From Longimicrobium sp. (GTDB taxonomy: Bacteria > Gemmatimonadota > Gemmatimonadetes > Longimicrobiales > Longimicrobiaceae): a DNA stretch of 64,000 bases. The notes under the pieces were generated by a model. That model did no database searches and was not told the DNA's origin. It saw only the letters and a program-made list of their open reading frames with translations. Positions 1 to 64,000 of the stretch are shown here, piece by piece. Where the stretch lies: the NCBI RefSeq assembly GCF_035474595.1, contig NZ_DATIND010000011.1, positions 1 through 64,000 of the forward strand, in the 5' to 3' direction. Made by a program: the position numbers and the translations under genes. Positions within the stretch are counted from its first letter, which is position 1, and each line of letters starts with the position of its first letter.

Positions 1-483
1 GAGATCTCGCGCAGCGAGTACGGGCTGTCCGGCGCGGTGCAGCACGGCGCCAGCACGCTGCCGCAGAGCGCGTTCGGCACCTTCCCCGACGTGGAGACGG
101 CCGAGATCCACCTGGCCACCAACTTCCAGAACCTGCTGTACGACAACATCCCGTCCGAGCTGCGCGACCGGATGTACGAGCACTGCCGCCAGAACTTCCC
201 CGACGAGCGGAAGCCCAGCGACACCGAAGAGCAGTTCATCTACAAGGCGCGCAAGAAGGCGCTGGGCGCGTTCAAGCGCGAGCTGTGGGAGCTGCCCGAG
301 GGCGACCGCGAGAAGGTGCGCGCGGTGCTGCGCGAGACCTTCGCCTTCCTTTTCCGCCAGCTGCGGGTGGACGGCACGCAGGAGATGGTGCAGCGCATCG
401 TCTCCATTCCCGAGATCCGCCGCACCGGCCCGGCCGCCATGCGCATGAAGGCCGCCGCCGACGACTGGGACCTGTCGGACTGA
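1..483 (+). CDS. fba: Class II fructose-bisphosphate aldolase, C-terminal part
   Basis: This frame is open from base 1, so the gene starts before the window and only its last 160 residues are visible. The stretch GAVQHGASTLP near residues 11-21, followed by an EIHLATNFQN segment, matches the late part of the class II (zinc-dependent) aldolase barrel, where substrate phosphate and metal are bound. The enzyme splits fructose-1,6-bisphosphate into two triose phosphates in glycolysis and gluconeogenesis. The helical, charged C-terminal tail fits the longer members of the family. An intrinsic terminator follows 43 bases after the stop. The fructose-bisphosphatase gene lies about 7 kb away. Confidence 0.8.
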   Translation, partial: EISRSEYGLSGAVQHGASTLPQSAFGTFPDVETAEIHLATNFQNLLYDNIPSELRDRMYEHCRQNFPDERKPSDTEEQFIYKARKKALGAFKRELWELPEGDREKVRAVLRETFAFLFRQLRVDGTQEMVQRIVSIPEIRRTGPAAMRMKAAADDWDLSD

Positions 484-526
484 TCGTCATCTCCCTGAAG
501 CACGGGAGATTCGGGGAAGAAGATGA

Positions 527-562
527 GAACGGGCGGGCCGCGACTGGGTCCGCCCGTTCCTT
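527..562 (+). terminator. Intrinsic terminator of the aldolase gene
   Basis: A perfect 10-bp stem (GAACGGGCGG paired with CCGCCCGTTC) with a 13-base loop is followed by CTT. It sits just after the aldolase stop codon. Confidence 0.75.
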
Positions 563-652
563 CATCATCCCCGGACCTCACGCGGAGACGCGGGGGGGTT
601 CGTGCGGGCGGATGAAGCGGGTCTGGTAATTATCTCTGTATACAAACGGAGA

Positions 653-887
653 GACGTCATCCTGAGTCGAACACCGCGCTGCGCGCGACCACGGGGGATG
701 AAAGGAGATTGGTCGTGAGCGCTGATGCCACAGAATGAGCGGATCAGCCTCGCGCAGTTTGCGAGGCTTCCCGTAGTTGTTGCTGCGACTTCAGTCGCCG
801 GTGACCGGCTGCGCGCGGAACCTTCTATTCAGGCGGGCCGCCCACACCGTCGTTGCCGCTGCACGAGCGGTTGCAGGCCGAAGGATC
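653..887. repeat. Palindromic repeat element, family A with embedded family B (copy 1)
   Basis: The left end is GACGTCATCCTGAGTCGA (653-670). A 56-bp double-hairpin unit (family B) lies at 746-801, and GCAGGCCGAAGGATCTAT ends near 887. The same pieces recur at 13.6-14.1, 16.6, 26.2, 37.7, 39.6 and 42.0-42.2 kb. The gap 484-1233 holds no convincing gene. The short frame 725-943 simply reads through this repeat. Sequences resembling the CGGAGACGCGG hairpin family flank it at about 569-590 and 956-1060. Confidence 0.75.
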
Positions 888-1233
888 TATACGTGAGGCT
901 GCACGTGCGCCGGCTTACACGATCGATCCCGAAGCTGGTATGAGCTCTCCGCGGCTCCGAGTCTCCACGCGAGATCGAGGGATGCCGTCCGTGCATGCCA
1001 CGCCCGCTCCCGCCACCGATCGCCTTCCATGAGCCCCGGGTCTCCGTGTCTCCGCGCGGGAAAAGGATGCTTCCGTGGGAACGGTTTGTGCTACCGGGCA
1101 CTTGGAACGCCCGCGTCAGGTGAACGGGCGTTTGATGGAGACGGCCCGGATTCCCTGAAGCCAGACTGACGACGACGTTCGGGCCGCGGCACCCACCGGT
1201 GCGCGGCCACGGGACGCCGTACACCCGAGATCC

Positions 1234-1959
1234 GTGATCACCGAGACCCCCAGCCTTCACCCGGCCGGCGCCGGCGCGCCCCCCCACCCTCCCGGCCCCG
1301 ACGCCGCGGACGGGCTGGCCCTGCGCGCCAACAAGCTCGACCTGCTGGAGCGCCTGGCCGACGACCTGGCCCACGAGATCAAGAACCCGCTGCACTCCAT
1401 GGTCATCAACCTGGAGGTGCTCAAGCGCCGCGTGGCCCGCGCCGACGCGGCCGAAGAGGTGCAGCGCTACATCGGCGTGCTGGCGGGCGAGCTGGAGCGG
1501 GTGAACCGGCGCATCGAGCTGCTGCTGCGCCTGTCGCGCCCCGGGCGCGGCGCCGAGAACACCACGCTGAACGAGCTGGCCGAGGAGGTGATGGAGCTCA
1601 TCCAGCTCGAGGCGCGCCACCACGACATCCAGGTGGAGTACCGCCCCGAGGGGGGGATGGCGCGCGTGCACGTGCCCCGTGAGCCCAGCCGCCAGGTGAT
1701 CCTGAACCTGGTGCTCGAGGTCATGGACCGCATGCAGCGCGGCGGCACCCTGTGCATCTCGGTGGCCGAGGAGAACGGCGAGAGCCGCTTGGCGCTGGCC
1801 GACAGCGGCCGCGTGGTGGCCGCGCTCTGCGGCGACCCGTCGCCCCGCATGGCCGCCGCGCACGCGCTGGCCGAGGCGGTGGGCGGGCGCGTGGAGGCAC
1901 GCGAGGCGGCGGGCGCGCCCGCGCTGGTGTTCGCGCTGCCGCTGGCGAACAAGTCCTAA
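1234..1959 (+). CDS. Histidine kinase with degenerate ATPase domain
   Basis: The 241-residue protein starts at a GTG. It has a proline-rich N-terminus, then a clear HisKA dimerisation and phosphoacceptor helix with the H-box HEIKNPL (residues 50-56). The C-terminal half aligns with an HATPase fold but is poor in catalytic motifs: the N-box reads NLVLEVMD without the second Asn, the G1 box reads DSGRV, and no GxGLGL G2 box is visible. It has no sensor or membrane segment, so any input must be cytosolic. It precedes a sigma-54-type response regulator on the same strand and is probably its partner. The weak ATP site suggests impaired autophosphorylation, a phosphatase-only role, or transfer from another kinase. 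The stop codon lies inside a heptamer array. Confidence 0.75.
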   Translation: MITETPSLHPAGAGAPPHPPGPDAADGLALRANKLDLLERLADDLAHEIKNPLHSMVINLEVLKRRVARADAAEEVQRYIGVLAGELERVNRRIELLLRLSRPGRGAENTTLNELAEEVMELIQLEARHHDIQVEYRPEGGMARVHVPREPSRQVILNLVLEVMDRMQRGGTLCISVAEENGESRLALADSGRVVAALCGDPSPRMAAAHALAEAVGGRVEAREAAGAPALVFALPLANKS

Positions 1960-2055
1960 GTCCCAAGTCCTGAGTCCTGAGTGACCTGATCGCCCATCCT
2001 TGGTGGGGCGCCCAACCGCTTGCCACTCAGCACTTAGGACTTAGCACTCAGGACT
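1951..2055. repeat. Heptamer repeats in inverted orientation
   Basis: Units of AAGTCCT, AAGTCCC and GAGTCCT run from 1951 to 1983. The inverse units (ACTCAGC, ACTTAGG, ACTTAGC) run from about 2024 to 2055, so the transcript could fold into a long hairpin. The array begins within the last codons of the kinase gene. Confidence 0.75.
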
Positions 2056-2081
2056 TCCGCAGGTCCAGCCGCCGCAACGGG

Positions 2082-2111
2082 TTGACCCTTTTCGGCGGCG
2101 TTGGGTATAGG
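2082..2111 (+). promoter_or_regulatory. Candidate sigma-70 promoter of the response regulator gene
   Basis: TTGACC at 2082-2087 and TATAGG at 2106-2111 are separated by 18 bases. They lie about 50 bases before the response regulator start, downstream of the repeat hairpin. Position and motif quality support the call; there is no other proof. Confidence 0.45.
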
Positions 2112-2164
2112 TATACTTCACATCTGGCACACTGAAAAACCACCCCCGGAACACACGGCCGGCA

Positions 2165-3529
<1,365 letters not shown>

Positions 3530-3553
3530 GCCTCTCCATCGCAACAGATCGAT

Positions 3554-3595
3554 CGCGGGCCGCGCTTCCCATCGGGGGCGCGGCCCGCGTCGTTT
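3554..3595 (+). terminator. Intrinsic terminator after the sigma-54 regulator
   Basis: A 12-bp perfect stem (CGCGGGCCGCGC with GCGCGGCCCGCG) closes a 12-base loop and is followed by TCGTTT. Confidence 0.75.
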
Positions 3596-4216
3596 GTCGG
3601 ATCTCCACCACAACAACCAACAGCCCAACAACAACAGGGACGGTGGCTGGATGGAGATCGATGGGGCGTTGCGCGCCGGGAACCCTCATCCCCCCGGCCC
3701 CCTTCTCCGACAGCAGGAGAAGGGGGAGACCTAACCGAGAGAACAGCTTCGGCACCGGGAGGGATGCATCCTGCCCGCCTTGCCGGCTCCCTCCCCCGGC
3801 CCCTCCGCCCGCTCCCGCGGGGAGTAGAGAACTCAGCGTGAGGTGGCCTGCGGAGTGGCGCCGATACCTGGTCGGGTCACGCGTCACACCACCGCCCGAC
3901 GAGTGCGCCACCGCCCGCGCGAGGCGGTCGAAGTTACCCCCTCCCGTTATCGGGAGGGGGTACGCGGCCCCAGCCGCGGGGGGAGGGCTCCACGGGCGCC
4001 GCGGTGATGCAGCGATGCTTCACCTGCATTCCATCAGAGCCTCTGGTGACGCTCGGCCGGTGCGGAGCACGTCAAAGGTTTGCCGCACGATCTTCTTGAT
4101 CTGGCGCGGGTTGCTGCATTTTGGTGACAACATTCGTTTACCTGAATGTGGCATGCCGATTGCCCTTCCAGGGGTACGAGCGACGGAGGATGACCGCGCA
4201 CCGAGGTTGCAGGGCA
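3596..4216. other. Intergenic region with hairpins, no gene seen
   Basis: This 620-bp gap has no frame with convincing coding character. It contains hairpins built on CCCCCTTCTCC/GGAGAAGGGGG (about 3697-3725) and CCCTCCCG/CGGGAGGG (about 3941-3960). Similar ones occur at 6.98-7.11 kb. The start of the next gene is placed at 4217 although the frame is open from 4121, because receiver homology begins there. Confidence 0.5.
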
Positions 4217-4630
4217 ATGGCTGCACAACGTATTCTGGTCATCGAAGACGAGCCGGGTGCGCGCGAAGCGCTGGAGAGCCTGCTTTCCGAAGAGGGCTAC
4301 ACGGTCGCGTCGGCCGAGAACGGCGAATCGGGGATGCGGCGGCTGAGCGAGTTCCGCCCCGACACCGTGGTCTGCGACTTCTACCTTCCCGACACCGACG
4401 GGCTGCAGATCCTGCGGCGGGTTCGCTCGCAGGCCGCCCACCCGGTCACCTTCATCGTCATCACCGGCGCCTGCGGCGGCGACGGGGTGGAGCGCCTCCT
4501 GAAGCGCGAGGCCGACTTCTTCCTGCAGAAGCCGGTGGACCTGAAGCGGCTGCGGCACGCGCTGGAGCGCACCGTGGCCCCGGCCGCGCACGGCCCCAAC
4601 GGGCACCCTCCCGCGGCCGCCGCGACCTGA
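4217..4630 (+). CDS. Stand-alone response regulator receiver protein
   Basis: The 137-residue protein is a single REC domain with a short Ala/Pro-rich tail. Visible features are the acidic pair in VIEDEPG, phosphoacceptor Asp in VVCDFYLPDTDG, the switch Thr in FIVITGA, and the Lys in FFLQKPVD. There is no output domain, so it probably acts by phosphotransfer or protein contact. The start at 4217 (MAAQRILVIEDE) is preferred over the upstream in-frame 4121 because receiver domains normally begin a few residues before the first strand. No kinase is adjacent; the hybrid kinase at 26.4 kb is one possible partner in the window. Confidence 0.85.
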   Translation: MAAQRILVIEDEPGAREALESLLSEEGYTVASAENGESGMRRLSEFRPDTVVCDFYLPDTDGLQILRRVRSQAAHPVTFIVITGACGGDGVERLLKREADFFLQKPVDLKRLRHALERTVAPAAHGPNGHPPAAAAT

Positions 4631-4653
4631 CCCTTCCACCGCGGACCCCACAC

Positions 4654-5172
4654 ATGGCGGACTACGACGACCTGCCGACCTTCGTGATCGAAACGCGCGG
4701 CGGCGGGGGTGCCGGCACCTTCCTGCTGGGCGCGCTGGTGGGCGCCGCGGCGGCGCTGCTGCTGGCCCCGCGCTCGGGCACCGAGACGCAGGCCGAGATC
4801 GCGGGCGCCGCGCGGCGCCTGGCGGACGACGTGCAGGGGCGCGTGAACGGCGCGCGCGACCAGGTGATGACGCGGGTGGAGGGCGCCCGCGACCGCGTGG
4901 GCGGCGCCATCGGCGGGGTGCGCGGGCAGGTGGAGTCGCGCGTGCAGCAGGCCCGCGCCGCGCTGGACGTGGGGCGCGGCGCCGCCGCCACCGCGCGCGG
5001 CGAGCTGCAGCGCCGGGTGGACGACGCCAAGCGCGCCTACCGCAGCACGCTGGGCCGCAACGGCGACGGCGGCGACGCGGGCGAGGAGGCGGACGCCGGC
5101 CCGGCGGCCGCGAGCGCCGAGATCGTGGTCACCGAGGTCACCACCGAGGAGGACCGGGGCGACCTGGCCTGA
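4654..5172 (+). CDS. YtxH-like membrane-anchored coiled-coil protein
   Basis: The 172-residue protein has one hydrophobic segment near residues 22-38 (TFLLGALVGAAAALLLAP) followed by SGTETQ, the usual start of YtxH/DUF883-type proteins. The rest is a long amphipathic helix rich in Ala, Arg, Gly and Asp with heptad-like repeats (GARDQV, GARDRV), then an acidic tail. Such proteins are linked to stress and envelope organisation, but their molecular role is unknown. It lies between the receiver protein and a YihY-family gene and may be co-transcribed with both. Confidence 0.7.
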   Translation: MADYDDLPTFVIETRGGGGAGTFLLGALVGAAAALLLAPRSGTETQAEIAGAARRLADDVQGRVNGARDQVMTRVEGARDRVGGAIGGVRGQVESRVQQARAALDVGRGAAATARGELQRRVDDAKRAYRSTLGRNGDGGDAGEEADAGPAAASAEIVVTEVTTEEDRGDLA

Positions 5173-5213
5173 TGCGGTCGACACGCGCGCCCGCCGACCG
5201 CGAGGTCTGAGCG

Positions 5214-6155
5214 ATGTCTACCGTGGAGCGCAGGCGCTGGATGCGCCGGGTGAACGTGCCGAGGGCCGCCGTGGCGGCCCTCGCACGCTTTGCGCGCTAC
5301 GGCGGCGACTTCGTGGGCCACCTGTACCGCAAGGCGGGCGAGGACGAGATCTTCTTCCTGGCCGGCGGTATCGCCTTCGACGTGCTGTTCGCGGCCGTTC
5401 CCTTCCTGCTCATGCTGGTGGGGATCTTCGGCATCGTGCTGGCGCGCGTGGTCACCGACCCGCGCAAGGCCGCGGTCGACTACATCGTCACCATCCTCCC
5501 CCCCACCGAGTCGGTCGTCCGCCGCAGCTACCAGATCGTGGACGCGGTGCTGGCCGGGCGCACCAGCTTCGGGGTCGTGGGCCTGGTGCTCTTCCTCTGG
5601 ATCTCGTCGCGCCTCATCGCCACGCTGCGCACCTCGCTGAAGGAGATCTTCGACCTCCCCGAGGAGCGCGGCATCGTGGAGGGGAAGGTGTTCGACCTGC
5701 AGATGATGCTGGTCGCCGGGACGCTCTTCGTGGCGAACACCGGGATCACGGTGATCCTGGACGCGGCGCAGAACCTGGGGGTGCGGCTGATCGGCACGCG
5801 GTGGATCGACATGCAGACGGTGCAGCTGGTGTGGGCGCGGCTGCTGGCGTTCCTCTTCATCTTCCTGATGTTCCTGCTCATCTACCGCTATCTTCCCAAG
5901 CGGCGCACGCCCTGGCGGATGGCGATGGTGGCGGCGGTGTTCACCTCGCTGGCGTGGGAGCTGCTCAAGGGGCTGTTCGCCATCTACGTGCTGCACGCCG
6001 GCAGCTGGCAGCAGGTGTACGGCGTGCTGGTGACGCCCATCATCCTGGTGCTGTGGATCTACTACTCGGCGGTGGTGTTCATACTGGGCGGCGAGATCGC
6101 CCACGTGTACGACCTGATGCGCATGCGGCGGCTGCAGCGCGAGCTTCTGGAATAA
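5214..6155 (+). CDS. YihY/BrkB family inner-membrane protein
   Basis: The 313-residue polytopic membrane protein has about six hydrophobic segments. The first long one (FLAGGIAFDVLFAAVPFLLM) carries the family's early signature, and the last two frame the VTPIILVLWIYYSAVVFILG region with the typical GGEIAHVY ending. The family was once called RNase BN, wrongly. Its true function is unsettled; export or envelope roles have been proposed. It starts 41 bases after the YtxH gene and ends 23 bases before the L,D-transpeptidase gene, so a cell-envelope operon is likely. Confidence 0.85.
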   Translation: MSTVERRRWMRRVNVPRAAVAALARFARYGGDFVGHLYRKAGEDEIFFLAGGIAFDVLFAAVPFLLMLVGIFGIVLARVVTDPRKAAVDYIVTILPPTESVVRRSYQIVDAVLAGRTSFGVVGLVLFLWISSRLIATLRTSLKEIFDLPEERGIVEGKVFDLQMMLVAGTLFVANTGITVILDAAQNLGVRLIGTRWIDMQTVQLVWARLLAFLFIFLMFLLIYRYLPKRRTPWRMAMVAAVFTSLAWELLKGLFAIYVLHAGSWQQVYGVLVTPIILVLWIYYSAVVFILGGEIAHVYDLMRMRRLQRELLE

Positions 6156-6178
6156 CAGTACGAAAGTACGGGAGTACG

Positions 6179-6781
6179 ATGAAGTTTCCTGCGAAGGTCC
6201 TGGTTTCGTTCGCCGCCGCGGCGCTCGCGGCGGCTTTCGGCGCGCGGACGGCGGCGGCGCAGCTGCCGCTGGAGCCGCTGGCGCTGGAGCACGGCGTGGC
6301 CGGCGAGGGCGCCGAACGCTACCGCGACCCCCCGGTGAACGTGGAGGGGAAGTACGTGGTGATCTCCCTGGCCGAGCACCGGCTGTACCTGATGGAGGAG
6401 TCGCGCGTGCTCTGGTCGTCGGTCGTCGGCACGGGGACGGGAACGCGGCTGGAGGGGGCCGGGCAGAAGTGGGAGTTCTCCACTCCGCGCGGGATGTTCC
6501 GCATCCAGCGCAAGGAGAAGAACCCGCGCTGGTACGTGCCCGACTGGCAGTACATCGAGCGCAAGGAGCCCATCCCCCCCGCCGACAGCCCCCGCCGCTG
6601 GGAGCGCGGGATGCTGGGCACCACCGCGCTCTACCTGGGCGAGGGGATCGCGGTGCACGGTACCAACCACCCCGAGCTGCTGGGCCAGAACGTCTCGCAC
6701 GGCTGCATCCGCATGTCGAACGAGGCGGTGCGGTATCTCTACCACCAGATCGACGTCGGGACGCCGGTGTTCATCTACTGA
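6179..6781 (+). CDS. L,D-transpeptidase (YkuD domain), secreted
   Basis: The 200-residue protein has an N-terminal signal peptide (about residues 1-26, ending in an AAA-rich cleavage region). The mature part is a YkuD catalytic domain: YVVISLAEHRLYL opens it and HGTN plus SHGCIRMS supply the catalytic His, Cys and Arg. These enzymes make 3-3 peptidoglycan crosslinks or attach proteins to the wall. A GMFRIQRKEKNPRWY segment matches the usual substrate-cleft region. The start at 6179 is chosen because it creates the signal peptide; the frame is open much further upstream. A long heptamer array starts directly after the stop codon. Confidence 0.9.
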   Translation: MKFPAKVLVSFAAAALAAAFGARTAAAQLPLEPLALEHGVAGEGAERYRDPPVNVEGKYVVISLAEHRLYLMEESRVLWSSVVGTGTGTRLEGAGQKWEFSTPRGMFRIQRKEKNPRWYVPDWQYIERKEPIPPADSPRRWERGMLGTTALYLGEGIAVHGTNHPELLGQNVSHGCIRMSNEAVRYLYHQIDVGTPVFIY

Positions 6782-6914
6782 AGTGCTGAGTGCTGAGTGC
6801 TGAGTGCTGAGTGCTGAGTGCTGAGTGCTGAGTGCTGAGTGCTGAGTGCTGAGTGCTGAGTGCTGAGTGCTGAGTGCCGAGTGCCGAGTGCCGAGTGCCG
6901 AGTGCTGAGTGCCG
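6782..6914. repeat. Heptanucleotide tandem array, 19 units
   Basis: Thirteen perfect AGTGCTG units are followed by four AGTGCCG, one AGTGCTG and one AGTGCCG, all in the same 7-base phase. The array begins at the base after the transpeptidase stop. Other arrays with related or different heptamers occur at 2.0, 14.7, 22.0, 25.4, 27.7 and 28.1 kb. Confidence 0.95.
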
Positions 6915-7214
6915 GGTGGTGCATGCCGAGGCTTCGGTGCGTTTCCGACGCCTCGCGCCCTCTCCCCGCGCCTTGGAGCGCTCGCCCTCTCCCGTTCCGG
7001 GCGAGGGGGGCGGCCAAACCATCGGCGCGGCCTGCAAACTATGCTTGCGCCAATACTTCCCCGTGCCGGGGATGCCGGTCCAGCTACCTCTCCCGGTACG
7101 GGAGAGGTGGACGGCCTAGGCCGGCCGGAGAGGGCGCGGTGCCGGAGCACGCGATGTAGCTGACGACGCAAAGAATCGCCAGCCGGCATCGCCGATCCGA
7201 CGCTGAAAACCAAC
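6915..7214. other. Intergenic region with hairpin repeats
   Basis: No gene is supported here. It holds CTCTCCC/GGGCGAG-type sequence near 6987-7007 and a near-perfect hairpin, ACCTCTCCCGGTACGGGAGAGGT, at about 7085-7107. Both resemble the hairpins at 3.7-3.96 kb. Confidence 0.5.
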
Positions 7215-7249
7215 CGAGCCCCGGCCGTCGCGATGACGGCCGGGGCTCG
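7215..7249 (-). terminator. Intrinsic terminator of fbp
   Basis: A 15-bp perfect stem (CGAGCCCCGGCCGTC with GACGGCCGGGGCTCG) has a 5-base loop. On the minus strand it is followed by a T-rich GTTGGTTTTC. Confidence 0.85.
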
Positions 7250-7273
7250 TGGCTTCGACCTGCTGGCGTGGCG

Positions 7274-8311
7274 TCAGACGCCGGCGAGCGCGGGCTCTTC
7301 CACCGTCTCCTCGGCCAGGAACCTGGCCGCGAGGTCCACGTACTCGCTGGTGCCGATGAAGAGCGGGGTGCGCTGGTGCAGCGACTCGGGCTCGATCTCC
7401 ATGATCCTGCGTTGCCCGTCCGTCGCTTTCCCGCCCGCGTGCTCCACGATCATGGCCAGCGGCGCGGCCTCGTACAGCAGCCGCAGCTTGCCGTTGGGGT
7501 TCTTCACGTCGGCCGGGTACATGAACAGCCCGCCGTACAGCAGGTTGCGGTGGAAGTCGGCCACCAGCGACCCGATGTAGCGCGACGAGAACGGCCTGGG
7601 GTTGTCGGGCGTGGCGCCCTTCATCCAGTCCACCATCCGCCGCTGCCCGGCGCTCCAGCGCGAGTAGTTGCCCTCGTTCACGCTGTAGATGCGCTGCCCC
7701 TTCTCGGGAATGCACATGTGCGGGTGCGACAGCAGGAACTCGCCGATCGACGGCTCCAGGGTGAAGCCGTGCACCCCGTTCCCCGTGGTGTACACCAGCA
7801 TGGTCGACGAGCCGTAGACCACGTAGCCGGCCGCCACCTGCTTGTAGCCGGGCTGCAGGCAGTCGTCCACGCAGCCGCGCGGGTGGTCGCTCACCTTGCG
7901 CTGCACCGAGAAGATGGTGCCCACCGAGACGTTGGCGTCGATGTTCGACGAGCCGTCGAGCGGGTCGAAGACCACCGAGTAGTTGCCGGTGGGAAAGCGG
8001 TCGGGGATGGGGATGAAGTCCTCGACCTCTTCCGACGCCATCCCGCACAGGTGGCCGGTGTGGTCCAGCGCCTTGAACAGCACCTCGTGTGCGTACTCGT
8101 CCAGCTTGCGCACCTCCTCGCCCTGCACGTTCACCTCGCCGGTGTACCCCAGCACGTCGGCCAGGCCGGCGCGCCGCACCTCCTTGCCGATCATCTTCGC
8201 CGCGAAGGCGATGTCGTACAGGATGTTGCTGAATGCGCCCGTGGCCTCGGGAAACTGCCGCTCGGCCTCGATGATGTGGCGCTCGATGGTGATGATGCCC
8301 TTGCTGCTCAC
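7274..8311 (-). CDS. fbp: Fructose-1,6-bisphosphatase, class 1
   Basis: The 345-residue enzyme removes the 1-phosphate of fructose-1,6-bisphosphate in gluconeogenesis. The metal-binding block [13 protein letters not shown] and the earlier MASEE segment are intact, as is the [18 protein letters not shown] block near the C-terminus that forms the sugar and metal site. The length is normal for class 1. The GTG start at 8311 gives the expected N-terminus (TIERHIIE) and overlaps the stop of the upstream gene by four bases, indicating translational coupling. The aldolase at the window start acts in the same pathway. Confidence 0.95.
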
Positions 8312-8700
8312 GGATTCCTCGCCGTTTTCTTCGGGTCCGCGCGGTAGCGCCGTTCCCGCTCGTAGGCCTCGACCTCGTAGCGGTTGCCCATGTAACCGCG
8401 GCGCACCCACTCCGCCACGTACTTCACCGCGAACAGCCTGTCCGCCCGCCACTGCTCCACGTGCACCAGCTCGTGCACCAGCAGCCCCTCGTCGATCTCC
8501 ACGTCGGGGTGGACCAGGATCGTTCCGCCCAGCGTGACCGCGGCGGCGTGCCCCTTCATCCGCCCCGTGACCCCGCCGATCCGCGGGATCCACCGGTTGC
8601 GCCGCACCTTCACCCCCGGCGGGAGCGGCGCGCCCGGAAGCTCGCCCGCCGGTACTTCCCTTCCGATCACCCCATCGGCGATCCGCGACAGCAGCTTCAC
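8308..8700 (-). CDS. Small HExxH zincin-like protein
   Basis: The 130-residue protein contains the zinc-protease-type motif HELVHVEQW near residues 76-84. Before it lies an [13 protein letters not shown] segment and after it a Tyr/Glu-rich helix ([12 protein letters not shown]). This layout resembles the DUF4157 or eCIS-core type zincin-like fold, though I see no other parts of a contractile injection system. No signal peptide is visible. It overlaps both neighbours by four bases (comEC upstream, fbp downstream), so the three genes are transcribed and translated together. Substrate and role are unknown. Confidence 0.6.
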
Positions 8701-11063
8701 TGCGTCTCCCGATGCCAGCTGCGTCCGCCCGGGTCGACGTCGATCGTCACCGTGCCGTCCAGGTCCGTCCGCGCCACGTCGATGCCGTCGGAGCGGAGGC
8801 GGGCGACGGTCTCGGGGGCGGGGTGTCCGTAGCGGTTGCGGCGGCCGCAGGAGATCACGGCCAGCGCGGGGCGAACCGTCTCCAGCAGCTCCTGCGACGA
8901 GGCGGTGCGGCTCCCGTGGTGCCCCGCCTTCAGCACCGCCGAGCGCAGCCGGTCGCCGTAGCGCGCCACCAGCGCGTGCTCCACGAAGTCCGGCGCATCG
9001 CCCGTAAGCAGCATGGAGAACGCCCCATAGCGGAGCTCGACCACGGCCGAAATGTCGTTCGCGTCCGCGGGCGCGTCAAGAACGTCCGCAGCGGGCCACA
9101 GGAACGTCAGTTCCACCCCGTCGATCCGCAAAGCACGGTCCTGCCGTGCCGCAGCCCAGTGCACGTGGGTCGATTCGGCCACCGCGAGGACGCCGAGATA
9201 CTGCGGCGTCCCGAAGGCCAGCCCGGGGTCGATCAGCCGCTCCACCGGCATCCCCCGCATCACCGCGGGCGCGCCGCCGATGTGGTCCACGTGCGGGTGC
9301 GTGAGCACCATCGCCTCCACCCGCCGCGCCCCGTGCGCGCGGAGATAGGGGAGGACGCGCCGCGCGCCGGCATCGAAGTGCTCGTCCGCCGGGCCCGCGT
9401 CCACCAGCACCCAGCGGTCGCCCGGCGTGTGCAGCGCGATGGCGTCTCCCTGGCCGACGTCGAGGATCACGATCTCCAGCCCGCGCGCGGGGGCGGCGGC
9501 GAGCGGGAGGAGGAGGAAGACGGTGCCCGCGGCGGCGGGGGCCACGGCCCAGCGGACGCGCTGCCGCATCCGCGCCGACCACTCCAGCGCGAGGAGAAAG
9601 GCCAGCGCCGCCGCGGCCCAGAGCCACCACGCCGGCCGGGCCACTGCCGCGTGCCCGCCGGGGACGGCGGCGGCGACGTCCACGATCTTCTGCAGCGCGT
9701 CCATCGCCAGCGAGGCGCCGTCCGCCACCAGCCGCGCCAGGCCGGGCGACAGCGGCTCGATGGCGCACGCCGCGCCGATCCCCACCAGGGCGAGGCTGCT
9801 CAGGGGGATGGCGGGGAGATTGGCGAGGATGGAAACCGGCGCGGCCTGGCCGAAGTGGTGCGCGGCGATGGGTGCCGTCGCCACGAACGCGGCGACGCTG
9901 ACGACGAGGGATTCGGTCAGCGGCCGCACCACCTTTCCCTCGCGGAGACGCGGGGGGACGCGGTCGAGCATGGCGCGGCGGAGGACCAGGATCCCCAGCA
10001 CGCCCGCGAAGGAGAGCTGCACCCCGGCGTCCAGCGCGGCCATCGGCTCCAGCGCCAGGATCACGAACGCCGCGGCGGCGATGATGGAGAAGGGGGATGA
10101 GGGGCGCTGCAGGACGAGGGTGAGCAGCGTGAGCGCCGTCATGATCCCCGAGCGCACGGCCGACGGCGGCGCGCCGATCATCGCCAGGTACAGGGCGACG
10201 AGGACGATGGTGAGCCACACGGCGGCGTCGCGGCGGACGCGGACGACGCGCGCCAGCAGCATCAGCGCCGCGGCAACGAGGGCGACGTGCGTCCCCGAGA
10301 TGGCGAGCAGGTGCACCAGCCCCGACGCGGCGAAGCGGTCCGCCACGGCGCGGTCCAGCGTCTCGCGCCGGCCCAGCACCAGCGCGTCCGCCAGCGGCGC
10401 GTTGCGCGGGAAAAGGCGGCGGATCTGCCGCTCGGCGCGGCCGCGGAGCGCGAGCAGCGGGTGCCGCGCGAACGCCGCCGGCGCGGCGACGGCCGCGGTC
10501 CGCGCCAGCACGTAGCCGCGGTACGCCGGGTCCGCCGGCCACCGGCTGGGGTCCACGGGGGAGGGAAGGAGCCGCCATTCCCCCATCACCCGCAGCTCCG
10601 TCCCCGCGGCGAGGGCGGGGGCGCCGCGCGGGAGGCGGAGGCGCACCTCGACGTCGCATCTCTCGACCAACTGGCCCCGGACCGACGCGCGGGCGACCTG
10701 CAGCGGGAGGAGGGGGATGCGCTCGGTGCTGTCCCGCGGCGGCGCGAAGTCGGCCGCGAGCGCGCCGGTGACGGAGAGCGCCGCGCCGTCCGCCAGCGTC
10801 GAGCGGCAGTCGCCGGCGGCGTCGCTCCGCGCGAGCGCCGCGTCCCCCGCGCCCGCCAGCGCCAGCGCGGCGAGGAGGGCGGCGTGCGTGGCCCGGCGCG
10901 GCATCGCCATCCCCGTCACGGGACGGTGGAGCGCGGCGGCGGCGAGGACGAGCACCGCCGCGAGGGCCGCGGAGGCGGGCACCATCTCCACCCGCAGGCC
11001 GAGGAGGAGCCCGCCCAGAAAGGCGAGGAAGGCGGAGACGAGGGGGATGCGGAGCGCCGTCAT
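8697..11063 (-). CDS. comEC: ComEC/Rec2 DNA-uptake channel protein
   Basis: The 788-residue protein has the full three-part build. An N-terminal hydrophobic region is followed by the DUF4131/OB-like extracellular part. The central Competence domain (about residues 215-500) has the [19 protein letters not shown] signature and many membrane helices. The C-terminal metallo-beta-lactamase-like domain (about 530-788) has [18 protein letters not shown] and the LLTGD and KAGHHGS motifs. It forms the inner-membrane channel for single-stranded DNA in natural transformation. Its presence suggests the organism can take up DNA, but no comEA or pilus genes are visible here. Confidence 0.93.
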
Positions 11064-11182
11064 CTCCCTTCAACTCCTTGCGGACGATGCAGATGCGGCG
11101 GACGCAGATGGCGCGGCGGTTGCATGCGCGGCTCCTGACGGCCCGTCCGGGCCGGTGGAGGGTGATGAACCGGAGGTGCGAG

Positions 11183-11575
11183 ATGCGAGTGCGCTTGAAG
11201 CTCGGGATCGCGGCCGCGTGCACCGTGCTCGCCGCCGCCGCGTGCGATGGGGCCAACGCCTTCACCGGCAGCGAGTTCGGCCGCAACGGCGGCGGCGCGG
11301 CCGGCGTGGGCACCATCCAGGGCCAGGTGACCGAGGACGGCGCGGGCGCGGGCGGCGTTTCCGTGATCCTGGTGGGGCAGGACTCCACGGTGACCAACGG
11401 CGCGGGCGTGTTCACCTTTACCAGCGTGCCGTCGTCCACCTACTCGGTGGCGGTGCAGGTGCCGCTCGGCTTCGCGCTGGTGGCGGGGCAGACGGCCACG
11501 CGCACCGTGACGGTGACCGACGGCGCCACCACGGGCGTAACGTTCAACCTGCAGAGCACCACGACCGTGCCCTGA
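11183..11575 (+). CDS. Lipoprotein with carboxypeptidase-regulatory-like domain
   Basis: The 130-residue protein starts with a lipoprotein signal (MRVRLKLGIAAACTVLAAAAC; Cys 21 is the likely lipidation site). The mature part resembles a single CarboxypepD_reg or SdrD-B-like beta-sandwich: GTIQGQVTEDGAGAGGVSVI, then TVTNGAGVFTFTSVPSSTY and VTVTDGATTGVTFNLQ. Such domains serve as folding or adhesive modules on the surface. The start at 11183 is set by a GGAGGTG ribosome-binding site five bases upstream; the longer frame from 11078 would hide the signal. It diverges from comEC. Confidence 0.75.
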   Translation: MRVRLKLGIAAACTVLAAAACDGANAFTGSEFGRNGGGAAGVGTIQGQVTEDGAGAGGVSVILVGQDSTVTNGAGVFTFTSVPSSTYSVAVQVPLGFALVAGQTATRTVTVTDGATTGVTFNLQSTTTVP

Positions 11576-11631
11576 GCACGCGCGCCGCCCGGAACGCGGC
11601 GGCGCAATGTAAACGGAAGCGCGAGACGATA

Positions 11632-11676
11632 AACGCCGTGAACGCTCGGGGCAAGCCCCGCGTTCACGGCGTTGTC
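11632..11676 (+). terminator. Intrinsic terminator after the lipoprotein gene
   Basis: A 14-bp stem (AACGCCGTGAACGC with GCGTTCACGGCGTT), with a second short CGGGGC/GCCCCG stem inside the loop, lies 57 bases after the stop. Confidence 0.75.
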
Positions 11677-11752
11677 ATTCGGTGCGTCGCGCGACCTCAG
11701 GTAAACGGAGTCGCGGAACGAATTTGCCTCGATTCTCCCCAACATCGCAGGA

Positions 11753-11822
11753 TCTCACGCGGAGACGCGGAGACGCGGAGAGCTCCGTGCGCGCGATGAG
11801 TTCTCTGCGTCTCCGCGTCAGA
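11753..11822. repeat. Family C hairpin repeat (CGGAGACGCGG type)
   Basis: An inverted repeat runs from TCTCACGCGGAGACGCGGAG to CTGCGTCTCCGCGTCAGA. A nearly identical copy lies at 47082-47150 and related pieces at 569, 956-1060 and 25330. This one lies between two convergent genes and could act as a bidirectional terminator. Confidence 0.7.
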
Positions 11823-11827
11823 TCAGC

Positions 11828-12130
11828 TCAGGCTTCGAACGCGTCGCGAGGCTCGGGACGGGCGGAGACGGGGGAAGACGGGGGATCGGCGGCGTCGAGG
11901 AGGCCGTGGGCGCGGAGGAGGTCGCGGGTGCGGCGGTCCTGCGGGAGCGAGACGAGGAGCATGGCCGCCATCCCCAGCAGGAAGGCGGCGAAGAGGGCGA
12001 TGGCGAGCGGAACGGCGTTCAGCCGGACGATGCCCAGGCTGATGCTGACCCGCTCCCAGCGGTTCAGCACGGCGAAGATGCCGGCCAGAACGGCCACGAT
12101 GGCGACGAAGATCCAGCCGGCCGGCTTCAC
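11828..12130 (-). CDS. LapA-domain membrane protein
   Basis: The 100-residue protein has two hydrophobic helices (about residues 5-23 and 42-62) separated by VLNRWERVSISLG, the usual pattern of LapA/DUF1049 proteins. In Escherichia coli LapA takes part in controlling LpxC and lipopolysaccharide synthesis; the role here is inferred from the domain only. The C-terminal tail is charged and cytosolic. It overlaps the stop of miaB by four bases, so it is the second gene of a two-gene unit. Confidence 0.7.
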   Translation of the reverse strand: MKPAGWIFVAIVAVLAGIFAVLNRWERVSISLGIVRLNAVPLAIALFAAFLLGMAAMLLVSLPQDRRTRDLLRAHGLLDAADPPSSPVSARPEPRDAFEA

Positions 12131-13506
12131 GCCGCCATCTCCGCCAGCTCGGCGCTCTCCACCAGCTCACCGCTGAAGGTGGAGCCGGAGGTCCCCGTCA
12201 GCCGCACCTCGGCGAAGGTGCCGATGAGCGAGGCGGGGCCGTCGAAGGTCACCACCTTGTTCCCCGCGGTGCGCCCCTGCACGCCGCCGCGCCGGCCCTC
12301 CTTCTCCACCAGCACCTCTTCCACGCGCCCCACCTCGGCGTGGTAGATCTCGGACTGGATCTGCCGGTGGGTCTCGATCAGCCGCTCCAGCCGCGCCTGG
12401 CCGATGTCCTCGGGAACGAACTGGTCGCGCGGGAGGCGCGTGGCGGGCGTTCCCTCGCGCTCGGAGTAGCGGTAGAGGAAGGCGTCGTCGTAGCGCACGT
12501 GGCGCATCAGCTCCAGCGTGGCCTCGTACTCCTCCTCGGTCTCGCCGGGGAAGGCCACGATCACGTCGGTGGAGAGGGCGATGCCGGGCATGGCCGCGCG
12601 CACCCACTCGATCTTCTCCAGGTACTCGGCCACGGTGTAGCGCCGCAGCATGCGCTTCAGCGTGCGGTCGTGGCCGGCCTGCACCGGGAGATGGAGCTGC
12701 CGGCAGACGGCGGGCTCCGCCGCCATCACCTCCACCAGCTCGCGGGTGAAGCCGTTGGGGTGCGGGCTGGTGAAGCGCACGCGCCGGATCCCGTCCACCC
12801 GCGCCACCTCGCGGAGGAGGCGCGGGAAGCTCCAGTCGCCGTGCTCCCAGCTGTTCACCGTCTGCCCCAGCAGCGTCACCTCGGGCACGCCGTCCGCCGC
12901 GAGCTGGCGGACCTCGGCCAGGATCGCCCGAGGGTCGCGGTTCTTCTCGTCGCCGCGGACGTAGGGGACGATGCAGTAGGTGCAGCGGTAGTTGCACCCG
13001 CGCTGGATGGGCACCCACGCCGAGACGGCCGAGACGCGCTTCGCGGCCACGCCCTCGTAGTTCTCGTGCGGATCGAAGCCCAGCACGGTGAGGCCGCGGG
13101 GCTGCTGCGGGGCGTGCGTGCCGTGCGCCAGCGGCAGCGCCGGGGGCGGCGTGCGGCGGGCGGACACGTCGGCCAGCTTCTGCGGGAGCTGGCGGTAGGC
13201 GTCGGGGCCCATCACCAGGTCCACGCCGCCGGCGCGGCCCAGCAGCGACTCGCCCATGCGCTGCGCCATGCACCCGGTGACGCCCACCACGGCGCCGCCG
13301 CGGCGGAACTGCTGCAGCTGCCCCACCCGGCCGATCACGCGCTGCTCGGCGTGGTCGCGGATGGCGCAGGTGTTCACCAGGATGACGTCGGCGTCGTCGG
13401 GGGTGTCGGTGGACACGAACCCCTGCTCCGCCAGGATGCCGGCCATCAGCTCGCTGTCGCTGATGTTCATCTGGCACCCGTACGTCTCGATGTAGGCTTT
13501 CTTCAT
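12127..13506 (-). CDS. miaB: tRNA-2-methylthio-N6-dimethylallyladenosine synthase MiaB
   Basis: The 459-residue enzyme adds a methylthio group to isopentenyl-adenosine 37 of tRNAs. The N-terminal UPF0004 domain has its three cluster-binding cysteines (TYGCQMN, VNTCAIRDHAE, VTGCMAQR). The radical SAM core has CNYRCTYC, and the C-terminal TRAM domain is present (about 395-450). The ATG at 13506 (MKKAYIETYGCQMN) is preferred; the frame also allows a TTG seven codons earlier. An insertion of about 20 residues rich in Pro and His after VRQLPQ is unusual but lies in a loop. Confidence 0.95.
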   Translation of the reverse strand: MKKAYIETYGCQMNISDSELMAGILAEQGFVSTDTPDDADVILVNTCAIRDHAEQRVIGRVGQLQQFRRGGAVVGVTGCMAQRMGESLLGRAGGVDLVMGPDAYRQLPQKLADVSARRTPPPALPLAHGTHAPQQPRGLTVLGFDPHENYEGVAAKRVSAVSAWVPIQRGCNYRCTYCIVPYVRGDEKNRDPRAILAEVRQLAADGVPEVTLLGQTVNSWEHGDWSFPRLLREVARVDGIRRVRFTSPHPNGFTRELVEVMAAEPAVCRQLHLPVQAGHDRTLKRMLRRYTVAEYLEKIEWVRAAMPGIALSTDVIVAFPGETEEEYEATLELMRHVRYDDAFLYRYSEREGTPATRLPRDQFVPEDIGQARLERLIETHRQIQSEIYHAEVGRVEEVLVEKEGRRGGVQGRTAGNKVVTFDGPASLIGTFAEVRLTGTSGSTFSGELVESAELAEMAA

Positions 13507-13623
13507 GGGATCGGTCAGGTCCTGCAAAACAAGGCTGGGCGAGAACCGCCTGCGTACACCCGAGCGCCCGCGGGGTTCAACGCGGCGGGCCCAGGCGCAG
13601 CTCCGTGCTCACGCACGCCCTCG

Positions 13624-14091
13624 GACGTCATCCTGAGTCGTCCCCGCGCTGGCGCGCGTCCAGGGAGGTGAGAAACTCAGATCGCATTACGCAGCAACAA
13701 CTGGCGCGATGATTTTCTGTTCAGGCCGGCCACCCCGTGACGGGGCATGCGCAGGCGTTGGCAGGCCGAAGGACTATCGCCCGTCCCGCACGTGATTCGG
13801 GGAAACGCACCGATGGCTCTGGTGCGATTCCGAGACTCACGCGCGTCGGCTGGCTATAGATCCTTCGGCCTGCAAATTCTTGCGTGAACACCGGTTGCGG
13901 CGTGGCCGGCCTGAATAGAAAGTGCGCGGGCGCAGCCGGTCACCGGCGACTGAAGTCGCAGCAACAACTACGGGAAGCCTCGCAAACTGCGCGAGGCTGA
14001 TCCGCTCACTCCGCCGCCCCGGTGCTCACGGCCGATCTCCTTTCATCCTCCGTGGTCGCGCGAAGCGCGGTTTTCGACTCAGGATGACGTC
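13624..14091. repeat. 468-bp composite palindromic element (families A and B)
   Basis: The ends are exact inverted repeats: GACGTCATCCTGAGTCG at 13624-13640 and CGACTCAGGATGACGTC at 14075-14091. Inside are GGCAGGCCGAAGGA and its complement TCCTTCGGCCTGC, and an inverted copy of the 56-bp family B unit at 13943-13998. It has no transposase frame. The structure looks like a miniature inverted-repeat element or a nested insertion of one repeat into another. It fills almost the whole gap between miaB and the FMN reductase gene. Confidence 0.8.
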
Positions 14092-14124
14092 TCCTGAGGG
14101 GGGTGTTCTCCGCTGACCCAAATC

Positions 14125-14673
14125 CTACCGCGCCAGGCGCGTGGCCCAGTCTTGCAGCGCCTCGAGGAGCTTGCCGACCCAGACGCGGGTGGCCTCGTCG
14201 GTGAGGCGGCCCTCGGCGTCGAACTTTTCGTGCGCGCGGAAGACGAGCACCTCCGGCTGCGGCAGCGCGGGCGTGTTGGTGAAGACGAACGAGCCGCGCA
14301 GCTGCGTCTGCGCGCGCGCCGTGCCCGTCTGCCCCGGCGAGGCGCCGAAGAGCGCGGCGGGCTTCCCGTTCAGCGCCGACTGGCCGGGCGGGCGGCTGGC
14401 CCAGTCGATGGCGTTCTTCAGCACGCCCGGCACGCCGTGGTTGTACTCGGGCACGGCGACGAGGATCGCGTCGGCGGAGCGGATGGCGGCGCGGAACTCC
14501 TCCACCGCCGCGGGAACGCCGGCGCGCTCCACGTCCTCGTTGTACAGCGGGATCCCGCCGATGTCGAAGATCTCGATCTCCATCCCAGCGGGCGCCAGCT
14601 CCTTCGCGGCACGCAGCAGCGCGCGGTTGTACGACGCCTCGCGCAGGCTTCCCGCGAATCCCAGGACTTTCAT
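14125..14673 (-). CDS. NADPH-dependent FMN reductase family protein
   Basis: The 182-residue flavodoxin-like protein starts with GFAGSLREASYNRALL, the phosphate-binding loop for FMN. It contains VAVPEYNHGVPGVLKNAIDW, the second hallmark of the NADPH-dependent FMN reductase / chromate-quinone reductase family. Members reduce FMN, quinones or azo dyes by two-electron transfer. It lies downstream of a MarR regulator and a ring-cleaving dioxygenase on the same strand, matching the composition of Bacillus mhq-type quinone defence loci. Quinone reduction is therefore the best guess. Confidence 0.85.
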   Translation of the reverse strand: MKVLGFAGSLREASYNRALLRAAKELAPAGMEIEIFDIGGIPLYNEDVERAGVPAAVEEFRAAIRSADAILVAVPEYNHGVPGVLKNAIDWASRPPGQSALNGKPAALFGASPGQTGTARAQTQLRGSFVFTNTPALPQPEVLVFRAHEKFDAEGRLTDEATRVWVGKLLEALQDWATRLAR

Positions 14674-14702
14674 CGGATAGCTCCGGATGGAGGGTGAATG
14701 GA

Positions 14703-14815
14703 TAGTCCTAAGTCCTAAGTCCTAAGTCCTAAGTCCTAAGTGCTGAGTGCTGAGTGCTGAGTGCTGAGTGCTGAGTCTTTTCACTTAGGACTTGGCACTT
14801 AGCACTTAGGACTTC
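14703..14815. repeat. Mixed heptamer array with inverted half
   Basis: Five AGTCCTA-type units switch in phase to about five AGTGCTG units. After CTTTTC come inverted units (ACTTAGG, ACTTGGC, ACTTAGC). The RNA could form a long stem between the dioxygenase and FMN reductase genes. Confidence 0.85.
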
Positions 14816-14823
14816 TTTTCTTC

Positions 14824-15897
14824 TTACCTCAATACCTCCAGCCCCGCCTCGATCTCCTCCCGCTGATCCGCCATCCACGCCGGGACGCGCAGTTCCGTGC
14901 CCAGCGTCTCGCGCGGCTCGTCGACCAGGAAGCCGGGGCCGTCGGTGGCGATCTCCAGCAGCAGCCCGTCGGGCATGCGGAAGTAGATGCTGCGGAAGTA
15001 GTCGCGGTCCATCACCGGGCTCACGCTCACGCCCAGGCTCAGCAGGTGGTCGCGCCACTCCGCCTGCTGCTCGTCGCTCCTGGCGCGGAACGCCACGTGG
15101 TGCGTCTGCCCCACGCCGCCCTGCGCCCACTTCCCGTTCTTCGGGAAGCCGAAGAGCGTGAACGCGCTGTGCGGCGCCACCGACTGCCCATCGTAGCTCC
15201 CCCAGAACCAGTGCGGAATGTCCGGCGCGTCCTGGTTCACCGTCTTCTTGATGAGCCGCAACCCCAGCGCGCGCTCCAGGAAGTCGTTCGCCTCCTCCAC
15301 GTCGCGGGTGATGGCGGAGATGTGGTGCATCCCGCCCAGCGCCATGTCGGGCGTGATCTCCGGCACCGGCTCGGGCCAGGTGCGCGCGTGGATGGCCGCC
15401 TCGTCGCGGTGCCCGCGCAGGTTCCCCTCGCCGGGGATGATGATCTGCCGCCCCAGCGCGTCCGCCGGCTCGTCGAGCGTGTAGCCGGGCCCCTTCGTCG
15501 CGATCTCCAGGATCTGCCCGTCGGGATCGGAGAAGTAGATGCTGTGGAACCAGCGCCGGTCGTACGGCCCGCTCACCGGCACGCCCGCGTCGGTCAGCCG
15601 CCGCTTCCACTTCAGCAGCCCGTCGTCGGTCGCCACGCCCATGGCCACGTGGTGCACTCCGCCGATCCCCCAGCGCCCGCGCGGCGCGTGCGGCCACTCG
15701 AAGAAGGTCAGCAGCGTCCCCGGGCTCCCCACGGGATCGCCGAAGTACAGGTGGTACGAGCCGGGATCGTCGAAGTTGACGGTGCGCTTCACCAGCCCCA
15801 GCCCCAGCACGCTGCGGTAGAAGTCCAGCGTGCGCTGCGCGTTCGCCGACACCATGGTCACGTGGTGCAGCCCGCTCGTGGCCAACGATTCCATCAT
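14824..15897 (-). CDS. Ring-cleaving dioxygenase, glyoxalase/VOC family (MhqO-like)
   Basis: The 357-residue protein holds two paired VOC modules. The first begins GLHHVTMVSANAQRTLDFY and the second GMHHISAITRDVEEANDFL; each contributes His and Glu residues of a metal site. Length and the SIYFSDPDGQILEIAT and SIYFRMPDGLLLEIAT repeats match the ring-cleaving extradiol dioxygenases related to MhqO/MhqA, which degrade hydroquinone-type compounds. The start has two ATGs in tandem after a TAAAGGGGAGGG ribosome-binding site; the second (15894) has better spacing. It follows the MarR gene by 81 bases. Confidence 0.85.
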   Translation of the reverse strand: MMESLATSGLHHVTMVSANAQRTLDFYRSVLGLGLVKRTVNFDDPGSYHLYFGDPVGSPGTLLTFFEWPHAPRGRWGIGGVHHVAMGVATDDGLLKWKRRLTDAGVPVSGPYDRRWFHSIYFSDPDGQILEIATKGPGYTLDEPADALGRQIIIPGEGNLRGHRDEAAIHARTWPEPVPEITPDMALGGMHHISAITRDVEEANDFLERALGLRLIKKTVNQDAPDIPHWFWGSYDGQSVAPHSAFTLFGFPKNGKWAQGGVGQTHHVAFRARSDEQQAEWRDHLLSLGVSVSPVMDRDYFRSIYFRMPDGLLLEIATDGPGFLVDEPRETLGTELRVPAWMADQREEIEAGLEVLR

Positions 15898-15913
15898 CCC
15901 CTCCCCTTTAATT

Positions 15914-15925
15914 CTCAGTGCTGAG
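15914..15925. promoter_or_regulatory. Candidate operator palindrome before the dioxygenase gene
   Basis: CTCAG-TG-CTGAG is a 5-bp inverted repeat in the 81-base gap between the MarR gene and the dioxygenase gene. MarR proteins often bind such short palindromes. The core also resembles the AGTGCTG heptamer, so chance is possible. Confidence 0.3.
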
Positions 15926-15978
15926 ATACTGACCTACAGTGTGTTCGCCGGATCTTCCCGCCGGTCCGGTCCTTCGCC

Positions 15979-16476
15979 CTACGACTCTTCTTCCGGCGTC
16001 TCCTCCCCGGCTCCGTGCAGCAGCGCGCGGAGAAGGTCGGTGGCGGCGCGCTTCCCGTCGGCGTCCAGCCCGCGCATGGCGTCGCGGATCACGGCGGCGT
16101 GCTGCGGGAAGATGGAGGCCAGCAGCGCCTCGCCCTGGGGCGTGATGGCGGCCAGGCGCGCGCGGCGGTCGCCGGGGCAGTCGCGGCGCTCGGCCAGGCC
16201 GCGCTTCTCCAGCCGGTCCACCAGGTAGGTGATGCCGCCGCTGGAGACCAGGATGCGGCGCTGCACCTCGTTCAGCAGCATGGGCCCCTTGTGGTACAGC
16301 GCCTCCAGCACGCCGAACTCGGCCACCGTCAGCCCGTGCCGCGCCACGTCGGCCGCGGCCTGCGTGGCGATGGCGTTGTGCGCCCGCGCCAGCGCAATCC
16401 ACAGCCGCAGCGCCAGCGCCGTCTCCTCGTCCCTCGCCTCGCCGCCCTCCGCGGCCCCGTCAATCGTCGTGTTCAT
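15979..16476 (-). CDS. MarR-family transcriptional regulator
   Basis: The 165-residue protein has the winged-helix core: LTVAEFGVLEALYHKG, then LNEVQRRILVSSGGITYLVDRLEKRGL (recognition helix), and the wing RDCPGDRRARLAAITPQG with the family's conserved DxRxxxxxLT-like signature. It should dimerise and repress nearby genes until an aromatic or electrophilic ligand, or thiol oxidation, releases it. It has no cysteine outside the wing, so the single Cys there could be a sensing residue. Upstream, CCCC-GTCAA-GGGG around 16497-16509 is a candidate binding palindrome. Likely targets are the dioxygenase and reductase genes downstream. Confidence 0.9.
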   Translation of the reverse strand: MNTTIDGAAEGGEARDEETALALRLWIALARAHNAIATQAAADVARHGLTVAEFGVLEALYHKGPMLLNEVQRRILVSSGGITYLVDRLEKRGLAERRDCPGDRRARLAAITPQGEALLASIFPQHAAVIRDAMRGLDADGKRAATDLLRALLHGAGEETPEEES

Positions 16477-16562
16477 CTCAGAGCTAAGGTAATCACCCCG
16501 TCAAGGGGTCGCAAGACGCGAGCGGTCAGCGATCGCGGGTTCATCAGAGGGAGAAGCAGAAA

Positions 16563-16768
16563 GACGTCATCCTGAGGCCGGCCACGACGAACTCGTATCC
16601 TCACTGATGCCGGCAGGCCGAAGGATCCATAGCCGGTCCCGCACGTGAGCTGCGGGACCGCGTTCGATGCGCGTCTCCCGGCTCACGTGCGATCCAGCGA
16701 TAGATCCTTCGGCCTGCAACCACTTGCGTGGACGACGGTTCCTGCGTGGTCGGCCTCAGGATGACGTC
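16563..16768. repeat. 206-bp palindromic element, family A (copy 3)
   Basis: The ends are GACGTCATCCTGAGGCCGG and its inverse CGGCCTCAGGATGACGTC. Inner inverted pairs include GGCAGGCCGAAGGATC/GATCCTTCGGCCTGC and GTCCCGCACGTGA-type segments. No frame is coded. It fills the gap between the MarR gene and the MFS transporter gene. Confidence 0.85.
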
Positions 16769-16857
16769 ACCTCGGGAAGGTGCGATCAAGTGCCTGACAT
16801 CGCGAAAAGAAGCGGAGCCAGCGGTGGGTTCTCCGCTGGCTTCGTGTGGCTTCTCCC

Positions 16858-18444
16858 CTACTCCCCCACCATCTCCACCTTGTGGCCGGGGCGGCCGGTG
16901 CGGAAGAGGAGCAGGAGCGGGGCCGAGACCACCAGGATGGCGCCGCTCAGCAGGTAGATCTTCTCGAACGCCAGCACGCTGGCCTGCGCCTGCACCGAGC
17001 GCATCAGCATGGCGATGGCCTGCTTATGCGCGGTGAACGGGTCCATCCCGCGCGCCGTCATGGCCGCCGCCATCCCGTCGATGCGCTGGCGCGTGGCGGC
17101 GTCGTACAGGGAGATGTGCGGCACCAGCACCGCGTACTTCTCCATGGTGAAGCGCGTGAGCGCCGATGCCATCACCGCGATGCTGAACGAGCCGCCCAGC
17201 TGCCGGAAGAAGTTGTACAATCCCGACGCCTGCGACATGTCGGCCTGGCTCACCTCGGCCATGGTCAGGTTGGTCAGGGGGATGAACATCAGCCCCAGCC
17301 CGAACCCGCGCAGGATCAGCGGCCAGAAGAAGTCGTGCGGCCCGCTCTGCGTGGTCAGGTGCGACAGGTCCCACATCGCCCATCCGAACAGCGCGGTGCC
17401 CACCACCACCAGGATGCGGTTGTCCATCTGCGACGAGAGGCGGCCCACCACCGTCATGGCCACCGCGGTGGCGAGCGCGCCGGGAAGGAGCACGATCCCC
17501 GTCTGCCACGCGGTCATGTGCAGGTTGCTCTGCAGGAAGATGGGGAGCACGAACACCGAGCCCATCAGCCCCGCGCCCAGGATGATCCCCATGATGGTGC
17601 CCACCGTGAACTGCACCTGCTTCAGCAGCCGGAAGTCGATCACCGGGTGCTTCACCGTGAGCTCGCGCCACACCAGCGTCGCCCCGCCGGCGACGGAAAC
17701 CACGAGGAGGCCGATGACCAGGCGCGAGTCGAACCAGTCGTAGCGCTCGCCGCGCTCCAGCATCCACTGCAGCGCGCCCACGCTCACGGTCAGCAGCACG
17801 ATCCCCGTCCAGTCCACCCGCTGCCCGCGCGACGCCCCGCCGCCGGCCGAGTCGCGCACGTACGCCATCACCATCAGCGCCGCGATGATCCCCAGCGGCA
17901 CGTTGATGAAAAAGATCCACGGCCACGACCAGTTGTCGGTCAGCCATCCGCCCAGCGTCGGCCCCAGCGTGGGCCCCACCATCACCCCCAGTCCCCACAG
18001 CGCGAGCCCTTTCCCCACCTCCTCCTTGGGGAAGGCCTCGTAGAGGATGGCCTGCGAGGTGGAGAGCAGCGCCCCCCCGCCCACACCCTGGATGATGCGC
18101 CACACGACGAGCGCGTCCAGCGAGCGCGCGGTGCCGCAGAAGAACGAGGCGGCGGTGAAGAGGAGGATGGACCCCGCGAAGTAGCGCCGCCGCCCGAAGT
18201 AGTCGCCCAGCCACCCGGTGAGGGGGATGACGATGACCGAGGCGACGATGTAGCCGGTGGAGACGAGCGAGATCTCGTCGATGGTGGCGCCCAGCGACCC
18301 CATCATGTTGGGGATGGCCACGTTCACGATCGACGTGTCGATCACCTGCAGCATCGACGCGACCGACACCGCCGCGGCGATCAGGTAGCGGTGCGCGTAC
18401 GGATCTTCCGCCGCGCCCGGCATCCGCATGGCCACGGTGCTCAT
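16858..18444 (-). CDS. DHA2-family (EmrB/QacA) drug efflux transporter
   Basis: The 528-residue protein has 14 predicted membrane helices, as in DHA2 proton antiporters. The family motif C-like segment (GPTLGPTLGGWLTDNWSWPWIFFINVP) and motif A (GWLGDYFGRRRYF) are intact, with acidic IDTSIVNVA in helix 1. Such pumps exchange protons for lipophilic drugs; EmrB works with an adaptor and an outer-membrane channel. The TetR regulator gene lies immediately upstream with a four-base overlap. A TolC homologue and an RND system are encoded divergently, so the transporter could share the outer-membrane channel. No EmrA-type adaptor gene is adjacent on this strand. Confidence 0.92.
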   Translation of the reverse strand: MSTVAMRMPGAAEDPYAHRYLIAAAVSVASMLQVIDTSIVNVAIPNMMGSLGATIDEISLVSTGYIVASVIVIPLTGWLGDYFGRRRYFAGSILLFTAASFFCGTARSLDALVVWRIIQGVGGGALLSTSQAILYEAFPKEEVGKGLALWGLGVMVGPTLGPTLGGWLTDNWSWPWIFFINVPLGIIAALMVMAYVRDSAGGGASRGQRVDWTGIVLLTVSVGALQWMLERGERYDWFDSRLVIGLLVVSVAGGATLVWRELTVKHPVIDFRLLKQVQFTVGTIMGIILGAGLMGSVFVLPIFLQSNLHMTAWQTGIVLLPGALATAVAMTVVGRLSSQMDNRILVVVGTALFGWAMWDLSHLTTQSGPHDFFWPLILRGFGLGLMFIPLTNLTMAEVSQADMSQASGLYNFFRQLGGSFSIAVMASALTRFTMEKYAVLVPHISLYDAATRQRIDGMAAAMTARGMDPFTAHKQAIAMLMRSVQAQASVLAFEKIYLLSGAILVVSAPLLLLFRTGRPGHKVEMVGE

Positions 18445-19067
18445 GGCCGCACCGCCCGGAAGAACATCTCCTCCAGCTCGGCCAGCACCTCGGCGTCGGG
18501 CCGCTGGGCGGCGTGCGGGAAGATCTCGGGGCGCGCGGCCCAGAGCGCGTTCTGGGTGAAGAGCGCCGCCAGCATCCGCCCCGCCGCGTGCGGATCCACC
18601 GCCCGCAGCTCGCCCGCGGCCACCCCGCGCTCGACCAGGCGGGCTACGAAGTCGACCGTGGTTCCCGCGATCTCGTCGGCGTAGAAGCGGGTGAGCTCGG
18701 GGAACTGGTGCAGCTCGCCCAGGATCAGCCGGTAGAGGGTGTGGAAGCCCGGGGTGCGCAGGCGTGCCCAGTAGCCGTGCATGAAGGCGCGCAGCAGCTC
18801 CACCGCCGTTCCCGGCGCGTCGGGCGGAAGGACGCCCACCGTCAGCTCGCGCACCGTGTGGCGCACCAGCTCGCGGAAGAGCTCGTCCTTGCCGGGGAAG
18901 TAGTGGTACAGCGTTCCCTTGCCCACCCCGGCGCGCGCGGCGATGTCGTCGATGCGCGCGCCGGCCAGCCCCTGCTCGCCGAACACCTCCAGCGCGGCCT
19001 GCAGGATCTCGCGCGGGCGGTCTTCGGGGCGGCGGCGCCAGCGCGGCGCCGCCTGTGCCATCGTCAT
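18441..19067 (-). CDS. TetR-family transcriptional regulator
   Basis: The 208-residue protein has a typical TetR N-terminus: REILQAALEVFGEQGLAGARIDDIAARAGVGKGTLYHYFPGKDELF carries the helix-turn-helix (about residues 20-65), here cited as RIDDIAARAGVGKGTLYHYF. The C-terminal part is an all-helical ligand and dimer domain. The start at 19067 is chosen because a GGAGAG ribosome-binding site precedes it; the frame is open further upstream. It overlaps the MFS gene by four bases and diverges from tolC, so it probably represses both directions until a pump substrate binds. Confidence 0.9.
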   Translation of the reverse strand: MTMAQAAPRWRRRPEDRPREILQAALEVFGEQGLAGARIDDIAARAGVGKGTLYHYFPGKDELFRELVRHTVRELTVGVLPPDAPGTAVELLRAFMHGYWARLRTPGFHTLYRLILGELHQFPELTRFYADEIAGTTVDFVARLVERGVAAGELRAVDPHAAGRMLAALFTQNALWAARPEIFPHAAQRPDAEVLAELEEMFFRAVRP

Positions 19068-19103
19068 TTCCCGACTCTCCTCGCTCTTGTTGTCGACCGG
19101 TGG

Positions 19104-19117
19104 GTCAATTACTTGAC
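19104..19117. promoter_or_regulatory. Candidate TetR operator between the two efflux operons
   Basis: GTCAA-TTAC-TTGAC is a perfect inverted repeat lying 37 bases before the TetR start, inside the shared 236-base gap. TetR proteins usually bind such palindromes in divergent promoters. No strong -35/-10 pair could be fixed with confidence. Confidence 0.45.
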
Positions 19118-19303
19118 GCATCCGGCTTAACGTGCAAACTTTCCTGGCTGTCGTTTGTATACAGCAGTTCGTTCCCGTCCGTTGGTAATCGACCGGCGGG
19201 TAGAATACACCCGTTCCCGCCGGAAGTGCAACCCGGTCCGGGGGAGCGGGCGTCACACGTTGTCCACTCGCACTTCCGTCCGTTCATCCCCATCGCCCGG
19301 GAC

Positions 19304-20764
19304 ATGCAAGCGTTCGCAGGATCTTTCTTCGTCCGTCTCCCGCTCTGCGCGCTGGCGCTGGCCGCGGCGGCCGCGCCGGTGGCGGCGCAGCAGGCCGCGC
19401 CCGCGCCGGGCGACTCGGTGAACCTTTCCATCCAGGACGCGCTGAACCGCGCGCTCACCGTGGGCGACGAGGTGCGCATCGCCGAGCGTCGCACCGACGT
19501 GGCGCAGGCGCAGCTGGGCGCCGCGCGCGCCGCGCAGCTGCCGCGGCTGAACACCAGCGGCGCCTACACGCACGTGTACGAGAGCGCCCGCGCGCAGGCG
19601 GTGGGCTCCATCTTCAACCAGCCCAACACCTACTCGGCCAACGCCAACCTGAGCGTCCCGCTGTACCAGGGCGGGCGCGCGGCGGCGGGGGTGCGCGGCG
19701 CCAGCCGCACGCGCGGCGCCACGCAGGCCGAGCTGGCCGACACGCGGCAGGCGGCCACGCTGGACGTGCTGGGCGCCTACCTCGACGCGCTGCTGGCCGA
19801 CCGGCTGGTGCGCATCCAGGAGGCGAATCTCGCGCTCGCCGAGCAGCAGCTGGCGCAGGCCGAGCAGCTGGAGCGCGCCGGGCGGCAGAGCCGCTACGAC
19901 GTCCTGCGCGCGCGGGTGGCGCGGGCCAACCTGGAGCCCGCGGTCATCCAGGCGCGCGCCGACCGCGAGGCGGCCACGCTGGAATTGAAGCGTCTCACGA
20001 ACCTCCCCCCCGAGGCGCCGCTCCGGCTGACCTCGGCGCTGCAGCCGGCCGAGGTGCGGGCGCTGGCCGAGAGCGCGGGGGCGCTGGCGGTGGACCCGGC
20101 CGCGCTGGACTCGCTTCCCGCGGTGCGCGCGGCGGGCTTGCGCGCCGAGGCCTCTCGCGCGGCGGTCACCGCGGCGCGGGCGGACTATCTGCCGACCGTC
20201 TCCGTCTTCCTGCAGACCGGCTACCAGGCCTTCCCGCTCACCGGGCTGCCCACCTCGTTCGGCAGGCTGCAGACGATCGACTGCCCGGCGGGGTCGGACG
20301 CCGGCCGCGTGTGCACGCAGCAGAACGGCGGCTGGTTCAGCGACCGCTCGGCGGGGCTGCAGGTGAGCTGGCCGGTGTTCGACGGCTTCCGCACGCGCAG
20401 CAACGTGGCGCTGGCCCGCGCGCAGGCCGACATCGCGGCCACGCAGGCGCGGCAGGCGCGCGAGGCGGCCGCGGTGCAGGCCGCCAACACGCGCAACGCG
20501 CTGCAGGCCGCGCAGGCCATCTTCGCCGCCAGCAGCCAGAACGTGGCCGAGGCCGAGGAGGCGTACCGCCTGGCCGCGCTCCGCTTCTCCCGCGGGCTGG
20601 GGACGCAGCTGGAGGTGCAGGACGCGCAGCTGGCGCTGCTGACCGCGCGCACCAACGAGGCGCGCGCCACCCATGGGCTGTACCTGGCGACGGCGGAGGT
20701 CTCGCGGGCGCTGGGACGCCCCGTCCCGCTCCCGGCCGCTTCCGCCGCCGCCACCCCTCGCTGA
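19304..20764 (+). CDS. TolC-family outer-membrane efflux protein
   Basis: The 486-residue protein has a signal peptide (residues 1 to about 28, ending VAAQ). Two repeats of long alpha-helical hairpins rich in Ala, Gln and Arg follow, separated by beta-barrel segments such as YSANANLSVPLYQGGRAA and GLQVSWPVFDGFRTR, the classic PLYQGG / PVFDGF strand ends of OEP proteins. It would form the trimeric exit duct for the RND pump encoded downstream. The start at 19304 was chosen for the signal peptide. A small cysteine pair (DCPAGSDAGRVC) sits in an extracellular loop. Confidence 0.92.
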   Translation: MQAFAGSFFVRLPLCALALAAAAAPVAAQQAAPAPGDSVNLSIQDALNRALTVGDEVRIAERRTDVAQAQLGAARAAQLPRLNTSGAYTHVYESARAQAVGSIFNQPNTYSANANLSVPLYQGGRAAAGVRGASRTRGATQAELADTRQAATLDVLGAYLDALLADRLVRIQEANLALAEQQLAQAEQLERAGRQSRYDVLRARVARANLEPAVIQARADREAATLELKRLTNLPPEAPLRLTSALQPAEVRALAESAGALAVDPAALDSLPAVRAAGLRAEASRAAVTAARADYLPTVSVFLQTGYQAFPLTGLPTSFGRLQTIDCPAGSDAGRVCTQQNGGWFSDRSAGLQVSWPVFDGFRTRSNVALARAQADIAATQARQAREAAAVQAANTRNALQAAQAIFAASSQNVAEAEEAYRLAALRFSRGLGTQLEVQDAQLALLTARTNEARATHGLYLATAEVSRALGRPVPLPAASAAATPR

Positions 20765-20768
20765 CCTG

Positions 20769-21947
20769 ATGATCTCCGGATCCGGACCGACCGTGACTCG
20801 TTCTCTTCCGTTCGCCCTCGTGGCCGCCCTGCAGCTGGCGGCGTGCTCCAAGAACGCCGGCGCCGACGCCCCCGGGGCGGGCGGGCCGGGCGGCGGCGGC
20901 CGCGCCCCCAGCGTGACGCTGGCGCCCGCCGACGTGGCCTCGCCGCGGCTGGTTTCGCTGGAAGACGCCGTTCCCGTTACCGGAACGCTGGACCCGCTGG
21001 ACCGCGCCGAGGTGCGCGCCGCGCTGGAGGGCGACCTGGACGCCGTGTACGTGCGCGAGGGGCAGCCCGTGTCCGCGGGGCAGGTGATGGCGCGCTTCCG
21101 CGCGGTGGAGCAGGCGGGCGAGAACGCCAGCGCGCGGGCCGACCTGGCCTCGGCGCGCACGGTGCTCTCCACCGCGCAGTGGAACCTGGACCAGACGCGC
21201 GACCTGTACCGCCAGGGCGCCGTTCCCGAGCGCGACGTGCGCGTGGGCGAGCAGGAGGTGGCCGCCGCCCGCGCCCGCGTGGCCGCCGCGAACGCGCGCC
21301 TGAGCACCACCGCGCGCTCCGTCACCGACACGCGCGTGGTGGCTCCGGTGAACGGGATCGTGGAGAAGCGCGTCGTGTCGCCGGGCGAGCACGTGGCCAA
21401 GGGCGCCTCGCTCTTCACCGTGGTGCGCGGCGACGTGCTGGAGCTGGCCGCCGCCGTCCCCGAGCGCGTGGCCGCGGGGGTGCAGCCGGGGCAGACGGTG
21501 CACTTCACCGCGGGGGCGCGGCAGATCGAGGGGCGGGTGGCGCGCGTGGCCCCGTCGGTGGACCCCTCCTCCCGCTCGGTGACGGTGTACGTGCAGGTGC
21601 CGAACGGCGATGGATCGCTCCGCGCGGGGACCTTCGCCAGCGGGCGCATCGTCTCGCGCGTGGTCGACAACGCGCTGGTGGTTCCGGCCTCCGCGCTGCA
21701 CGAGGGCAAGGAGGGCGCGAAGCCCTTCGTCTACCGCATCACCGGCGACAAGATCGACGTGGCCGAGGTCACCACCGGGCTGGCCGACGACGCGCAGGGC
21801 GTGGTGCAGGTGGTGGACGGCCTGGCGCCCGGCGACCGGGTCGTCGTCGGCAACGTAGGGATGCTGGGGAAGGGGATGCAGGTGCGGATGGCCGGCGCGG
21901 CCGGGCGGCGGGGCGGGGCGGCCGGCGGAGCGCAGGGCGGAAGATAA
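20769..21947 (+). CDS. RND efflux periplasmic adaptor lipoprotein
   Basis: The 392-residue adaptor has a lipoprotein signal (LVAALQLAAC). Its parts run in order: lipoyl/barrel-sandwich half (VREGQPVSAGQVMARF), an alpha-hairpin (about 105-170), the second half (RVVAPVNGIVEKRVVSPGEHV), a beta-barrel domain, and a membrane-proximal domain ending in a Gly/Arg-rich tail. Such adaptors link the inner-membrane RND pump to TolC. It begins four bases after tolC. The start at 20769 gives the lipobox; a GTG slightly later would also keep it. Confidence 0.9.
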   Translation: MISGSGPTVTRSLPFALVAALQLAACSKNAGADAPGAGGPGGGGRAPSVTLAPADVASPRLVSLEDAVPVTGTLDPLDRAEVRAALEGDLDAVYVREGQPVSAGQVMARFRAVEQAGENASARADLASARTVLSTAQWNLDQTRDLYRQGAVPERDVRVGEQEVAAARARVAAANARLSTTARSVTDTRVVAPVNGIVEKRVVSPGEHVAKGASLFTVVRGDVLELAAAVPERVAAGVQPGQTVHFTAGARQIEGRVARVAPSVDPSSRSVTVYVQVPNGDGSLRAGTFASGRIVSRVVDNALVVPASALHEGKEGAKPFVYRITGDKIDVAEVTTGLADDAQGVVQVVDGLAPGDRVVVGNVGMLGKGMQVRMAGAAGRRGGAAGGAQGGR

Positions 21948-21952
21948 AAAGA

Positions 21953-22073
21953 AGTCCTGAGTCCTAAGTCCCAAGTCCTAAGTGGTTGAACTACTAGGCA
22001 CTAGGCACTAGGCACTAGGCACTAGGCACTAGGCACTAGGCACTTAGGACTTAGGACTCAGGACTTAGGACTT
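21953..22073. repeat. Heptamer arrays with inverted symmetry
   Basis: AGTCCTG/AGTCCTA/AGTCCCA units are followed by about seven ACTAGGC units and then inverted ACTTAGG/ACTCAGG units. The array lies between the adaptor and pump genes of what should be one operon, so it may shape RNA stability there. Confidence 0.9.
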
Positions 22074-22117
22074 TTCTCCGGTTTCTCGGCCGGCAGACTC
22101 CTTCCAGGCATACGGCG

Positions 22118-25100
22118 ATGTTCCTGTCCGACGTATCGATCCGGCGCCCCGTGTTCGCCACCATGCTCATGGTGGCGCTGGTGGTGCTCGGCGTGGTGAG
22201 CTACCAGCGCCTCGCCATCGACGAGTACCCCGACGTCACCTACCCCGTGGTGATCGCGCAGACCTCGTGGTCCGGCGCCAGCGCCGAGAGCATGGAGCGC
22301 GACGTCAGCCGCCCCATCGAGGAGGCGCTGAACACGGTGCAGGGGATCGACGAGCTCTCGTCCACCAACCTGGAGGGGATCTCCATCGTCCGCCTGCGGC
22401 TGAAGCTGGGAGTGGACGTGGCCGACGCGCAGCAGGACGTGCAGTCGAAGGTGGCGCGCATCCGCCGCTCGCTGCCGCGCGACATCGACGACCCGGTCAT
22501 CCAGCACTTCGATCCCAACGACCGGCCGATCATGTCCATCGCCATCCAGAGCACGGACCGGCCGGTGCGCGACCTGACCGACCTGGCCGAGCAGACCATC
22601 TCCACCCGCATCGAGGCGGTGCAGGGGGTGGGCGGCGTGAACGTGGTGGGCGGCGCCAGCCGGCAGATCCGCGTGGAGCTGAAGCCCGACGCCATGCGCT
22701 CGTACGGCGTGTCGCCCGCACAGGTGGCGGCGGCGCTGCAGGCCGAGAACCAGGAGGTTCCCGCCGGCCGCGTGACCCGCGGCTCGGGCGAGCGGCTGGT
22801 GCGCGTGATGGGCCGCGTGGAGGACCCGCGCGAGTTCGCCTCCATCCCCGTGGTCGTCCGCGGCGGCGTTCCCGTGCTCCTGGGCGAGGTGGCGGACGTG
22901 AGGGACGCGACGGCCGACGTGCGCAGCGCCGCGCTGATGAACGACACGCGAGCCGTCTCGCTCGACATCCTGAAGGTGAGCGGGTCGAACACCGTGGAGG
23001 TGGCGGACGGGGTGCGCGCCGCGGTGGACGAGCTGCGCCGGCAGCTGCCGGAAGACGTGCGCATCTCCGTCATCCGCGACGACAGCCACCGCATCCGCGA
23101 GTCGCTGGCCGACGTGCAGCTCACCATCCTGCTGGGCGCCGTCCTCACCATCGCCATCATCTACCTGTTCCTGAACTCCTGGCGCAGCACGGTGATCACC
23201 GGGCTCACGCTGCCGGTGTCGATCATCTCCGCGTTCTTCGTGATGTGGATGTTCGGCTTCACCGTGAACACCATGACGCTGCTGGCGCTGTCGCTGGCCA
23301 TCGGCCTGCTGATCGACGACGCCATCGTGGTGCGCGAGAACATCGTGCGCCACATCGAGATGGGGAAGGACCACCACCGCGCGGCGCGCGAGGGAACGAG
23401 CGAGATCGGGCTGGCGGTGACCTCCACCTCGCTGGCGGTGATCGCGGTGTTCGTTCCCGTGGCGTTCATGGGGGGGATGATCGGGAAGATCTTCATGCAG
23501 TTCGGCGTCACCGTGGCGTTCGCCGTCCTGGTCTCGCTCTTCGTCTCGTTTACGCTGGACCCCATGCTTTCGAGCGTGTGGCCGGACCCCGAGGTGGAGC
23601 ACGGGGCGGCGCACGGGCACGGGGCGGGGGGGCGGCGGAAGGTGGGCCCCATCCGGCGCTTCGCCTTCTGGTTCAACGACCGCTTCGAGGTACTGGCGGA
23701 CCGGTATCCGCACTGGCTGAAGTGGAGCCTGCACCACCGCTGGAAGGTGATGGGCGGCGCGGGGCTCTCGGTGGTGCTGGCGTGGTTCATCCTGGGAAGC
23801 CTGGGCTTCACCTGGATGCCGGACTTCGACGGCGGCGAGTTCAACGTGGGCTTCCGCACCCCGCCGGGGTCGTCGCTGGAGTACACGGTGGGGCGCGGGC
23901 AGGACGTGGCGAAGTTCCTCCGCCGGCTCCCGGAGGTGGACTTCACCTACCTCTCGGTCGGCGGCGGCTTCCGGGGGACGCCGAACAACGGCTCGATCTA
24001 CGTGAAGCTGAAGCCGGCGGGGGAGCGGAACCGCACGCAGCAGGAGATCCAGACGGAGCTGCGCGGCAAGCTGCGGCAGCTCCCCGGCGTCCGCGCGTCG
24101 GTGAGCGGCTCGCCCAGCATCTTCCAGCAGGGGTCGCGGCAGCCGATCATCGTGAACGTGCAGGGGCCCGAGGAGCGGCAGCTGAAGATGGCCGCCAACC
24201 AGGTGCTCGAGGCCATCCGCTCGGTTCCCGGCACCGCCGAGCCGCAGAGCAGCGACGAGGGCGACCTGCCGCAGCTGAACGTGACCGTGAACCGCGAGCA
24301 GGCGGCCGCCGCGGGGCTGGGGATCGAGTCGGTCGCCTCGGTGGTGCAGCCGCTGTTCAGCGGGCAGCGCGCGGGGACGTGGGAAGACCCGCAGGGGTAC
24401 GCGCACGACGTGGTGGTGGTCTACCCGGACTCGATGCGCACCTCGGCGGCGGACGTGCGCAACCTGGCCATCCCCGGGGCGATGAACCCGGCCACCGGGC
24501 AGGCGGCGCTGGTGCCGCTCTCGCAGATCGCGCAGGTCACCAGCGGCGTGGGCCCGCAGCAGATCGAGCGGCGCAGCCTGGAGCGGATGGTCTCCGTCTC
24601 CGCCGGCGTGCTGCCCGGCTACTCGCTGGGCGACGTGGCCGCGGCGGTGGAGGCGAAGATCGGCTCGCTGGGGCTGCCGGCCGGCTACCACGCGGTGTTC
24701 ACCGGCGACGTGCAGAACCTGAACGAGACCAAGGGCTACGTGGGCGAGGCGCTGCTGCTGGCCGTCGTCTTCATCTACCTGATCCTGGCCTCGCTCTTCG
24801 GGTCGTTCCTGCAGCCGCTGGCCATCATGCTGGCGCTCCCGCTCTCGTTCATCGGCGTGGGGCTGGGCCTGTGGACCACGCGGGGGAACCTGAACGTGAT
24901 GTCGATGATCGGCATCATCATGCTGATGGGCCTGGTGGTGAAGAACGGCATCCTGCTGGTCGATTTCGTCAATCAGGACCGCGAGCGGGGCGTTCCGCGC
25001 GAGGAGGCCATCCTTTCCGCCGCGCGCACCCGCCTGCGGCCGATCGTGATGACCACGATGGCGATGATCTTCGGGATGATCCCGCTCGCGCTGGCGCTGG

Positions 25101-25321
25101 GCGAGGGCGCCGAGCAGCGCGCGCCGATGGCCCACGCGGTGATCGGCGGCCTGATCACCTCGACCGCGCTGACGCTGTTCGTGGTCCCGGTCGTCTACAC
25201 GCTCTTCGATGACTTCGTGGCCCGCCTGCGCCGCGGCCGCCGCGTGCACGTCCCCGCGCTGGCCGAGGGCCCGCGCGTCGCCATCGACGAGCCGGAGCTT
25301 TCGCCCGTGGCCGCCGACTGA
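22118..25321 (+). CDS. RND efflux pump inner-membrane subunit (AcrB/MdtB-like)
   Basis: The 1067-residue permease has the full HAE-1 plan. Membrane helix 1 is followed by the first porter/docking half, then the helix 2-6 cluster with LALSLAIGLLIDDAIVVREN (the Asp-Asp proton relay in helix 4). The second half has GIIMLMGLVVKNGILLVDF and the relay Lys. The N-terminus FLSDVSIRRPVFATMLMVALVVLG is typical. A His- and Gly-rich loop (residues about 490-510) between the halves is family-variable. It pumps drugs, dyes or metabolites out with TolC and the adaptor. A terminator follows the stop. Confidence 0.95.
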   Translation: MFLSDVSIRRPVFATMLMVALVVLGVVSYQRLAIDEYPDVTYPVVIAQTSWSGASAESMERDVSRPIEEALNTVQGIDELSSTNLEGISIVRLRLKLGVDVADAQQDVQSKVARIRRSLPRDIDDPVIQHFDPNDRPIMSIAIQSTDRPVRDLTDLAEQTISTRIEAVQGVGGVNVVGGASRQIRVELKPDAMRSYGVSPAQVAAALQAENQEVPAGRVTRGSGERLVRVMGRVEDPREFASIPVVVRGGVPVLLGEVADVRDATADVRSAALMNDTRAVSLDILKVSGSNTVEVADGVRAAVDELRRQLPEDVRISVIRDDSHRIRESLADVQLTILLGAVLTIAIIYLFLNSWRSTVITGLTLPVSIISAFFVMWMFGFTVNTMTLLALSLAIGLLIDDAIVVRENIVRHIEMGKDHHRAAREGTSEIGLAVTSTSLAVIAVFVPVAFMGGMIGKIFMQFGVTVAFAVLVSLFVSFTLDPMLSSVWPDPEVEHGAAHGHGAGGRRKVGPIRRFAFWFNDRFEVLADRYPHWLKWSLHHRWKVMGGAGLSVVLAWFILGSLGFTWMPDFDGGEFNVGFRTPPGSSLEYTVGRGQDVAKFLRRLPEVDFTYLSVGGGFRGTPNNGSIYVKLKPAGERNRTQQEIQTELRGKLRQLPGVRASVSGSPSIFQQGSRQPIIVNVQGPEERQLKMAANQVLEAIRSVPGTAEPQSSDEGDLPQLNVTVNREQAAAAGLGIESVASVVQPLFSGQRAGTWEDPQGYAHDVVVVYPDSMRTSAADVRNLAIPGAMNPATGQAALVPLSQIAQVTSGVGPQQIERRSLERMVSVSAGVLPGYSLGDVAAAVEAKIGSLGLPAGYHAVFTGDVQNLNETKGYVGEALLLAVVFIYLILASLFGSFLQPLAIMLALPLSFIGVGLGLWTTRGNLNVMSMIGIIMLMGLVVKNGILLVDFVNQDRERGVPREEAILSAARTRLRPIVMTTMAMIFGMIPLALALGEGAEQRAPMAHAVIGGLITSTALTLFVVPVVYTLFDDFVARLRRGRRVHVPALAEGPRVAIDEPELSPVAAD

Positions 25322-25345
25322 CGGAAATCTCACGCGGAGACGCGG

Positions 25346-25384
25346 AGCCGCGGAGGAGACGCCGATCTCCTCCGCGGCTTTCGT
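25346..25384 (+). terminator. Intrinsic terminator of the RND operon
   Basis: A 14-bp stem (AGCCGCGGAGGAGA with TCTCCTCCGCGGCT) is followed by TTCGT. The left flank is family C repeat sequence. Confidence 0.8.
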
Positions 25385-25415
25385 GTTTCCGGAGACGCGG
25401 CGATCCATCTTCGCT

Positions 25416-25469
25416 CCCTGTCCCCTGTCCCCTGTCCCCTGTCCCCTGTCCCCTGTCCCCTGTCCCCTG
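25416..25469. repeat. CCCTGTC heptamer array
   Basis: Nearly eight perfect units of CCCTGTC lie between the RND operon terminator and the next lipoprotein gene. The 7-base period matches the other arrays, though the unit differs. Confidence 0.9.
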
Positions 25470-25603
25470 CGCCACTGGCATCCGGGTTGCGAGCGGGGTT
25501 GGTCCGCTCTGGCCGCATCACGGGGATGGCGGCGGGCGGCTTCCGCGCGGGGATGCGCGAGACCGGCCCGGTGTGTGGGGTCCTTTCAGAAGGAGGTGGG
25601 ACG

Positions 25604-26014
25604 ATGCTCAGGACGTGGATCAAGGCGGGGCAGATGGCCGTGCTGGCGCTGGGCCTGGCCTCGGCTGGCGGGTGCGCGGCGGCGGCGGTGGCGGCGGCCG
25701 GCGCGGGCGGGGGGATCTACCTGACCTCGCAGGGCGCCGAGAGCATGCTGAACCAGCCGGCGGCCACGGTGGCCGGCCGCGTGCCCGGCGTGCTGTCGTC
25801 GATGGGGATCAGCGTGACCGACCACAAGACCGAGCACGACGGGATGGAGCACGAATGGACCGGCACCGGCACCGACAACATGGAAGTGCACGTGCAGGTG
25901 AAGTCCGAGACCAACGGCTCGTCGCGCGTGTCGGCCAGCGCCCGCAAGAACATGGCGCAGTGGGACAAGGACTACGCGCAGCAGATCGTGGCCCGCATCA
26001 CCTCGGCCCGCTGA
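25604..26014 (+). CDS. DUF3568-like small lipoprotein
   Basis: The 136-residue protein has a lipoprotein signal (LGLASAGGC, Cys 24). A Gly/Ala stretch then leads into a small alpha-beta domain with VPGVLSSMGISVTDHKTEHDG, VHVQVKSETNGSSRVSASAR and a C-terminal helix, which resembles DUF3568 lipoproteins. Its function is unknown. A strong AGGAGGTGG ribosome-binding site nine bases before 25604 fixes the start. It is a single-gene unit closed by a long terminator. Confidence 0.75.
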   Translation: MLRTWIKAGQMAVLALGLASAGGCAAAAVAAAGAGGGIYLTSQGAESMLNQPAATVAGRVPGVLSSMGISVTDHKTEHDGMEHEWTGTGTDNMEVHVQVKSETNGSSRVSASARKNMAQWDKDYAQQIVARITSAR

Positions 26015-26038
26015 CGCCCCACCCGCGGCACGGCTGAA

Positions 26039-26085
26039 GACGAGGAGCCCCGCCCGGCAGCCTGCCGGGCGGGGCTCGTCGATTC
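26039..26085 (+). terminator. Intrinsic terminator after the lipoprotein gene
   Basis: A long GC-rich stem (GAGCCCCGCCCGGCAG paired with CTGCCGGGCGGGGCTC, extended by outer pairs) has a single-base loop region and starts 25 bases after the stop. Confidence 0.85.
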
Positions 26086-26247
26086 GGGTTCCTGGTTATG
26101 ATAATGCGAGAATGGTGTGGCGAAAAATGCGAGTGAACTCGCGGCTACAACGGCACGCAGTCCGCCTTCGCGGACTTCCCGTGGCGCCGAGCCTCACGAG
26201 CGCGTCCGCCACATCGAGCCCGTCCGATCACCCCCAGGACGTCATCC

Positions 26248-26350
26248 TGATAGGGAGGATGAAAGGACGAGCCGAACCGGCCTCCGAGCCAAACAGCCTC
26301 GCGCAGTTTGCGAGGCTTCCCGTAGTTGTTGCTGCGACTTCAGTCGCCGG
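26248..26350. repeat. Partial family A element with family B unit
   Basis: It begins with GACGTCATCCTGA and carries the 56-bp double-hairpin unit at 26295-26350. The remaining gap (26086-26439) holds no gene. Confidence 0.75.
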
Positions 26351-26439
26351 TTCGGGGGCCGGTCCGCGACCTTCCATTCAGCCCGCGCGGCCGACGAATC
26401 TACAGTTGCGGCGTGCAGCCCGCCGGGCGGCGCGACGGC

Positions 26440-27588
26440 CTAATCCCCCGCCACCGCCATCGCCTCCACGGGGAGGCGGACGGTGAAGGTGGTGCCGGCG
26501 GCGTCGCTGGTGACGGTGATCTCGCCGCCGTGCTCCTGCACGATGCGGCGGCCGATGGCCAGCCCCAGCCCCGTGCCCTCGTCCTCGGGCTTGGTGGTGA
26601 AGAACGGGTCGAAGATGTGCGGGAGCGCGCTGGCCGGGATGGGCGGGCCGTCGTTGGTGAAGCGCACCGTCACCGCCTCGCGCGCCGCGTCGGTCTCCAC
26701 CGCCACGTCGAAGCGCCCGCCGCCGCCGGCCAGCGCCTGCTCGGCGTTCACCACGATGTTCAGGAAAACCTGCTGCATCTGGTGCCGGTCGGCGATCACC
26801 CGCGGCAGCGCGCCGGGGATGGAAACGGTGGTGCGGAGGCCGTGCAGTTCCATGTCGCGGCGGCGCAGCTCCAGCGTGGCGCGCACCACCTCGCCCAGGT
26901 CCAGCGGCTCGCGCTCCACCGGGTGCCGCCGCGCGAAGCCCAGCAGGTCGCCGGCGATGCGGCGGCAGCGCTCCACCGCGTCCAGGATCTCGCGCAGCTG
27001 CCCGCTGGTGCCCTCGTCGGGCGCGCGGCGCATCAGGATCTGCGCGTGGGCGCTGATCACCGCCAGCGGGTTGTTCAGGTCGTGCGCCACGCCGCTGGTC
27101 AGCAGCCCCAGCGTGGACAGCCGGTCGCGCTCGCGGAGGTGGTCCTCCATCCGCCGCCGCTCCTCCACCATCCGCTTGGTGCGCAGGTGCGCGGCGATGC
27201 GGGCGCGCAGCTCGGCCCCGCGGAAGGGCTTGGCCACGTAGTCGCTGGCCCCCGCGTCGAACGCGGCGTAGACGCTCTCGGGGTCGGTCTTGGCCGTCAC
27301 CATCAGGATGGGCAGGCTCAGCGGGTCCCACCGCTCCCGCGCCTGGTGGCAGATTTCCAGTCCCGAGATGCCGGGGAGCATCCAGTCCAGCAGCAGCAGG
27401 TCGGGCGGCCCCTCGTCCAGCGCCCGCAGCGCCTGCGCGCCGTCCTCGGCCACCGTCACGCGGTAGCCGATCTGCTGCAGGATCTGGCGGAGGATGCGCG
27501 CGGCGGCAGGGTCGTCCTCGGCGATCAGGATGTGCTCGCCGCGCGGCTCGTCCAGGCGCACGGAGGGAACGGGAAAGTCTTCGCTCAC
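26440..27588 (-). CDS. Receiver-histidine kinase hybrid (REC-HisKA-HATPase)
   Basis: The 382-residue protein begins with a receiver domain (about 20-135: AEDDPAA, phosphoacceptor Asp in LLLLDWMLPGISG, Lys in YVAKPFRG). A short coiled linker leads to HisKA with H-box VAHDLNNPL (about 170-178). The HATPase domain has all boxes: NIVVNAEQAL, FTNDGPPIP, PFFTTKPEDEGTGLGLA. It has no membrane part, so input comes through the receiver domain or its linker. It could feed the stand-alone receiver at 4.2 kb or others elsewhere. Unlike the kinase at 1.2 kb, its ATP site is intact. Confidence 0.93.
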   Translation of the reverse strand: MSEDFPVPSVRLDEPRGEHILIAEDDPAAARILRQILQQIGYRVTVAEDGAQALRALDEGPPDLLLLDWMLPGISGLEICHQARERWDPLSLPILMVTAKTDPESVYAAFDAGASDYVAKPFRGAELRARIAAHLRTKRMVEERRRMEDHLRERDRLSTLGLLTSGVAHDLNNPLAVISAHAQILMRRAPDEGTSGQLREILDAVERCRRIAGDLLGFARRHPVEREPLDLGEVVRATLELRRRDMELHGLRTTVSIPGALPRVIADRHQMQQVFLNIVVNAEQALAGGGGRFDVAVETDAAREAVTVRFTNDGPPIPASALPHIFDPFFTTKPEDEGTGLGLAIGRRIVQEHGGEITVTSDAAGTTFTVRLPVEAMAVAGD

Positions 27589-27692
27589 GGCAGCGGTGCG
27601 GGCGGCGGCGCGAGAGGCACGTCGTCTCCGGGCGGCGGCGGTTCTGTGCGGGGTGGACGGGGGGAAGGTAAGGCCGGGATCTGTCGGCGGGA

Positions 27693-27767
27693 AGTGCTGA
27701 GTGCTGAGTGCTGAGTGCTGAGTGCTGAGTGCTGAGTGCTGAGTGCTGAGAGCTGAGTGCTGAGTGC
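27693..27767. repeat. AGTGCTG heptamer array
   Basis: About ten units of AGTGCTG, with one AGAGCTG variant, end directly at the 3' end of the next minus-strand gene. Confidence 0.9.
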
Positions 27768-27769
27768 GT

Positions 27770-28069
27770 CTACATCTTCACGATCCCCAGGATCACCAGC
27801 AGCAGGATGACGATGCCCATCGCGATGATGACCAGCATCGCGCGGTGGCGCCGCTCGCCGCGGTAGACGCCGTACGCGTTCTCGTCCAGCCAGTACCGCC
27901 CCGGCGCCGCCTCGCGCAGCACGCCGGGCGCGAGAAGGCGTTCCGCCGCGCGCTGCTCCAGCCGCCGCAAATCCATCAGCGGCCGCGCGGCGTCCGGGGT
28001 GACGGCGCCAGCCCGGCGCAGCGTGCGGACGACGTTGTGTTCGGCGTGGATGATCGCGGGGACGGCCAT
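27770..28069 (-). CDS. Small protein with C-terminal membrane anchor
   Basis: The 99-residue protein is not recognised. It starts MAVPAIIHAEHNVVRTLRRAGA, followed by a helical region resembling a small winged-helix or adaptor segment (LMDLRRLEQRAAERLLAPGVLREAAPGRYWLDENAY is one continuous soluble stretch, cited here as the region 30-66). It ends with a hydrophobic helix (about residues 77-97, AMLVIIAMGIVILLLVILG), so it should be tail-anchored. Heptamer arrays lie on both sides. Coding support comes from the orderly domain-plus-anchor layout. Confidence 0.5.
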   Translation of the reverse strand: MAVPAIIHAEHNVVRTLRRAGAVTPDAARPLMDLRRLEQRAAERLLAPGVLREAAPGRYWLDENAYGVYRGERRHRAMLVIIAMGIVILLLVILGIVKM

Positions 28070-28095
28070 GGGGGCTCCGGGAGAGAAGGGGAAGT

Positions 28096-28200
28096 AGTGC
28101 TGAGTGCTGAGTGCTGAGTGCTGAGTGCTGAGTGCTGAGTGGTCCGCTCGAAGAGATGTCGCACGGCCACTTGGGACTTGGGACTCAGGACTTAGGACTT
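28096..28200. repeat. Heptamer arrays, two opposed blocks
   Basis: AGTGCTG units run 28096-28141. Inverse ACTTGGG/ACTCAGG/ACTTAGG units run 28169-28200, next to the 3' end of the HD gene. Confidence 0.85.
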
Positions 28201-28205
28201 CTGTT

Positions 28206-29552
28206 TCATATCAACCCCGCCGCATCCTCCAGCCTCGCCCGCAGCTCGTCCGCGGTCAGCGACAGCAGCGCGAGCATCTTCTTCGGTTCGATGGTGCGCC
28301 GGTCGAGCGTGAACACGCGGAAGGCGCGGGCCGTGTAGTACAGCTCGTCGGAGAGCTGCGGGAGGTCGATGAGCCCCGCGCGCCCCTCGTCGGTCAGGCG
28401 GTGCACGGAGCCGTCGCGGCGCATCAGCAGCAGGTCCAGCCCCAGCATCCGCGGCTTCTCGGGATAGTCCACGAACGCGCCGCCGTCCTCCATCCCCAGG
28501 TCGCGCGCCAGCCGCAGCTCCAGGTCGTAGCGCAGCCGCGGCTCGGTGTACAGCCAGTCTTCGGCGGGAAGGCCGCGCAGCGCCTCGCCCGGCAGCTCCA
28601 GCGCGCGCTTGGGAAGGCGCCGCTCGCGCAGGCAGGGGAGCCAGCGGCGGGCGACCCGCTCCGCGTGCGGGCCGGAGGCGGATTCCGCGCGCACCTCCAG
28701 CGTCACCAGCAGCCGCTCGTCGGTCTGGCCCACGACCTCGTCCTGCGTCAGCAGCCCGCCGTCCACCGCCTCCTGCACCAGCCGCTTGTACAGCGAGGTG
28801 GCCGCGCGCACCGCGTGGTGCCAGTACACGTTGCGGAACATCTGGTACTTGGCGAAGAGCAGCGATTCCAGCGCCGACAATCCCTTCTCGTGGATGCCGA
28901 TCTCGCGCCGCCCGGTCGCCGGGTCGTCCACCAGCACCAGCGCGTGCAGCAGGCGGTCGACGTCCACCTCGCCGTACGGCACGCCGCAGAAGCGGGCGTC
29001 GCGGCGCAGGTACTCGATCTTGTCCAGGTCCAGGCTCCCCGACACCAGTCCCTGCAGCGGCGACTCCGACGCGCCGCGCACCAGCGCCTCGATGCGCCCC
29101 GCGGCCCCCGGCGCCACCGCCTCCAGCGCGGCGGCGATGCGCGGCGCGGCCAGGAAGCGCCCCGTGTGCGTCTCGTGGTGCCCGGAGATCCACTCGCCGT
29201 CCAGCTCCTCCAGCGCGTGGCTGAACGGGTAGTGCCCCACGTCGTGCAGCAGCGCGGCGTACGGCACCAGCGCGCACTCCGCCGCGTCCACCCCCTCCAG
29301 CTCGCCGCGCTCGGCCAGCAGCCCCAGCGCCCACCGCGCCAGGTGGTATACCCCCAGCGCATGGTCGAAGCGGGTGTGCGTGGCGCCGGGATAGACCAGG
29401 TAGGCCAGCCCCAGCTGGCGGATGTTGCGCAGCCGCTGGAACTCGGGGGTGTCGATCAGCGCCACCGCCGTGCGGTCCAGGCGGATGGTGTTCCAGAGCG
29501 GGTCGCGGACGACCTCGAACTCGTGCGCGGGATGGTCGGCGTGTGGTGGCAT
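28206..29552 (-). CDS. HD-domain phosphohydrolase (dGTPase/SAMHD1-like)
   Basis: The 448-residue protein belongs to the HD superfamily of SAMHD1-like hydrolases. The N-terminus has DPLWNTIRLDRTAVALIDTPEFQRLRNIRQLG, given here as FQRLRNIRQLGLAYLVYPGA. The metal ligands are HTRFDHALGV, then LLHDVGHYPFSHALE and the later Asp. Related proteins cleave dNTPs or other nucleotides, but many bacterial members have unknown substrates. The start at 29552 (MPPHADHPAHEFEVVRDPLW) matches the family N-terminus; the upstream in-frame extension looks non-coding. It stands alone and points away from the RiPP cluster. Confidence 0.85.
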   Translation of the reverse strand: MPPHADHPAHEFEVVRDPLWNTIRLDRTAVALIDTPEFQRLRNIRQLGLAYLVYPGATHTRFDHALGVYHLARWALGLLAERGELEGVDAAECALVPYAALLHDVGHYPFSHALEELDGEWISGHHETHTGRFLAAPRIAAALEAVAPGAAGRIEALVRGASESPLQGLVSGSLDLDKIEYLRRDARFCGVPYGEVDVDRLLHALVLVDDPATGRREIGIHEKGLSALESLLFAKYQMFRNVYWHHAVRAATSLYKRLVQEAVDGGLLTQDEVVGQTDERLLVTLEVRAESASGPHAERVARRWLPCLRERRLPKRALELPGEALRGLPAEDWLYTEPRLRYDLELRLARDLGMEDGGAFVDYPEKPRMLGLDLLLMRRDGSVHRLTDEGRAGLIDLPQLSDELYYTARAFRVFTLDRRTIEPKKMLALLSLTADELRARLEDAAGLI

Positions 29553-30147
29553 GGGCGCGGAAAGTGGCGCCGCGCGCCGCCTCCGGCAAGAAGGTGAACA
29601 CCGGGCGCGCACACTGCGCCACCGGCGGTCCACCACACCGCGCTGGCGATGCATCCCGGTGCAGCCGTCTCTTCACACCGGCGATGGGGATGACGTCCTA
29701 CCGTCGCCGATCCGGCGATCGATGCCGCTCGCCCGCGGAGCCGTGACGCGGGGGGAGGTCGCCACCTCCACGGCGCCTCGAGCATCGTCCCGTCGGGAGC
29801 GGTGGGAAACTGAGAGAGTGTCCAGCGCCCGGCATCCACATGCCCTCGCGTTCCAGAACAGTCTGCGGGGCAGGCTCTCACGCGTTTTAGAAATGGCCTA
29901 GTTCGCACGCTAAAAGATGATTTTAGTTTTTATTGCAAGGACACGATAGGAGCGCACCTAAAATTTTGCAGAGAAAGGAAATAGAGGCAGCTTGATCTAA
30001 AATCGGTTCCTTCAAATGTTTCCCGCCGGATTTCGTATTTGTTACGCATGTTCAATCTGTTGCAGCATAACGGGATGCAACGCAGGTAGCAGAATGTCTC
30101 GGCGCTCTGGTATCGCAAACAGGCGTTTGGTGACAGAAACATATGAC
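29553..30147. other. Intergenic region turning AT-rich before the RiPP cluster
   Basis: The first half (to about 29880) is GC-rich without a supported gene. From about 29885 the composition shifts to AT-rich for nearly 300 bases, unlike anything else within 15 kb. It contains an orphan terminator-like hairpin (29910-29934) and the inverted pair GTTGCA/TGCAAC (about 30058-30080). It probably carries regulatory sites or an imported boundary segment. Confidence 0.55.
29910..29934 (+). terminator. Orphan AT-rich terminator-like hairpin
   Basis: CTAAAA-GATGA-TTTTAG is followed by TTTTTATT. No plus-strand gene precedes it, so it may end an unseen small RNA or be left over from transferred DNA. Confidence 0.45.
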
Positions 30148-30176
30148 TTGACCATTTATGGCGGAGTTTGTATCCT
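30148..30176 (+). promoter_or_regulatory. Sigma-70-like promoter of the RiPP cluster
   Basis: TTGACC (30148-30153) and TATCCT (30171-30176) have an ideal 17-base spacer in AT-rich DNA. They lie about 70 bases upstream of the first precursor gene. This is the best-formed promoter in the window. Confidence 0.65.
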
Positions 30177-30244
30177 CATCGCCGAGCCGCTTGACCGTCC
30201 ACGCAGTACTCACCCAACTCACCCAACTGAACGGAGACAGTACC

Positions 30245-30451
30245 ATGACCAAGCTCGAGAGCCTGAAGGCCGACATCTTCGCCCCCATGAGCGAGTCCGA
30301 GGCGGCGATGGTCAAGGGCGGCATGGCCGAGGCCACGTCGTCGACCGTGTGGAGCAACACCTTCCTGAACGGCACCTACATCGGCAACGACAAGGACATC
30401 TTCACCGACGAGGGCCCGGCGCAGCCGGCCGACCAGATCGCGGCCGCGTAA
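30245..30451 (+). CDS. Grasp-with-SPASM RiPP precursor peptide 1
   Basis: The 68-residue peptide has a 26-residue leader, MTKLESLKADIF to MVKGG, with the double-glycine site for a C39 peptidase. The 42-residue core begins MAEATSSTVW and ends with an acidic, Ala/Pro-rich tail (TDEGPAQPADQIAAA). The core is rich in Thr and Ser at its front and Asp and Glu at its back, the residues an ATP-grasp enzyme joins as esters or amides, and has an NG turn in the middle. The start at 30245 is set by GGAG 9 bases upstream and by agreement with the other seven leaders. It alone lies upstream of the enzyme genes, next to the promoter. Confidence 0.85.
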   Translation: MTKLESLKADIFAPMSESEAAMVKGGMAEATSSTVWSNTFLNGTYIGNDKDIFTDEGPAQPADQIAAA

Positions 30452-30507
30452 GGAAGTACCCCCGGCGTCCTGGGCGACCGGGCGCTGAACCCAGGCGGCT
30501 CATGTGG

Positions 30508-30545
30508 GAAGAGGGGGCACCACCCAGGTCCCCTCTTCTCTTTTC
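30508..30545 (+). terminator. Terminator/attenuator between precursor 1 and the enzyme genes
   Basis: GAAGAGGGG pairs with CCCCTCTTC, followed by TCTTTTCTCT. It would let the precursor be made in excess over the modification enzymes, a common arrangement in RiPP operons. Confidence 0.7.
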
Positions 30546-30555
30546 TCTCTCAGAA

Positions 30556-30607
30556 GCGGTTTCGGGCAGTTTCCAACGCGGTTTCAGAGCAGTTCCAGAG
30601 CAGTTTC
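30556..30607 (+). repeat. Five direct repeats GCRGTTYC at ~11-bp spacing
   Basis: Copies start at 30556 (GCGGTTTC), 30566 (GCAGTTTC), 30578 (GCGGTTTC), 30589 (GCAGTTCC) and 30600 (GCAGTTTC). The steps of 10, 12, 11 and 11 bases match one helical turn. The array lies between the attenuator and the ATP-grasp start and looks like a cooperative protein-binding site. Confidence 0.6.
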
Positions 30608-30667
30608 GCGGGACCGATCCAAAACCCCCATCGAACCGAACCGGCAACGCACGCGGAGTGTGGCGGG

Positions 30668-31663
30668 ATGATTCTGGTGATGAGCCAGGAGAGCTACGAG
30701 TTCTCCACCGACGAGGTCCAGGACTGGATCGAGGCCCTGGGCGGCGACTGTGTGCGGCTGAACGGCGAGGACGTGACCGGGAGCGAGCCGTACGCGCTGC
30801 GCCTGGACGACGCCGGCGAGGCGCTGGAGTTCCGGCTGGACGGCCGCCCCGTGCGCCACGCCGAGGTGGGCGCCGTGTGGCTGCGCCGCTGGCACCAGCT
30901 GCGCGCCCTGGGCCCCGTCACGCAGGACGCCGGGCTGCGCCGCGACGTGCAGTCGCACCTGGCGCGCGAGGTGATGGCCACCTCGGCGTCGATCTTCGGG
31001 ATGCTGGGCGGGGCGCGCTGGCTGTCGCACCCCGAGACCCGGCGCGTGAACAAGCTCCGCGCGCTGCGCGCCGCGCGCGACGCGGGGCTGGCCATTCCCG
31101 CCACGCTGCTGACCAACGACAAGCGCACGCTGCAGGCGTTCATGGCCGCGCACCCCGACGTGATCACCAAGTGCGTGGGCGACGCCGACATGCTGAACGT
31201 GGAGGGCCGCACCTTCGGGATGTACACCGCCCGCCTGAGCGCCGAAGACGTGGACGCGCTTCCCGACACCTTCTTCCCCTCGCTGGTGCAGGAGATGGTG
31301 GAGAAGAGCTGCGAGCTGCGCGTGTTCTACCTGGACGGCGAGTGCTGGCCGATGGCGATCTTCTCCCAGAACGATGCGCAGACGGCGGTGGACTTCCGCC
31401 GCTACAACGTGGAGCGCCCCAACCGCACGGTTCCCTACCGCCTTCCTGCGGAGGTCGAGGCCGCGGTGCGCCGCTTCATGGAAACCATGCGGCTGGACAC
31501 CGGCTCGCTGGACCTGATCCGCACCCCGGACGGGCGCCACGTGTTCCTGGAGGTGAACCCCGCCGGGCAGTTCGCGATGGTGTCGGAGCCGTGCAACTAC
31601 CCCCTGCACCGCAGGGTGGCCGAGTACCTGATCCGGAGGGACGAGCGTGACCACCAGGACTGA
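30668..31663 (+). CDS. gwsG: ATP-grasp peptide maturase, grasp-with-SPASM type
   Basis: The 331-residue ATP-grasp ligase resembles the GwsG maturases of grasp-with-SPASM systems and more distantly the microviridin ligases. Visible features are the pre-ATP-grasp N-domain (1-120), the NKLRALRAARDAGLAIPATL helix-strand entering the grasp fold (128-147), the ATP-binding ITKCVGD strand (166-172), LVQEMVEKSCELRVFYLDG (206-224), and the catalytic end with LDTGSLDLI (276-284) and FLEVNPAGQF (293-302), whose Glu and Asn bind magnesium-ATP. It should activate Asp or Glu side chains of the precursor cores and join them to Thr, Ser or Lys. The GTG of the next gene overlaps its 3' end. Confidence 0.9.
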   Translation: MILVMSQESYEFSTDEVQDWIEALGGDCVRLNGEDVTGSEPYALRLDDAGEALEFRLDGRPVRHAEVGAVWLRRWHQLRALGPVTQDAGLRRDVQSHLAREVMATSASIFGMLGGARWLSHPETRRVNKLRALRAARDAGLAIPATLLTNDKRTLQAFMAAHPDVITKCVGDADMLNVEGRTFGMYTARLSAEDVDALPDTFFPSLVQEMVEKSCELRVFYLDGECWPMAIFSQNDAQTAVDFRRYNVERPNRTVPYRLPAEVEAAVRRFMETMRLDTGSLDLIRTPDGRHVFLEVNPAGQFAMVSEPCNYPLHRRVAEYLIRRDERDHQD

Positions 31664-31868
31664 CGACGACGCCGCGCTGGCCGTGCCCGAAGGGGTGCGC
31701 GAGGCGTTCGACCCGCGGCGGGTGCCGCTGCTGTACCCGCACATGCGCGAGGCGCTGGCGCCCATGCACATCCAGCGCGCCGCCGAAAGCGCGCGCCACC
31801 GCGCGCGGGTGTACGCCTGCGCCGGCTTCTACAAGACCATCTCGCGCTGCATGCGCCTGGGGGAGTGA
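31647..31868 (+). CDS. Unknown 73-residue protein in the RiPP operon
   Basis: The protein is not recognised. It starts at a GTG with a good ribosome-binding site (GGAGGG, 7 bases upstream) that lies inside the end of the ATP-grasp gene; the two genes overlap by 17 bases. The product is soluble, acidic at the front (TRTDDDAALAVPEG) and basic and helical at the back (HIQRAAESARHRARVYACAGF), with two cysteines (57 and 67). Its stop lies 5 bases before the SPASM gene. Position and tight coupling suggest a small partner of one of the maturases. No leader-like or core-like sequence is present. Confidence 0.65.
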   Translation: MTTRTDDDAALAVPEGVREAFDPRRVPLLYPHMREALAPMHIQRAAESARHRARVYACAGFYKTISRCMRLGE

Positions 31869-31873
31869 GAGCC

Positions 31874-32929
31874 ATGCTCGACCGGACCAAGCCCTTCCGC
31901 CTGTTCGCCGGGTGCGTGCCCGTGCGCGGCGCGCGCCGCAGCAGCATCTGCGACCTGCAGCGCGGCAAGCTGCACCTGATTCCCAACGGCCTGTACGAGA
32001 TCGTCACCGAGCACCGCGACCGCACCGTTCCCGAGCTGGAGGCGATGTACGGCCCGGAATGCTCGGAGACGCTGCAGGAGTACTTCACCTTCCTGCTGGG
32101 CAACGACCTGGGCTTCTGGTGCGACGACCCCGAGGCGTTCCCCGACCTGGACCTGTCGTGGGACCGCCCCGAGCGCGTGACCAACGCCATCATCGACTGC
32201 GGCGCCGGGTCGGCGCACGACTGGGAATCGCTCTTCGGCCAGCTGGACGAGCTGGGGTGCAAGGCGCTGCAGCTGCGCTTCTTCGTCCCCATCGCCCTGG
32301 CGGAGCTGGACGCGGTGCTGGGGCTGCTGCACGGCACCCGCGCGCGCTCGGTGGAGCTTCTCCTTCCCTGGAGCGGCGAGTGGACGCGCGAGGAATTGCG
32401 CGCCACGGTGTTCCCGCACCAGCGCGTGTCGGGCGTGGTGGTGCACTCCGCGCCCATGGACGGCGTGGACGAGGGGCGCCCCGGCGACGCGGTGATCCGC
32501 TACCGCGACGAGGTGATGGACTCGCACGCGCACTGCGGGCAGGTGCACCCGGCCTACTTCGCGGTCACGCTGGGCGCCTTCACCGAGGCCACGGGCTTCA
32601 ACTCGTGCCTGAACCGCAAGCTGTCGGTGGACGAGCGCGGCGAGATCCGCAACTGCCCGTCGATGCCGCGCACCTTCGGCAACGCGGCCGGGACGCCGCT
32701 GGCGGCGGCGCTGGCCGCGCCCGGGTTCAGGGACCCGTGGAGCGTGACCAAGGACCAGGTGGAAACCTGCCGCGACTGCGAGTTCCGCTACGTGTGCACC
32801 GACTGCCGCGCCTTCACCCGCGAGTCGGCCGAGCGCCACGCCAAGCCCAGCCGCTGCACCTACGACCCGTACGCCGCGAAGTGGGATGCGTCGTCGTCCG
32901 CCGCCGCCGCGCTGGCCGCGACCGGCTGA
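31874..32929 (+). CDS. gwsS: SPASM-domain peptide maturase lacking radical-SAM cysteines
   Basis: The 351-residue protein resembles GwsS, the partner of GwsG. The C-terminal SPASM-like region is rich in cysteine: C221, C245, C261, then CRDCEFRYVCTDCR (C299, C302, C308, C311) and C328, enough for iron-sulfur clusters. The N-terminal part looks like a degenerate barrel but lacks the CxxxCxxC motif of radical SAM enzymes; where it would be expected the sequence reads IIDCGAGSAHDWE. It is therefore unlikely to cleave SAM and may bind the precursor or scaffold the ATP-grasp enzyme. The start at 31874 has GGGGGAG eight bases upstream. Confidence 0.85.
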   Translation: MLDRTKPFRLFAGCVPVRGARRSSICDLQRGKLHLIPNGLYEIVTEHRDRTVPELEAMYGPECSETLQEYFTFLLGNDLGFWCDDPEAFPDLDLSWDRPERVTNAIIDCGAGSAHDWESLFGQLDELGCKALQLRFFVPIALAELDAVLGLLHGTRARSVELLLPWSGEWTREELRATVFPHQRVSGVVVHSAPMDGVDEGRPGDAVIRYRDEVMDSHAHCGQVHPAYFAVTLGAFTEATGFNSCLNRKLSVDERGEIRNCPSMPRTFGNAAGTPLAAALAAPGFRDPWSVTKDQVETCRDCEFRYVCTDCRAFTRESAERHAKPSRCTYDPYAAKWDASSSAAAALAATG

Positions 32930-32987
32930 GGCGTCCCGAGCGACCCGCACTCCCGCACTTCCGCACCCTCTCGAAAGAAGTACGCGA

Positions 32988-35210
32988 ATGACCGAGAAGT
33001 TGCGCAGCCGGATCCGTCCCCGGCACACGTTCCCCACCTACCGGCAGTTCGACGCCATGGACTGCGGCCCCACCTGCGTGCGCATGGTGGCCCGCCACTA
33101 CGGCAAGCGCTACTCGCTGCAGGAGCTGCGCGAGCGCAGCTGCATCGACCGGCAGGGAGTGTCGCTGCTGGGGATCGCCTACGCGGCCGAGGCGGTGGGG
33201 CTGCGCACGATGTCGGTGCGCACGACCTTCGAGGCGCTGGCCACCGAGGCGCCGCTCCCCTGCATCGCCCACTGGAACCAGAACCACTTCGTCGTCGTCC
33301 ACCGCGTCACCCGCACCCGCGTGTACGTGGCCGACCCGGCCGAGGGGCTGATGAGCTTCAGCCACGACGAGTTCCGGCGCGGCTGGGTGTCGGACGGCGC
33401 GGGCGACGGGGCGCGGGGGGTGCTGCTGCTGCTGGAGCCCACCCCGCACTTCTTCGAGCGCGAGGACCAGAAGGAGGGGAACCGGGCGTCGCTGCGCTAC
33501 ATCGCCAGCTACGTGAAGAGCTACCGCCGCTACTTCGTGCAGGTGGCGCTGGGGATGATGGTGGCCAGCGTGCTGCAGCTGGTGTTCCCCTTCCTCACGC
33601 AGGCCCTGGTCGACTACGGGATCGGCAACCAGGACCTGAGCTTCGTGAACGTGGTGCTGATCGCGCAGCTGGCGCTGTTCATCTCGCGCACCGCGGTGGA
33701 CTTCATCCGCAACCGCATCCTCTTCCACGTGGGGACGCGGATCTACGTATCGCTGATCTCCGACTTCCTGGCCAAGCTGATGCGCCTGCCGGTGCCGTTC
33801 TTCGACACGCGGCACGTGGGCGACATCCTGCAGCGGGTGCAGGACCATTCGCGCATCCAGCAGTTCCTGACCACCACGTCGCTGAACGCGGTGTTCAGCA
33901 TGGTCACGCTCACCGTGTTCAGCGCGGTGCTGGCCATCTACAACGGCACCATCTTCCTGGTGTTCGCGGGCGGGAGCGCGCTGTACATCGCGTACGCCCT
34001 CCTCTTCCTGCGCCGGCGCAAGGAGCTGGACTACCAGAAGTTCGCCGAGAGCGCGCGCAACCAGAGCGCGCTGGTGGAGATGGCGGGGGCCATCGGCGAG
34101 ATCAAGCTGGCCAACGCCGAGCAGCAGAAGCGCTGGCGCTGGGAGCGCATCCAGGCGCGGCTCTTCAAGGTCAGCCTGAAGAGCCTTTCGCTGGAGCAGT
34201 TCCAGGACGGCGGCTCCATCGCCATCAACGAGCTGAAGAACATCGTCATCTCGTTCCTGGCGGCCAAGCTGGTGATCGACGGCCAGCTGACGCTGGGGAT
34301 GCTGCTGGCGGTGCAGTACATCATCGGCCAGCTGAACGGCCCCATCACCCAGCTGGTCGACATCGCCCACGCGGCGCAGGACGCCAAGATCGCGGTGGAG
34401 CGCCTGGGCGAGATCCACCTGCACGAGGACGAGGAAGACCCCGAGAACCGCATCGCCCAGCTCCCCGAGGACGGGTCGATCTCGCTGCGCGGCGTCTCCT
34501 TCAGCTACGGCGGCGCGCTGGGCGAGCCGGTGCTCCAGGACCTGGACCTCGACATCCCCGAAGGGAAGGTGACGGCGGTGGTGGGGGCCAGCGGAAGCGG
34601 AAAGACCACGCTGCTGAAGCTGCTGCTGAAGTTCTACGCCCCCGGCGGCGGCGAGGTGCACGTGGGCGGGTGCAACCTGAGGAACCTTTCCGCGCGCACC
34701 TGGCGGGGGGCCTGCGGCGCGGTGATGCAGGACGGCGCGCTCTTCTCCGACACCATCGCGGGGAACGTGGCGGTGGGCAACGACCACGTGGACCAGCGCC
34801 GCCTGCTGCACGCGGTGCGCGTGGCCAACATCCGCGAGTTCGTGGAGGGGCTGCCGCTGGCCTACAACACCCGCGTGGGGCGCGACGGGGTGGGGATGAG
34901 CCAGGGACAGAAGCAGCGCCTGCTGATTGCCCGCGCCGTCTACAAGAGCCCGCGCTACCTGATGTTCGACGAGGCCACCAGCGCGCTGGACGCCAACAAC
35001 GAGCGCGCGATCATGGAGAACCTGCAGGAGGAGTTCCGCGGGCGCACCGTGGTGATCGTGGCGCACCGGCTGAGCACGGTGAAGAACGCCGACCAGATCG
35101 TGGTGCTGGACCGCGGCCGCGTGGTGGAGCGCGGCACGCACGAGGAGCTGGCCGCGCAGCGCGGGCACTACTACCGGCTGGTGAAGAACCAGCTCGAGCT
35201 GGGGAGCTGA
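32988..35210 (+). CDS. C39 peptidase-containing ABC exporter
   Basis: The 740-residue protein is a bacteriocin-type transporter. The N-terminal C39 cysteine protease domain (1 to about 150) has catalytic Cys 26 in MDCGPTC, His 100 in QNHFVVVH and Asp 116 in VADP; it cuts leaders after GG. A six-helix membrane domain (about 180-450) follows. The ATPase domain has Walker A GASGSGKT (533-540), signature MSQGQ (637-641), Walker B YLMFDE (657-662) and switch His 693. All catalytic residues are intact, so the exporter should mature and secrete the eight GG-leader peptides encoded here. The start at 32988 is chosen for the family N-terminus; a GCACTCCC-type repeat lies just upstream. Confidence 0.95.
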   Translation: MTEKLRSRIRPRHTFPTYRQFDAMDCGPTCVRMVARHYGKRYSLQELRERSCIDRQGVSLLGIAYAAEAVGLRTMSVRTTFEALATEAPLPCIAHWNQNHFVVVHRVTRTRVYVADPAEGLMSFSHDEFRRGWVSDGAGDGARGVLLLLEPTPHFFEREDQKEGNRASLRYIASYVKSYRRYFVQVALGMMVASVLQLVFPFLTQALVDYGIGNQDLSFVNVVLIAQLALFISRTAVDFIRNRILFHVGTRIYVSLISDFLAKLMRLPVPFFDTRHVGDILQRVQDHSRIQQFLTTTSLNAVFSMVTLTVFSAVLAIYNGTIFLVFAGGSALYIAYALLFLRRRKELDYQKFAESARNQSALVEMAGAIGEIKLANAEQQKRWRWERIQARLFKVSLKSLSLEQFQDGGSIAINELKNIVISFLAAKLVIDGQLTLGMLLAVQYIIGQLNGPITQLVDIAHAAQDAKIAVERLGEIHLHEDEEDPENRIAQLPEDGSISLRGVSFSYGGALGEPVLQDLDLDIPEGKVTAVVGASGSGKTTLLKLLLKFYAPGGGEVHVGGCNLRNLSARTWRGACGAVMQDGALFSDTIAGNVAVGNDHVDQRRLLHAVRVANIREFVEGLPLAYNTRVGRDGVGMSQGQKQRLLIARAVYKSPRYLMFDEATSALDANNERAIMENLQEEFRGRTVVIVAHRLSTVKNADQIVVLDRGRVVERGTHEELAAQRGHYYRLVKNQLELGS

Positions 35211-35213
35211 GCC

Positions 35214-37613
35214 ATGAACTCCATGAACGGCACCGCGCCCGCGCCCATGCGCCTGGTGGTGGACGACGCCGGCCGCCGCGTGCTGGTGATCGACGGCGAG
35301 GGGATCGTCCTTCCCGGCGCGCACCCCGCGGGCGAGCCCATCCCCGAGCCGCGGCTGATGTCCGACGAGTCCGGCCGCCGCTGGGTGCTGCTGGGCTCCG
35401 AGCGCGTGGCCCTCCCCCGCCTGGAGCCCGCGCCGGGCGCCGCCGCCCCCGCGGTGATGGTGGGCGAGCCCGCGCGCATCGTGACCGGCGAGGACGGGAA
35501 GCGCGTGGTGGTGGTGGGCGGCGAGCGGCTGGCGCTGCCGCCGGTGGCCTTCGCGCCGGAAGAGGCGGCCGCCGCGCGCGTGGCGACCGACGACTCCGGG
35601 CGCCGCATCCTGTTCGTGGGCTCGCAGCGCGTGATCCTGCACTCCGCCGCCGGCGCCGCCGCCGCGCGGGGAACGGGGACGCACGGCCCCGCCGCGCCCG
35701 CCCCCGCACCCGTTCCCGCGCCGATGCGGGTCGTCGTCGATGAATCCGGGCGGCGGATCCTGGTGGTGGACGGGGAGCGGATCGTGCTGCCCGGCGCGCA
35801 CCCGGGCGGCCCCATCCCCGAGCCGCGGCTGATGATGGACGAGGCCGGGCGCCGCTTTGCCGTGCTGGGCGACGAACGCATTCCGCTTCCCTCCGCCGCG
35901 CCCGCGCCGGCCGCGGCCGCCCCGGGGGCCGGCGAGCCCGCGCGCATCGCCACCGACGACGCGGGGCGGCTGGTGGTGGTGGTCGGCGCCGAGCGCATCC
36001 CCCTGCCGCCGATCGAGCTGAAGCCGGGCGACGCCGAGAGCGTGCGCGTGGTGACGGACGACCACGGGCGCCGCATCCTGTTCGTCGGCGCCGAGCGCAT
36101 CATCCTGCGCGCGGCCTCGGCCCCCGCGCCTGCATCCTCGCCCGCATCGCCGGCGCCGTCTCCGGTCGGGACGATGGGGATGGGGGAGACGGGGACGACG
36201 GCCGCATCTCCATCTCCATCGCCCCACGCCGTTTCGTCATACGTCCCCGCGCGCGAGCCGGCGTTCGCGCCCCTGCCGTTCGACCTGGGCGACGAGGGCG
36301 AGGAGCCGGAGCTGAACCTGCGCAGCGACGAGATGGAGGACATCATCGGCTACGTTCCCCACTGGGTGGTGCGGTGGGGGATCTCGCTGATCTTCGCCAC
36401 CGTGGGCGCGCTGCTGCTGACCAGCTGGTTCGTGCGCTATCCCGACATGGTGGAGGGGAAGGTGACGCTCACCACCCCCGAGCCGCCGTCGCGGCTGGCG
36501 GCGCGCACCGCGGGCGAGGTGGAGAAGCTGTTCGTGGCCGACGGCCAGCCGGTGGAGCGCGGCGCGCCACTGGTGGTGATCCGCGGCCCCGCCGACTACC
36601 GCGACGTGTTCGCGCTGAACGAGCGGCTGGACCGCTTCGAGCGGTCGCTGGCCTCGCCCTCGGTGGCCGCCGCGGTGCCCTTCGACGCCAACCTGTCGCT
36701 GGGCGACATCCAGGCGCCGTACGCCGCCTTCCTGCAGGCGCTGTCGGACTTCCGCTCGTTCTCGGGCGCGGGGTACTACGCCGGCAAGGGCGCCGAGCTG
36801 GAGCGCCAGCTGGCCGAGCAGGAGCGGCTGCGCGAGACGCTGGTGGCCAAGCAGGCGCTGGCGGCCGAGGCGCTGGCCATCTCCGGCCGCAACCGCGACC
36901 GGGCGCGCACGCTGGCCCAGCGCGGGCTGATCTCGCAGGAAGAGATGGAGCGCGCCGAGGCCGACTACATCCAGCACCGCTCGGCCGAGCAGGACGGCCG
37001 CAACGCCATGGCCTCGGGCGAGATCCAGATCTCCAGCCTGCGCAGCCAGCTGCTGGACCTGCGCAAGACCGGCGACGACCAGGGGCGCAACTCGCTGCTC
37101 TCGCTGCGCACCGCCTTCGGCGCGCTGCGGGCCGCGGTGGCGCACTGGGACCAGGAGCACGTGCTGCGCGCGCCGGTGGCGGGCCGGGTCTCGCTCTTCC
37201 GCGGGCTGGCCGAGCACCAGGCGGTGGACGCGAACGACCCCGTCATCGCCGTGGTTCCCGCATCGGGGCGCGTGGTGGGCCGCGTCCTGCTCAGCGAGAG
37301 CGGGGCGGGGAAGGTGGAGCCCGGGCAGACGGTGCTGATCCGCTTCGACAGCTACCCGTCGCGCGAGTTCGGCAGCGTGGAGGGGCGGGTGACGTCCATC
37401 GCGCAGGTGCCCTTCCAGCAGCGCGACAAGGACGAGTCGATGTACCTGGTCGACGTGGCCGTGCCCTCGAAGCTGGTGACCAACTACCACCGCGAGATCC
37501 CCTTCCGGCAGGAGATGCGCGGCCAGGCGCAGATCGTCACCCGCGACCTGCGGCTGCTGGAGCGCGTGTTCAACCAGCTGCGCGACCTGCTGGACCACGC
37601 CGGCGGGCACTGA
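35214..37613 (+). CDS. HlyD-type export adaptor with eight-repeat N-terminal domain
   Basis: The 799-residue protein has an ordinary adaptor in its last 430 residues: SDEMEDIIGYVPHWVVRWG (371-389) before a single membrane helix (about 390-407), lipoyl-type halves (TAGEVEKLFVADGQPVERG and RAPVAGRVSLFRG) around a coiled-coil hairpin (about 525-645), and a C-terminal beta domain. Partners of C39 exporters normally have a short cytosolic N-tail. Here residues 11-300 hold eight copies of a ~33-residue repeat with consensus DDxGRRxLxVxGExIxLP, as two blocks of four (11-142 and 170-300), followed by a Pro/Ser/Ala-rich linker (301-350). The repeats should lie in the cytosol. The start is 3 bases after the exporter gene. 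Confidence 0.9.
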   Translation: MNSMNGTAPAPMRLVVDDAGRRVLVIDGEGIVLPGAHPAGEPIPEPRLMSDESGRRWVLLGSERVALPRLEPAPGAAAPAVMVGEPARIVTGEDGKRVVVVGGERLALPPVAFAPEEAAAARVATDDSGRRILFVGSQRVILHSAAGAAAARGTGTHGPAAPAPAPVPAPMRVVVDESGRRILVVDGERIVLPGAHPGGPIPEPRLMMDEAGRRFAVLGDERIPLPSAAPAPAAAAPGAGEPARIATDDAGRLVVVVGAERIPLPPIELKPGDAESVRVVTDDHGRRILFVGAERIILRAASAPAPASSPASPAPSPVGTMGMGETGTTAASPSPSPHAVSSYVPAREPAFAPLPFDLGDEGEEPELNLRSDEMEDIIGYVPHWVVRWGISLIFATVGALLLTSWFVRYPDMVEGKVTLTTPEPPSRLAARTAGEVEKLFVADGQPVERGAPLVVIRGPADYRDVFALNERLDRFERSLASPSVAAAVPFDANLSLGDIQAPYAAFLQALSDFRSFSGAGYYAGKGAELERQLAEQERLRETLVAKQALAAEALAISGRNRDRARTLAQRGLISQEEMERAEADYIQHRSAEQDGRNAMASGEIQISSLRSQLLDLRKTGDDQGRNSLLSLRTAFGALRAAVAHWDQEHVLRAPVAGRVSLFRGLAEHQAVDANDPVIAVVPASGRVVGRVLLSESGAGKVEPGQTVLIRFDSYPSREFGSVEGRVTSIAQVPFQQRDKDESMYLVDVAVPSKLVTNYHREIPFRQEMRGQAQIVTRDLRLLERVFNQLRDLLDHAGGH
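35244..36113 (+). repeat. Internal coding repeat: two tandem blocks of four units
   Basis: Block 1 (35244-35639) and block 2 (35721-36113) encode matching series of four units. Units 1 and 5 share VLPGAHP, units 2 and 6 begin PEPRLM, units 3 and 7 begin EPARI, units 4 and 8 share GRRILFVG. The order is conserved between blocks, so a four-unit block arose first and was then duplicated. They lie within the adaptor gene. Confidence 0.85.
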
Positions 37614-37656
37614 TACCGGATCCGGCGATCACCTCTGTTCCAGAGGAGCAGAGAGA

Positions 37657-37728
37657 GACGTCATCCTGAGGCCGGCCACACCGTCGTCGTCTCGGCACGA
37701 ACGGCTGCAGGCCGAAGGATCTACAGGC
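37657..37728. repeat. Half element of family A before the precursor array
   Basis: It begins GACGTCATCCTGAGGCCGG and ends GCAGGCCGAAGGATCTACAG, with no closing inverse end nearby. It lies in the 338-base gap (37614-37951) between the adaptor gene and the seven-precursor array. The rest of the gap has no gene and no clear promoter. Confidence 0.75.
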
Positions 37729-37951
37729 GAGGTCGCACGTGCGCTGCGGGATTGCACGATCCCCGCATTCGCAATGATCGATCGGCGAGGGATGCGCCGC
37801 GGACACGGCTCCGCGGCCATCCCCCGGCATCCACGACCCGGATAGATCGGGCCGTGACGTAGGATTTTCCTCGACGGCGGGTGGGCCGTCTCCCGATCCG
37901 CGCCGCTCGCGCGCGGCTCCTCATCTCCCCAGAAACGCAGGAGAAATTCCC

Positions 37952-38140
37952 ATGTCCCGACTGGAATCCCTGAATTCCGAGCTGTTCCAGCCGCTCGCGG
38001 AGCAGGACGCGGCCAGCCTGCAGGGCGGCAGCGGCGCCACGATGATGTACATCGGGAAGAGCTACGACATCATGCCCGACGGCACCCGCATCGAGGACAA
38101 CGACTTCATCGGCGACACCGAGCCCACGCAGCCGGCCTGA
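37952..38140 (+). CDS. RiPP precursor peptide 2
   Basis: The 62-residue peptide has leader MSRLESLNSELF to SLQGG (26 residues) and a 36-residue core running SGATMMYIGKSYDI to EPTQPA. The core holds Thr and Lys acceptors, a PDG turn, and acidic residues in IEDNDFIGDTE. GGAGA lies 8 bases before the ATG. First of the downstream tandem array; product is predicted to be crosslinked by the ATP-grasp enzyme and exported by the C39 transporter. Confidence 0.85.
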   Translation: MSRLESLNSELFQPLAEQDAASLQGGSGATMMYIGKSYDIMPDGTRIEDNDFIGDTEPTQPA

Positions 38141-38166
38141 CCCCTTCACGCGCGGAGAATCCCCCG

Positions 38167-38376
38167 ATGTCCCGGCTTGAATCCCTGAGCTCCGACGTCT
38201 TCCAGCCCCTCGACGACGAGCAGTCGGCGGCGGTGCAGGGCGGCGCGGCGGCGGCCACGCAGATGCTGGTGAAGGGCATGACGTTCATCAGCGACGGCAG
38301 CTACGTCTACGACTACGACATCTACACCGACGACGACGTGGCGCCCGCCGAGCCGATCGGCACGGTGGGAGCCTGA
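38167..38376 (+). CDS. RiPP precursor peptide 3
   Basis: The 69-residue peptide has leader MSRLESLSSDVF to AAVQGG and a 43-residue core with FISDGSYVYDYDIYTDDD and the tail APAEPIGTVGA. Leader, hairpin-like middle and tail are closely related to precursor 4, so these two are the most recent duplicates in the array. CGGAGA precedes the start. Confidence 0.85.
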   Translation: MSRLESLSSDVFQPLDDEQSAAVQGGAAAATQMLVKGMTFISDGSYVYDYDIYTDDDVAPAEPIGTVGA

Positions 38377-38411
38377 TCCCCCTGATCCACACACGCACGG
38401 AGAGCTTCCCG

Positions 38412-38621
38412 ATGTCCCGACTGGAATCCCTGAGCTCCGACCTGTTCCAGCCCCTCGACGCCGGCCAGCAGGCGTCGGTGCAGGGCGGGATGGCGGCGCC
38501 CACGCAGCTGATCCGCGGCGCCAACACCTTCCTGAGCGACGGCACCGTGGTGATGGACTACGACATCTCGCCCGACGACGACTCCGCTCCGGCCGAGCCC
38601 ATCGGCACGCTCGGAGCCTGA
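38412..38621 (+). CDS. RiPP precursor peptide 4
   Basis: The 69-residue peptide has leader MSRLESLSSDLF to ASVQGG and a core with FLSDGTVVMDYDISPDDD and tail APAEPIGTLGA. It differs from precursor 3 mainly at the front of the core (MAAPTQLIRGANT) and in the strand after the DG turn, the pattern expected if the core diversifies while the leader is held constant. Confidence 0.85.
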   Translation: MSRLESLSSDLFQPLDAGQQASVQGGMAAPTQLIRGANTFLSDGTVVMDYDISPDDDSAPAEPIGTLGA

Positions 38622-38681
38622 CCCACCCGCTCCCCGCACCCGCGGGGCCCAACATCCACCTTTCGAGAGACGGAGATGACG

Positions 38682-38876
38682 ATGTCGAAGCTGGAATCGC
38701 TGAACGAGGCGCTCTTCACGCCGCTGTCGGCGGAAGAGACGGAGATGCTGAAGGGCGGAATCGCCTCGACGCCCGCGCAGACCTACATCAAGGACTACAC
38801 GATCATCAACGGTCAGGTGGTCGTGGAGCTCATTCCCGATCCGGACTCCACCACCGTCGCCGAGGCCGTGGCGTGA
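38682..38876 (+). CDS. RiPP precursor peptide 5
   Basis: The 64-residue peptide has leader MSKLESLNEALF to EMLKGG and a core IASTPAQTYIKDYTI with an NG turn and acidic VELIPDPDST. The second ATG (38682) is chosen over 38676 because GGAG abuts the first and is correctly spaced for the second, and it aligns with the other leaders. Its end overlaps the next precursor by four bases. Confidence 0.82.
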   Translation: MSKLESLNEALFTPLSAEETEMLKGGIASTPAQTYIKDYTIINGQVVVELIPDPDSTTVAEAVA

Positions 38877-39055
38877 GCTCGCGCCCCACGCTGCAGCCGC
38901 TCGACGACGCGCTGTTCGCCCCGCTCGCGGCGGCCGAGGCCGCGCAGGTGAAGGGCGGCGCCGCCGCGACCGAGCAGCCGGGAAGCACGCTGATGCTCGT
39001 TCCGGTCTACGGGCTGGACGGCAACTTCATCGGCTGGGACTACGTGACCGACTGA
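38873..39055 (+). CDS. RiPP precursor peptide 6 (divergent leader)
   Basis: The 60-residue peptide starts at a GTG that overlaps the stop of precursor 5 (GTGA). Its leader is 29 residues and begins MSSRPTLQPLDDALF rather than with LESL, but keeps F-x-PL and the QVKGG end. The core AAATEQPGSTLMLVPVYG has an LDGN turn and ends WDYVTD with a terminal Asp. Absence of its own ribosome-binding site suggests coupled translation. Confidence 0.78.
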   Translation: MSSRPTLQPLDDALFAPLAAAEAAQVKGGAAATEQPGSTLMLVPVYGLDGNFIGWDYVTD

Positions 39056-39096
39056 TCCCGCCGATTCCCTCATCTCCCCATGCACAGGAGGACGCC

Positions 39097-39282
39097 ATGA
39101 AGAAGCTGGAATCGCTGAGCGAGGCGCAGTTCGCGCCGCTGGCGGAGGACGAAGCCGCGCAGGTGAAGGGCGGCATGATCGCCACCGCGACGCAGACGTT
39201 CGCGGCCGACTACGTCAACGGCGTGTTCGTCGGCTACGGCCGCGACGAGGACGAGCAGGCGGAGCCCGCGACCGTCGCCTGA
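39097..39282 (+). CDS. RiPP precursor peptide 7
   Basis: The 61-residue peptide has leader MKKLESLSEAQF to AQVKGG and a core MIATATQTFAADYV with an NG turn and the acidic stretch GRDEDEQAE before PATVA. A strong AGGAGG ribosome-binding site lies 6 bases before the start. Confidence 0.85.
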   Translation: MKKLESLSEAQFAPLAEDEAAQVKGGMIATATQTFAADYVNGVFVGYGRDEDEQAEPATVA

Positions 39283-39350
39283 CCGGCGCCGCGGCCCCAT
39301 CGACCCCGAACCCATCGGCCGGCCCGTCCGGCCGGCACGGAGAAGCTGCC

Positions 39351-39521
39351 ATGACCCGTCTGGAATCGCTGAGCGACGCGCGCTTCGCGCCGCTCGCGAC
39401 GGAAGAAGCCGCGCAGATCAGGGGCGGCGCCACCGTCTCGGACCCGCCGACGTACCACTGGGTGATCGTGAACGACCAGATGATCCAGGAGCCCGACTTC
39501 GACGCTGTGAGCGCGGGGTGA
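39351..39521 (+). CDS. RiPP precursor peptide 8
   Basis: The 56-residue peptide is the shortest: leader MTRLESLSDARF to AQIRGG and a 30-residue core ATVSDPPTYHWVIVND that ends EPDFDAVSAG. It keeps the acceptor residues at the front and acidic residues at the back, but its central turn reads ND instead of DG or NG. GGAGAA precedes the ATG. It ends the array, ahead of a repeat element and a terminator. Confidence 0.8.
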   Translation: MTRLESLSDARFAPLATEEAAQIRGGATVSDPPTYHWVIVNDQMIQEPDFDAVSAG

Positions 39522-39532
39522 TACGAGATCCA

Positions 39533-39647
39533 GTAGGAAGGATCGGTGCATCCGACCCACTCACGTGCTGCCGCGCCCACAGATCCTTCGGCCTGCAAGG
39601 TGTTGCGCTAACTCAAGTTGCAGTGTGGCCGGCCTCAGGATGACGTC
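39533..39647. repeat. Family A repeat, right-half copy at the end of the RiPP cluster
   Basis: It starts GAAGGATCGGTGCATCCGAC and runs through AGATCCTTCGGCCTGCAAGG to the end CGGCCTCAGGATGACGTC. A near-identical ~110-bp copy lies at 42017-42126, so the two bracket the quinone oxidoreductase and LigD-type polymerase genes. Confidence 0.85.
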
Positions 39648-39699
39648 GGGGGGGCAGCGCGGATGCAGAAGCTGATCTCCCGGATCTGGTATACCGACG

Positions 39700-39729
39700 A
39701 AAGGGGAGCCCGCGCGGGGCTCCCCTTTC
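39700..39729. terminator. Bidirectional terminator after the RiPP cluster
   Basis: AAAGGGGAGCCC pairs with GGGCTCCCCTTT over a 5-base loop, with A-tract and T-tract inside the stem ends. It lies between the last precursor (plus) and the oxidoreductase gene (minus), serving both. Confidence 0.85.
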
Positions 39730-39748
39730 TCGTGCGTGCCGGGCCGGT

Positions 39749-40729
39749 CTACCAGGTGAGCACGATCTTGCCGAAGGTGGCGTTGGATTCCATCCGCTCG
39801 TGCGCCTTGCGGATGTCCTTGAAGCTGAAGACCGAATCGACCACGGGCCTGATCCGCTCCGACGAGAGGAGCGGGAGGACGACGGACGAGAACTCGCGCG
39901 CGAGGGCGATCTTCTCCTCCAGCGGGCGGCTGCGCAGCACGGTGCCGAACAGGTGCACGCGGCGGCGCAGCAGCAGCCCCAGGTCGATCTCCACCTTCGA
40001 CCCCGCCGTGGTGCCCACCACGATCGCGCGCCCCTGCACCGCGAGGACGCGGAGGCTGGCCTCGAGCAGCTTGCCGCCCACCAGGTCCATCACCGCGTGC
40101 ACTCCGCTGCCGTAGGTGGCCTGGTTCACCGCCTCGGCCAGGTCTTCGCGCGTGGTGTCGATCCCCACCTCCAGCCCCAGCTCCTCGGCGCGCTTCAGCT
40201 TCTCCGGGGTGCGCGAGGTGCCGATGGTCATGGCCCCCGCGGCGCGGGCGAGCTGCAGCGCCGCCGTCCCCACGCCGCTGCCGACGGCGTGGATGAGCAG
40301 CCGCTCGCCCATCTTCAGGTCGAGCTGGCGGAAGAGCGCGTCGTACGAGGTGAGGAACGCCTCGGGGATGGCCGCCGCGTGCTCCCAGTCCAGGTCGTGG
40401 GGGATGCGGATCCCCTCGCGCTCGTGCACCACCACGTACTCGGCGTGGCCGCCGCCGCCCACGATTCCCATCACGCGGTTGCCCACCGCCCACAGGCCGG
40501 CGCCCTCGCCCACGGCGTCCACCTCGCCCGCGTACTCCATCCCGGGGATGTCGGCGGGGGCGCCGGGGGGCGCGGGGTAGCTGCCGCGGCGCTGCAGCAG
40601 GTCCGCGCGGTTCAGCGCCGACGCGCGCACCCGCACGCGGATCTCGCCCGGCCCGGGCTCGGGGATGGGCCGCTCCTCCGGCGCGAGCACCTCCGGCCCG
40701 CCGGGGCGGGTGATGACGATGGCTTTCAT
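39749..40729 (-). CDS. NAD(P)H-quinone oxidoreductase (zinc-type MDR family)
   Basis: The 326-residue protein belongs to the medium-chain dehydrogenase family, quinone-oxidoreductase (PIG3-like) branch. It starts MKAIVITRPGGPEVL, has the substrate-domain ALNRADLLQRRGSYP, and a Rossmann domain with LLIHAVGSGVGTAALQLARAAGA binding NAD(P)H. The structural zinc cysteines of alcohol dehydrogenases are absent, as usual for this branch. It probably reduces quinones. The start at 40729 excludes a long non-coding upstream extension. Confidence 0.9.
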   Translation of the reverse strand: MKAIVITRPGGPEVLAPEERPIPEPGPGEIRVRVRASALNRADLLQRRGSYPAPPGAPADIPGMEYAGEVDAVGEGAGLWAVGNRVMGIVGGGGHAEYVVVHEREGIRIPHDLDWEHAAAIPEAFLTSYDALFRQLDLKMGERLLIHAVGSGVGTAALQLARAAGAMTIGTSRTPEKLKRAEELGLEVGIDTTREDLAEAVNQATYGSGVHAVMDLVGGKLLEASLRVLAVQGRAIVVGTTAGSKVEIDLGLLLRRRVHLFGTVLRSRPLEEKIALAREFSSVVLPLLSSERIRPVVDSVFSFKDIRKAHERMESNATFGKIVLTW

Positions 40730-41017
40730 GCGTGTCCCGACTGGAGTCCGATCCAAACCGAAGTTCAATCCCGACCGCGCGCGGATGCGAGGAACGCATC
40801 CGTGCCTTGTGCCGCGCGCCCAACGCGAGAAGTGCACCAGCGCGCCCGGCAGCGCCGGAACTGCAACGGCAGAAGGCGCTCGCTCATCCCCCGAATCCAT
40901 CATCGTGCACACCGGCAGGGTTGTTGCGCTCCGTCGCGGCGGAGCGCCGCGAAGCCCGTCCCGCGACGAGACCTCTTTCGCACTCCCGCACTCCCGCACT
41001 CTCGCACTTTGTTCGCC

Positions 41018-42001
41018 ATGGCCGCACCGAAAGCGAAGCCGAAATCCACGCCCGCCAACGTGCGCCAGGCCGACGCGGGTCCGGAGCTGATCCCCGCGCG
41101 CGGCAAGGCGTGCGAGGTGAAGGTGGGCGGCAAGTCCGTGCGGCTGACCAACCTGCACAAGCCGTTCTGGCCGGAGCTGGGGATCACCAAGGGCGACCTG
41201 CTGCGCTACTACCTGGCCGTCAGCCCGTACCTGCTGCCGCACCTGCGCGGCCGCGCCATGGTGATGAAGCGCTACCCCAACGGCTGGAACGGCCCGTTCT
41301 TCTTCATGAAGCGCACGCCGTCGGGCGCGCCGGCGTGGCTGAAGACCTGCGCCATCGAGCACAAGAGCAAGAGCATCATCGACTTTCCCATCGTCAACGA
41401 CGTGGCGTCGCTGCTCTGGGTGGTGAACCTGGGGTGCATCGACCTGAACCAGTGGTACGCCACCTGTGAGGACTACAACCGCCCCGACTACGTGCACTTC
41501 GACCTGGACCCCGTCCCCGGCGCGGACTTCGCGCGGGTGCGGCAGGTGGCGCTGCACGTGCGCGACGCGCTGGCCAAGCTGGGGATGAAGAGCTACCCCA
41601 AGACCACCGGCTCCAAGGGGATCCACATCTACGTGCCGATCGTGCGCGGGCCGCTGCAGAAGCAGGTGTGGGGCTTCGCCAAGCGCTTCGCGCAGGCGAT
41701 GGAGCAGCTCTACCCCGACCTCGTCACGGCCGAGTACCGCGTCGCCAGGCGCCCCGCGGGCCGCGTGCTGGTCGACTACAACCAGAACGCGTGGGGCCGC
41801 ACGCTGGCGTCCGTCTACTCCGTCCGCGCCAAGCCCGGCGCCACGGTTTCCACACCGGTCACGTGGGACGAGGTCGAGGGCGGCGTGGAGATCGAGGACT
41901 TCACCGTCCTGAACGTCCCCGCGCGGCTGAAGGAGAAGGGTGATCTGTATCGCCCCCTGCTGCTGAACCGCGGAAGATTCGACCTGTCGAAGCTGATCTG
42001 A
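41018..42001 (+). CDS. LigD-type NHEJ polymerase (primase-polymerase domain)
   Basis: The 327-residue protein matches the polymerase domain of bacterial ligase D. Landmarks are LTNLHKPFWPELGITKGDLLRYY near the front (cited as LTNLHKPFWPELGITKG), RYPNGWNGPFFFMKR, the catalytic acids in VHFDLDPVPGADF, and TTGSKGIHIYVPI. It should fill or add nucleotides at broken ends during non-homologous end joining. In many bacteria this domain is fused to the ligase; here it is a separate gene, with an ATP-dependent ligase 300 bases downstream. A GCACTCCC-type repeat lies just before the start. No Ku gene is in the window. Confidence 0.9.
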   Translation: MAAPKAKPKSTPANVRQADAGPELIPARGKACEVKVGGKSVRLTNLHKPFWPELGITKGDLLRYYLAVSPYLLPHLRGRAMVMKRYPNGWNGPFFFMKRTPSGAPAWLKTCAIEHKSKSIIDFPIVNDVASLLWVVNLGCIDLNQWYATCEDYNRPDYVHFDLDPVPGADFARVRQVALHVRDALAKLGMKSYPKTTGSKGIHIYVPIVRGPLQKQVWGFAKRFAQAMEQLYPDLVTAEYRVARRPAGRVLVDYNQNAWGRTLASVYSVRAKPGATVSTPVTWDEVEGGVEIEDFTVLNVPARLKEKGDLYRPLLLNRGRFDLSKLI

Positions 42002-42016
42002 CACGGAATCCGAGAG

Positions 42017-42126
42017 AAGGATCGGTGCATCCGACTAGCTCACGTGCTGCCGCACCCACAGATCCTTCGGCCTGGAAGGTGTTGCGCTGATACGAGTTAC
42101 GGTGTGGTCGGCCTCAGGATGACGTC
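42017..42126. repeat. Family A repeat, right-half copy between polymerase and ligase genes
   Basis: This is the near-identical partner of the 39533-39647 copy, ending CGGCCTCAGGATGACGTC. It is in the same orientation, which would allow recombination between them. Confidence 0.85.
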
Positions 42127-42177
42127 GGTGCGCAGGGCGGATGCTGATGCGAGACGAAGCCCTTCACCGCGCCGAAC

Positions 42178-42233
42178 AGCCTCGCGCAGTTTGCGAGGCT
42201 TCCCGTGGTTGTTGCTGCGACTTCAGTCGCCGG
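42178..42233. repeat. 56-bp double-hairpin unit (family B)
   Basis: AGCCTCGCGCAGTTTGCGAGG forms the first hairpin, GCGACTTCAGTCGC the second, joined by TTCCCGTGGTTGTTGCT. It differs from the copies at 746 and 26295 by a single base. Confidence 0.85.
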
Positions 42234-42298
42234 GCAGCGGGGCCGGGGCTCGCACGAAACTCCTTGGGTAACGAACGAACACGTTGGAAAGAAAGAAG

Positions 42299-43327
42299 AT
42301 GGAGCTGCCGATCGGGCTGGACTACGCGCCCATGGAGGCCGACAGCGCGGCCGAGATCCCCACGGGCGCCGGGTGGATGTACGAGCCCAAGTGGGACGGC
42401 TTCCGCTGCCTGGCCTTCCGCGACGGCGACGAGGTGGACCTGCGCTCCAAGGCCGGGAAGCCGCTCGCGCGCTACTTCCCCGACGTCGTCCAGGCGATGC
42501 TGTCGCTGCGCGCGAAGCGCTTCGTCCTCGACGGCGAGATCGTCGTCCCCGTCGGCGACTCGCTCTCGTTCGAGGAGCTGCAGCTGCGCCTCCATCCCGC
42601 CGCGAGCCGCGTGGCGAAGCTGGCGGCGGCGCACCCGGCCGTCTTCGTCGCCTTCGACCTGCTGCTGGGCCCGCGCGGCGGCCCGGTCCACGACCGGCCG
42701 CTGGAGGAGCGGCGCCGCAAGCTGGAGGAGTTCGCGGAGCAGTTCTTCGAGGCCGGCGGCCCCGTCCGCCTCTCGAAGTCGACGTGCGACGTGGGCGAGG
42801 CGAAGGGGTGGCTCACCGGCGGCGTGCGGGGACTGGACGGCGTGATGGCCAAGCGCGAGGACGAGCCCTACGCCAGCGGCGAGCGCACCGCGATGGTGAA
42901 GATCAAGAACCTGCGCACCGCCGAGTGCGTGGTCGGCGGCTTCCGCTACCTGCAGAAAAAGCCCGTCATCGGCTCGCTCCTGCTCGGCCTCTACACGGTG
43001 GACGGGCTGCTGCACCACATCGGCTTCTGCTCCGCGATTCCCGAGGAGGAACGCGAGGAGCTGACGCCGAAGCTGGAAAAGCTGCGGCAGGCGCCCGGCT
43101 TCACCGGCAGCGCGCCCGGCGGCCCCAGCCGCTGGAGCACCGAGCGCTCCACCCAGTGGGAGCCGCTGGCGCCGAAGCTGGTCGCCGAGGTGCAGTACGA
43201 CCACTTCAGCGGCGGCCGCTTCCGCCACGGCACCCGCTTCCTCCGCTGGCGCCCCGACAAGGAGCCGCGCCAGTGCAGCATGGAGCAGGTGATCCGCGAG
43301 AGCCGGTCTACGGCGGCATTGCTGTAA
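42299..43327 (+). CDS. ATP-dependent DNA ligase (NHEJ-type)
   Basis: The 342-residue ligase has motif I EPKWDGFRC with the adenylated Lys, motif III region FVLDGEIVVP, motif IV GVMAKRED, and motif V VKIKNLRTAE, followed by an OB-fold half with SRWSTERSTQWEPL. The size fits a stand-alone two-domain ligase rather than a LigD fusion. It should seal double-strand breaks, working with the polymerase encoded upstream. The ATG at 42299 has GGAAAGAAAG in front; a TTG five codons earlier is possible. Confidence 0.9.
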   Translation: MELPIGLDYAPMEADSAAEIPTGAGWMYEPKWDGFRCLAFRDGDEVDLRSKAGKPLARYFPDVVQAMLSLRAKRFVLDGEIVVPVGDSLSFEELQLRLHPAASRVAKLAAAHPAVFVAFDLLLGPRGGPVHDRPLEERRRKLEEFAEQFFEAGGPVRLSKSTCDVGEAKGWLTGGVRGLDGVMAKREDEPYASGERTAMVKIKNLRTAECVVGGFRYLQKKPVIGSLLLGLYTVDGLLHHIGFCSAIPEEEREELTPKLEKLRQAPGFTGSAPGGPSRWSTERSTQWEPLAPKLVAEVQYDHFSGGRFRHGTRFLRWRPDKEPRQCSMEQVIRESRSTAALL

Positions 43328-43362
43328 CTTCGCGCTCTGCCGGCGCGGCCTCGTGCGGTTGA

Positions 43363-43416
43363 AGCCTCGCGTAGTTTGCGAGGCTTTCCGTCGTGGTTGC
43401 CGCGGCTTCGGCCGCC
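43363..43416. repeat. Degenerate family B unit
   Basis: AGCCTCGCGTAGTTTGCGAGG keeps the first hairpin; the second reads GCGGCTTCGGCCGC with compensating changes on both sides of the stem. Pairing is kept while sequence drifts, which supports function as structure. It could also terminate the ligase transcript. Confidence 0.7.
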
Positions 43417-43528
43417 TTCCCGGGGGCTTCGCCGCGACTCTCTTTCTTCCATCCCGCAAACGCGATACATCTCCCGGTGTACAATCACGCTCACGGAAGT
43501 CGTTTCGCACCGAAGCAGAATCCCGACG

Positions 43529-44686
43529 ATGGTAGATTCGATCCCCACCAGCGCTCCATCCCCCTCTCCCGCCGTGGAGATTCCCCCGTCCGAGAGCCCG
43601 ATCCGCGCGCGGCAGGACGCCGTGGGCGCGGTGTGGACGGAGGTGGCGGGGCGGCGCGTGGCGCGGCACTACGGCGACTCCGCGGGCGAGTACCGCGCGG
43701 TGCGCGAGGGCGCCGGGCTGGCCGAGCGCGGCGACCGCGCGCGCATCCGCATGTGGGGCAAGGACCCCGTGAAGATGATCCACGGGCTCATCACCAACGA
43801 CCTGCTGAAGGCCGCGCCGGGGCAGGGCGTCTACGCGGCCATGCTCACGCCCAAGGGCCGCACCATCGCCGAGCTGCGCATCTTCCGGCGCGAGCTGCCG
43901 TCGGGTGTGGAGGTGCTGGTGGAGATGCCGCGCGAGGCGCTGGACGGCGTCCGCGAGCACTTCCGCAAGATGGTGCCGCCCATGTTCGCGAAGTGGGGCG
44001 ACGTGACGGACACGCTGGCCGGACTGGGCGTCTACGGCCCGCGCTCGCGGGAGATCGTGGGCCAGGTGCTGGGGATCGACCCGCCGTCCGCGGAGGATGC
44101 GCACGCGGAGGCGGACTTCGGCGGCGCGGCGGTGATGGTCGCGGCGACGCGGTACGTGGGACTGGAGGACGGATTCGACCTGTTCGTCGCCGCGGATGCG
44201 GCGGGGGCGCTGTGGGATGCGCTCGCCGTGGCCGGCGCGCGGCCGATCGGCTTCGGCGCGATCGAGACGCTGCGCATCGAGGCGGGGCGCCCGCGCTTTG
44301 GCGCGGACCTGACCGAGGACGTGATCCCCACCGAGGCGTTCGAGGAGGCGGGGCTGATGGAGCGCGCCATCTCCTTCTCCAAGGGGTGCTACACGGGGCA
44401 GGAGGTGATCGTCCGCATCGCCCACCGCGGCCACGTGAACAAGCACCTGCGCGGCCTCCTCCTCGGCGACGCGCCCGCGCCGGCGCCCGGCACGCGGCTG
44501 GTGAACGCGGAAACGGGGAAAGACGCGGGCTGGCTCACCAGCGTCGCGCACTCGCCCCTGCTGGGGCAGTCGGTCGCGCTCGGCTACGTCCGCCGCGAGG
44601 TCGAGCCCGGTGCCGTCGTCCGCCTCGGCGCGCCGGACGGTGCGATGGCGACGGTCGCGAAGCTGCCCTTCGAGCGGCCGGCGTGA
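43529..44686 (+). CDS. ygfZ: Folate-binding YgfZ/GcvT-like protein
   Basis: The 385-residue protein has the GcvT fold and the YgfZ signature KGCYTGQEVIVRIAHRG near residues 285-301, with its conserved Cys. YgfZ proteins use folate to help repair or assemble iron-sulfur clusters. The front part (GLAERGDRARIRMWG, HGLITNDLL) matches the folate-binding family too. The start at 43529 drops a non-coding upstream extension. It overlaps the DUF1802 gene by one base (TGATG), so they are coupled. Confidence 0.9.
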   Translation: MVDSIPTSAPSPSPAVEIPPSESPIRARQDAVGAVWTEVAGRRVARHYGDSAGEYRAVREGAGLAERGDRARIRMWGKDPVKMIHGLITNDLLKAAPGQGVYAAMLTPKGRTIAELRIFRRELPSGVEVLVEMPREALDGVREHFRKMVPPMFAKWGDVTDTLAGLGVYGPRSREIVGQVLGIDPPSAEDAHAEADFGGAAVMVAATRYVGLEDGFDLFVAADAAGALWDALAVAGARPIGFGAIETLRIEAGRPRFGADLTEDVIPTEAFEEAGLMERAISFSKGCYTGQEVIVRIAHRGHVNKHLRGLLLGDAPAPAPGTRLVNAETGKDAGWLTSVAHSPLLGQSVALGYVRREVEPGAVVRLGAPDGAMATVAKLPFERPA

Positions 44687-45285
44687 TGGAGACGGGCGAC
44701 GTCGCGCTGAAGGAGTGGGCGGCGATCGAGGATGCGCTCGCGAGCGGCCGCCTCTCCGTGCTGGTGCGCAAGGGCGGCATCCATGAGAAGCGCGGCGGCT
44801 TCGAGGTGGAGCACCGCGGCTTCTGGATCTTCCCCACGGGGTGGCACCAGAACGAGCACGAGCTTTCCCCCGCCTTCCGCGGCCACCTGGGCGACACGCC
44901 GCGCTTCGCCCCGGACACCATCCCGCTGCGCGTCTGGTGCGCAGTCGAGGACGCGTGGCGCGTGGAGGACCTGGACGCGCTGAAGCGCCTCGCCGACCTG
45001 CAGCCGTTCACCGACGAGACGCTGGAGTCGCGCTTCGAGTACCGCGGCAAGCCGTACCTGCACGTGGTCCTCGTCCGCGCGCACGTCCTCGCCGAGCCGC
45101 GCGCCATCCCCAACACGGCCGCGTACGAGGGCTGCGTCTCGTGGTTGAAGCTGGACGAACCCGTCTCCGCCGCCCCCGCCTTCCCCGCGCTCCCCGACGC
45201 CCCCTTCGCCGCCCTCCGCCGCGAGGTGCTGGCGCGGCTGGGTGACGCAGCCGCATCCCCCATCCCCCGCCGCGACGGCGAATGA
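44686..45285 (+). CDS. DUF1802 family protein
   Basis: The 199-residue protein begins ALKEWAAIEDALASGRLSVLVRKGGIHEKRGGFEVEHRGFWI in one stretch (key parts ALKEW and LVRKGGIHE), then FPTGWHQN and a C-terminal WLKLDEP region. This matches DUF1802, whose role is unknown. The gene lies in a tight run with ygfZ upstream (one-base overlap) and the nucleotidyltransferase-like gene downstream (four-base overlap). Confidence 0.8.
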   Translation: METGDVALKEWAAIEDALASGRLSVLVRKGGIHEKRGGFEVEHRGFWIFPTGWHQNEHELSPAFRGHLGDTPRFAPDTIPLRVWCAVEDAWRVEDLDALKRLADLQPFTDETLESRFEYRGKPYLHVVLVRAHVLAEPRAIPNTAAYEGCVSWLKLDEPVSAAPAFPALPDAPFAALRREVLARLGDAAASPIPRRDGE

Positions 45286-45893
45286 CCACGGACGAGCTTC
45301 GCCGCGCGCTGGAGCAGGCCTGGGACAGCGACCGCGAGCACGTGGAACGGTTGACGCTCGCCGCCGCCGTCCTGCAGACCGCGTTGCGAGAAGCGGGGAT
45401 GGAGGCGACGCTGGTCGGCGGCGGCGCGATCGAGTTCTACATTCCGGACGCCTACACGACGAGCGACATAGATCTGGTTGTCGAGCGCCAGACACGCGAG
45501 GCGTTAGACGACGTGTTCACCTCGCTCGGGTTGACGCGCCGTGGCAGGCATTGGGTCCGTGGGGAGTTATTCGTCGAAGTGCCCGGCAACTACATGGCGG
45601 AGCCGACGGAGGAGTTTACAATCGGTCCCATGACTCTGCGGGTGGTGCGGAAGGAGTACGTGCTGGCGGACCGCGTAATCGGGTTCCGACATTGGAAGTA
45701 CTGGGCATACGGCGTGGAGGCAATCGAGATGATTCGCGCTCTCGGGAGCCAGATCGATGAAGCGGCGCTTCGTGCCTATCTGCGCAAGGAGGGCTCGGAG
45801 CACGCCTATGATCTGCTGCGTGAGATTATGGCGTCGGGCGAGCCCCTGACGGAGCAGACGCTTGAGGCCCGATGGCACCGCGAGTATCGTTGA
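45282..45893 (+). CDS. Nucleotidyltransferase-like protein
   Basis: The 203-residue protein has TLVGGGAIEFYIPDAYTTSDIDLVVE (core motif GGGAIEFY and SDIDLVV), the two-Asp pattern of the polymerase-beta-type nucleotidyltransferase fold seen in DUF6036 and AbiEii/MNT-like proteins. The rest is helical with HWKYWAYGVEAIEMIRAL. Base composition falls visibly from about 45,420, so the gene or its second half may be recent. A small downstream gene could be its partner, as in toxin-antitoxin pairs, but neither partner is recognised with certainty. Confidence 0.6.
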   Translation: MTTDELRRALEQAWDSDREHVERLTLAAAVLQTALREAGMEATLVGGGAIEFYIPDAYTTSDIDLVVERQTREALDDVFTSLGLTRRGRHWVRGELFVEVPGNYMAEPTEEFTIGPMTLRVVRKEYVLADRVIGFRHWKYWAYGVEAIEMIRALGSQIDEAALRAYLRKEGSEHAYDLLREIMASGEPLTEQTLEARWHREYR

Positions 45894-45916
45894 AGCGTCA
45901 TTGGAGACCAAGGACT

Positions 45917-46150
45917 ATGGACATCGACGATATTGATCTCACTGAGCTTCGCGAGATGTGGGCGCGCCACCGGGCCGCGCTCGTCGAACTGCGAAAGCGG
46001 ATCGATCCCACCGGAATGACGCGGCCGGCGCGCGACCCGGACGAGCGCGCGTTCCTGGCGGAGCGGAATGCGCTGGGGCCGTTCGTGGAGGTGGATCACC
46101 CGAGCTGGCGGGAATGGCGCGCCGGGCGGTCCACGAAGAAGGGTCCCTGA
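45917..46150 (+). CDS. Small acidic protein after the nucleotidyltransferase gene
   Basis: The 77-residue protein is not recognised. It begins MDIDDIDLTELREMWARHRAALVELRKRID as a charged helix (key part ELREMWARHRAALVELRKR) and ends with PSWREWRAGRSTKKGP. It starts 23 bases after the nucleotidyltransferase gene with GGAGAC nearby. An antitoxin- or adaptor-like role is a guess from size and position only. Confidence 0.45.
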   Translation: MDIDDIDLTELREMWARHRAALVELRKRIDPTGMTRPARDPDERAFLAERNALGPFVEVDHPSWREWRAGRSTKKGP

Positions 46151-46366
46151 CCCGGTTCGCCCGCGAACGGACCCGTGATCGCCGGGCGCGATCCCATTTG
46201 CATCCAACTCGGCGATTGTAAACGACTTGGCGGCTTACGTGGACCCGTTCTTGCCCCTTCCCCGCAGCTCGTTGTTGTGGCTACCTCCCCTGCGCATCCC
46301 GTGCGGGGCGGACGCGCGCGGCGAACGCCCGCATGCGTGCCACAGAGCCAGAAAGGGATGAGACCG

Positions 46367-46588
46367 ATGCGGAAGATCAAGCTGGCGGTGGAGAGTCTCG
46401 ATGTGCAGAGCTTCGCCACGTCGAGTTCACACGCCGCCGAAGGAACCGTGGTGGCTTACCAGCAGACCATGCAGGGGCAGCATTGCGGCTCGGCATACGA
46501 TGCCTGCCACACGGGCCTCTGCACCCCCAACTGTGCGCCCACGTACAGCCCGGAAGCGTGCCCGACCCAGTATCCCCAGTACTGCTGA
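46367..46588 (+). CDS. Orphan six-cysteine RiPP-like precursor peptide
   Basis: The 73-residue peptide has a front MRKIKLAVESLDVQSFATSS that resembles the leaders of pinensin-type class I lanthipeptide precursors (KLxVExLxVxSFxT), followed by AAEGTVVAYQ and a C-terminal part rich in Cys, Thr, Ser, Tyr and Pro. Cysteines are at 40, 47, 52, 56, 65 and the last residue, 73. No lanthionine enzymes are nearby, so modification would have to come from elsewhere in the genome, or the cysteines form disulfides. No GG site is visible. An own ribosome-binding site and a terminator indicate a single-gene unit. Confidence 0.55.
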   Translation: MRKIKLAVESLDVQSFATSSSHAAEGTVVAYQQTMQGQHCGSAYDACHTGLCTPNCAPTYSPEACPTQYPQYC

Positions 46589-46620
46589 TCGCGGGGCGGG
46601 CGCGAAAGAAGGGAAACCCC

Positions 46621-46656
46621 GAGCCGGCCCTCTCCGCACCCGGAGAGGACCGGCTC
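46621..46656 (+). terminator. Intrinsic terminator after the six-Cys peptide gene
   Basis: GAGCCGG-CCCTCTCCG pairs with CGGAGAGG-CCGGCTC over a short loop, 32 bases after the stop. Confidence 0.7.
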
Positions 46657-46672
46657 CCGCAGGATTCAGCGG

Positions 46673-47065
46673 ATGACGCTCTCGCCCGCAACGTACCGCA
46701 CGCTGGCCGACACCGTGGTGGTGATCCACTTCGGCTTCGTGCTGTTCGTGGTGCTCGGGGGAATTCTGGTGCTGCGGTGGCGGCGCGCGGCGCGGGCCCA
46801 TCTGCCGTGCGCCGCGTGGGGTGCGCTGATCGAGTTCGGCGGGTGGATCTGCCCGCTCACGCCGCTGGAGCACCGCCTCCGCGACCTGGGCCACGAGCCG
46901 GGGTACGCCGGCGGTTTCGTGGAGCACTACATCACCCGCGCGATGTACCCCGCCGGCCTCACGCGCGGGATGCAGATCGCCATCGGCCTCTTCGTCATCG
47001 CCGTGAACGTCGCCGTCTACTGGCTCGCGTTCGGGCGGCGGCGGACTCCCGCCGTTCCCGCATAG
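46673..47065 (+). CDS. DUF2784 membrane protein
   Basis: The 130-residue protein has three to four hydrophobic helices (about 14-35, 45-62, 98-118). The ADTVVVIHFGFVLFVVLGG start and EFGGWICPLTPLE middle match DUF2784, a family without known function. The conserved Cys-Pro-Leu-Thr-Pro-Leu-Glu segment faces a membrane boundary. It stands alone behind the peptide-gene terminator. Confidence 0.85.
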   Translation: MTLSPATYRTLADTVVVIHFGFVLFVVLGGILVLRWRRAARAHLPCAAWGALIEFGGWICPLTPLEHRLRDLGHEPGYAGGFVEHYITRAMYPAGLTRGMQIAIGLFVIAVNVAVYWLAFGRRRTPAVPA

Positions 47066-47081
47066 CAGAAAACGGAACGGC

Positions 47082-47150
47082 CTCACGCGGAGACGCGGAG
47101 ACGCGGAGAACCCATCGCCGCGATGAGTTCTCTGCGTCTCCGCGTGAGAT
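47082..47150. repeat. Family C hairpin repeat between convergent genes
   Basis: CTCACGCGGAGACGCGGAG at the left and its inverse CTCTGCGTCTCCGCGTGAGA at the right enclose CCCATCGCCGCGATGAGTT. It closely matches 11753-11822, also between convergent genes, supporting use as a two-way terminator. Confidence 0.75.
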
Positions 47151-47166
47151 TGCAGTTATCGATGGT

Positions 47167-47979
47167 TCAGAAGAGCGAGATCTGCTCCCCGATCTGCTTC
47201 GGGTCCACGGGCGCGATGCCGAGGCGGCGCTGCAGGTCGCGCGCGGAGGCGGGGCTGTGACCGGCGAAGTGGTTGTTCATGTAGCCGAAGACGTCGACCG
47301 TCAGCCCGCGCAGCACGCCCGCCCACTCCGCGGTTTCCTCGCCGCGGTCCACCTGCACGTGCGAGAAGTCGGTCAGGTCGCGGTTGGGCCCCATCCACCG
47401 CAGGTAGTGGAAGTCCGCCGTGGGCTTCGCGGCCAGCTCCAGCACCATGTCGCGCGGGATCCAGCGGCCGTCGCTGAGCGCCAGCGCCACGCCGTGCTCG
47501 GCCAGCAGCGCCAGCAGGTCCCACAGCACGTCCGGCCGCATCCACTTCGCCTGCCGCAGCTCCACCGCGAAGCGCAGGTCGCGCGGGAGCCGGGGGATGA
47601 ACGACTCCAGCGCGTCGAAGTCCGGCGGCGCGAACTCGGGCCCCATCTGCACCAGGATGGGCCCCAGCTTGGGGCCCAGCATCCGCGCGCGCTCCAGGAA
47701 CGTCTCCGTCTCGGCCTCGGCGCGGCGGAGATGGCGCTCGTGCGTGATCTCCTGCGGCATCTTCAGCGCGAAGACGAAGTCGTCCGGCGTGCGCCGCGCC
47801 CACCCGCGCACCGAGTTGGGCGGCGGAGTGGCGTAGAAGGTGGAATCGACCTCCACCGTGCCGAACGCCTGGGCGTAGAGCGTGAGCATGTCGGCCGGGC
47901 GGGTGCCCTCGGGGTAGAAGGGCCCCACCCACGCCGCGTAGTTCCACCCCTGCGTGCCGATCCGGATCTCTCCCGCCAC
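47167..47979 (-). CDS. DUF72 (YecE-like) protein
   Basis: The 270-residue protein matches DUF72, a TIM-barrel family of unknown function. Landmarks are IRIGTQGWNYAAWVGPFYP at the front, FKLPQ-like FALKMPQEITHERHL, and the C-terminal GYMNNHFAGHSPASARDL. The start at 47979 (GTG, MAGEIRIG) has GGAGG 7 bases upstream and is preferred over another GTG at 47997. The 276-base gap on its upstream side has no gene. Confidence 0.88.
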   Translation of the reverse strand: MAGEIRIGTQGWNYAAWVGPFYPEGTRPADMLTLYAQAFGTVEVDSTFYATPPPNSVRGWARRTPDDFVFALKMPQEITHERHLRRAEAETETFLERARMLGPKLGPILVQMGPEFAPPDFDALESFIPRLPRDLRFAVELRQAKWMRPDVLWDLLALLAEHGVALALSDGRWIPRDMVLELAAKPTADFHYLRWMGPNRDLTDFSHVQVDRGEETAEWAGVLRGLTVDVFGYMNNHFAGHSPASARDLQRRLGIAPVDPKQIGEQISLF

Positions 47980-48273
47980 GCCGCATCCTCCGTTCACGTG
48001 TATCCGTGAGGATGCGCGCGGGCGGCGATCCGCGCAAGCCCCGCATCACCGCCCGCCGGCCCGCTCCGCGCGTCCGGGAGCGGCTATCCGCGCTGAAACC
48101 GTTGTCCATCCCCCCGCGTATCGTGAGATTGCATCGCGCCTTCCGTGTCGGTCCGGCGCGGGCCCGAGTGCCGGCGCCCGGCCGGCTGAAACTTCCCCGC
48201 GGCGGCCCCCGTACAGCGGGATGGCCCGGCGAATCCGCCTGAAACGCAGTCCCCAGAATCCGGAGCGCTCGAG

Positions 48274-48516
48274 ATGGACACGAACGGAAAGAACAAGGTA
48301 GAGATGATCCTGAAGTGGATCGTCCTGGTGATCCTCGCCGTGGTGGCGATGAAGATCGTCTTCAGCGTATTCGCCCTGGCATGGGTGCTCGGCGGGATCC
48401 TGCTGACCAAGGTGCTGCCGCTGGTGCTCCTGGTGTGGGGCGTGCTGAAGCTGGTGGAGTGGTGGAAGAGCCGGAACGGCGGCACCGCCGCCTCGCCCGC
48501 CGAATCGGAGTTCTGA
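48274..48516 (+). CDS. Small membrane protein
   Basis: The 80-residue protein is not assigned to a family. Two hydrophobic helices (about residues 12-36 and 38-58) are joined tightly and followed by VEWWKSRNGG and a short polar tail. It is monocistronic, with its own strong terminator. Confidence 0.6.
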   Translation: MDTNGKNKVEMILKWIVLVILAVVAMKIVFSVFALAWVLGGILLTKVLPLVLLVWGVLKLVEWWKSRNGGTAASPAESEF

Positions 48517-48564
48517 TCCGCGCCCGGGCGGCCGGATCCTGATTCTCCAGGCGGAGATCCAACC

Positions 48565-48604
48565 ACCGCGGGGGCGCTCGGAAACGGGCGCCCCCGCGGT
48601 TTTG
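48565..48604 (+). terminator. Intrinsic terminator
   Basis: ACCGCGGGGGCGC pairs perfectly with GCGCCCCCGCGGT over a 10-base loop and is followed by TTTTG. Confidence 0.9.
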
Positions 48605-48756
48605 TGTGGAGATGGATTGGAGGCCTCGGCATCGAGGGGCGGATCTACTCGCTTTCCACCCCCGGCGCGCACCCGCGGCATCATCGCCGTTCTGGCTCCG
48701 CCGCCGCGCCACGCCTATCATGAGAGCAATCCTCCGTCCCACCCGCCGCCCGCGCG

Positions 48757-49359
48757 ATGCCGACCATCCTCCCGCCCACGCTCCCGCTCTCGCCGCTCCT
48801 GCAGGGATATCTCGATGAGCTCGCCGCCATCCGCCGCGACGCGGAAGAGCTGACGGCCGGCCTCACCGGCGCGCAGTTCGGCTGGCGCCCGGAGCCGGCC
48901 GTGTGGTCGGTCGGGCAGATCGTGCGCCATCTCACCGTCTCCGGCCGCAGCTACGCGGATGCGCTGCGCCCGGCGCTGGCGGCCGCGCGCGCCCGGGGAT
49001 CGGCGGACCGGGGGGATTTCAGGCCGAGCCTCGTCGGCGGGCTGATGGTGCGCTGGATGGAGCCGCCGCCGCGGATGCGCTTCAAGGCTCCGCGCATCTG
49101 GCGCCCCGCCGGCGCTGGCGGGGATGCGGCGGATCGAACGCGGGAGATGGCGGACTGGCGCGCGCTGCACGACGCGTTCGAGGAGACGATCCGCGCCGCC
49201 GCGGGGCTGGACCTGCGCCGCATCCGCATCGTCTCCCCCGCCAGCCGGCTGGTGCGGATGAACGCGGGCGACGCGCTGGCGCTCATCCTGGCCCACGAGC
49301 GACGCCACCTCTGGCAGATGCGGCGGGTGAAGGAGCACGCCGGCTTTCCGGCAGGCTGA
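48757..49359 (+). CDS. DinB-family protein
   Basis: The 200-residue protein has the DinB/DUF664 four-helix bundle pattern: AELTAGLTGAQFGWRPEPAVWSVGQIVRHL-type front (key part WSVGQIVRHL) with the first metal His, and LALILAHERRHLWQMRRV with the HxxxH pair near the end. Members bind a divalent metal and include thiol S-transferases; the substrate is unknown. A terminator follows. Confidence 0.85.
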   Translation: MPTILPPTLPLSPLLQGYLDELAAIRRDAEELTAGLTGAQFGWRPEPAVWSVGQIVRHLTVSGRSYADALRPALAAARARGSADRGDFRPSLVGGLMVRWMEPPPRMRFKAPRIWRPAGAGGDAADRTREMADWRALHDAFEETIRAAAGLDLRRIRIVSPASRLVRMNAGDALALILAHERRHLWQMRRVKEHAGFPAG

Positions 49360-49389
49360 GCTCGCGGGGATCGCATTCCACAAGACGGA

Positions 49390-49427
49390 ACCGGCGGCCC
49401 GCGAGTGGTGCGGGCCGCCGGTCGTTT
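49390..49427 (+). terminator. Intrinsic terminator of the dinB-like gene
   Basis: ACCGGCGGCCCGC pairs with GCGGGCCGCCGGT over a 7-base loop, then CGTTT. Confidence 0.9.
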
Positions 49428-49523
49428 GATTTCGTCGCCGTCCCCGCGCCGCGCGGCGATGCGCGGATGCCGTGGACCGCGCGTTCGCTTCCGGGCGGAC
49501 CGGGAGCGGGGGATGGAGATGCG

Positions 49524-50417
49524 TCAGTTGAGCCAGGTCTTCTCCGGCTTGCCCCGCGCCCGTGCGGTCTCGCGCAGCTCGAACAGCTCGCGGCTGAACG
49601 CGCGCGCCGCCGTGGCGAAGGCGCCGCGCTCGCGCAGCTCGCTGGGCGGGGCGCCCATGAACTGCCGCATGGCGGCTTTCAGGCTGACCTCGCTGGCGTA
49701 CCCGCAGGCGCGCGCCACCTGCGCCACCGTGCGCCGCGGGTCGTCCAGCAGCTCCGCCGCCAGGAGCAGGCGCAGCCACGCCATCAGCCGGCGCGGCGGC
49801 GGCAGGTCGGCGCGCGCGAACCAGCGGGGGACGGTGCGCTCGTTCACTCCCAGCGCCGCGGCCAGTTCCGGCGCCTGTCCGCCGGCCGCCACCGTCTCGG
49901 CCGCGGTGGTCAGCAGCGCGCGGGCGCGGGCGGGCACGCCGCGCGGAAGGGCGCGGCGCAGCAGCCGGTGCACCGTGCGCGCCTGCACCGCGGCGATGCG
50001 GCGGGCCAGCGCCGGCTCGCTGTCCTCGCGCCCCAGCGCGACGACATCCGCCACGCCCCACGCGAGCAGGGTGCGCAGCGCGTCGGCATGCCCGGGCGTT
50101 ACCGGGAACGCGGCGACCACGGTGGCCAGGGGGTGCTCCTCGAGCAGCGCCCGCAGCGCCGGCACCGGCGCGCCGCCCGCCGCCCCGGCGAACGGGTCTA
50201 CGACCGACACGGCCGTTCCCGGCGCCCGGCCCAGCTCGGACGCCAGCTCCTTCCAGTCACGCACCGGCACCAGCCGGAAAGCCGTTCCCTGCACCGCGGC
50301 CAGGCGCTCCTTCAGCACCGGCGAGGCGTGGAGCAGGAACAGCGGCCGGACGACCTCCTGCAATGTTACGTCCTGAAAGGGGGTCAGATTGGCGACACCG
50401 CTTGACGGGCCGCACAA
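49524..50417 (-). CDS. AraC-like helix-turn-helix regulator
   Basis: The 297-residue protein has a receiver-like alpha-beta N-terminal part without a clear phosphoacceptor pattern (about 20-130). A middle helix region follows, then a C-terminal AraC-type double HTH: TVAQVARACGYASEVSLKAAMRQFMGAPPSELR (second HTH, key part ACGYASEVSLKAAMRQF). Its 5' end faces the small lipoprotein gene at 50478, 60 bases away, so it may regulate that gene. TTGACG at 50402-50407 could serve the divergent promoter. The ligand is unknown. Confidence 0.75.
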   Translation of the reverse strand: MCGPSSGVANLTPFQDVTLQEVVRPLFLLHASPVLKERLAAVQGTAFRLVPVRDWKELASELGRAPGTAVSVVDPFAGAAGGAPVPALRALLEEHPLATVVAAFPVTPGHADALRTLLAWGVADVVALGREDSEPALARRIAAVQARTVHRLLRRALPRGVPARARALLTTAAETVAAGGQAPELAAALGVNERTVPRWFARADLPPPRRLMAWLRLLLAAELLDDPRRTVAQVARACGYASEVSLKAAMRQFMGAPPSELRERGAFATAARAFSRELFELRETARARGKPEKTWLN

Positions 50418-50477
50418 AAACGCATCACCTTATGCCGCCTCGCCCCCACACAACCCGATGCACACCAGGAGGACCGG

Positions 50478-50666
50478 ATGAAATTCCGTACGTCGCTCGT
50501 GTTCGCCGCCGCCGTGCTCACGCTGGCTGCCTGTTCGGCCGACTCGCTTACCGGGCCCGTGACCCGGCGCCCGCCCGTCAACCAGGAATCCAACGGGAGC
50601 GGGATGATGGGCGGCGGCGGAAACAAGACCACCGACGGGAGCGGGATGATGGGCGGCGGAGGCTGA
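50478..50666 (+). CDS. Small repeat-bearing lipoprotein (module copy 1)
   Basis: The 62-residue protein has a lipoprotein signal (VLTLAACSAD, Cys 19). The mature part of about 44 residues ends in two direct copies of GSGMMGGGG separated by NKTTD. After lipidation only a short flexible tail remains. It faces a TPR protein gene (50788-52080) tail to tail, an arrangement repeated at 56.9-58.5 kb. AGGAGG precedes the ATG, and a strong terminator follows. Confidence 0.7.
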   Translation: MKFRTSLVFAAAVLTLAACSADSLTGPVTRRPPVNQESNGSGMMGGGGNKTTDGSGMMGGGG

Positions 50667-50677
50667 TTCCGGATCGC

Positions 50678-50727
50678 GAGCCACCCGGCCGGGCCGTCAC
50701 CCGTGCGGTGACGGTCCGGCCGGGCTC
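50678..50727. terminator. Terminator between lipoprotein and TPR genes
   Basis: A long stem with CCCGGCCGGGCCGTCAC on the left and GTGACGGTCCGGCCGGG on the right lies between convergent genes. Confidence 0.75.
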
Positions 50728-50787
50728 CGCTGCGGAAGCCGTGCCGCGAAGTCCCTGATCCGGACCGATCGGGGGCTCGCGCCGTTT

Positions 50788-52080
50788 TCAGGCGTCGGCG
50801 TGCGCCGGGCGGCGCGCCAGCGAGGCGCGCACCTGCACCGCGAGCTCGTCGGCGCGGCGCGCCAGCTCCGTGGTTTCCGGAGGCGCGGTGCGCTCGACGG
50901 CGCGGCCGTTGGCGGCGGCCTCGAGCTGCGCCTCGGCCGCCATCATCGTGCGCGCCTCGTCGCGCTCGCGGGCAACCACGAGCGCCGCACGCGCCGCCGT
51001 CTCCGCGCGCGTCCATTCGCCCAGGCTCACGTCACCCTGCGCGATCACCAGCAGCGACTCGGCCGCGAACTCGGCGCAGATAGGCATCTCGGCCAGCGCC
51101 ATGGCCTCGGCGCGCGCGGCTTCGTAGCGGGCCCGCGCCCCCGCGCCCCCCGCGGCCCGCACCACGTTCGCCAGCGACAGCAGGCGCCCGGGGCCGCCGG
51201 GGAAGTGCGGGAGCGAAACGTCCAGGATGGAGAGGGCGCGCGCGAAGTGCCCGCGCTCCGCCCAGAAGCATCCCAGGTCGTGGGCCAGCGCGGGAAGGCG
51301 CGCGTGCCCTTCGCCGTAGGCGCGCAGGGCGAAGCCCGCGTGCGCGTACCCCTCGTCCATCCGCCCCGCGTCCACGCAGAACACGAACAGGTGGTGGTGC
51401 GCGGACCCTTCCAGGCCGTGCAGCCGGCGCTTGCGCGCGGACCGCAGCGCGCGGCGCATCACCGCCTGGGCGGCGGGGTAGTTGCCCGTGCGCATGTACT
51501 GCACGCCCAGGCCGATGAACCCCCACACGTAGGTTTCCCAGTCGTGCCCCCGGGCCAGCCGGATGGCCCGCCGGAACCAGCTTTCGGCCTGCGCGTGGCG
51601 CGCCGCGTCGCGCGCCAGCCGGGCCGCGTCCAGCGCCAGCCGGGCATCGTCGGCCACGGCGACCGCCGCCGCGTGCGCGAACGCCAGCCGCGCACGCGGC
51701 GCCCCGCGCCGCTCCGCCCACCGCGCCAGCGATCGCACGGCGAACACCAGCCGGGTGGGGTCGGCATGCGCGGCGTCGTCGGTCATCTGGGCCAGCGTCA
51801 GCAGCGGCGCCCAGAGCTCCTGCTCCGGCGCGGCCGCGGCCAGCTCGCGGCGCCGCACCTCGCCCGCATGGGGGCCGAACAGGCCGGCCCGCCGTTCCGC
51901 CGGCGTGTCCGCCCAGAGCATGAAGTCGCGCAGCGCGCTCCACAGGAGCACGCCCACCGGCCCGGCGATCTCGTCCAGCAGGTCCGCCCCCTCGGCGGCG
52001 TCGTCGGCGTGCGGGGGCGGCGGAGCGGCGCAGGAGGCGCGCGGACGCACGACGCGTCCGTTCGGCTGGAGTGCCTTCAT
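50788..52080 (-). CDS. TPR-repeat protein (module copy 1)
   Basis: The 430-residue all-helical protein has tandem TPR-like units. The clearest are QAESWFRRAIRLARGHDWETYVWGFIGLG (key AESWFRRAIRLAR), GNYPAAQAVMRRALRSAR and GHFARALSILDVSLPHF. The N-terminal 90 residues (LLDEIAGPVGVLLWSALRDFMLWADTPAERR) are shared in form with the paralogue at 57171-58493 (LGVPLWQFLRDVDLWSTTPPEAR). No HTH, kinase or membrane part is visible. The start at 52080 (MKALQPNGR) is preferred to 52173. It may be a ligand- or peptide-sensing regulator, but that is inference. Confidence 0.7.
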   Translation of the reverse strand: MKALQPNGRVVRPRASCAAPPPPHADDAAEGADLLDEIAGPVGVLLWSALRDFMLWADTPAERRAGLFGPHAGEVRRRELAAAAPEQELWAPLLTLAQMTDDAAHADPTRLVFAVRSLARWAERRGAPRARLAFAHAAAVAVADDARLALDAARLARDAARHAQAESWFRRAIRLARGHDWETYVWGFIGLGVQYMRTGNYPAAQAVMRRALRSARKRRLHGLEGSAHHHLFVFCVDAGRMDEGYAHAGFALRAYGEGHARLPALAHDLGCFWAERGHFARALSILDVSLPHFPGGPGRLLSLANVVRAAGGAGARARYEAARAEAMALAEMPICAEFAAESLLVIAQGDVSLGEWTRAETAARAALVVARERDEARTMMAAEAQLEAAANGRAVERTAPPETTELARRADELAVQVRASLARRPAHADA

Positions 52081-52271
52081 CGGGCTCCGTTGGCGGGGCG
52101 CGGGCGCTGAAGCCCGCGCGGCGACGGGATGGACCGCGTTTGCGGCCATAAAGTATGTCGGTTGCGGCGCCATGACCAGAGTCTGTTACCGGGAGCCCGC
52201 GCTGCCTGCCTCGTCTTTCGTGAACGAACGTCTGTCCGGGAGCCTGACGCGGCGCTTCCGCGCGCGTCCGT

Positions 52272-55200
52272 TCACCGGCTTCCGGGCATCCGCGGCGGCG
52301 CGGTGGACCACATCAGCTCCACCTCGTCGGGCGACAGCCCGTAGGCGCGCACCACCAGCTGCGAGATGCGGCGCTCCAGACCGGCGGCCTTGGCCTGCAC
52401 CGAGGTGAGCCGCGGCGCGTACTCGGCGTGCGCGTTGCGCAGCATCCCCACCTCGCGCGGCGCCAGCGGCTCGGCGTGCGCCACGCGGTGGCGGCGGACG
52501 GCGTCCACGAAGGCGGTGGCGTTCAGGTCGGCGAAGGCCGCCAGCGCCGCGTCGGGCGGGGCGATGTGGTACTCCGAGCGCAGCCACGCCATCATCTCCT
52601 CCGTCATCCCCCGCCGCTCGGTGGTGAGCTCCACGATGCGCTCCACCCCGCCGTCGATCTCCCCCTTCAGCTCCGGGGTGGGGAGGGCGACGGGGAGCGC
52701 CTCGACGGCCGACGGGGTGAGGCGGAGGACGTCGTCGCGGCCGTGCAGGGCGCTGCGCCAGAGCCAGGTCCACGCCACCGGCGAGTTGGCCACGGCCAGG
52801 AGATACGGATCGGCCGCGGGCCAGACGCAGGCGTTGGCGAGGACGCAGACCTCGGCCGCGGCGTAGGCGAACTGCGGGTGCGCGGCGCTGTCGGCGTGCA
52901 CGATCTTCGGCCCGGCGTGCTCGCGCTCGGTCCGCGGGCGCAGCTCCCACCAGTAGCGCCCCTGGTCGTGGCGGGCGCGCAGCCGCTCTTCCCACGGCTT
53001 CAGGTAGGCGTGCAGGGTGGGGAAGGAGCGGGCGAAGAGGTGCTCGGCATCGCTCTCCCCCGCGCCCGTCCAGGGCCACGCGTGCTCCTCGGAGCTGGGG
53101 ATGGCGATGAGCCACGCGCCGCGCCAGTCCGCCGCCCAGCGCTCGATCTCGCCCGCGCGGACCAGCGGGCGCACCAGGTGCGCGGCGCCCGCGTGCGCGT
53201 GGACGATGCGGTCGCGGGTCTCGGCGTCGACCACGAACGCGTCGTTCAGCCCGGTGCGGATTCCCCCCGCCGGCGCCGCGCCCATGTAGTCGGCCAGGGG
53301 AACGCCCGCGGCGGTGATGCGGTCGATGAGCCGCTGCACCTCGGGGCGCTCCAGGCTCCACGGCGCCCCGCCGAAGCGCCCGCGCGGCACGGCGTACGAA
53401 TGCGCCGCGGCGTACGCGGCCAGCCGCGGCTCCGCGCCCGCGCCGGCGGGAAGGACGGTGACCTGCGTCTCGCCCGCGGTGGCGCGGCCGTCCGGGCCGG
53501 GGCGGCGGGCCACGACCACGCAGGCGGCGTCGGGCTCCACCCGCGCGGCCGCGGCGCGGAAATCCACCAGCCGCTCCATCTCCGCGCGCTGGGCCAGGAA
53601 GCGCCGCAGCCCCTCGGCCGGGCCGGAGCGCATCCACCGCTCCGCCGCGGCGAAGGCCACGCGGCCGCCCCGGCGGAGCACGGTCATCGCCATCTGCCAG
53701 AAGTAGGCGTGCAGGTCCGCCGAGGCGTCGTACACCTCGGCGAAGGCGTGCGCCAGGTGCGGGCGGAGCGCGGCGCCGTGCTCGCCGCGCGAGGCGGGCG
53801 GGCGGCCGATCACCGCGTCGAAGCCGGGGTCCTCGCTCCACGTGGCCGTCTCGGCGTCCACGAAGGCCTCGGGGAACTCCAGGTCCCAGTGGAAGAAGCG
53901 GTGCTCGCGCGCCAGCCCCGCCGCGCGCTCCAGCGCCTCGGCGTGCGCGCGCCCCAGCTGCCCGCGCCCCCCGCGCGCCGCCTCCACCACCTCGTCGGCG
54001 TGGAGGCTGGCCATCTCCTCGGCCAGCCGGTTGCCGAAGCCCCGGCTCATCCACACGTCCAGCAGCCGCTTGTAGGGCGCCAGCGCGCCCTCGAGCTCCT
54101 CGTGCCGGCGCGCGCCCTCGGCCGCCTCGGCGGGGCTGGCGTCGGCGGACGCGGCCACCTCGCGGATGGCGGCGGCGGCGCGCAGGAGGCCGCGGAAGGG
54201 GCCGCCGAACGCGTCGAACTGCCCCTGCGGGTTCTCCTCCATCGCCCGCTGCAGCTCGGCCACGCGCGCGCCGGCCAGCGCGTTCCCGCACTTCAGGTGG
54301 TGGTCCAGGCGCGGGAGCGGGGCGCCGGGGACGAAGCCGGCCAGCGAGAGCGCCAGCCGCGCCGCCTCGACCGCGGCGGGGTCCACGTCCACGCCGAAGA
54401 GGCAGCGGCGGACCACGATGCGGCGCAGCAGCGCGTCGTCGCCCAGCCGGGCGGGATCCGGCTCCAGCCCCTGTGCGCGCACCCCGGCGGCGATCCCCGC
54501 GCGGACCTCGGCCACGCGCGCGGAGAGCGGCCCGCGCGGCATCTCGCGCAGCAGCTCGCCCAGGCGGCGGGCGGCGAGGTCGGCGGCGTGCACCAGGAAG
54601 CGCCCGCTCCCCATCGCCGGGTCGGCGACCCGGAGCGAGAGGAGGGCGTCGGCGGCGCGGTCTTCCAGCGCGGCGGCCTCGCGCGCCAGCCGCGCGGCGG
54701 ACTCGGGCGGCGCCTCGTGCAGGCGCTCGCGGCGGGCGGCGGCCTCGTGCACCGCGGCGCGGTACGCGGCCTCGCGCTCGGCCAGCGCGGGGCCGACCGC
54801 CTCGGCCACCACGTACTCCACGATCCACCGCGGGAGCGCGCCGTGCGGCGACGCCTTCCGCTCGCCGCGCGGGTCGACGAGGACCGGCTTGCCGCGCTCG
54901 TCGGCCGCCAGGCGGAGGCCGTGCACGCCGTCCAGCACCCCGGCCACGTCGTCGGGGCCCAGCGGGGCGAAGTCGTAGAATCCCCCCTCCGCGTCGCGCG
55001 AGAGCTTGTCGAGCGCGGGGACCAGGAAGAAGTCGGAGACGGAGTGGTCGCGCAGGAAGCGCCCGGCCGGCGTCCCGGCCGCGAAGATGCCGCCGTACGC
55101 GGGGAGGCCGACGGAGGCGCTGCCGCGGGCGACGAGGTCGAACACCGCGGCCAGCTCGCGCCACAGGTCGGCGGACTGGGGATTCAATCGCTCGCCCGGC

Positions 55201-55517
55201 GCGCGCAGCTCCGCCACCCGCTCGCGGATGCGGCCGATGCCGTGGCGCGCGTACGGCCCGTCCGCCGGCAGCAGCCCGCGCGACTCGGCGCTCAGCAGGA
55301 AGAGGACGCGGGAGAGGAGGAGCAGCGTGCCGGCGAACACCTCGGCCAGCGACGCGTCGGTCTCCTGCGCGGTCCCGCGGCGGCGGCGGCCGTCCACGAA
55401 CCCCGCGGCCAGCCGCTCGAAGACGTCGGCGGCCACAGCCAGGCGCAGCTCGCGCTCGGCGGCGGCGGCCCCGTGCGGCGCGTCCACGTGCGCGGCGGGC
55501 GCCACCATGCTCACCAC
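52272..55517 (-). CDS. Eco57I-like DNA methylase with altered catalytic motif
   Basis: The 1081-residue protein has the layout of large type II-G/Eco57I methylases: helical N-region, SAM-binding motif I DPAMGSGRFL (299-308), the ribose-binding FGVDVDPAAVEAARLAL (374-390), and a C-terminal TaqI-like target-recognition region (about 700-1060). Motif IV, usually (N/D)PPY/F in adenine-N6 methylases, reads IGRPPA (570-575): the catalytic Asn is Arg and the aromatic residue is Ala. SAM binding may survive, but base methylation should be lost or changed. No nuclease motif was found in it, and no specificity or BREX genes are next to it. Confidence 0.8.
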   Translation of the reverse strand: MVSMVAPAAHVDAPHGAAAAERELRLAVAADVFERLAAGFVDGRRRRGTAQETDASLAEVFAGTLLLLSRVLFLLSAESRGLLPADGPYARHGIGRIRERVAELRAPGERLNPQSADLWRELAAVFDLVARGSASVGLPAYGGIFAAGTPAGRFLRDHSVSDFFLVPALDKLSRDAEGGFYDFAPLGPDDVAGVLDGVHGLRLAADERGKPVLVDPRGERKASPHGALPRWIVEYVVAEAVGPALAEREAAYRAAVHEAAARRERLHEAPPESAARLAREAAALEDRAADALLSLRVADPAMGSGRFLVHAADLAARRLGELLREMPRGPLSARVAEVRAGIAAGVRAQGLEPDPARLGDDALLRRIVVRRCLFGVDVDPAAVEAARLALSLAGFVPGAPLPRLDHHLKCGNALAGARVAELQRAMEENPQGQFDAFGGPFRGLLRAAAAIREVAASADASPAEAAEGARRHEELEGALAPYKRLLDVWMSRGFGNRLAEEMASLHADEVVEAARGGRGQLGRAHAEALERAAGLAREHRFFHWDLEFPEAFVDAETATWSEDPGFDAVIGRPPASRGEHGAALRPHLAHAFAEVYDASADLHAYFWQMAMTVLRRGGRVAFAAAERWMRSGPAEGLRRFLAQRAEMERLVDFRAAAARVEPDAACVVVARRPGPDGRATAGETQVTVLPAGAGAEPRLAAYAAAHSYAVPRGRFGGAPWSLERPEVQRLIDRITAAGVPLADYMGAAPAGGIRTGLNDAFVVDAETRDRIVHAHAGAAHLVRPLVRAGEIERWAADWRGAWLIAIPSSEEHAWPWTGAGESDAEHLFARSFPTLHAYLKPWEERLRARHDQGRYWWELRPRTEREHAGPKIVHADSAAHPQFAYAAAEVCVLANACVWPAADPYLLAVANSPVAWTWLWRSALHGRDDVLRLTPSAVEALPVALPTPELKGEIDGGVERIVELTTERRGMTEEMMAWLRSEYHIAPPDAALAAFADLNATAFVDAVRRHRVAHAEPLAPREVGMLRNAHAEYAPRLTSVQAKAAGLERRISQLVVRAYGLSPDEVELMWSTAPPRMPGSR

Positions 55518-56040
55518 GACCTCCGGGCGCGCATGCGCGGATGCGGGCGCGCGGGAGCGTGCGTGGGGGCGGTGCGCTTCATTCGGCTGCGGGATTCGGG
55601 GTCCGGCGGGGGTGGGCCAACGCCCGGAATGTCAGGCCCGGCCCCGCGGAAGTCAACGGGGATGAAGACGCCAACTGTTTGTGTCCGCGACCTCGCCGCC
55701 GGCGGTCCGCGGATGGCGGTGGAGACGGGGGCGCGCGGGGTGGAGCGATGCCCTGCCGGCGGCGCGTCCGCGCCTGTTCCGCCGAGACTCGCCCGGCGGC
55801 GCCGTCCTCCCGCGCGGGCGGGTGGTTGTCCCCCGCGTGCGTCGCGGCGTGGAGGTGATGGGACCGGGAGCGGGGGCGGGCGGGAAGGCGCAACTCGTTG
55901 CGATGCATTCGCGTTGGAATAATCAAACGGAATCAGATGTTTTCGCAAGCGGGGTGGCGCGATATCTTCGTTCTCCGCCGGCCGCGCGGGGCGAACTCTC
56001 CCCCGCGGCAGCGCACACCTCACCACGATCGAGCCCTCCC
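55518..56040. other. Intergenic region without supported gene
   Basis: Frames here are shadows or lack coding character. A possible weak promoter, TTGCGA (55898-55903) with TAATCA (55920-55925) at 16-base spacing, lies in a short AT-richer stretch upstream of the lipoprotein gene at 56041. Confidence 0.4.
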
Positions 56041-56670
56041 ATGAAAAATACCGGAATCGCCGCCGCTCTCCTCGCCGCCACCATCTCCCTGGCCGCCTGC
56101 GGCGACAGCACGGGGAGCAGCGTGGACCCCGGATCGCTGTCGTTCACCTACACGGGCGCGCGCAGCGGCTCGTACAGCGCCACCGGCGCCATCGTCCGCA
56201 CCAGCGACACCACCTTCGCGAAGCAGCCGTTCGCCGTCGGCGCGAAAGGCACGCTGCAGGGGCAGACGTTCGTCAGCATCCTTTCCTACCGGCCGGTGAC
56301 CTCCAGCACCGGCGACATGGTGCTGTTCGACCTGGCGAACGTGACCGGGCCCACCGTGCTGAGCCTGGACGCCGGCTGCGTTGCCGACGACTGCCCCTTC
56401 GCCGGGATCGCCTTCGACACCGATCCCGACGCCAGCGAGGACGAGTCCGACTTCTACCTGTTCGACAGCGGCACGCTGAGCGTGACCGCGGTCTCCGGCG
56501 GCCGCATCCGCGGCACCTTCAGCGGCACGGCCACGGAGTTCTTCGGCGACGCCACCATCACCGTCACCAACGGCGCCTTCGACGTGCCGCTGGTGAGCCC
56601 GTCGCGCGTCCCCTCCGCCAGCCGTGCCTCGGTCGCCACCCGCCTGCGCGCGGCCCGCTCGCACCGCTGA
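56041..56670 (+). CDS. Secreted lipoprotein of unknown function
   Basis: The 209-residue protein has a lipoprotein signal (AATISLAACGD, Cys 20). The mature part is beta-rich and acidic: YTGARSGSYSATGAIVRTSD, a two-cysteine loop CVADDC, a DPDASEDESDFY stretch that could bind calcium, and GRIRGTFSGTATE. It resembles small beta-sandwich lipoproteins common in this lineage, but no family was identified. Confidence 0.65.
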   Translation: MKNTGIAAALLAATISLAACGDSTGSSVDPGSLSFTYTGARSGSYSATGAIVRTSDTTFAKQPFAVGAKGTLQGQTFVSILSYRPVTSSTGDMVLFDLANVTGPTVLSLDAGCVADDCPFAGIAFDTDPDASEDESDFYLFDSGTLSVTAVSGGRIRGTFSGTATEFFGDATITVTNGAFDVPLVSPSRVPSASRASVATRLRAARSHR

Positions 56671-56932
56671 GCATCCGCTGGCGGCCGGCGGACGGGGAGG
56701 TGCCGGGAGCGGCGCCTCTCCGTCCGCGTCTGGAAGCCGGCGCGCTTACGGCTTCTTTGTCCATCGAGGACCTGAAACCGGTCCTCGCCGGCGATCGAGG
56801 CGAACGTATGGCGGAAACAGAGCGCGTTCCGGCGGCTCAGTGGTGTATGTGGTAAACGCGGCGGCTTACGTTGAGGGGCACGCGGAGATGGTTCTCGCCG
56901 CGTCCATCCATCGTTCACCGCAAGGAGCCCCG

Positions 56933-57157
56933 ATGCGAACCACCCGCTACATCCTGGCCGGAATCGTCCTTCTCACCGCCGCCGCGTGCGGCCGTTCCTC
57001 GTCCATCACCGCCCCCGACCGCCCCTCGGCGCCGCGTGCCGACGGCGGCTCTACGTACGGCTCAGGGAACTTTGCGCCGGGCGGGACGGGCACTTCCACC
57101 GCCCAGGGCGACACCGCCACGCGCATCGGCAACGGGACGCTGGGCTCCGGCGCCTGA
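56933..57157 (+). CDS. Small lipoprotein (module copy 2)
   Basis: The 74-residue protein has a lipoprotein signal (VLLTAAACGRS, Cys 19) and a short Gly/Thr/Ser-rich tail (YGSGNFAPGGTGTSTAQGD, ending RIGNGTLGSGA). It faces the TPR gene at 57171-58493 with only 13 bases between stops. This repeats the arrangement at 50.5-52.1 kb although the mature sequence is different. AAGGAG precedes the ATG. Confidence 0.65.
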   Translation: MRTTRYILAGIVLLTAAACGRSSSITAPDRPSAPRADGGSTYGSGNFAPGGTGTSTAQGDTATRIGNGTLGSGA

Positions 57158-57170
57158 CGCGGGGTCCGCG

Positions 57171-58493
57171 CTAGTCCGCCACCGGCTCGCCGGGGTCGGG
57201 GTCGACGCCCAGCGTCAGCGCCTCGGCCAGCTCGGTGGCGAACAGCGCCTCGGGGGTCGCCTCCGCGTCGTCCTCCGCGGGGGGCGGGGGCGGCACCCGG
57301 GCCCGCACGCGCACGCTGCGCGCGGCCTCGATGATGCGCTCGGCGGCCAGGCGCGGCTCCGGCTCGTCGCGCTTGCGGGCCACGGTGGCCGCGTGCCCGG
57401 CCGCCAGCTGCGCGCGGTCCGGGTCGCCCAGCGCGGCCGCCCCCGCGGCGATCCCCACCAGCGCCTCGGGCACCCCCTCGGTGTCCTCGTACTCGTCCAC
57501 CAGCCGCCACGTCTCGCCCCACATGGCCGCGAAGGCCAGCCGGTCGCCCATCCCGGCCGCCGCGGCCGCCATGTTCGCCACCACGATGCGGCGCTCGGCG
57601 ATGCGGCTCACGTGCGGGAGCACGGCGCGGAACACCTGCAGCGCCGGGCGGAAGCGCCTGCGGTCCAGCCAGAAGCGGGCGACGTCGTGCGCCAGCGCCA
57701 CCAGGCGCGGGTGGCGCGGCCCGTACGCCTTGAAGGCACGCTGGGCCCACTCCTCGGCGGTGTCGCCGTTCTCCCCATTCATGGAAACGCAGAACAGGTC
57801 GTGCAGCGCCAGCGGGCGCACGTCCCACAGCGCGTGGCGGCGGGCCACGCGCAGCGCGCGTCCGTACCAGGCACGCGCGGTGGGATAATCGCCGCGCTGG
57901 CGGTAGAGGTTGCCCACCCCCAGGCACGCCAGCCCGTAGTGCCGCCAGTCTCCCGAGCGGCGCGCCAGCCCCAGCGCGCGGCGGAACCACGTTTCCGCGC
58001 GGCGATACTCGGCGTTGCGGCGCGCCAGCAGCCCCACCATGTACGCGGGCCCGGGCTGCTCGGGCGTGGCCAGCGAGGCGCTCTGCGCGAAGGCCAGCGC
58101 GGTGCGCGGCATCGCGTGGTCGCCGGCCCAGCGGCTGAGCGTCTCGCAGGCGCGGGTGATCTGCGCGCCGGCGCCGTGCGTGCGCCCCTCCAGCGCCTGG
58201 CCGATGGTCTCCAGCGGCAGGCGCAGCTCGCGGCGGACGCCGAGCTGCGCCAGGAGCGCGCGCCGGCGCCGCACCATCCCGGCGCTGAACAGGCGGCCGC
58301 GCGCCTCGGGCGGGGTGGTGGACCACAGGTCCACGTCGCGCAGGAACTGCCAGAGCGGGACGCCCAGCCCCGCGCCGGCTTCCTCGAGCACGCGGTAGCC
58401 CTCGAAGGGCTCGTCGCTGGCGGTGAGCCCGGGCGGCACCACCCACAGGCGCGAGATGCGCCGGCTTCGTCGTTGGGTTCGTTCCTCCGTCAC
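57171..58493 (-). CDS. TPR-repeat protein (module copy 2)
   Basis: The 440-residue helical protein is a paralogue of the one at 50788-52080. Shared parts are the N-terminal VPLWQFLRDVDLW region, the TPR units AETWFRRALGLARRSGDW, GDYPTARAWYGRALRVARR and RRFRPALQVFRAVLPHVSR, and an acidic C-terminal tail. The GTG start at 58493 is chosen because GGAGAC lies upstream; the frame reaches 58532. No output domain is visible, so it may act through protein contacts like Rap-type TPR proteins. Confidence 0.7.
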   Translation of the reverse strand: MTEERTQRRSRRISRLWVVPPGLTASDEPFEGYRVLEEAGAGLGVPLWQFLRDVDLWSTTPPEARGRLFSAGMVRRRRALLAQLGVRRELRLPLETIGQALEGRTHGAGAQITRACETLSRWAGDHAMPRTALAFAQSASLATPEQPGPAYMVGLLARRNAEYRRAETWFRRALGLARRSGDWRHYGLACLGVGNLYRQRGDYPTARAWYGRALRVARRHALWDVRPLALHDLFCVSMNGENGDTAEEWAQRAFKAYGPRHPRLVALAHDVARFWLDRRRFRPALQVFRAVLPHVSRIAERRIVVANMAAAAAGMGDRLAFAAMWGETWRLVDEYEDTEGVPEALVGIAAGAAALGDPDRAQLAAGHAATVARKRDEPEPRLAAERIIEAARSVRVRARVPPPPPAEDDAEATPEALFATELAEALTLGVDPDPGEPVAD

Positions 58494-59157
58494 CAGAAGT
58501 CTCCGGATGCATGGTCTGAGGGCGCATGGCAAGGCTAAAAAGAAACGTTAACAAGCGCGTGCTCCCCGCGCAATTTTACGAAGTAGACTCGCAAGTGAAC
58601 GGCTGTTGGGGAGATCGGTGAAGAGATGGATGTTGAGGCAGTGCAGCTACTTCACGCGGACGTAGCCCGATCGTGCGTCAGTGGAAGGATGCAGACAAGT
58701 AGACGTTTTTACGATGTATACCGCGCAAAAAAACCGGATGAATTCGTGCGGAAAGAAGATGCGCGTATCGAGATGACCGCCCGTATTGGAGCAGTTCGTG
58801 CTGGAGAGGGAAAAAACGTTGAAATCAGAGGGGATTTGTGGAGGGTGCGGCGGCGGGAGAAATTTTAGCGAGTGGGAGACTGCCTGGGGGATGACATCGG
58901 GATGCCTCGGCGGCATTGCGCCCTCCGGCGCGCGGTGAGGGCGGCGCGAGGCCGGGGAGACGCATCTGCGTGAGGGATGCGCGCCCGAAGGGCCGGGAAC
59001 CCGGCGGGGCGGCCGCGGGGATGCCGGGGCGAGCGGCGGCGCGGGAAAGCGAGGAATCCGCCGGGGGCCCGGCGCGGTTGGCAACAGTCGTATCGTTGCC
59101 TACCGCGCGCGCAGCCCGGTTTGGCGCCTCGGCGCCAAACACGCCCAAGGAAAAGAA
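58494..59157. other. Intergenic region with an AT-richer segment
   Basis: Bases 58540-58870 are noticeably less GC-rich than the surroundings. The segment holds an 80-codon plus-strand frame (58626-58868; MDVEAVQLLHADVARS to RRREKF) without recognisable features; it could be a small gene or a relic of transferred DNA. The part from 58870 to 59157 is GC-rich and looks non-coding. Confidence 0.4.
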
Positions 59158-59260
59158 GTGCGTGAGTGCGGAAGTGCGGAAGTGCGGGAGTGCGGGAGTG
59201 CGGGAGTGCGTTGGATTCGCGCGGACCCGACGCACTCACGCACTTTCGCACTTTCGCACC
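59158..59260. repeat. Octamer repeat array with inverted half
   Basis: About seven units related to GTGCGGGA run 59158-59213. Inverse units (CGCACTCA, CGCACTTT) run 59231-59260. Related short runs of GCACTCCC occur at about 32948 and 40980, each just before a start codon. Confidence 0.85.
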
Positions 59261-59267
59261 ATGAACA

Positions 59268-59299
59268 ACGGGCGGCCCCCCGCGAGGAGGGCCGCCCGT
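59268..59299 (-). terminator. Intrinsic terminator of the lipoprotein gene at 59333
   Basis: ACGGGCGGCCC pairs with GGGCCGCCCGT. Read on the minus strand it is followed by TTGTTCAT. Confidence 0.8.
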
Positions 59300-59332
59300 C
59301 CGCCGACGCCGGTCAGCGCCGGATCGTGAAGA

Positions 59333-60202
59333 TCAGTTGCTGCCGGCGGGCTTGTCCTCGAGGCCGCGCGAGACGCGGTTGTTCAGCGCGTCGGTGTACA
59401 GGGTGCGGAACTCGTTCAGCTTGCGCGTGGACGCGGTGTCGGCCGGGTCGCCCAGGTTGCTGAGCGCCACCAGCCCCATTCCGCCGGTGGCGAAGCCGAT
59501 CTGCGTCCACATGGCGTCGGTCACGTTGGGGCGCGCCTGCTTCAGCGCGTTCAGGTTCTGCTGCAGCGCCGGCGACGGCTTCATGTTGGCGTCCATCTCG
59601 TCGGCCTGCTTCAGCATCTCGTCGATCTGCTGCTGCGTGACGCCGGGCTGGCCCTTCATGGCCTCGGCCTGCTGGCGGAAGCTGGCGCCCATGCTCTGCG
59701 CCGGCTTCATCATCAGGTGGCCGCTGATGGCCACCATCCGCTCGCGCACGTACTCCATCTCGGCCGGGTTGTAGTGCAGCGTGCGCGCCGAGCGCACGTA
59801 GCTGCCGCCGATCAGGTCGCCCCAGTGCGCCATGGCGCCCATGCCCTCGGCCACGTTGCGCAGCCCCGACAGCACGCCGCCGTCCTTGCCGCGCTTCTCC
59901 ATGTCGGCCACCTGCTGGTGCAGCCGGGGCGCCTCGGCGCGGATCACGTCGAACTGCGTGAGGCTGGTGCGCAGGTAGTGGTCGATCTGCTCGGGGGTGA
60001 GCGAGCTGTCGGCGGGCGCCTTGAAGGCGGCGAGCTCGGCCTCGGTGACGGTGGCCTCGCTCTTCTGGTCCACGTCTTCGGGGGCGGCGCCGCCGTCGGT
60101 GCCGCCGTGGGCGATCTTGTCCTTGAAGCCGCACGCGGAGATGCCCAGGGCGATCAGGCCCAGGCCCAGGCTGCGGCGGAGGCGCGGAGAATTGAACTGC
60201 AT
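59333..60202 (-). CDS. Lipoprotein of unknown function
   Basis: The 289-residue protein has a lipoprotein signal (LIALGISACGF, Cys 22). The mature part is mostly helical, with ELAAFKAPADSSLTPEQIDHYLRTSL (key LTPEQIDHYLRTSL), a VAEGMGAMAHWGDLIGGSYVRS middle and long Gln/Met-rich helices (QQQIDEMLKQADEMDANM). No catalytic motif is visible and no family is recognised. The start at 60202 has GAGGT 7 bases upstream and yields the lipobox; the frame runs on upstream without coding support. Confidence 0.7.
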   Translation of the reverse strand: MQFNSPRLRRSLGLGLIALGISACGFKDKIAHGGTDGGAAPEDVDQKSEATVTEAELAAFKAPADSSLTPEQIDHYLRTSLTQFDVIRAEAPRLHQQVADMEKRGKDGGVLSGLRNVAEGMGAMAHWGDLIGGSYVRSARTLHYNPAEMEYVRERMVAISGHLMMKPAQSMGASFRQQAEAMKGQPGVTQQQIDEMLKQADEMDANMKPSPALQQNLNALKQARPNVTDAMWTQIGFATGGMGLVALSNLGDPADTASTRKLNEFRTLYTDALNNRVSRGLEDKPAGSN

Positions 60203-60402
60203 GCTGACCTCGTGAGGTTGGCGGGGCGTTGAGGGAAGATGCCCGGCGGACGGAAGTCGCGGGCTGGGGAACCATACGGGGTGCTTCCGCCACGGTTTCG
60301 CGGTGGGGAACCGCCGCGCGCGGAAACATTTGCGAGGATTGAGATTGGGTACGCGGGGGCGGGTTGTCAAGCGCTACCTCGACGAGGAGCCGTAAGGACT
60401 GT

Positions 60403-60422
60403 ATTCCCCACCCGTGGGGAAT
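60403..60422. promoter_or_regulatory. Perfect palindrome upstream of the restriction-modification genes
   Basis: ATTCCCCA-CCCG-TGGGGAAT is a perfect 8-bp inverted repeat 150 bases before the methyltransferase start. A second pair, CCGGAGAAC and GTTCTCCGG, lies at about 60470 and 60531. They may be operators controlling the methyltransferase, as is common in such systems. Confidence 0.4.
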
Positions 60423-60571
60423 GGAAGGAAGATAACTGGACAGTGCCCCCGTAATGCCCTTGCTTCTACTCCGGAGAACATCCTGTGGCGCGCTATGGCA
60501 ACTTCCGTTAACTTAGTACAGCCTTCTCGGGCGTTCTCCGGATGATATAGACACTTCCACATGAGGGTCCC

Positions 60572-61567
60572 ATGGAAGATTCCCCGCTGAGCTCTATCGA
60601 AATCTGCGCTGGTGCAGGTGGCCAAGCACTTGGTTTGGAGCGGGCGGGGTTTCGGCACGAGATCACCATCGAGATTGACGATGCTGCTTGTGCCACCTTG
60701 CAGCGGAATCGTCCGGAGTGGAACGTTGTAAAAATGGACGTTCGCGATTTCCACGCCCGTGAATATCGCGAGATTGACCTTCTTGCGGGCGGGGTTCCGT
60801 GTCCCCCTTTCTCAATCGCGGGAAAACAACTCGGGCCAGGGGACGAGCGGGACCTCTTTCCGGCCGCTCTTCGTCTTGTGGAGGAGGCCAGGCCACGGGC
60901 CGTGATGCTTGAGAACGTGCGGGGCTTGTCCACTGCGCGGTTTAAGCGATACCGGGAGGACATCCTTTCGCGGCTGCGTAACTTGGGATATGATGCTCAA
61001 TGGCAGGTACTGAACGCATGCAATTACAGCGTGCCCCAGTTGCGGCCCCGGTTCATCCTCGTCGCGTTGCGAGGTGATGCGGCTGCTCGGTTTAGGTGGC
61101 CGCGCCCCATTGAAACGCCTCCAACTGTCGGTGAGGCCCTACGGGAGCTAATGGGTTCAAGAGGCTGGCCTGGGGCGGCCCATTGGGCGGCTAAGGCGAA
61201 TTCAATTGCCCCGACGCTCGTTGGTGGGTCAAAAAAGCACGGAGGCCCCGACTTGGGGCCGACGCGCGCAAAACTTGCTTGGCGCGAGTTGGGCGTGGAT
61301 GGACACGGAGTTGCCGACTTGCCGCCAGCGTGTGAATTCCCGTGCGACGGGCTTCCGAAGCTCACTGTAGAGATGGCCGCGCGGCTTCAAGGGTTTCCAG
61401 ATAGCTGGGAGTTCATTGGGCGCAAGACCGCGGCTTACCGCCAAGTCGGAAATGCGTTTCCTCCTCCTGTCGCGGCTGCCGTCGGAGCAGCTATCCGAGC
61501 CGCATTGCTCGGCAATACTCCCGTGCTGGTACCTGACGTGCCAGACCTTTTTGCTTCCGTAGGGTAA
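60572..61567 (+). CDS. DNA (cytosine-5) methyltransferase
   Basis: The 331-residue enzyme has the ordered motifs of 5-methylcytosine methyltransferases: motif I SIEICAGAGGQALGLERAGF, motif IV GGVPCPPFSIAGKQ with the catalytic Cys, motif VI ENVRGL, motif VIII QLRPRFILVAL, and motif X YRQVGNAFPPPVAAAVG. It should protect host DNA from the nuclease encoded nearby. The target-recognition part between VIII and IX is short. Base composition is lower in GC than the surrounding genes, pointing to acquisition by transfer. Confidence 0.93.
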   Translation: MEDSPLSSIEICAGAGGQALGLERAGFRHEITIEIDDAACATLQRNRPEWNVVKMDVRDFHAREYREIDLLAGGVPCPPFSIAGKQLGPGDERDLFPAALRLVEEARPRAVMLENVRGLSTARFKRYREDILSRLRNLGYDAQWQVLNACNYSVPQLRPRFILVALRGDAAARFRWPRPIETPPTVGEALRELMGSRGWPGAAHWAAKANSIAPTLVGGSKKHGGPDLGPTRAKLAWRELGVDGHGVADLPPACEFPCDGLPKLTVEMAARLQGFPDSWEFIGRKTAAYRQVGNAFPPPVAAAVGAAIRAALLGNTPVLVPDVPDLFASVG

Positions 61568-61632
61568 CTTTCGAGGCTCGGCCGAAGTGCGACGAGCGCG
61601 ACGCGGTTCAGCAGCAAGTGAAGGAAAGAGAA

Positions 61633-62085
61633 GTGAGTCACCGGCCTAAGGCGCCTGAAGAAATCCGCCGTAATATGGCGGCGATACGATCCAGCGGAAA
61701 CAAGACGGAGCAAGCGCTCGCGAAGACGTTACATCGGATGGGACTTCGCTACCGGAAGTATGCTCCTGGGCTTCCAGGGCGGCCTGACATCGTCTTTCCA
61801 CGATCTAAGGTCGTCGTTTTCGTTGATGGAGACTACTGGCACGGGCGGTTGCTTCGGGAGCAAGGAATGGAGGCAGTAGAGCAAAGAATGAAGGGCGTCA
61901 ACATCGGATATTGGAAAGAGAAATTTGCACGAAACATGAAACGAGATGACGAGGTAACAGCGAAGCTTCGAACGATGGGTTGGACCGTTATTAGGCTCTG
62001 GGAAAGCGACGTGAAGCGCAATGTAAACGGTGCTGCCGATATTGTGGCTAAGGCCGTTCGGATTAACAATGTCGACATATCTTGA
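61633..62085 (+). CDS. vsr: Very short patch repair endonuclease (Vsr)
   Basis: The 150-residue nuclease begins with RRNMAAIRSSGNKTEQALAKTLHRMGLRYR (key part MAAIRSSGNKTE). It has the catalytic Asp in GRPDIVFPRSKVVVFVDG and the DYWHGR zinc/His motif of the Vsr family. It nicks T:G mismatches made when 5-methylcytosine deaminates, so it belongs functionally with the methyltransferase 65 bases upstream. The GTG at 61633 has AAGGA 8 bases before it. The zinc-site cysteines of E. coli Vsr are not seen. Confidence 0.9.
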   Translation: MSHRPKAPEEIRRNMAAIRSSGNKTEQALAKTLHRMGLRYRKYAPGLPGRPDIVFPRSKVVVFVDGDYWHGRLLREQGMEAVEQRMKGVNIGYWKEKFARNMKRDDEVTAKLRTMGWTVIRLWESDVKRNVNGAADIVAKAVRINNVDIS

Positions 62086-62090
62086 ACCGC

Positions 62091-62948
62091 TTACAGATCA
62101 AGTTCGAGGGGGCCCAGTCGCGACCGTTTTCTTCGCTTCCTGTCATTTTCGATGCGAGATATTGCCGCCCGGGGTCCTCCTTCAGGCCAGGGCTCACAAT
62201 GCTCAAGTGTGTAGTATGAGTTTGTTCGTAGGCCTTCCTTTCGTTTCATGACGCTGATGCGCCACCCAAGAGCACGCAGCTCTCGAAGACGCCTTGTCGG
62301 ATCCCCTCGGTTTTCTTCGCGCGCGATAAGCTGAATGAGAGATACGGGTACAGGCTTATCTTTTAACAACTTTAGCAGCTCTCCAATTCGAAGGTGGGGC
62401 TCAGTGAAATTGAGTACAGCTCGTATTACGTCCCCGAACTCGTCGAACGAGGCATAATGGGCCTGCTTCCCATGGTTGTGATCCTCACACAAAACCTGGA
62501 GATTCTCGATATCGTCTGTGCCGCCCCAAGCAACGGGTATTTTGTGATCAATAACCAACTTGATTCCGTCTTCTTTAGGATTCCGCCCACACATCGCGCA
62601 ACGGTACCCGTAGGTTTCGAATACCTCAGCTTCAACTCGATGGCTTAGATTGCTCCGGTTGCCTCGCCGTTTGTCCGCCCATCCTACAAGCCGGTAGCGG
62701 TGCTCATGAGCGTGGCCTTTGACGCGCTCGGCGAGAACTGAAAAAGTCTTTCGTAAATCTCTGACTCGCCGGTCGGTCTGTTCGTGTGGTTTTCCTATGG
62801 TGGTTTCTACATGTCGCCTGATTTCCGCCATAGTCGGGGGATCGTCACGCCGAACGTAGAGAAAGGAGTAAATAACCTGAAGCTCCCTGCCTCGTAGTAC
62901 CTCCTTCAGCTCGGGTCCGTTTGGATGTGGCAGAACGCGGTCAGTCAT
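62091..62948 (-). CDS. HNH endonuclease, probable restriction enzyme
   Basis: The 285-residue protein has a basic helical N-part (about 1-105) and a central HNH domain: CAMCGRNP, then LVIDHKIPVAWGGTDDIENLQVLCEDHNHGK (key DHKIPVAWGGTDD and NLQVLC), with zinc-type cysteine pairs. A C-terminal region (about 190-285) may bind DNA. Facing the methyltransferase and vsr genes tail to tail, it is the likely restriction partner. The ATG at 62948 is preferred to a TTG three codons earlier. GC content is low, like its neighbours. Confidence 0.82.
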   Translation of the reverse strand: MTDRVLPHPNGPELKEVLRGRELQVIYSFLYVRRDDPPTMAEIRRHVETTIGKPHEQTDRRVRDLRKTFSVLAERVKGHAHEHRYRLVGWADKRRGNRSNLSHRVEAEVFETYGYRCAMCGRNPKEDGIKLVIDHKIPVAWGGTDDIENLQVLCEDHNHGKQAHYASFDEFGDVIRAVLNFTEPHLRIGELLKLLKDKPVPVSLIQLIAREENRGDPTRRLRELRALGWRISVMKRKEGLRTNSYYTLEHCEPWPEGGPRAAISRIENDRKRRKRSRLGPLELDL

Positions 62949-63051
62949 GGCTGACAAGGAAACTGTGTTCGAAGTTTCAGAAACGAGGAGTTAGCTGCTT
63001 AATGTGGTATTCGTTGATCACCCCCGCCAGATCAATCCACAGTCCAGCGTT

Positions 63052-63558
63052 CTAATGCTCTGTCCTCCCGCCCGGCGCGGTCTGCCAGCGCTCGCGCTCG
63101 CCTTGGCCGATGAGGGCGCCGGTGCCGGCTCCGGCGGCGCCCAGGAGCGGGGCCGTCCACAGCGCCGTCATCCACGGATTGCGCGCGGGGCGGTCGGCCG
63201 AGCTGCCGCTGCCGGCAATCAGGCCCACGATGGCGCCGGCCACCAGCCCCGCGATGGCGCCCGTGCGCGCCGCGGGCCCGCGCGAGCGCCCGCCCGGCCC
63301 CAGGCTCACCTCCACGCGGCGGATCAACTCGCGCGGGATGGAGATGGTGTCCAGCCGCGTGTCCTGCCGGACGCTGGGGTCCAGCCGCAGCAGCAGACGG
63401 CCGTTCTCCTCCCTGACCACGTTTCCCGTGAAGCGCGAGCTGGCGCGGATGATGGGCGCCGACACGCGCACACGGGTGCCGGGCTGAAGCTCCTGCCCCG
63501 CGGCCGGCGCCGAAAGCGCCAGCGCGGCGGCCGCGATCAGGAGGGGGGTGATGCGCAT
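63052..63558 (-). CDS. Secreted or membrane protein with glycine-zipper segments
   Basis: The 168-residue protein has a signal peptide (LLIAAAALALSAPAAGQ). A small beta domain (GTRVRVSAPIIRASSRFTGNVV, key GTRVRVSAP) follows, then two Gly-rich hydrophobic helices (GAIAGLVAGAIVGLIAGSG and LLGAAGAGTGALIGQG). Such zippers insert in membranes. Its function is unknown. The start at 63558 has GGAGACGAG upstream. It marks the return to high-GC host sequence after the restriction-modification island. Confidence 0.7.
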   Translation of the reverse strand: MRITPLLIAAAALALSAPAAGQELQPGTRVRVSAPIIRASSRFTGNVVREENGRLLLRLDPSVRQDTRLDTISIPRELIRRVEVSLGPGGRSRGPAARTGAIAGLVAGAIVGLIAGSGSSADRPARNPWMTALWTAPLLGAAGAGTGALIGQGERERWQTAPGGRTEH

Positions 63559-63774
63559 CGAGGCTCGTCTCCCGTGGTGGGTGTCACGCCCGGAGAATCG
63601 CGAACGCCATGCCCCGCCGTCAATCTCCATCTCCGCCGTCCTGAACGGCTGATCGCCCGCTCCGGACAAGGCTGCGCGGCCAACCGGCCATCTCTACGCC
63701 GCAGCGGCTCCATGGCGCGCCACGGGACACGCTGTCCAGCAGCAGAGCACGGGATGCGGGCGGCGGACCAAACG

Positions 63775-63808
63775 AAAGACCGGCTCCCCCTCGCGGAAAG
63801 CCGGTCTT
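63775..63808 (-). terminator. Intrinsic terminator of the GNAT gene
   Basis: AAGACCGGCT pairs with AGCCGGTCTT 25 bases beyond the stop of the minus-strand gene; on that strand it ends in TTTCGTTTGG. Confidence 0.75.
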
Positions 63809-63832
63809 CTCACGTCCGTCCCTAAGCGGCGG

Positions 63833-64000
63833 TCAGACCGCGCGCTCGTAGACGCGGTAGGTCTTGTAGACGTACGCGCCCACCTTCTCCAGCGCGTGGC
63901 GCATGGGGCCGTTGTCCTCCAGGATCCACGAGGCGTCGGCGTTGTCGTACCCGTGCCGCGCGCCCATCTGGAACACCTTCAGGTACAGCGCCGCGCCGAT
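63833..64000 (-). CDS. GNAT-like acetyltransferase, C-terminal end
   Basis: Only the last 55 residues are inside the window; the gene continues past base 64000. The segment ASWILEDNGPMRHALEKVGAYVYKTYRVYE matches the final strand and helix of a GNAT-family branch (key WILEDNGPMRHALEKVG and YKTYRVYE), where the Asn and the helix contact acetyl-CoA. Substrate cannot be judged. Confidence 0.7.
   Translation of the reverse strand: MGAALYLKVFQMGARHGYDNADASWILEDNGPMRHALEKVGAYVYKTYRVYERAV

Follow-up and report, generated by a model that had tools for sequence, protein, structure and literature searches.

Grasp-with-SPASM clusters of the Bacteroidota form branch 5 of PMC8939145 and apparently correspond to group 14 of PMC13097080. 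These clusters have in common a TIGR04192 and TIGR04193 protein pair, an LPL gene directly upstream of the SPASM gene, and GG precursors, together with C39/HlyD export (in many loci) and several unlike precursors per locus. The LPL family was reported as specific to the Bacteroides branch, and nearly every branch 5 locus has a “cluster 23” auxiliary protein (PMC8939145). The co-occurrence that marks the SPASM-containing graspetide group was noted in a 2026 survey without a function (PMC13097080), and neither a characterised product nor an assigned partner function for this group was found in the literature searched.

The window analysed here (the whole stretch of DNA, 64 kb) contained a complete grasp-with-SPASM graspetide set. 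It differed from the Bacteroidota clusters in its Gemmatimonadota host, its eight precursors (0-4 in the others), the lack of Cys in the cores and an extension of the HlyD adaptor. All the genes named in the first-pass annotation were present: the ATP-grasp maturase, the SPASM partner, the C39 exporter and the adaptor, in that order, and eight precursors, all of whose proposed starts opened real open reading frames. The features were:

30148-30176, + strand: sigma-70-like promoter, TTGACC-17-TATCCT (promoter scan, 1 found vs. 0.3 expected)
30245-30451, + strand: precursor p1, 68 aa (core orthologues conserved in two relatives)
30668-31663, + strand: GwsG, ATP-grasp graspetide synthetase (TIGR04192)
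31647-31868, + strand: LPL-family small protein, 73 aa, GTG start (LPL HMM)
31874-32929, + strand: GwsS, SPASM partner with RRE-like residues 1-82, degenerate barrel and SPASM Cys cluster (TIGR04193)
32988-35210, + strand: C39 peptidase/ABC exporter (PF03412, PF00664, PF00005)
35214-37613, + strand: HlyD-type adaptor with N-terminal extension of ~380 aa (PF13437)
37952-38140, + strand: precursor p2, 62 aa (precursor and leader profiles, as for p3 to p8)
38167-38376, + strand: precursor p3, 69 aa
38412-38621, + strand: precursor p4, 69 aa, tandem duplicate of p3
38682-38876, + strand: precursor p5, 64 aa, alternative start 38676
38873-39055, + strand: precursor p6, 60 aa, GTG start, 4-nt overlap with p5
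39097-39282, + strand: precursor p7, 61 aa
39351-39521, + strand: precursor p8, 56 aa
39695-39732, no strand: GC-rich palindrome, possible weak terminator between convergent genes (inverted repeat; not accepted by the terminator scan)

The precursors were split 1 + 7, p1 lying upstream of the synthetase and p2-p8 forming an array downstream of hlyD. The 73-codon LPL gene, overlooked in the first-pass annotation, was located between the two maturases, whose genes lie ~210 nt apart. The cluster had been described as lying between a promoter and a bidirectional terminator; the promoter was recovered, and so was the palindrome of the terminator, but its U-run was short. The flanking genes identified encoded HD, ADH and LigD-type proteins.

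Both maturases exceeded the curated cut-offs of the two models that define grasp-with-SPASM systems: GwsG scored 264.8 bits against TIGR04192 (cut-off 230) and GwsS 303.3 bits against TIGR04193 (cut-off 175). A better match to unrelated ATP-grasp or SPASM families had been named as grounds for giving up the assignment; no unrelated family scored higher. Eight GG-leader precursors were found beside the synthetase, the LPL gene was directly upstream of the GwsS gene, and gene order was the same in relatives. At the sequence level, membership of the cluster in a known kind of system, grasp-with-SPASM, is supported. A second grasp-with-SPASM synthetase was sought in the genome and rejected, only weak ATP-grasp matches being seen (at C24 and C152).

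It is quite probable that this complete cluster works in the following way. The N-terminal domain of GwsS would bind the common leader and offer the core to GwsG, which would phosphorylate Asp/Glu side chains and join them to Thr/Ser hydroxyls to give macrolactones; lactams would also be possible in the four of the eight cores that contain Lys, and each ring would correspond to a loss of 18 Da. The C39 domain would cut after GG and the ABC-HlyD pump would export the product. One enzyme set would yield eight products, from cores that diverge in sequence but keep a common layout. Counted against this explanation was the p2-p8 array, which starts 338 nt from hlyD with no promoter of its own seen and may not be expressed with the other genes.

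The radical-SAM CX3CX2C motif was absent from GwsS and from every homologue checked. No Pfam domain was above cut-off in GwsS, and a PDB sequence search with it gave no match. Its predicted structure (pLDDT 88.5) had one significant PDB match, the radical SAM/SPASM sactipeptide maturase CteB (5WHY, E 2.7e-5), with which it shares a predicted RRE - barrel - SPASM order; unlike CteB, GwsS has no CX3CX2C and a shortened barrel, and the cores in the window have no Cys. When the first 87 residues were modelled alone (pLDDT 95.6), the top 15 PDB matches were all RRE-containing RiPP proteins (best E 2.1e-3), including leader-bound lasso B1 proteins, PbtF, CteB, TigE, ThcOx and a heterocyclase. An RRE fold, strands followed by three helices, is therefore predicted at the GwsS N-terminus, the match being marginal by E-value yet consistent, and the probable role of GwsS is to hold the leader for GwsG. 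The rosaritide system MirA/MirB/MirC offers a parallel: its synthetase MirB requires MirC, a partner whose N-terminal domain weakly resembles an RRE, although MirC is PPIase/chaperone-like and not a SPASM protein (PMC13097080). We give about even chances to the full reading, in which GwsS is a pseudoenzyme, a radical-SAM/SPASM maturase that has lost its SAM cluster and, with the LPL protein, would now bind the leader as the partner of an ATP-grasp crosslinker, so that one synthetase could turn the locally expanded set of eight cores into a natural graspetide library.

GwsS keeps the SPASM Cys cluster, and this was also counted against the preferred explanation: the pattern CX9-15GX4C ... CX2CX5C ... 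C was found in the protein (C245, C261, C299, C302, C308, C311 and C328 in 351-aa numbering), with a score against TIGR04085 slightly under the cut-off (23.8 vs. 27 bits), and GwsS may have a redox or Fe-S role. The same Cys set would suit a true modifying enzyme, whose SPASM Fe-S clusters or non-canonical SAM site would, once the ester rings are made, introduce a further modification (thioether, C-C or oxidation), and a thioether-type role has been assumed for the Bacteroidota (PMC8939145), where 13 of 26 sampled cores contained Cys. This alternative is unlikely: no homologue checked has CX3CX2C, some of the SPASM Cys are lost in the homologues at L130, L121, L123, L124, L126 and L044 (several of them Bacteroidota), and none of the eight cores in the window contains Cys, so that a thioether from a core Cys is impossible. 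Since the cores exclude Cys-derived thioethers and the predicted RRE of GwsS gives a binding prediction, the function of the partner becomes a testable question at this locus.

The leader HMM was trained on relatives only (L034-L040), the window sequences being left out to prevent circularity. In the window it retrieved exactly the eight precursors, with E values of 6e-13 to 5e-6, and no ninth precursor open reading frame at E<1; the best E values in the controls were 0.41 (ten Markov shuffles) and 0.37 (reversed window). In the 6.57-Mb genome, the precursor alignment A1 found 8 precursors, all at the locus, and no orphans elsewhere. All eight precursors share a leader that ends in GG, its common pattern being LExLxxxxFxPL...GG. 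No match to TIGR04149 or TIGR04139 was obtained for p1, p2, p5, p7 and p8 (NCBIfam, E<=1); such a match is not a required feature, because 79 of 87 Bacteroidota-branch precursor clusters are also unknown to such profiles (PMC8939145). The earlier statement that these systems have few precursors each agreed with the counts: one to three leaders per locus in the other Gemmatimonadota loci, and 0-3 precursors, one locus perhaps having 4, in ~40 Bacteroidota loci, where the counts are a heuristic reading of all small GG open reading frames. The ~47 other loci carried 0-4 precursors each, and eight is therefore the highest number among ~48 loci; in a same-genus genome (G273:C110) the contig ends ~0.5 kb past hlyD, and an array further along may have escaped the count.

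Leaders were more alike than cores (mean identity 53% and 26%, respectively; 18% for shuffled cores). A core layout of a turn plus acidic residues was present in 8/8 cores vs. a shuffled mean of 0.09, with a pattern chosen post hoc, and a DxD[YFI][YFI]xD-like acceptor motif, likewise a post hoc pattern, recurred in other Gemmatimonadota and Bacteroidota cores (e.g. DTDYYTD). The p1 core was kept in two relatives, L039 and L040 (TSST..SN...G.YIG.DKD.FTD), and p1 therefore looks ancestral: it is likely the ancestral core, retained in its original position before the synthetase gene. The p2-p8 genes look like a local expansion through tandem duplication, clear for p3/p4 (tandem duplicates with 245-bp spacing). 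Perfect 25-nt inverted arms flank the array, but a mobile or invertible cassette was rejected, the element being a dispersed repeat with 327 genome copies whose flanking of the seven precursors is therefore not specific.

Only p1 had orthologues conserved in relatives, and no other genome showed the p2-p8 array (bearing in mind the G273 contig end), as would be expected if p1 were the only working substrate and p2-p8 were decaying or silent copies. This is very unlikely, given that p2-p8 all keep a start, leader, GG, the shared core layout and a GC3 of 0.89-0.95, with no frameshift or internal stop. For the preferred reading, in which one enzyme set would serve all eight cores, the combinatorial peptide library proposed in the first-pass annotation is plausible as judged from the precursor sequences, with leaders more conserved than cores and a single layout throughout. 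The library idea is not new, since several different cores per ATP-grasp ligase have already been published for the Bacteroidota (PMC8939145). Prochlorosins are comparable in that one promiscuous enzyme, ProcM, modifies a large number of precursors, but they differ in their lanthipeptide chemistry, Nif11-type leaders and picocyanobacterial hosts (PMC10783134). The eight natural cores beside a single enzyme set constitute a ready substrate panel for learning the rules of the synthetase.

The LPL gene occupies exactly the position that the LPL protein has in Bacteroidota loci (PMC8939145). Two motifs of its product, [LV]PL-Y and, at the C-terminus, FYKxISRC, are shared with small proteins encoded at the equivalent position in loci from Gemmatimonadota, Acidobacteria and Bacteroidota. 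HMMs built without the window sequence matched it at E 2e-14 (all relatives) and 7e-18 (Gemmatimonadota only), and an HMM from Bacteroidota and Acidobacteria only at E 2.1e-5, no other open reading frame of the window matching the latter below E 6. These matches indicate that the LPL family reaches two further phyla beyond the Bacteroides branch.

Six PDB sequences matched GwsG (best E 8.8e-33), including the ATP-grasp peptide ligases AMdnB and CdnC, which are microviridin-type ligases. That the cluster belongs to another graspetide type (microviridin-like MvdC/MvdD, or an NHLP system) and merely resembles grasp-with-SPASM would agree with matches to the microviridin ligase models TIGR04185 (185.6 vs. 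425 bits) and TIGR04184 (134.7 vs. 475 bits) and to the NHLP exporter model TIGR03796 (483.9 vs. 853.3 bits), but is extremely improbable, as these three are far under their curated cut-offs while TIGR04192 and TIGR04193 are over theirs, and LPL genes are confined to the grasp-with-SPASM branch (PMC8939145).

In a sample of 395 genomes spanning the phylum of a Flavobacteriaceae genome (G404), 14 had TIGR04192 above cut-off, as did 100 of 296 genomes of the family of G500. TIGR04193 was above cut-off in 6 of 395 sampled genomes of the host phylum, all from one family-level group; these six held 8 loci, two genomes having two each. One Acidobacteria gp7 genome also carried the TIGR04192 and TIGR04193 pair. 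The sampled-genome counts and PMC8939145 bear out the description of these systems as known mainly from Bacteroidetes, and the Gemmatimonadota-like nature of the host was supported by a same-family genome, Gemmatimonadetes bacterium RYN_364. In the GwsS tree, the Gemmatimonadota and Acidobacteria proteins grouped with one or two Bacteroidota sequences (support 93/97 and 99/93). As far as the tools used show, the full Gemmatimonadota version is new, though its members may already stand in supplementary tables of large graspetide surveys; to the same extent, so are a precursor set larger than at any other locus read, the occurrence of the LPL family across phyla, the reading of GwsS as an RRE plus a dead radical-SAM protein, and the repetitive HlyD extension.

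In the exporter, the C39 peptidase residues Cys30/His100/Asp115 and the Walker motifs were intact. The N-terminal extension of the HlyD adaptor, also overlooked in the earlier annotation, was absent as a long repetitive segment from the three Bacteroidota adaptors examined; it consists of at least 7 short repeats and is putatively cytosolic.

The adaptor protein (HlyD) of the grasp-with-SPASM cluster carried a long, repetitive extension ahead of its membrane helix:

35214-36350, N-terminal part of HlyD, about 380 amino acids

This part contained at least seven repeats of the VVDDxGRRILVVxGERIVLP type, and a repeat-bearing N-terminal part was common to the adaptors of two Gemmatimonadota relatives (L039 and L040); the three Bacteroidota adaptors checked, in contrast, had only a short N-terminus ahead of the helix. 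The extension is perhaps a cytosolic docking platform.

The SPASM cysteines were partly or wholly lost in six Bacteroidota homologues of the SPASM partner GwsS (L130, L121, L123, L124, L126 and L044), suggesting that the Fe-S clusters are dispensable. In one Acidobacteria gp7 locus (L042), GwsG, LPL and GwsS were all present, no C39 or HlyD homologue was detected near the maturase genes, and two GG peptides with leaders of a different type (LSRESLRRLDEEELRRADGG) were located farther downstream. Two genomes of the family harbored two grasp-with-SPASM loci each: G224 (L038 and L040, which differed in precursor types) and G243 (L035 and L037).

Perfect inverted copies of a 25-nt repeat flanked the p2-p8 precursor array:

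37657-37681, first copy
39623-39647, second copy

This repeat is an abundant dispersed element; its 22-nt core occurred 327 times in the genome, and the backward control of the core 0 times (up to two mismatches allowed in both cases).

Two further features of the host genome were recorded:

41084-43327, genes for a LigD-type primase-polymerase and an ATP-dependent DNA ligase, adjoining the graspetide cluster and unrelated to it
G000:C64:27143-27520, a second C39 peptidase, outside the window
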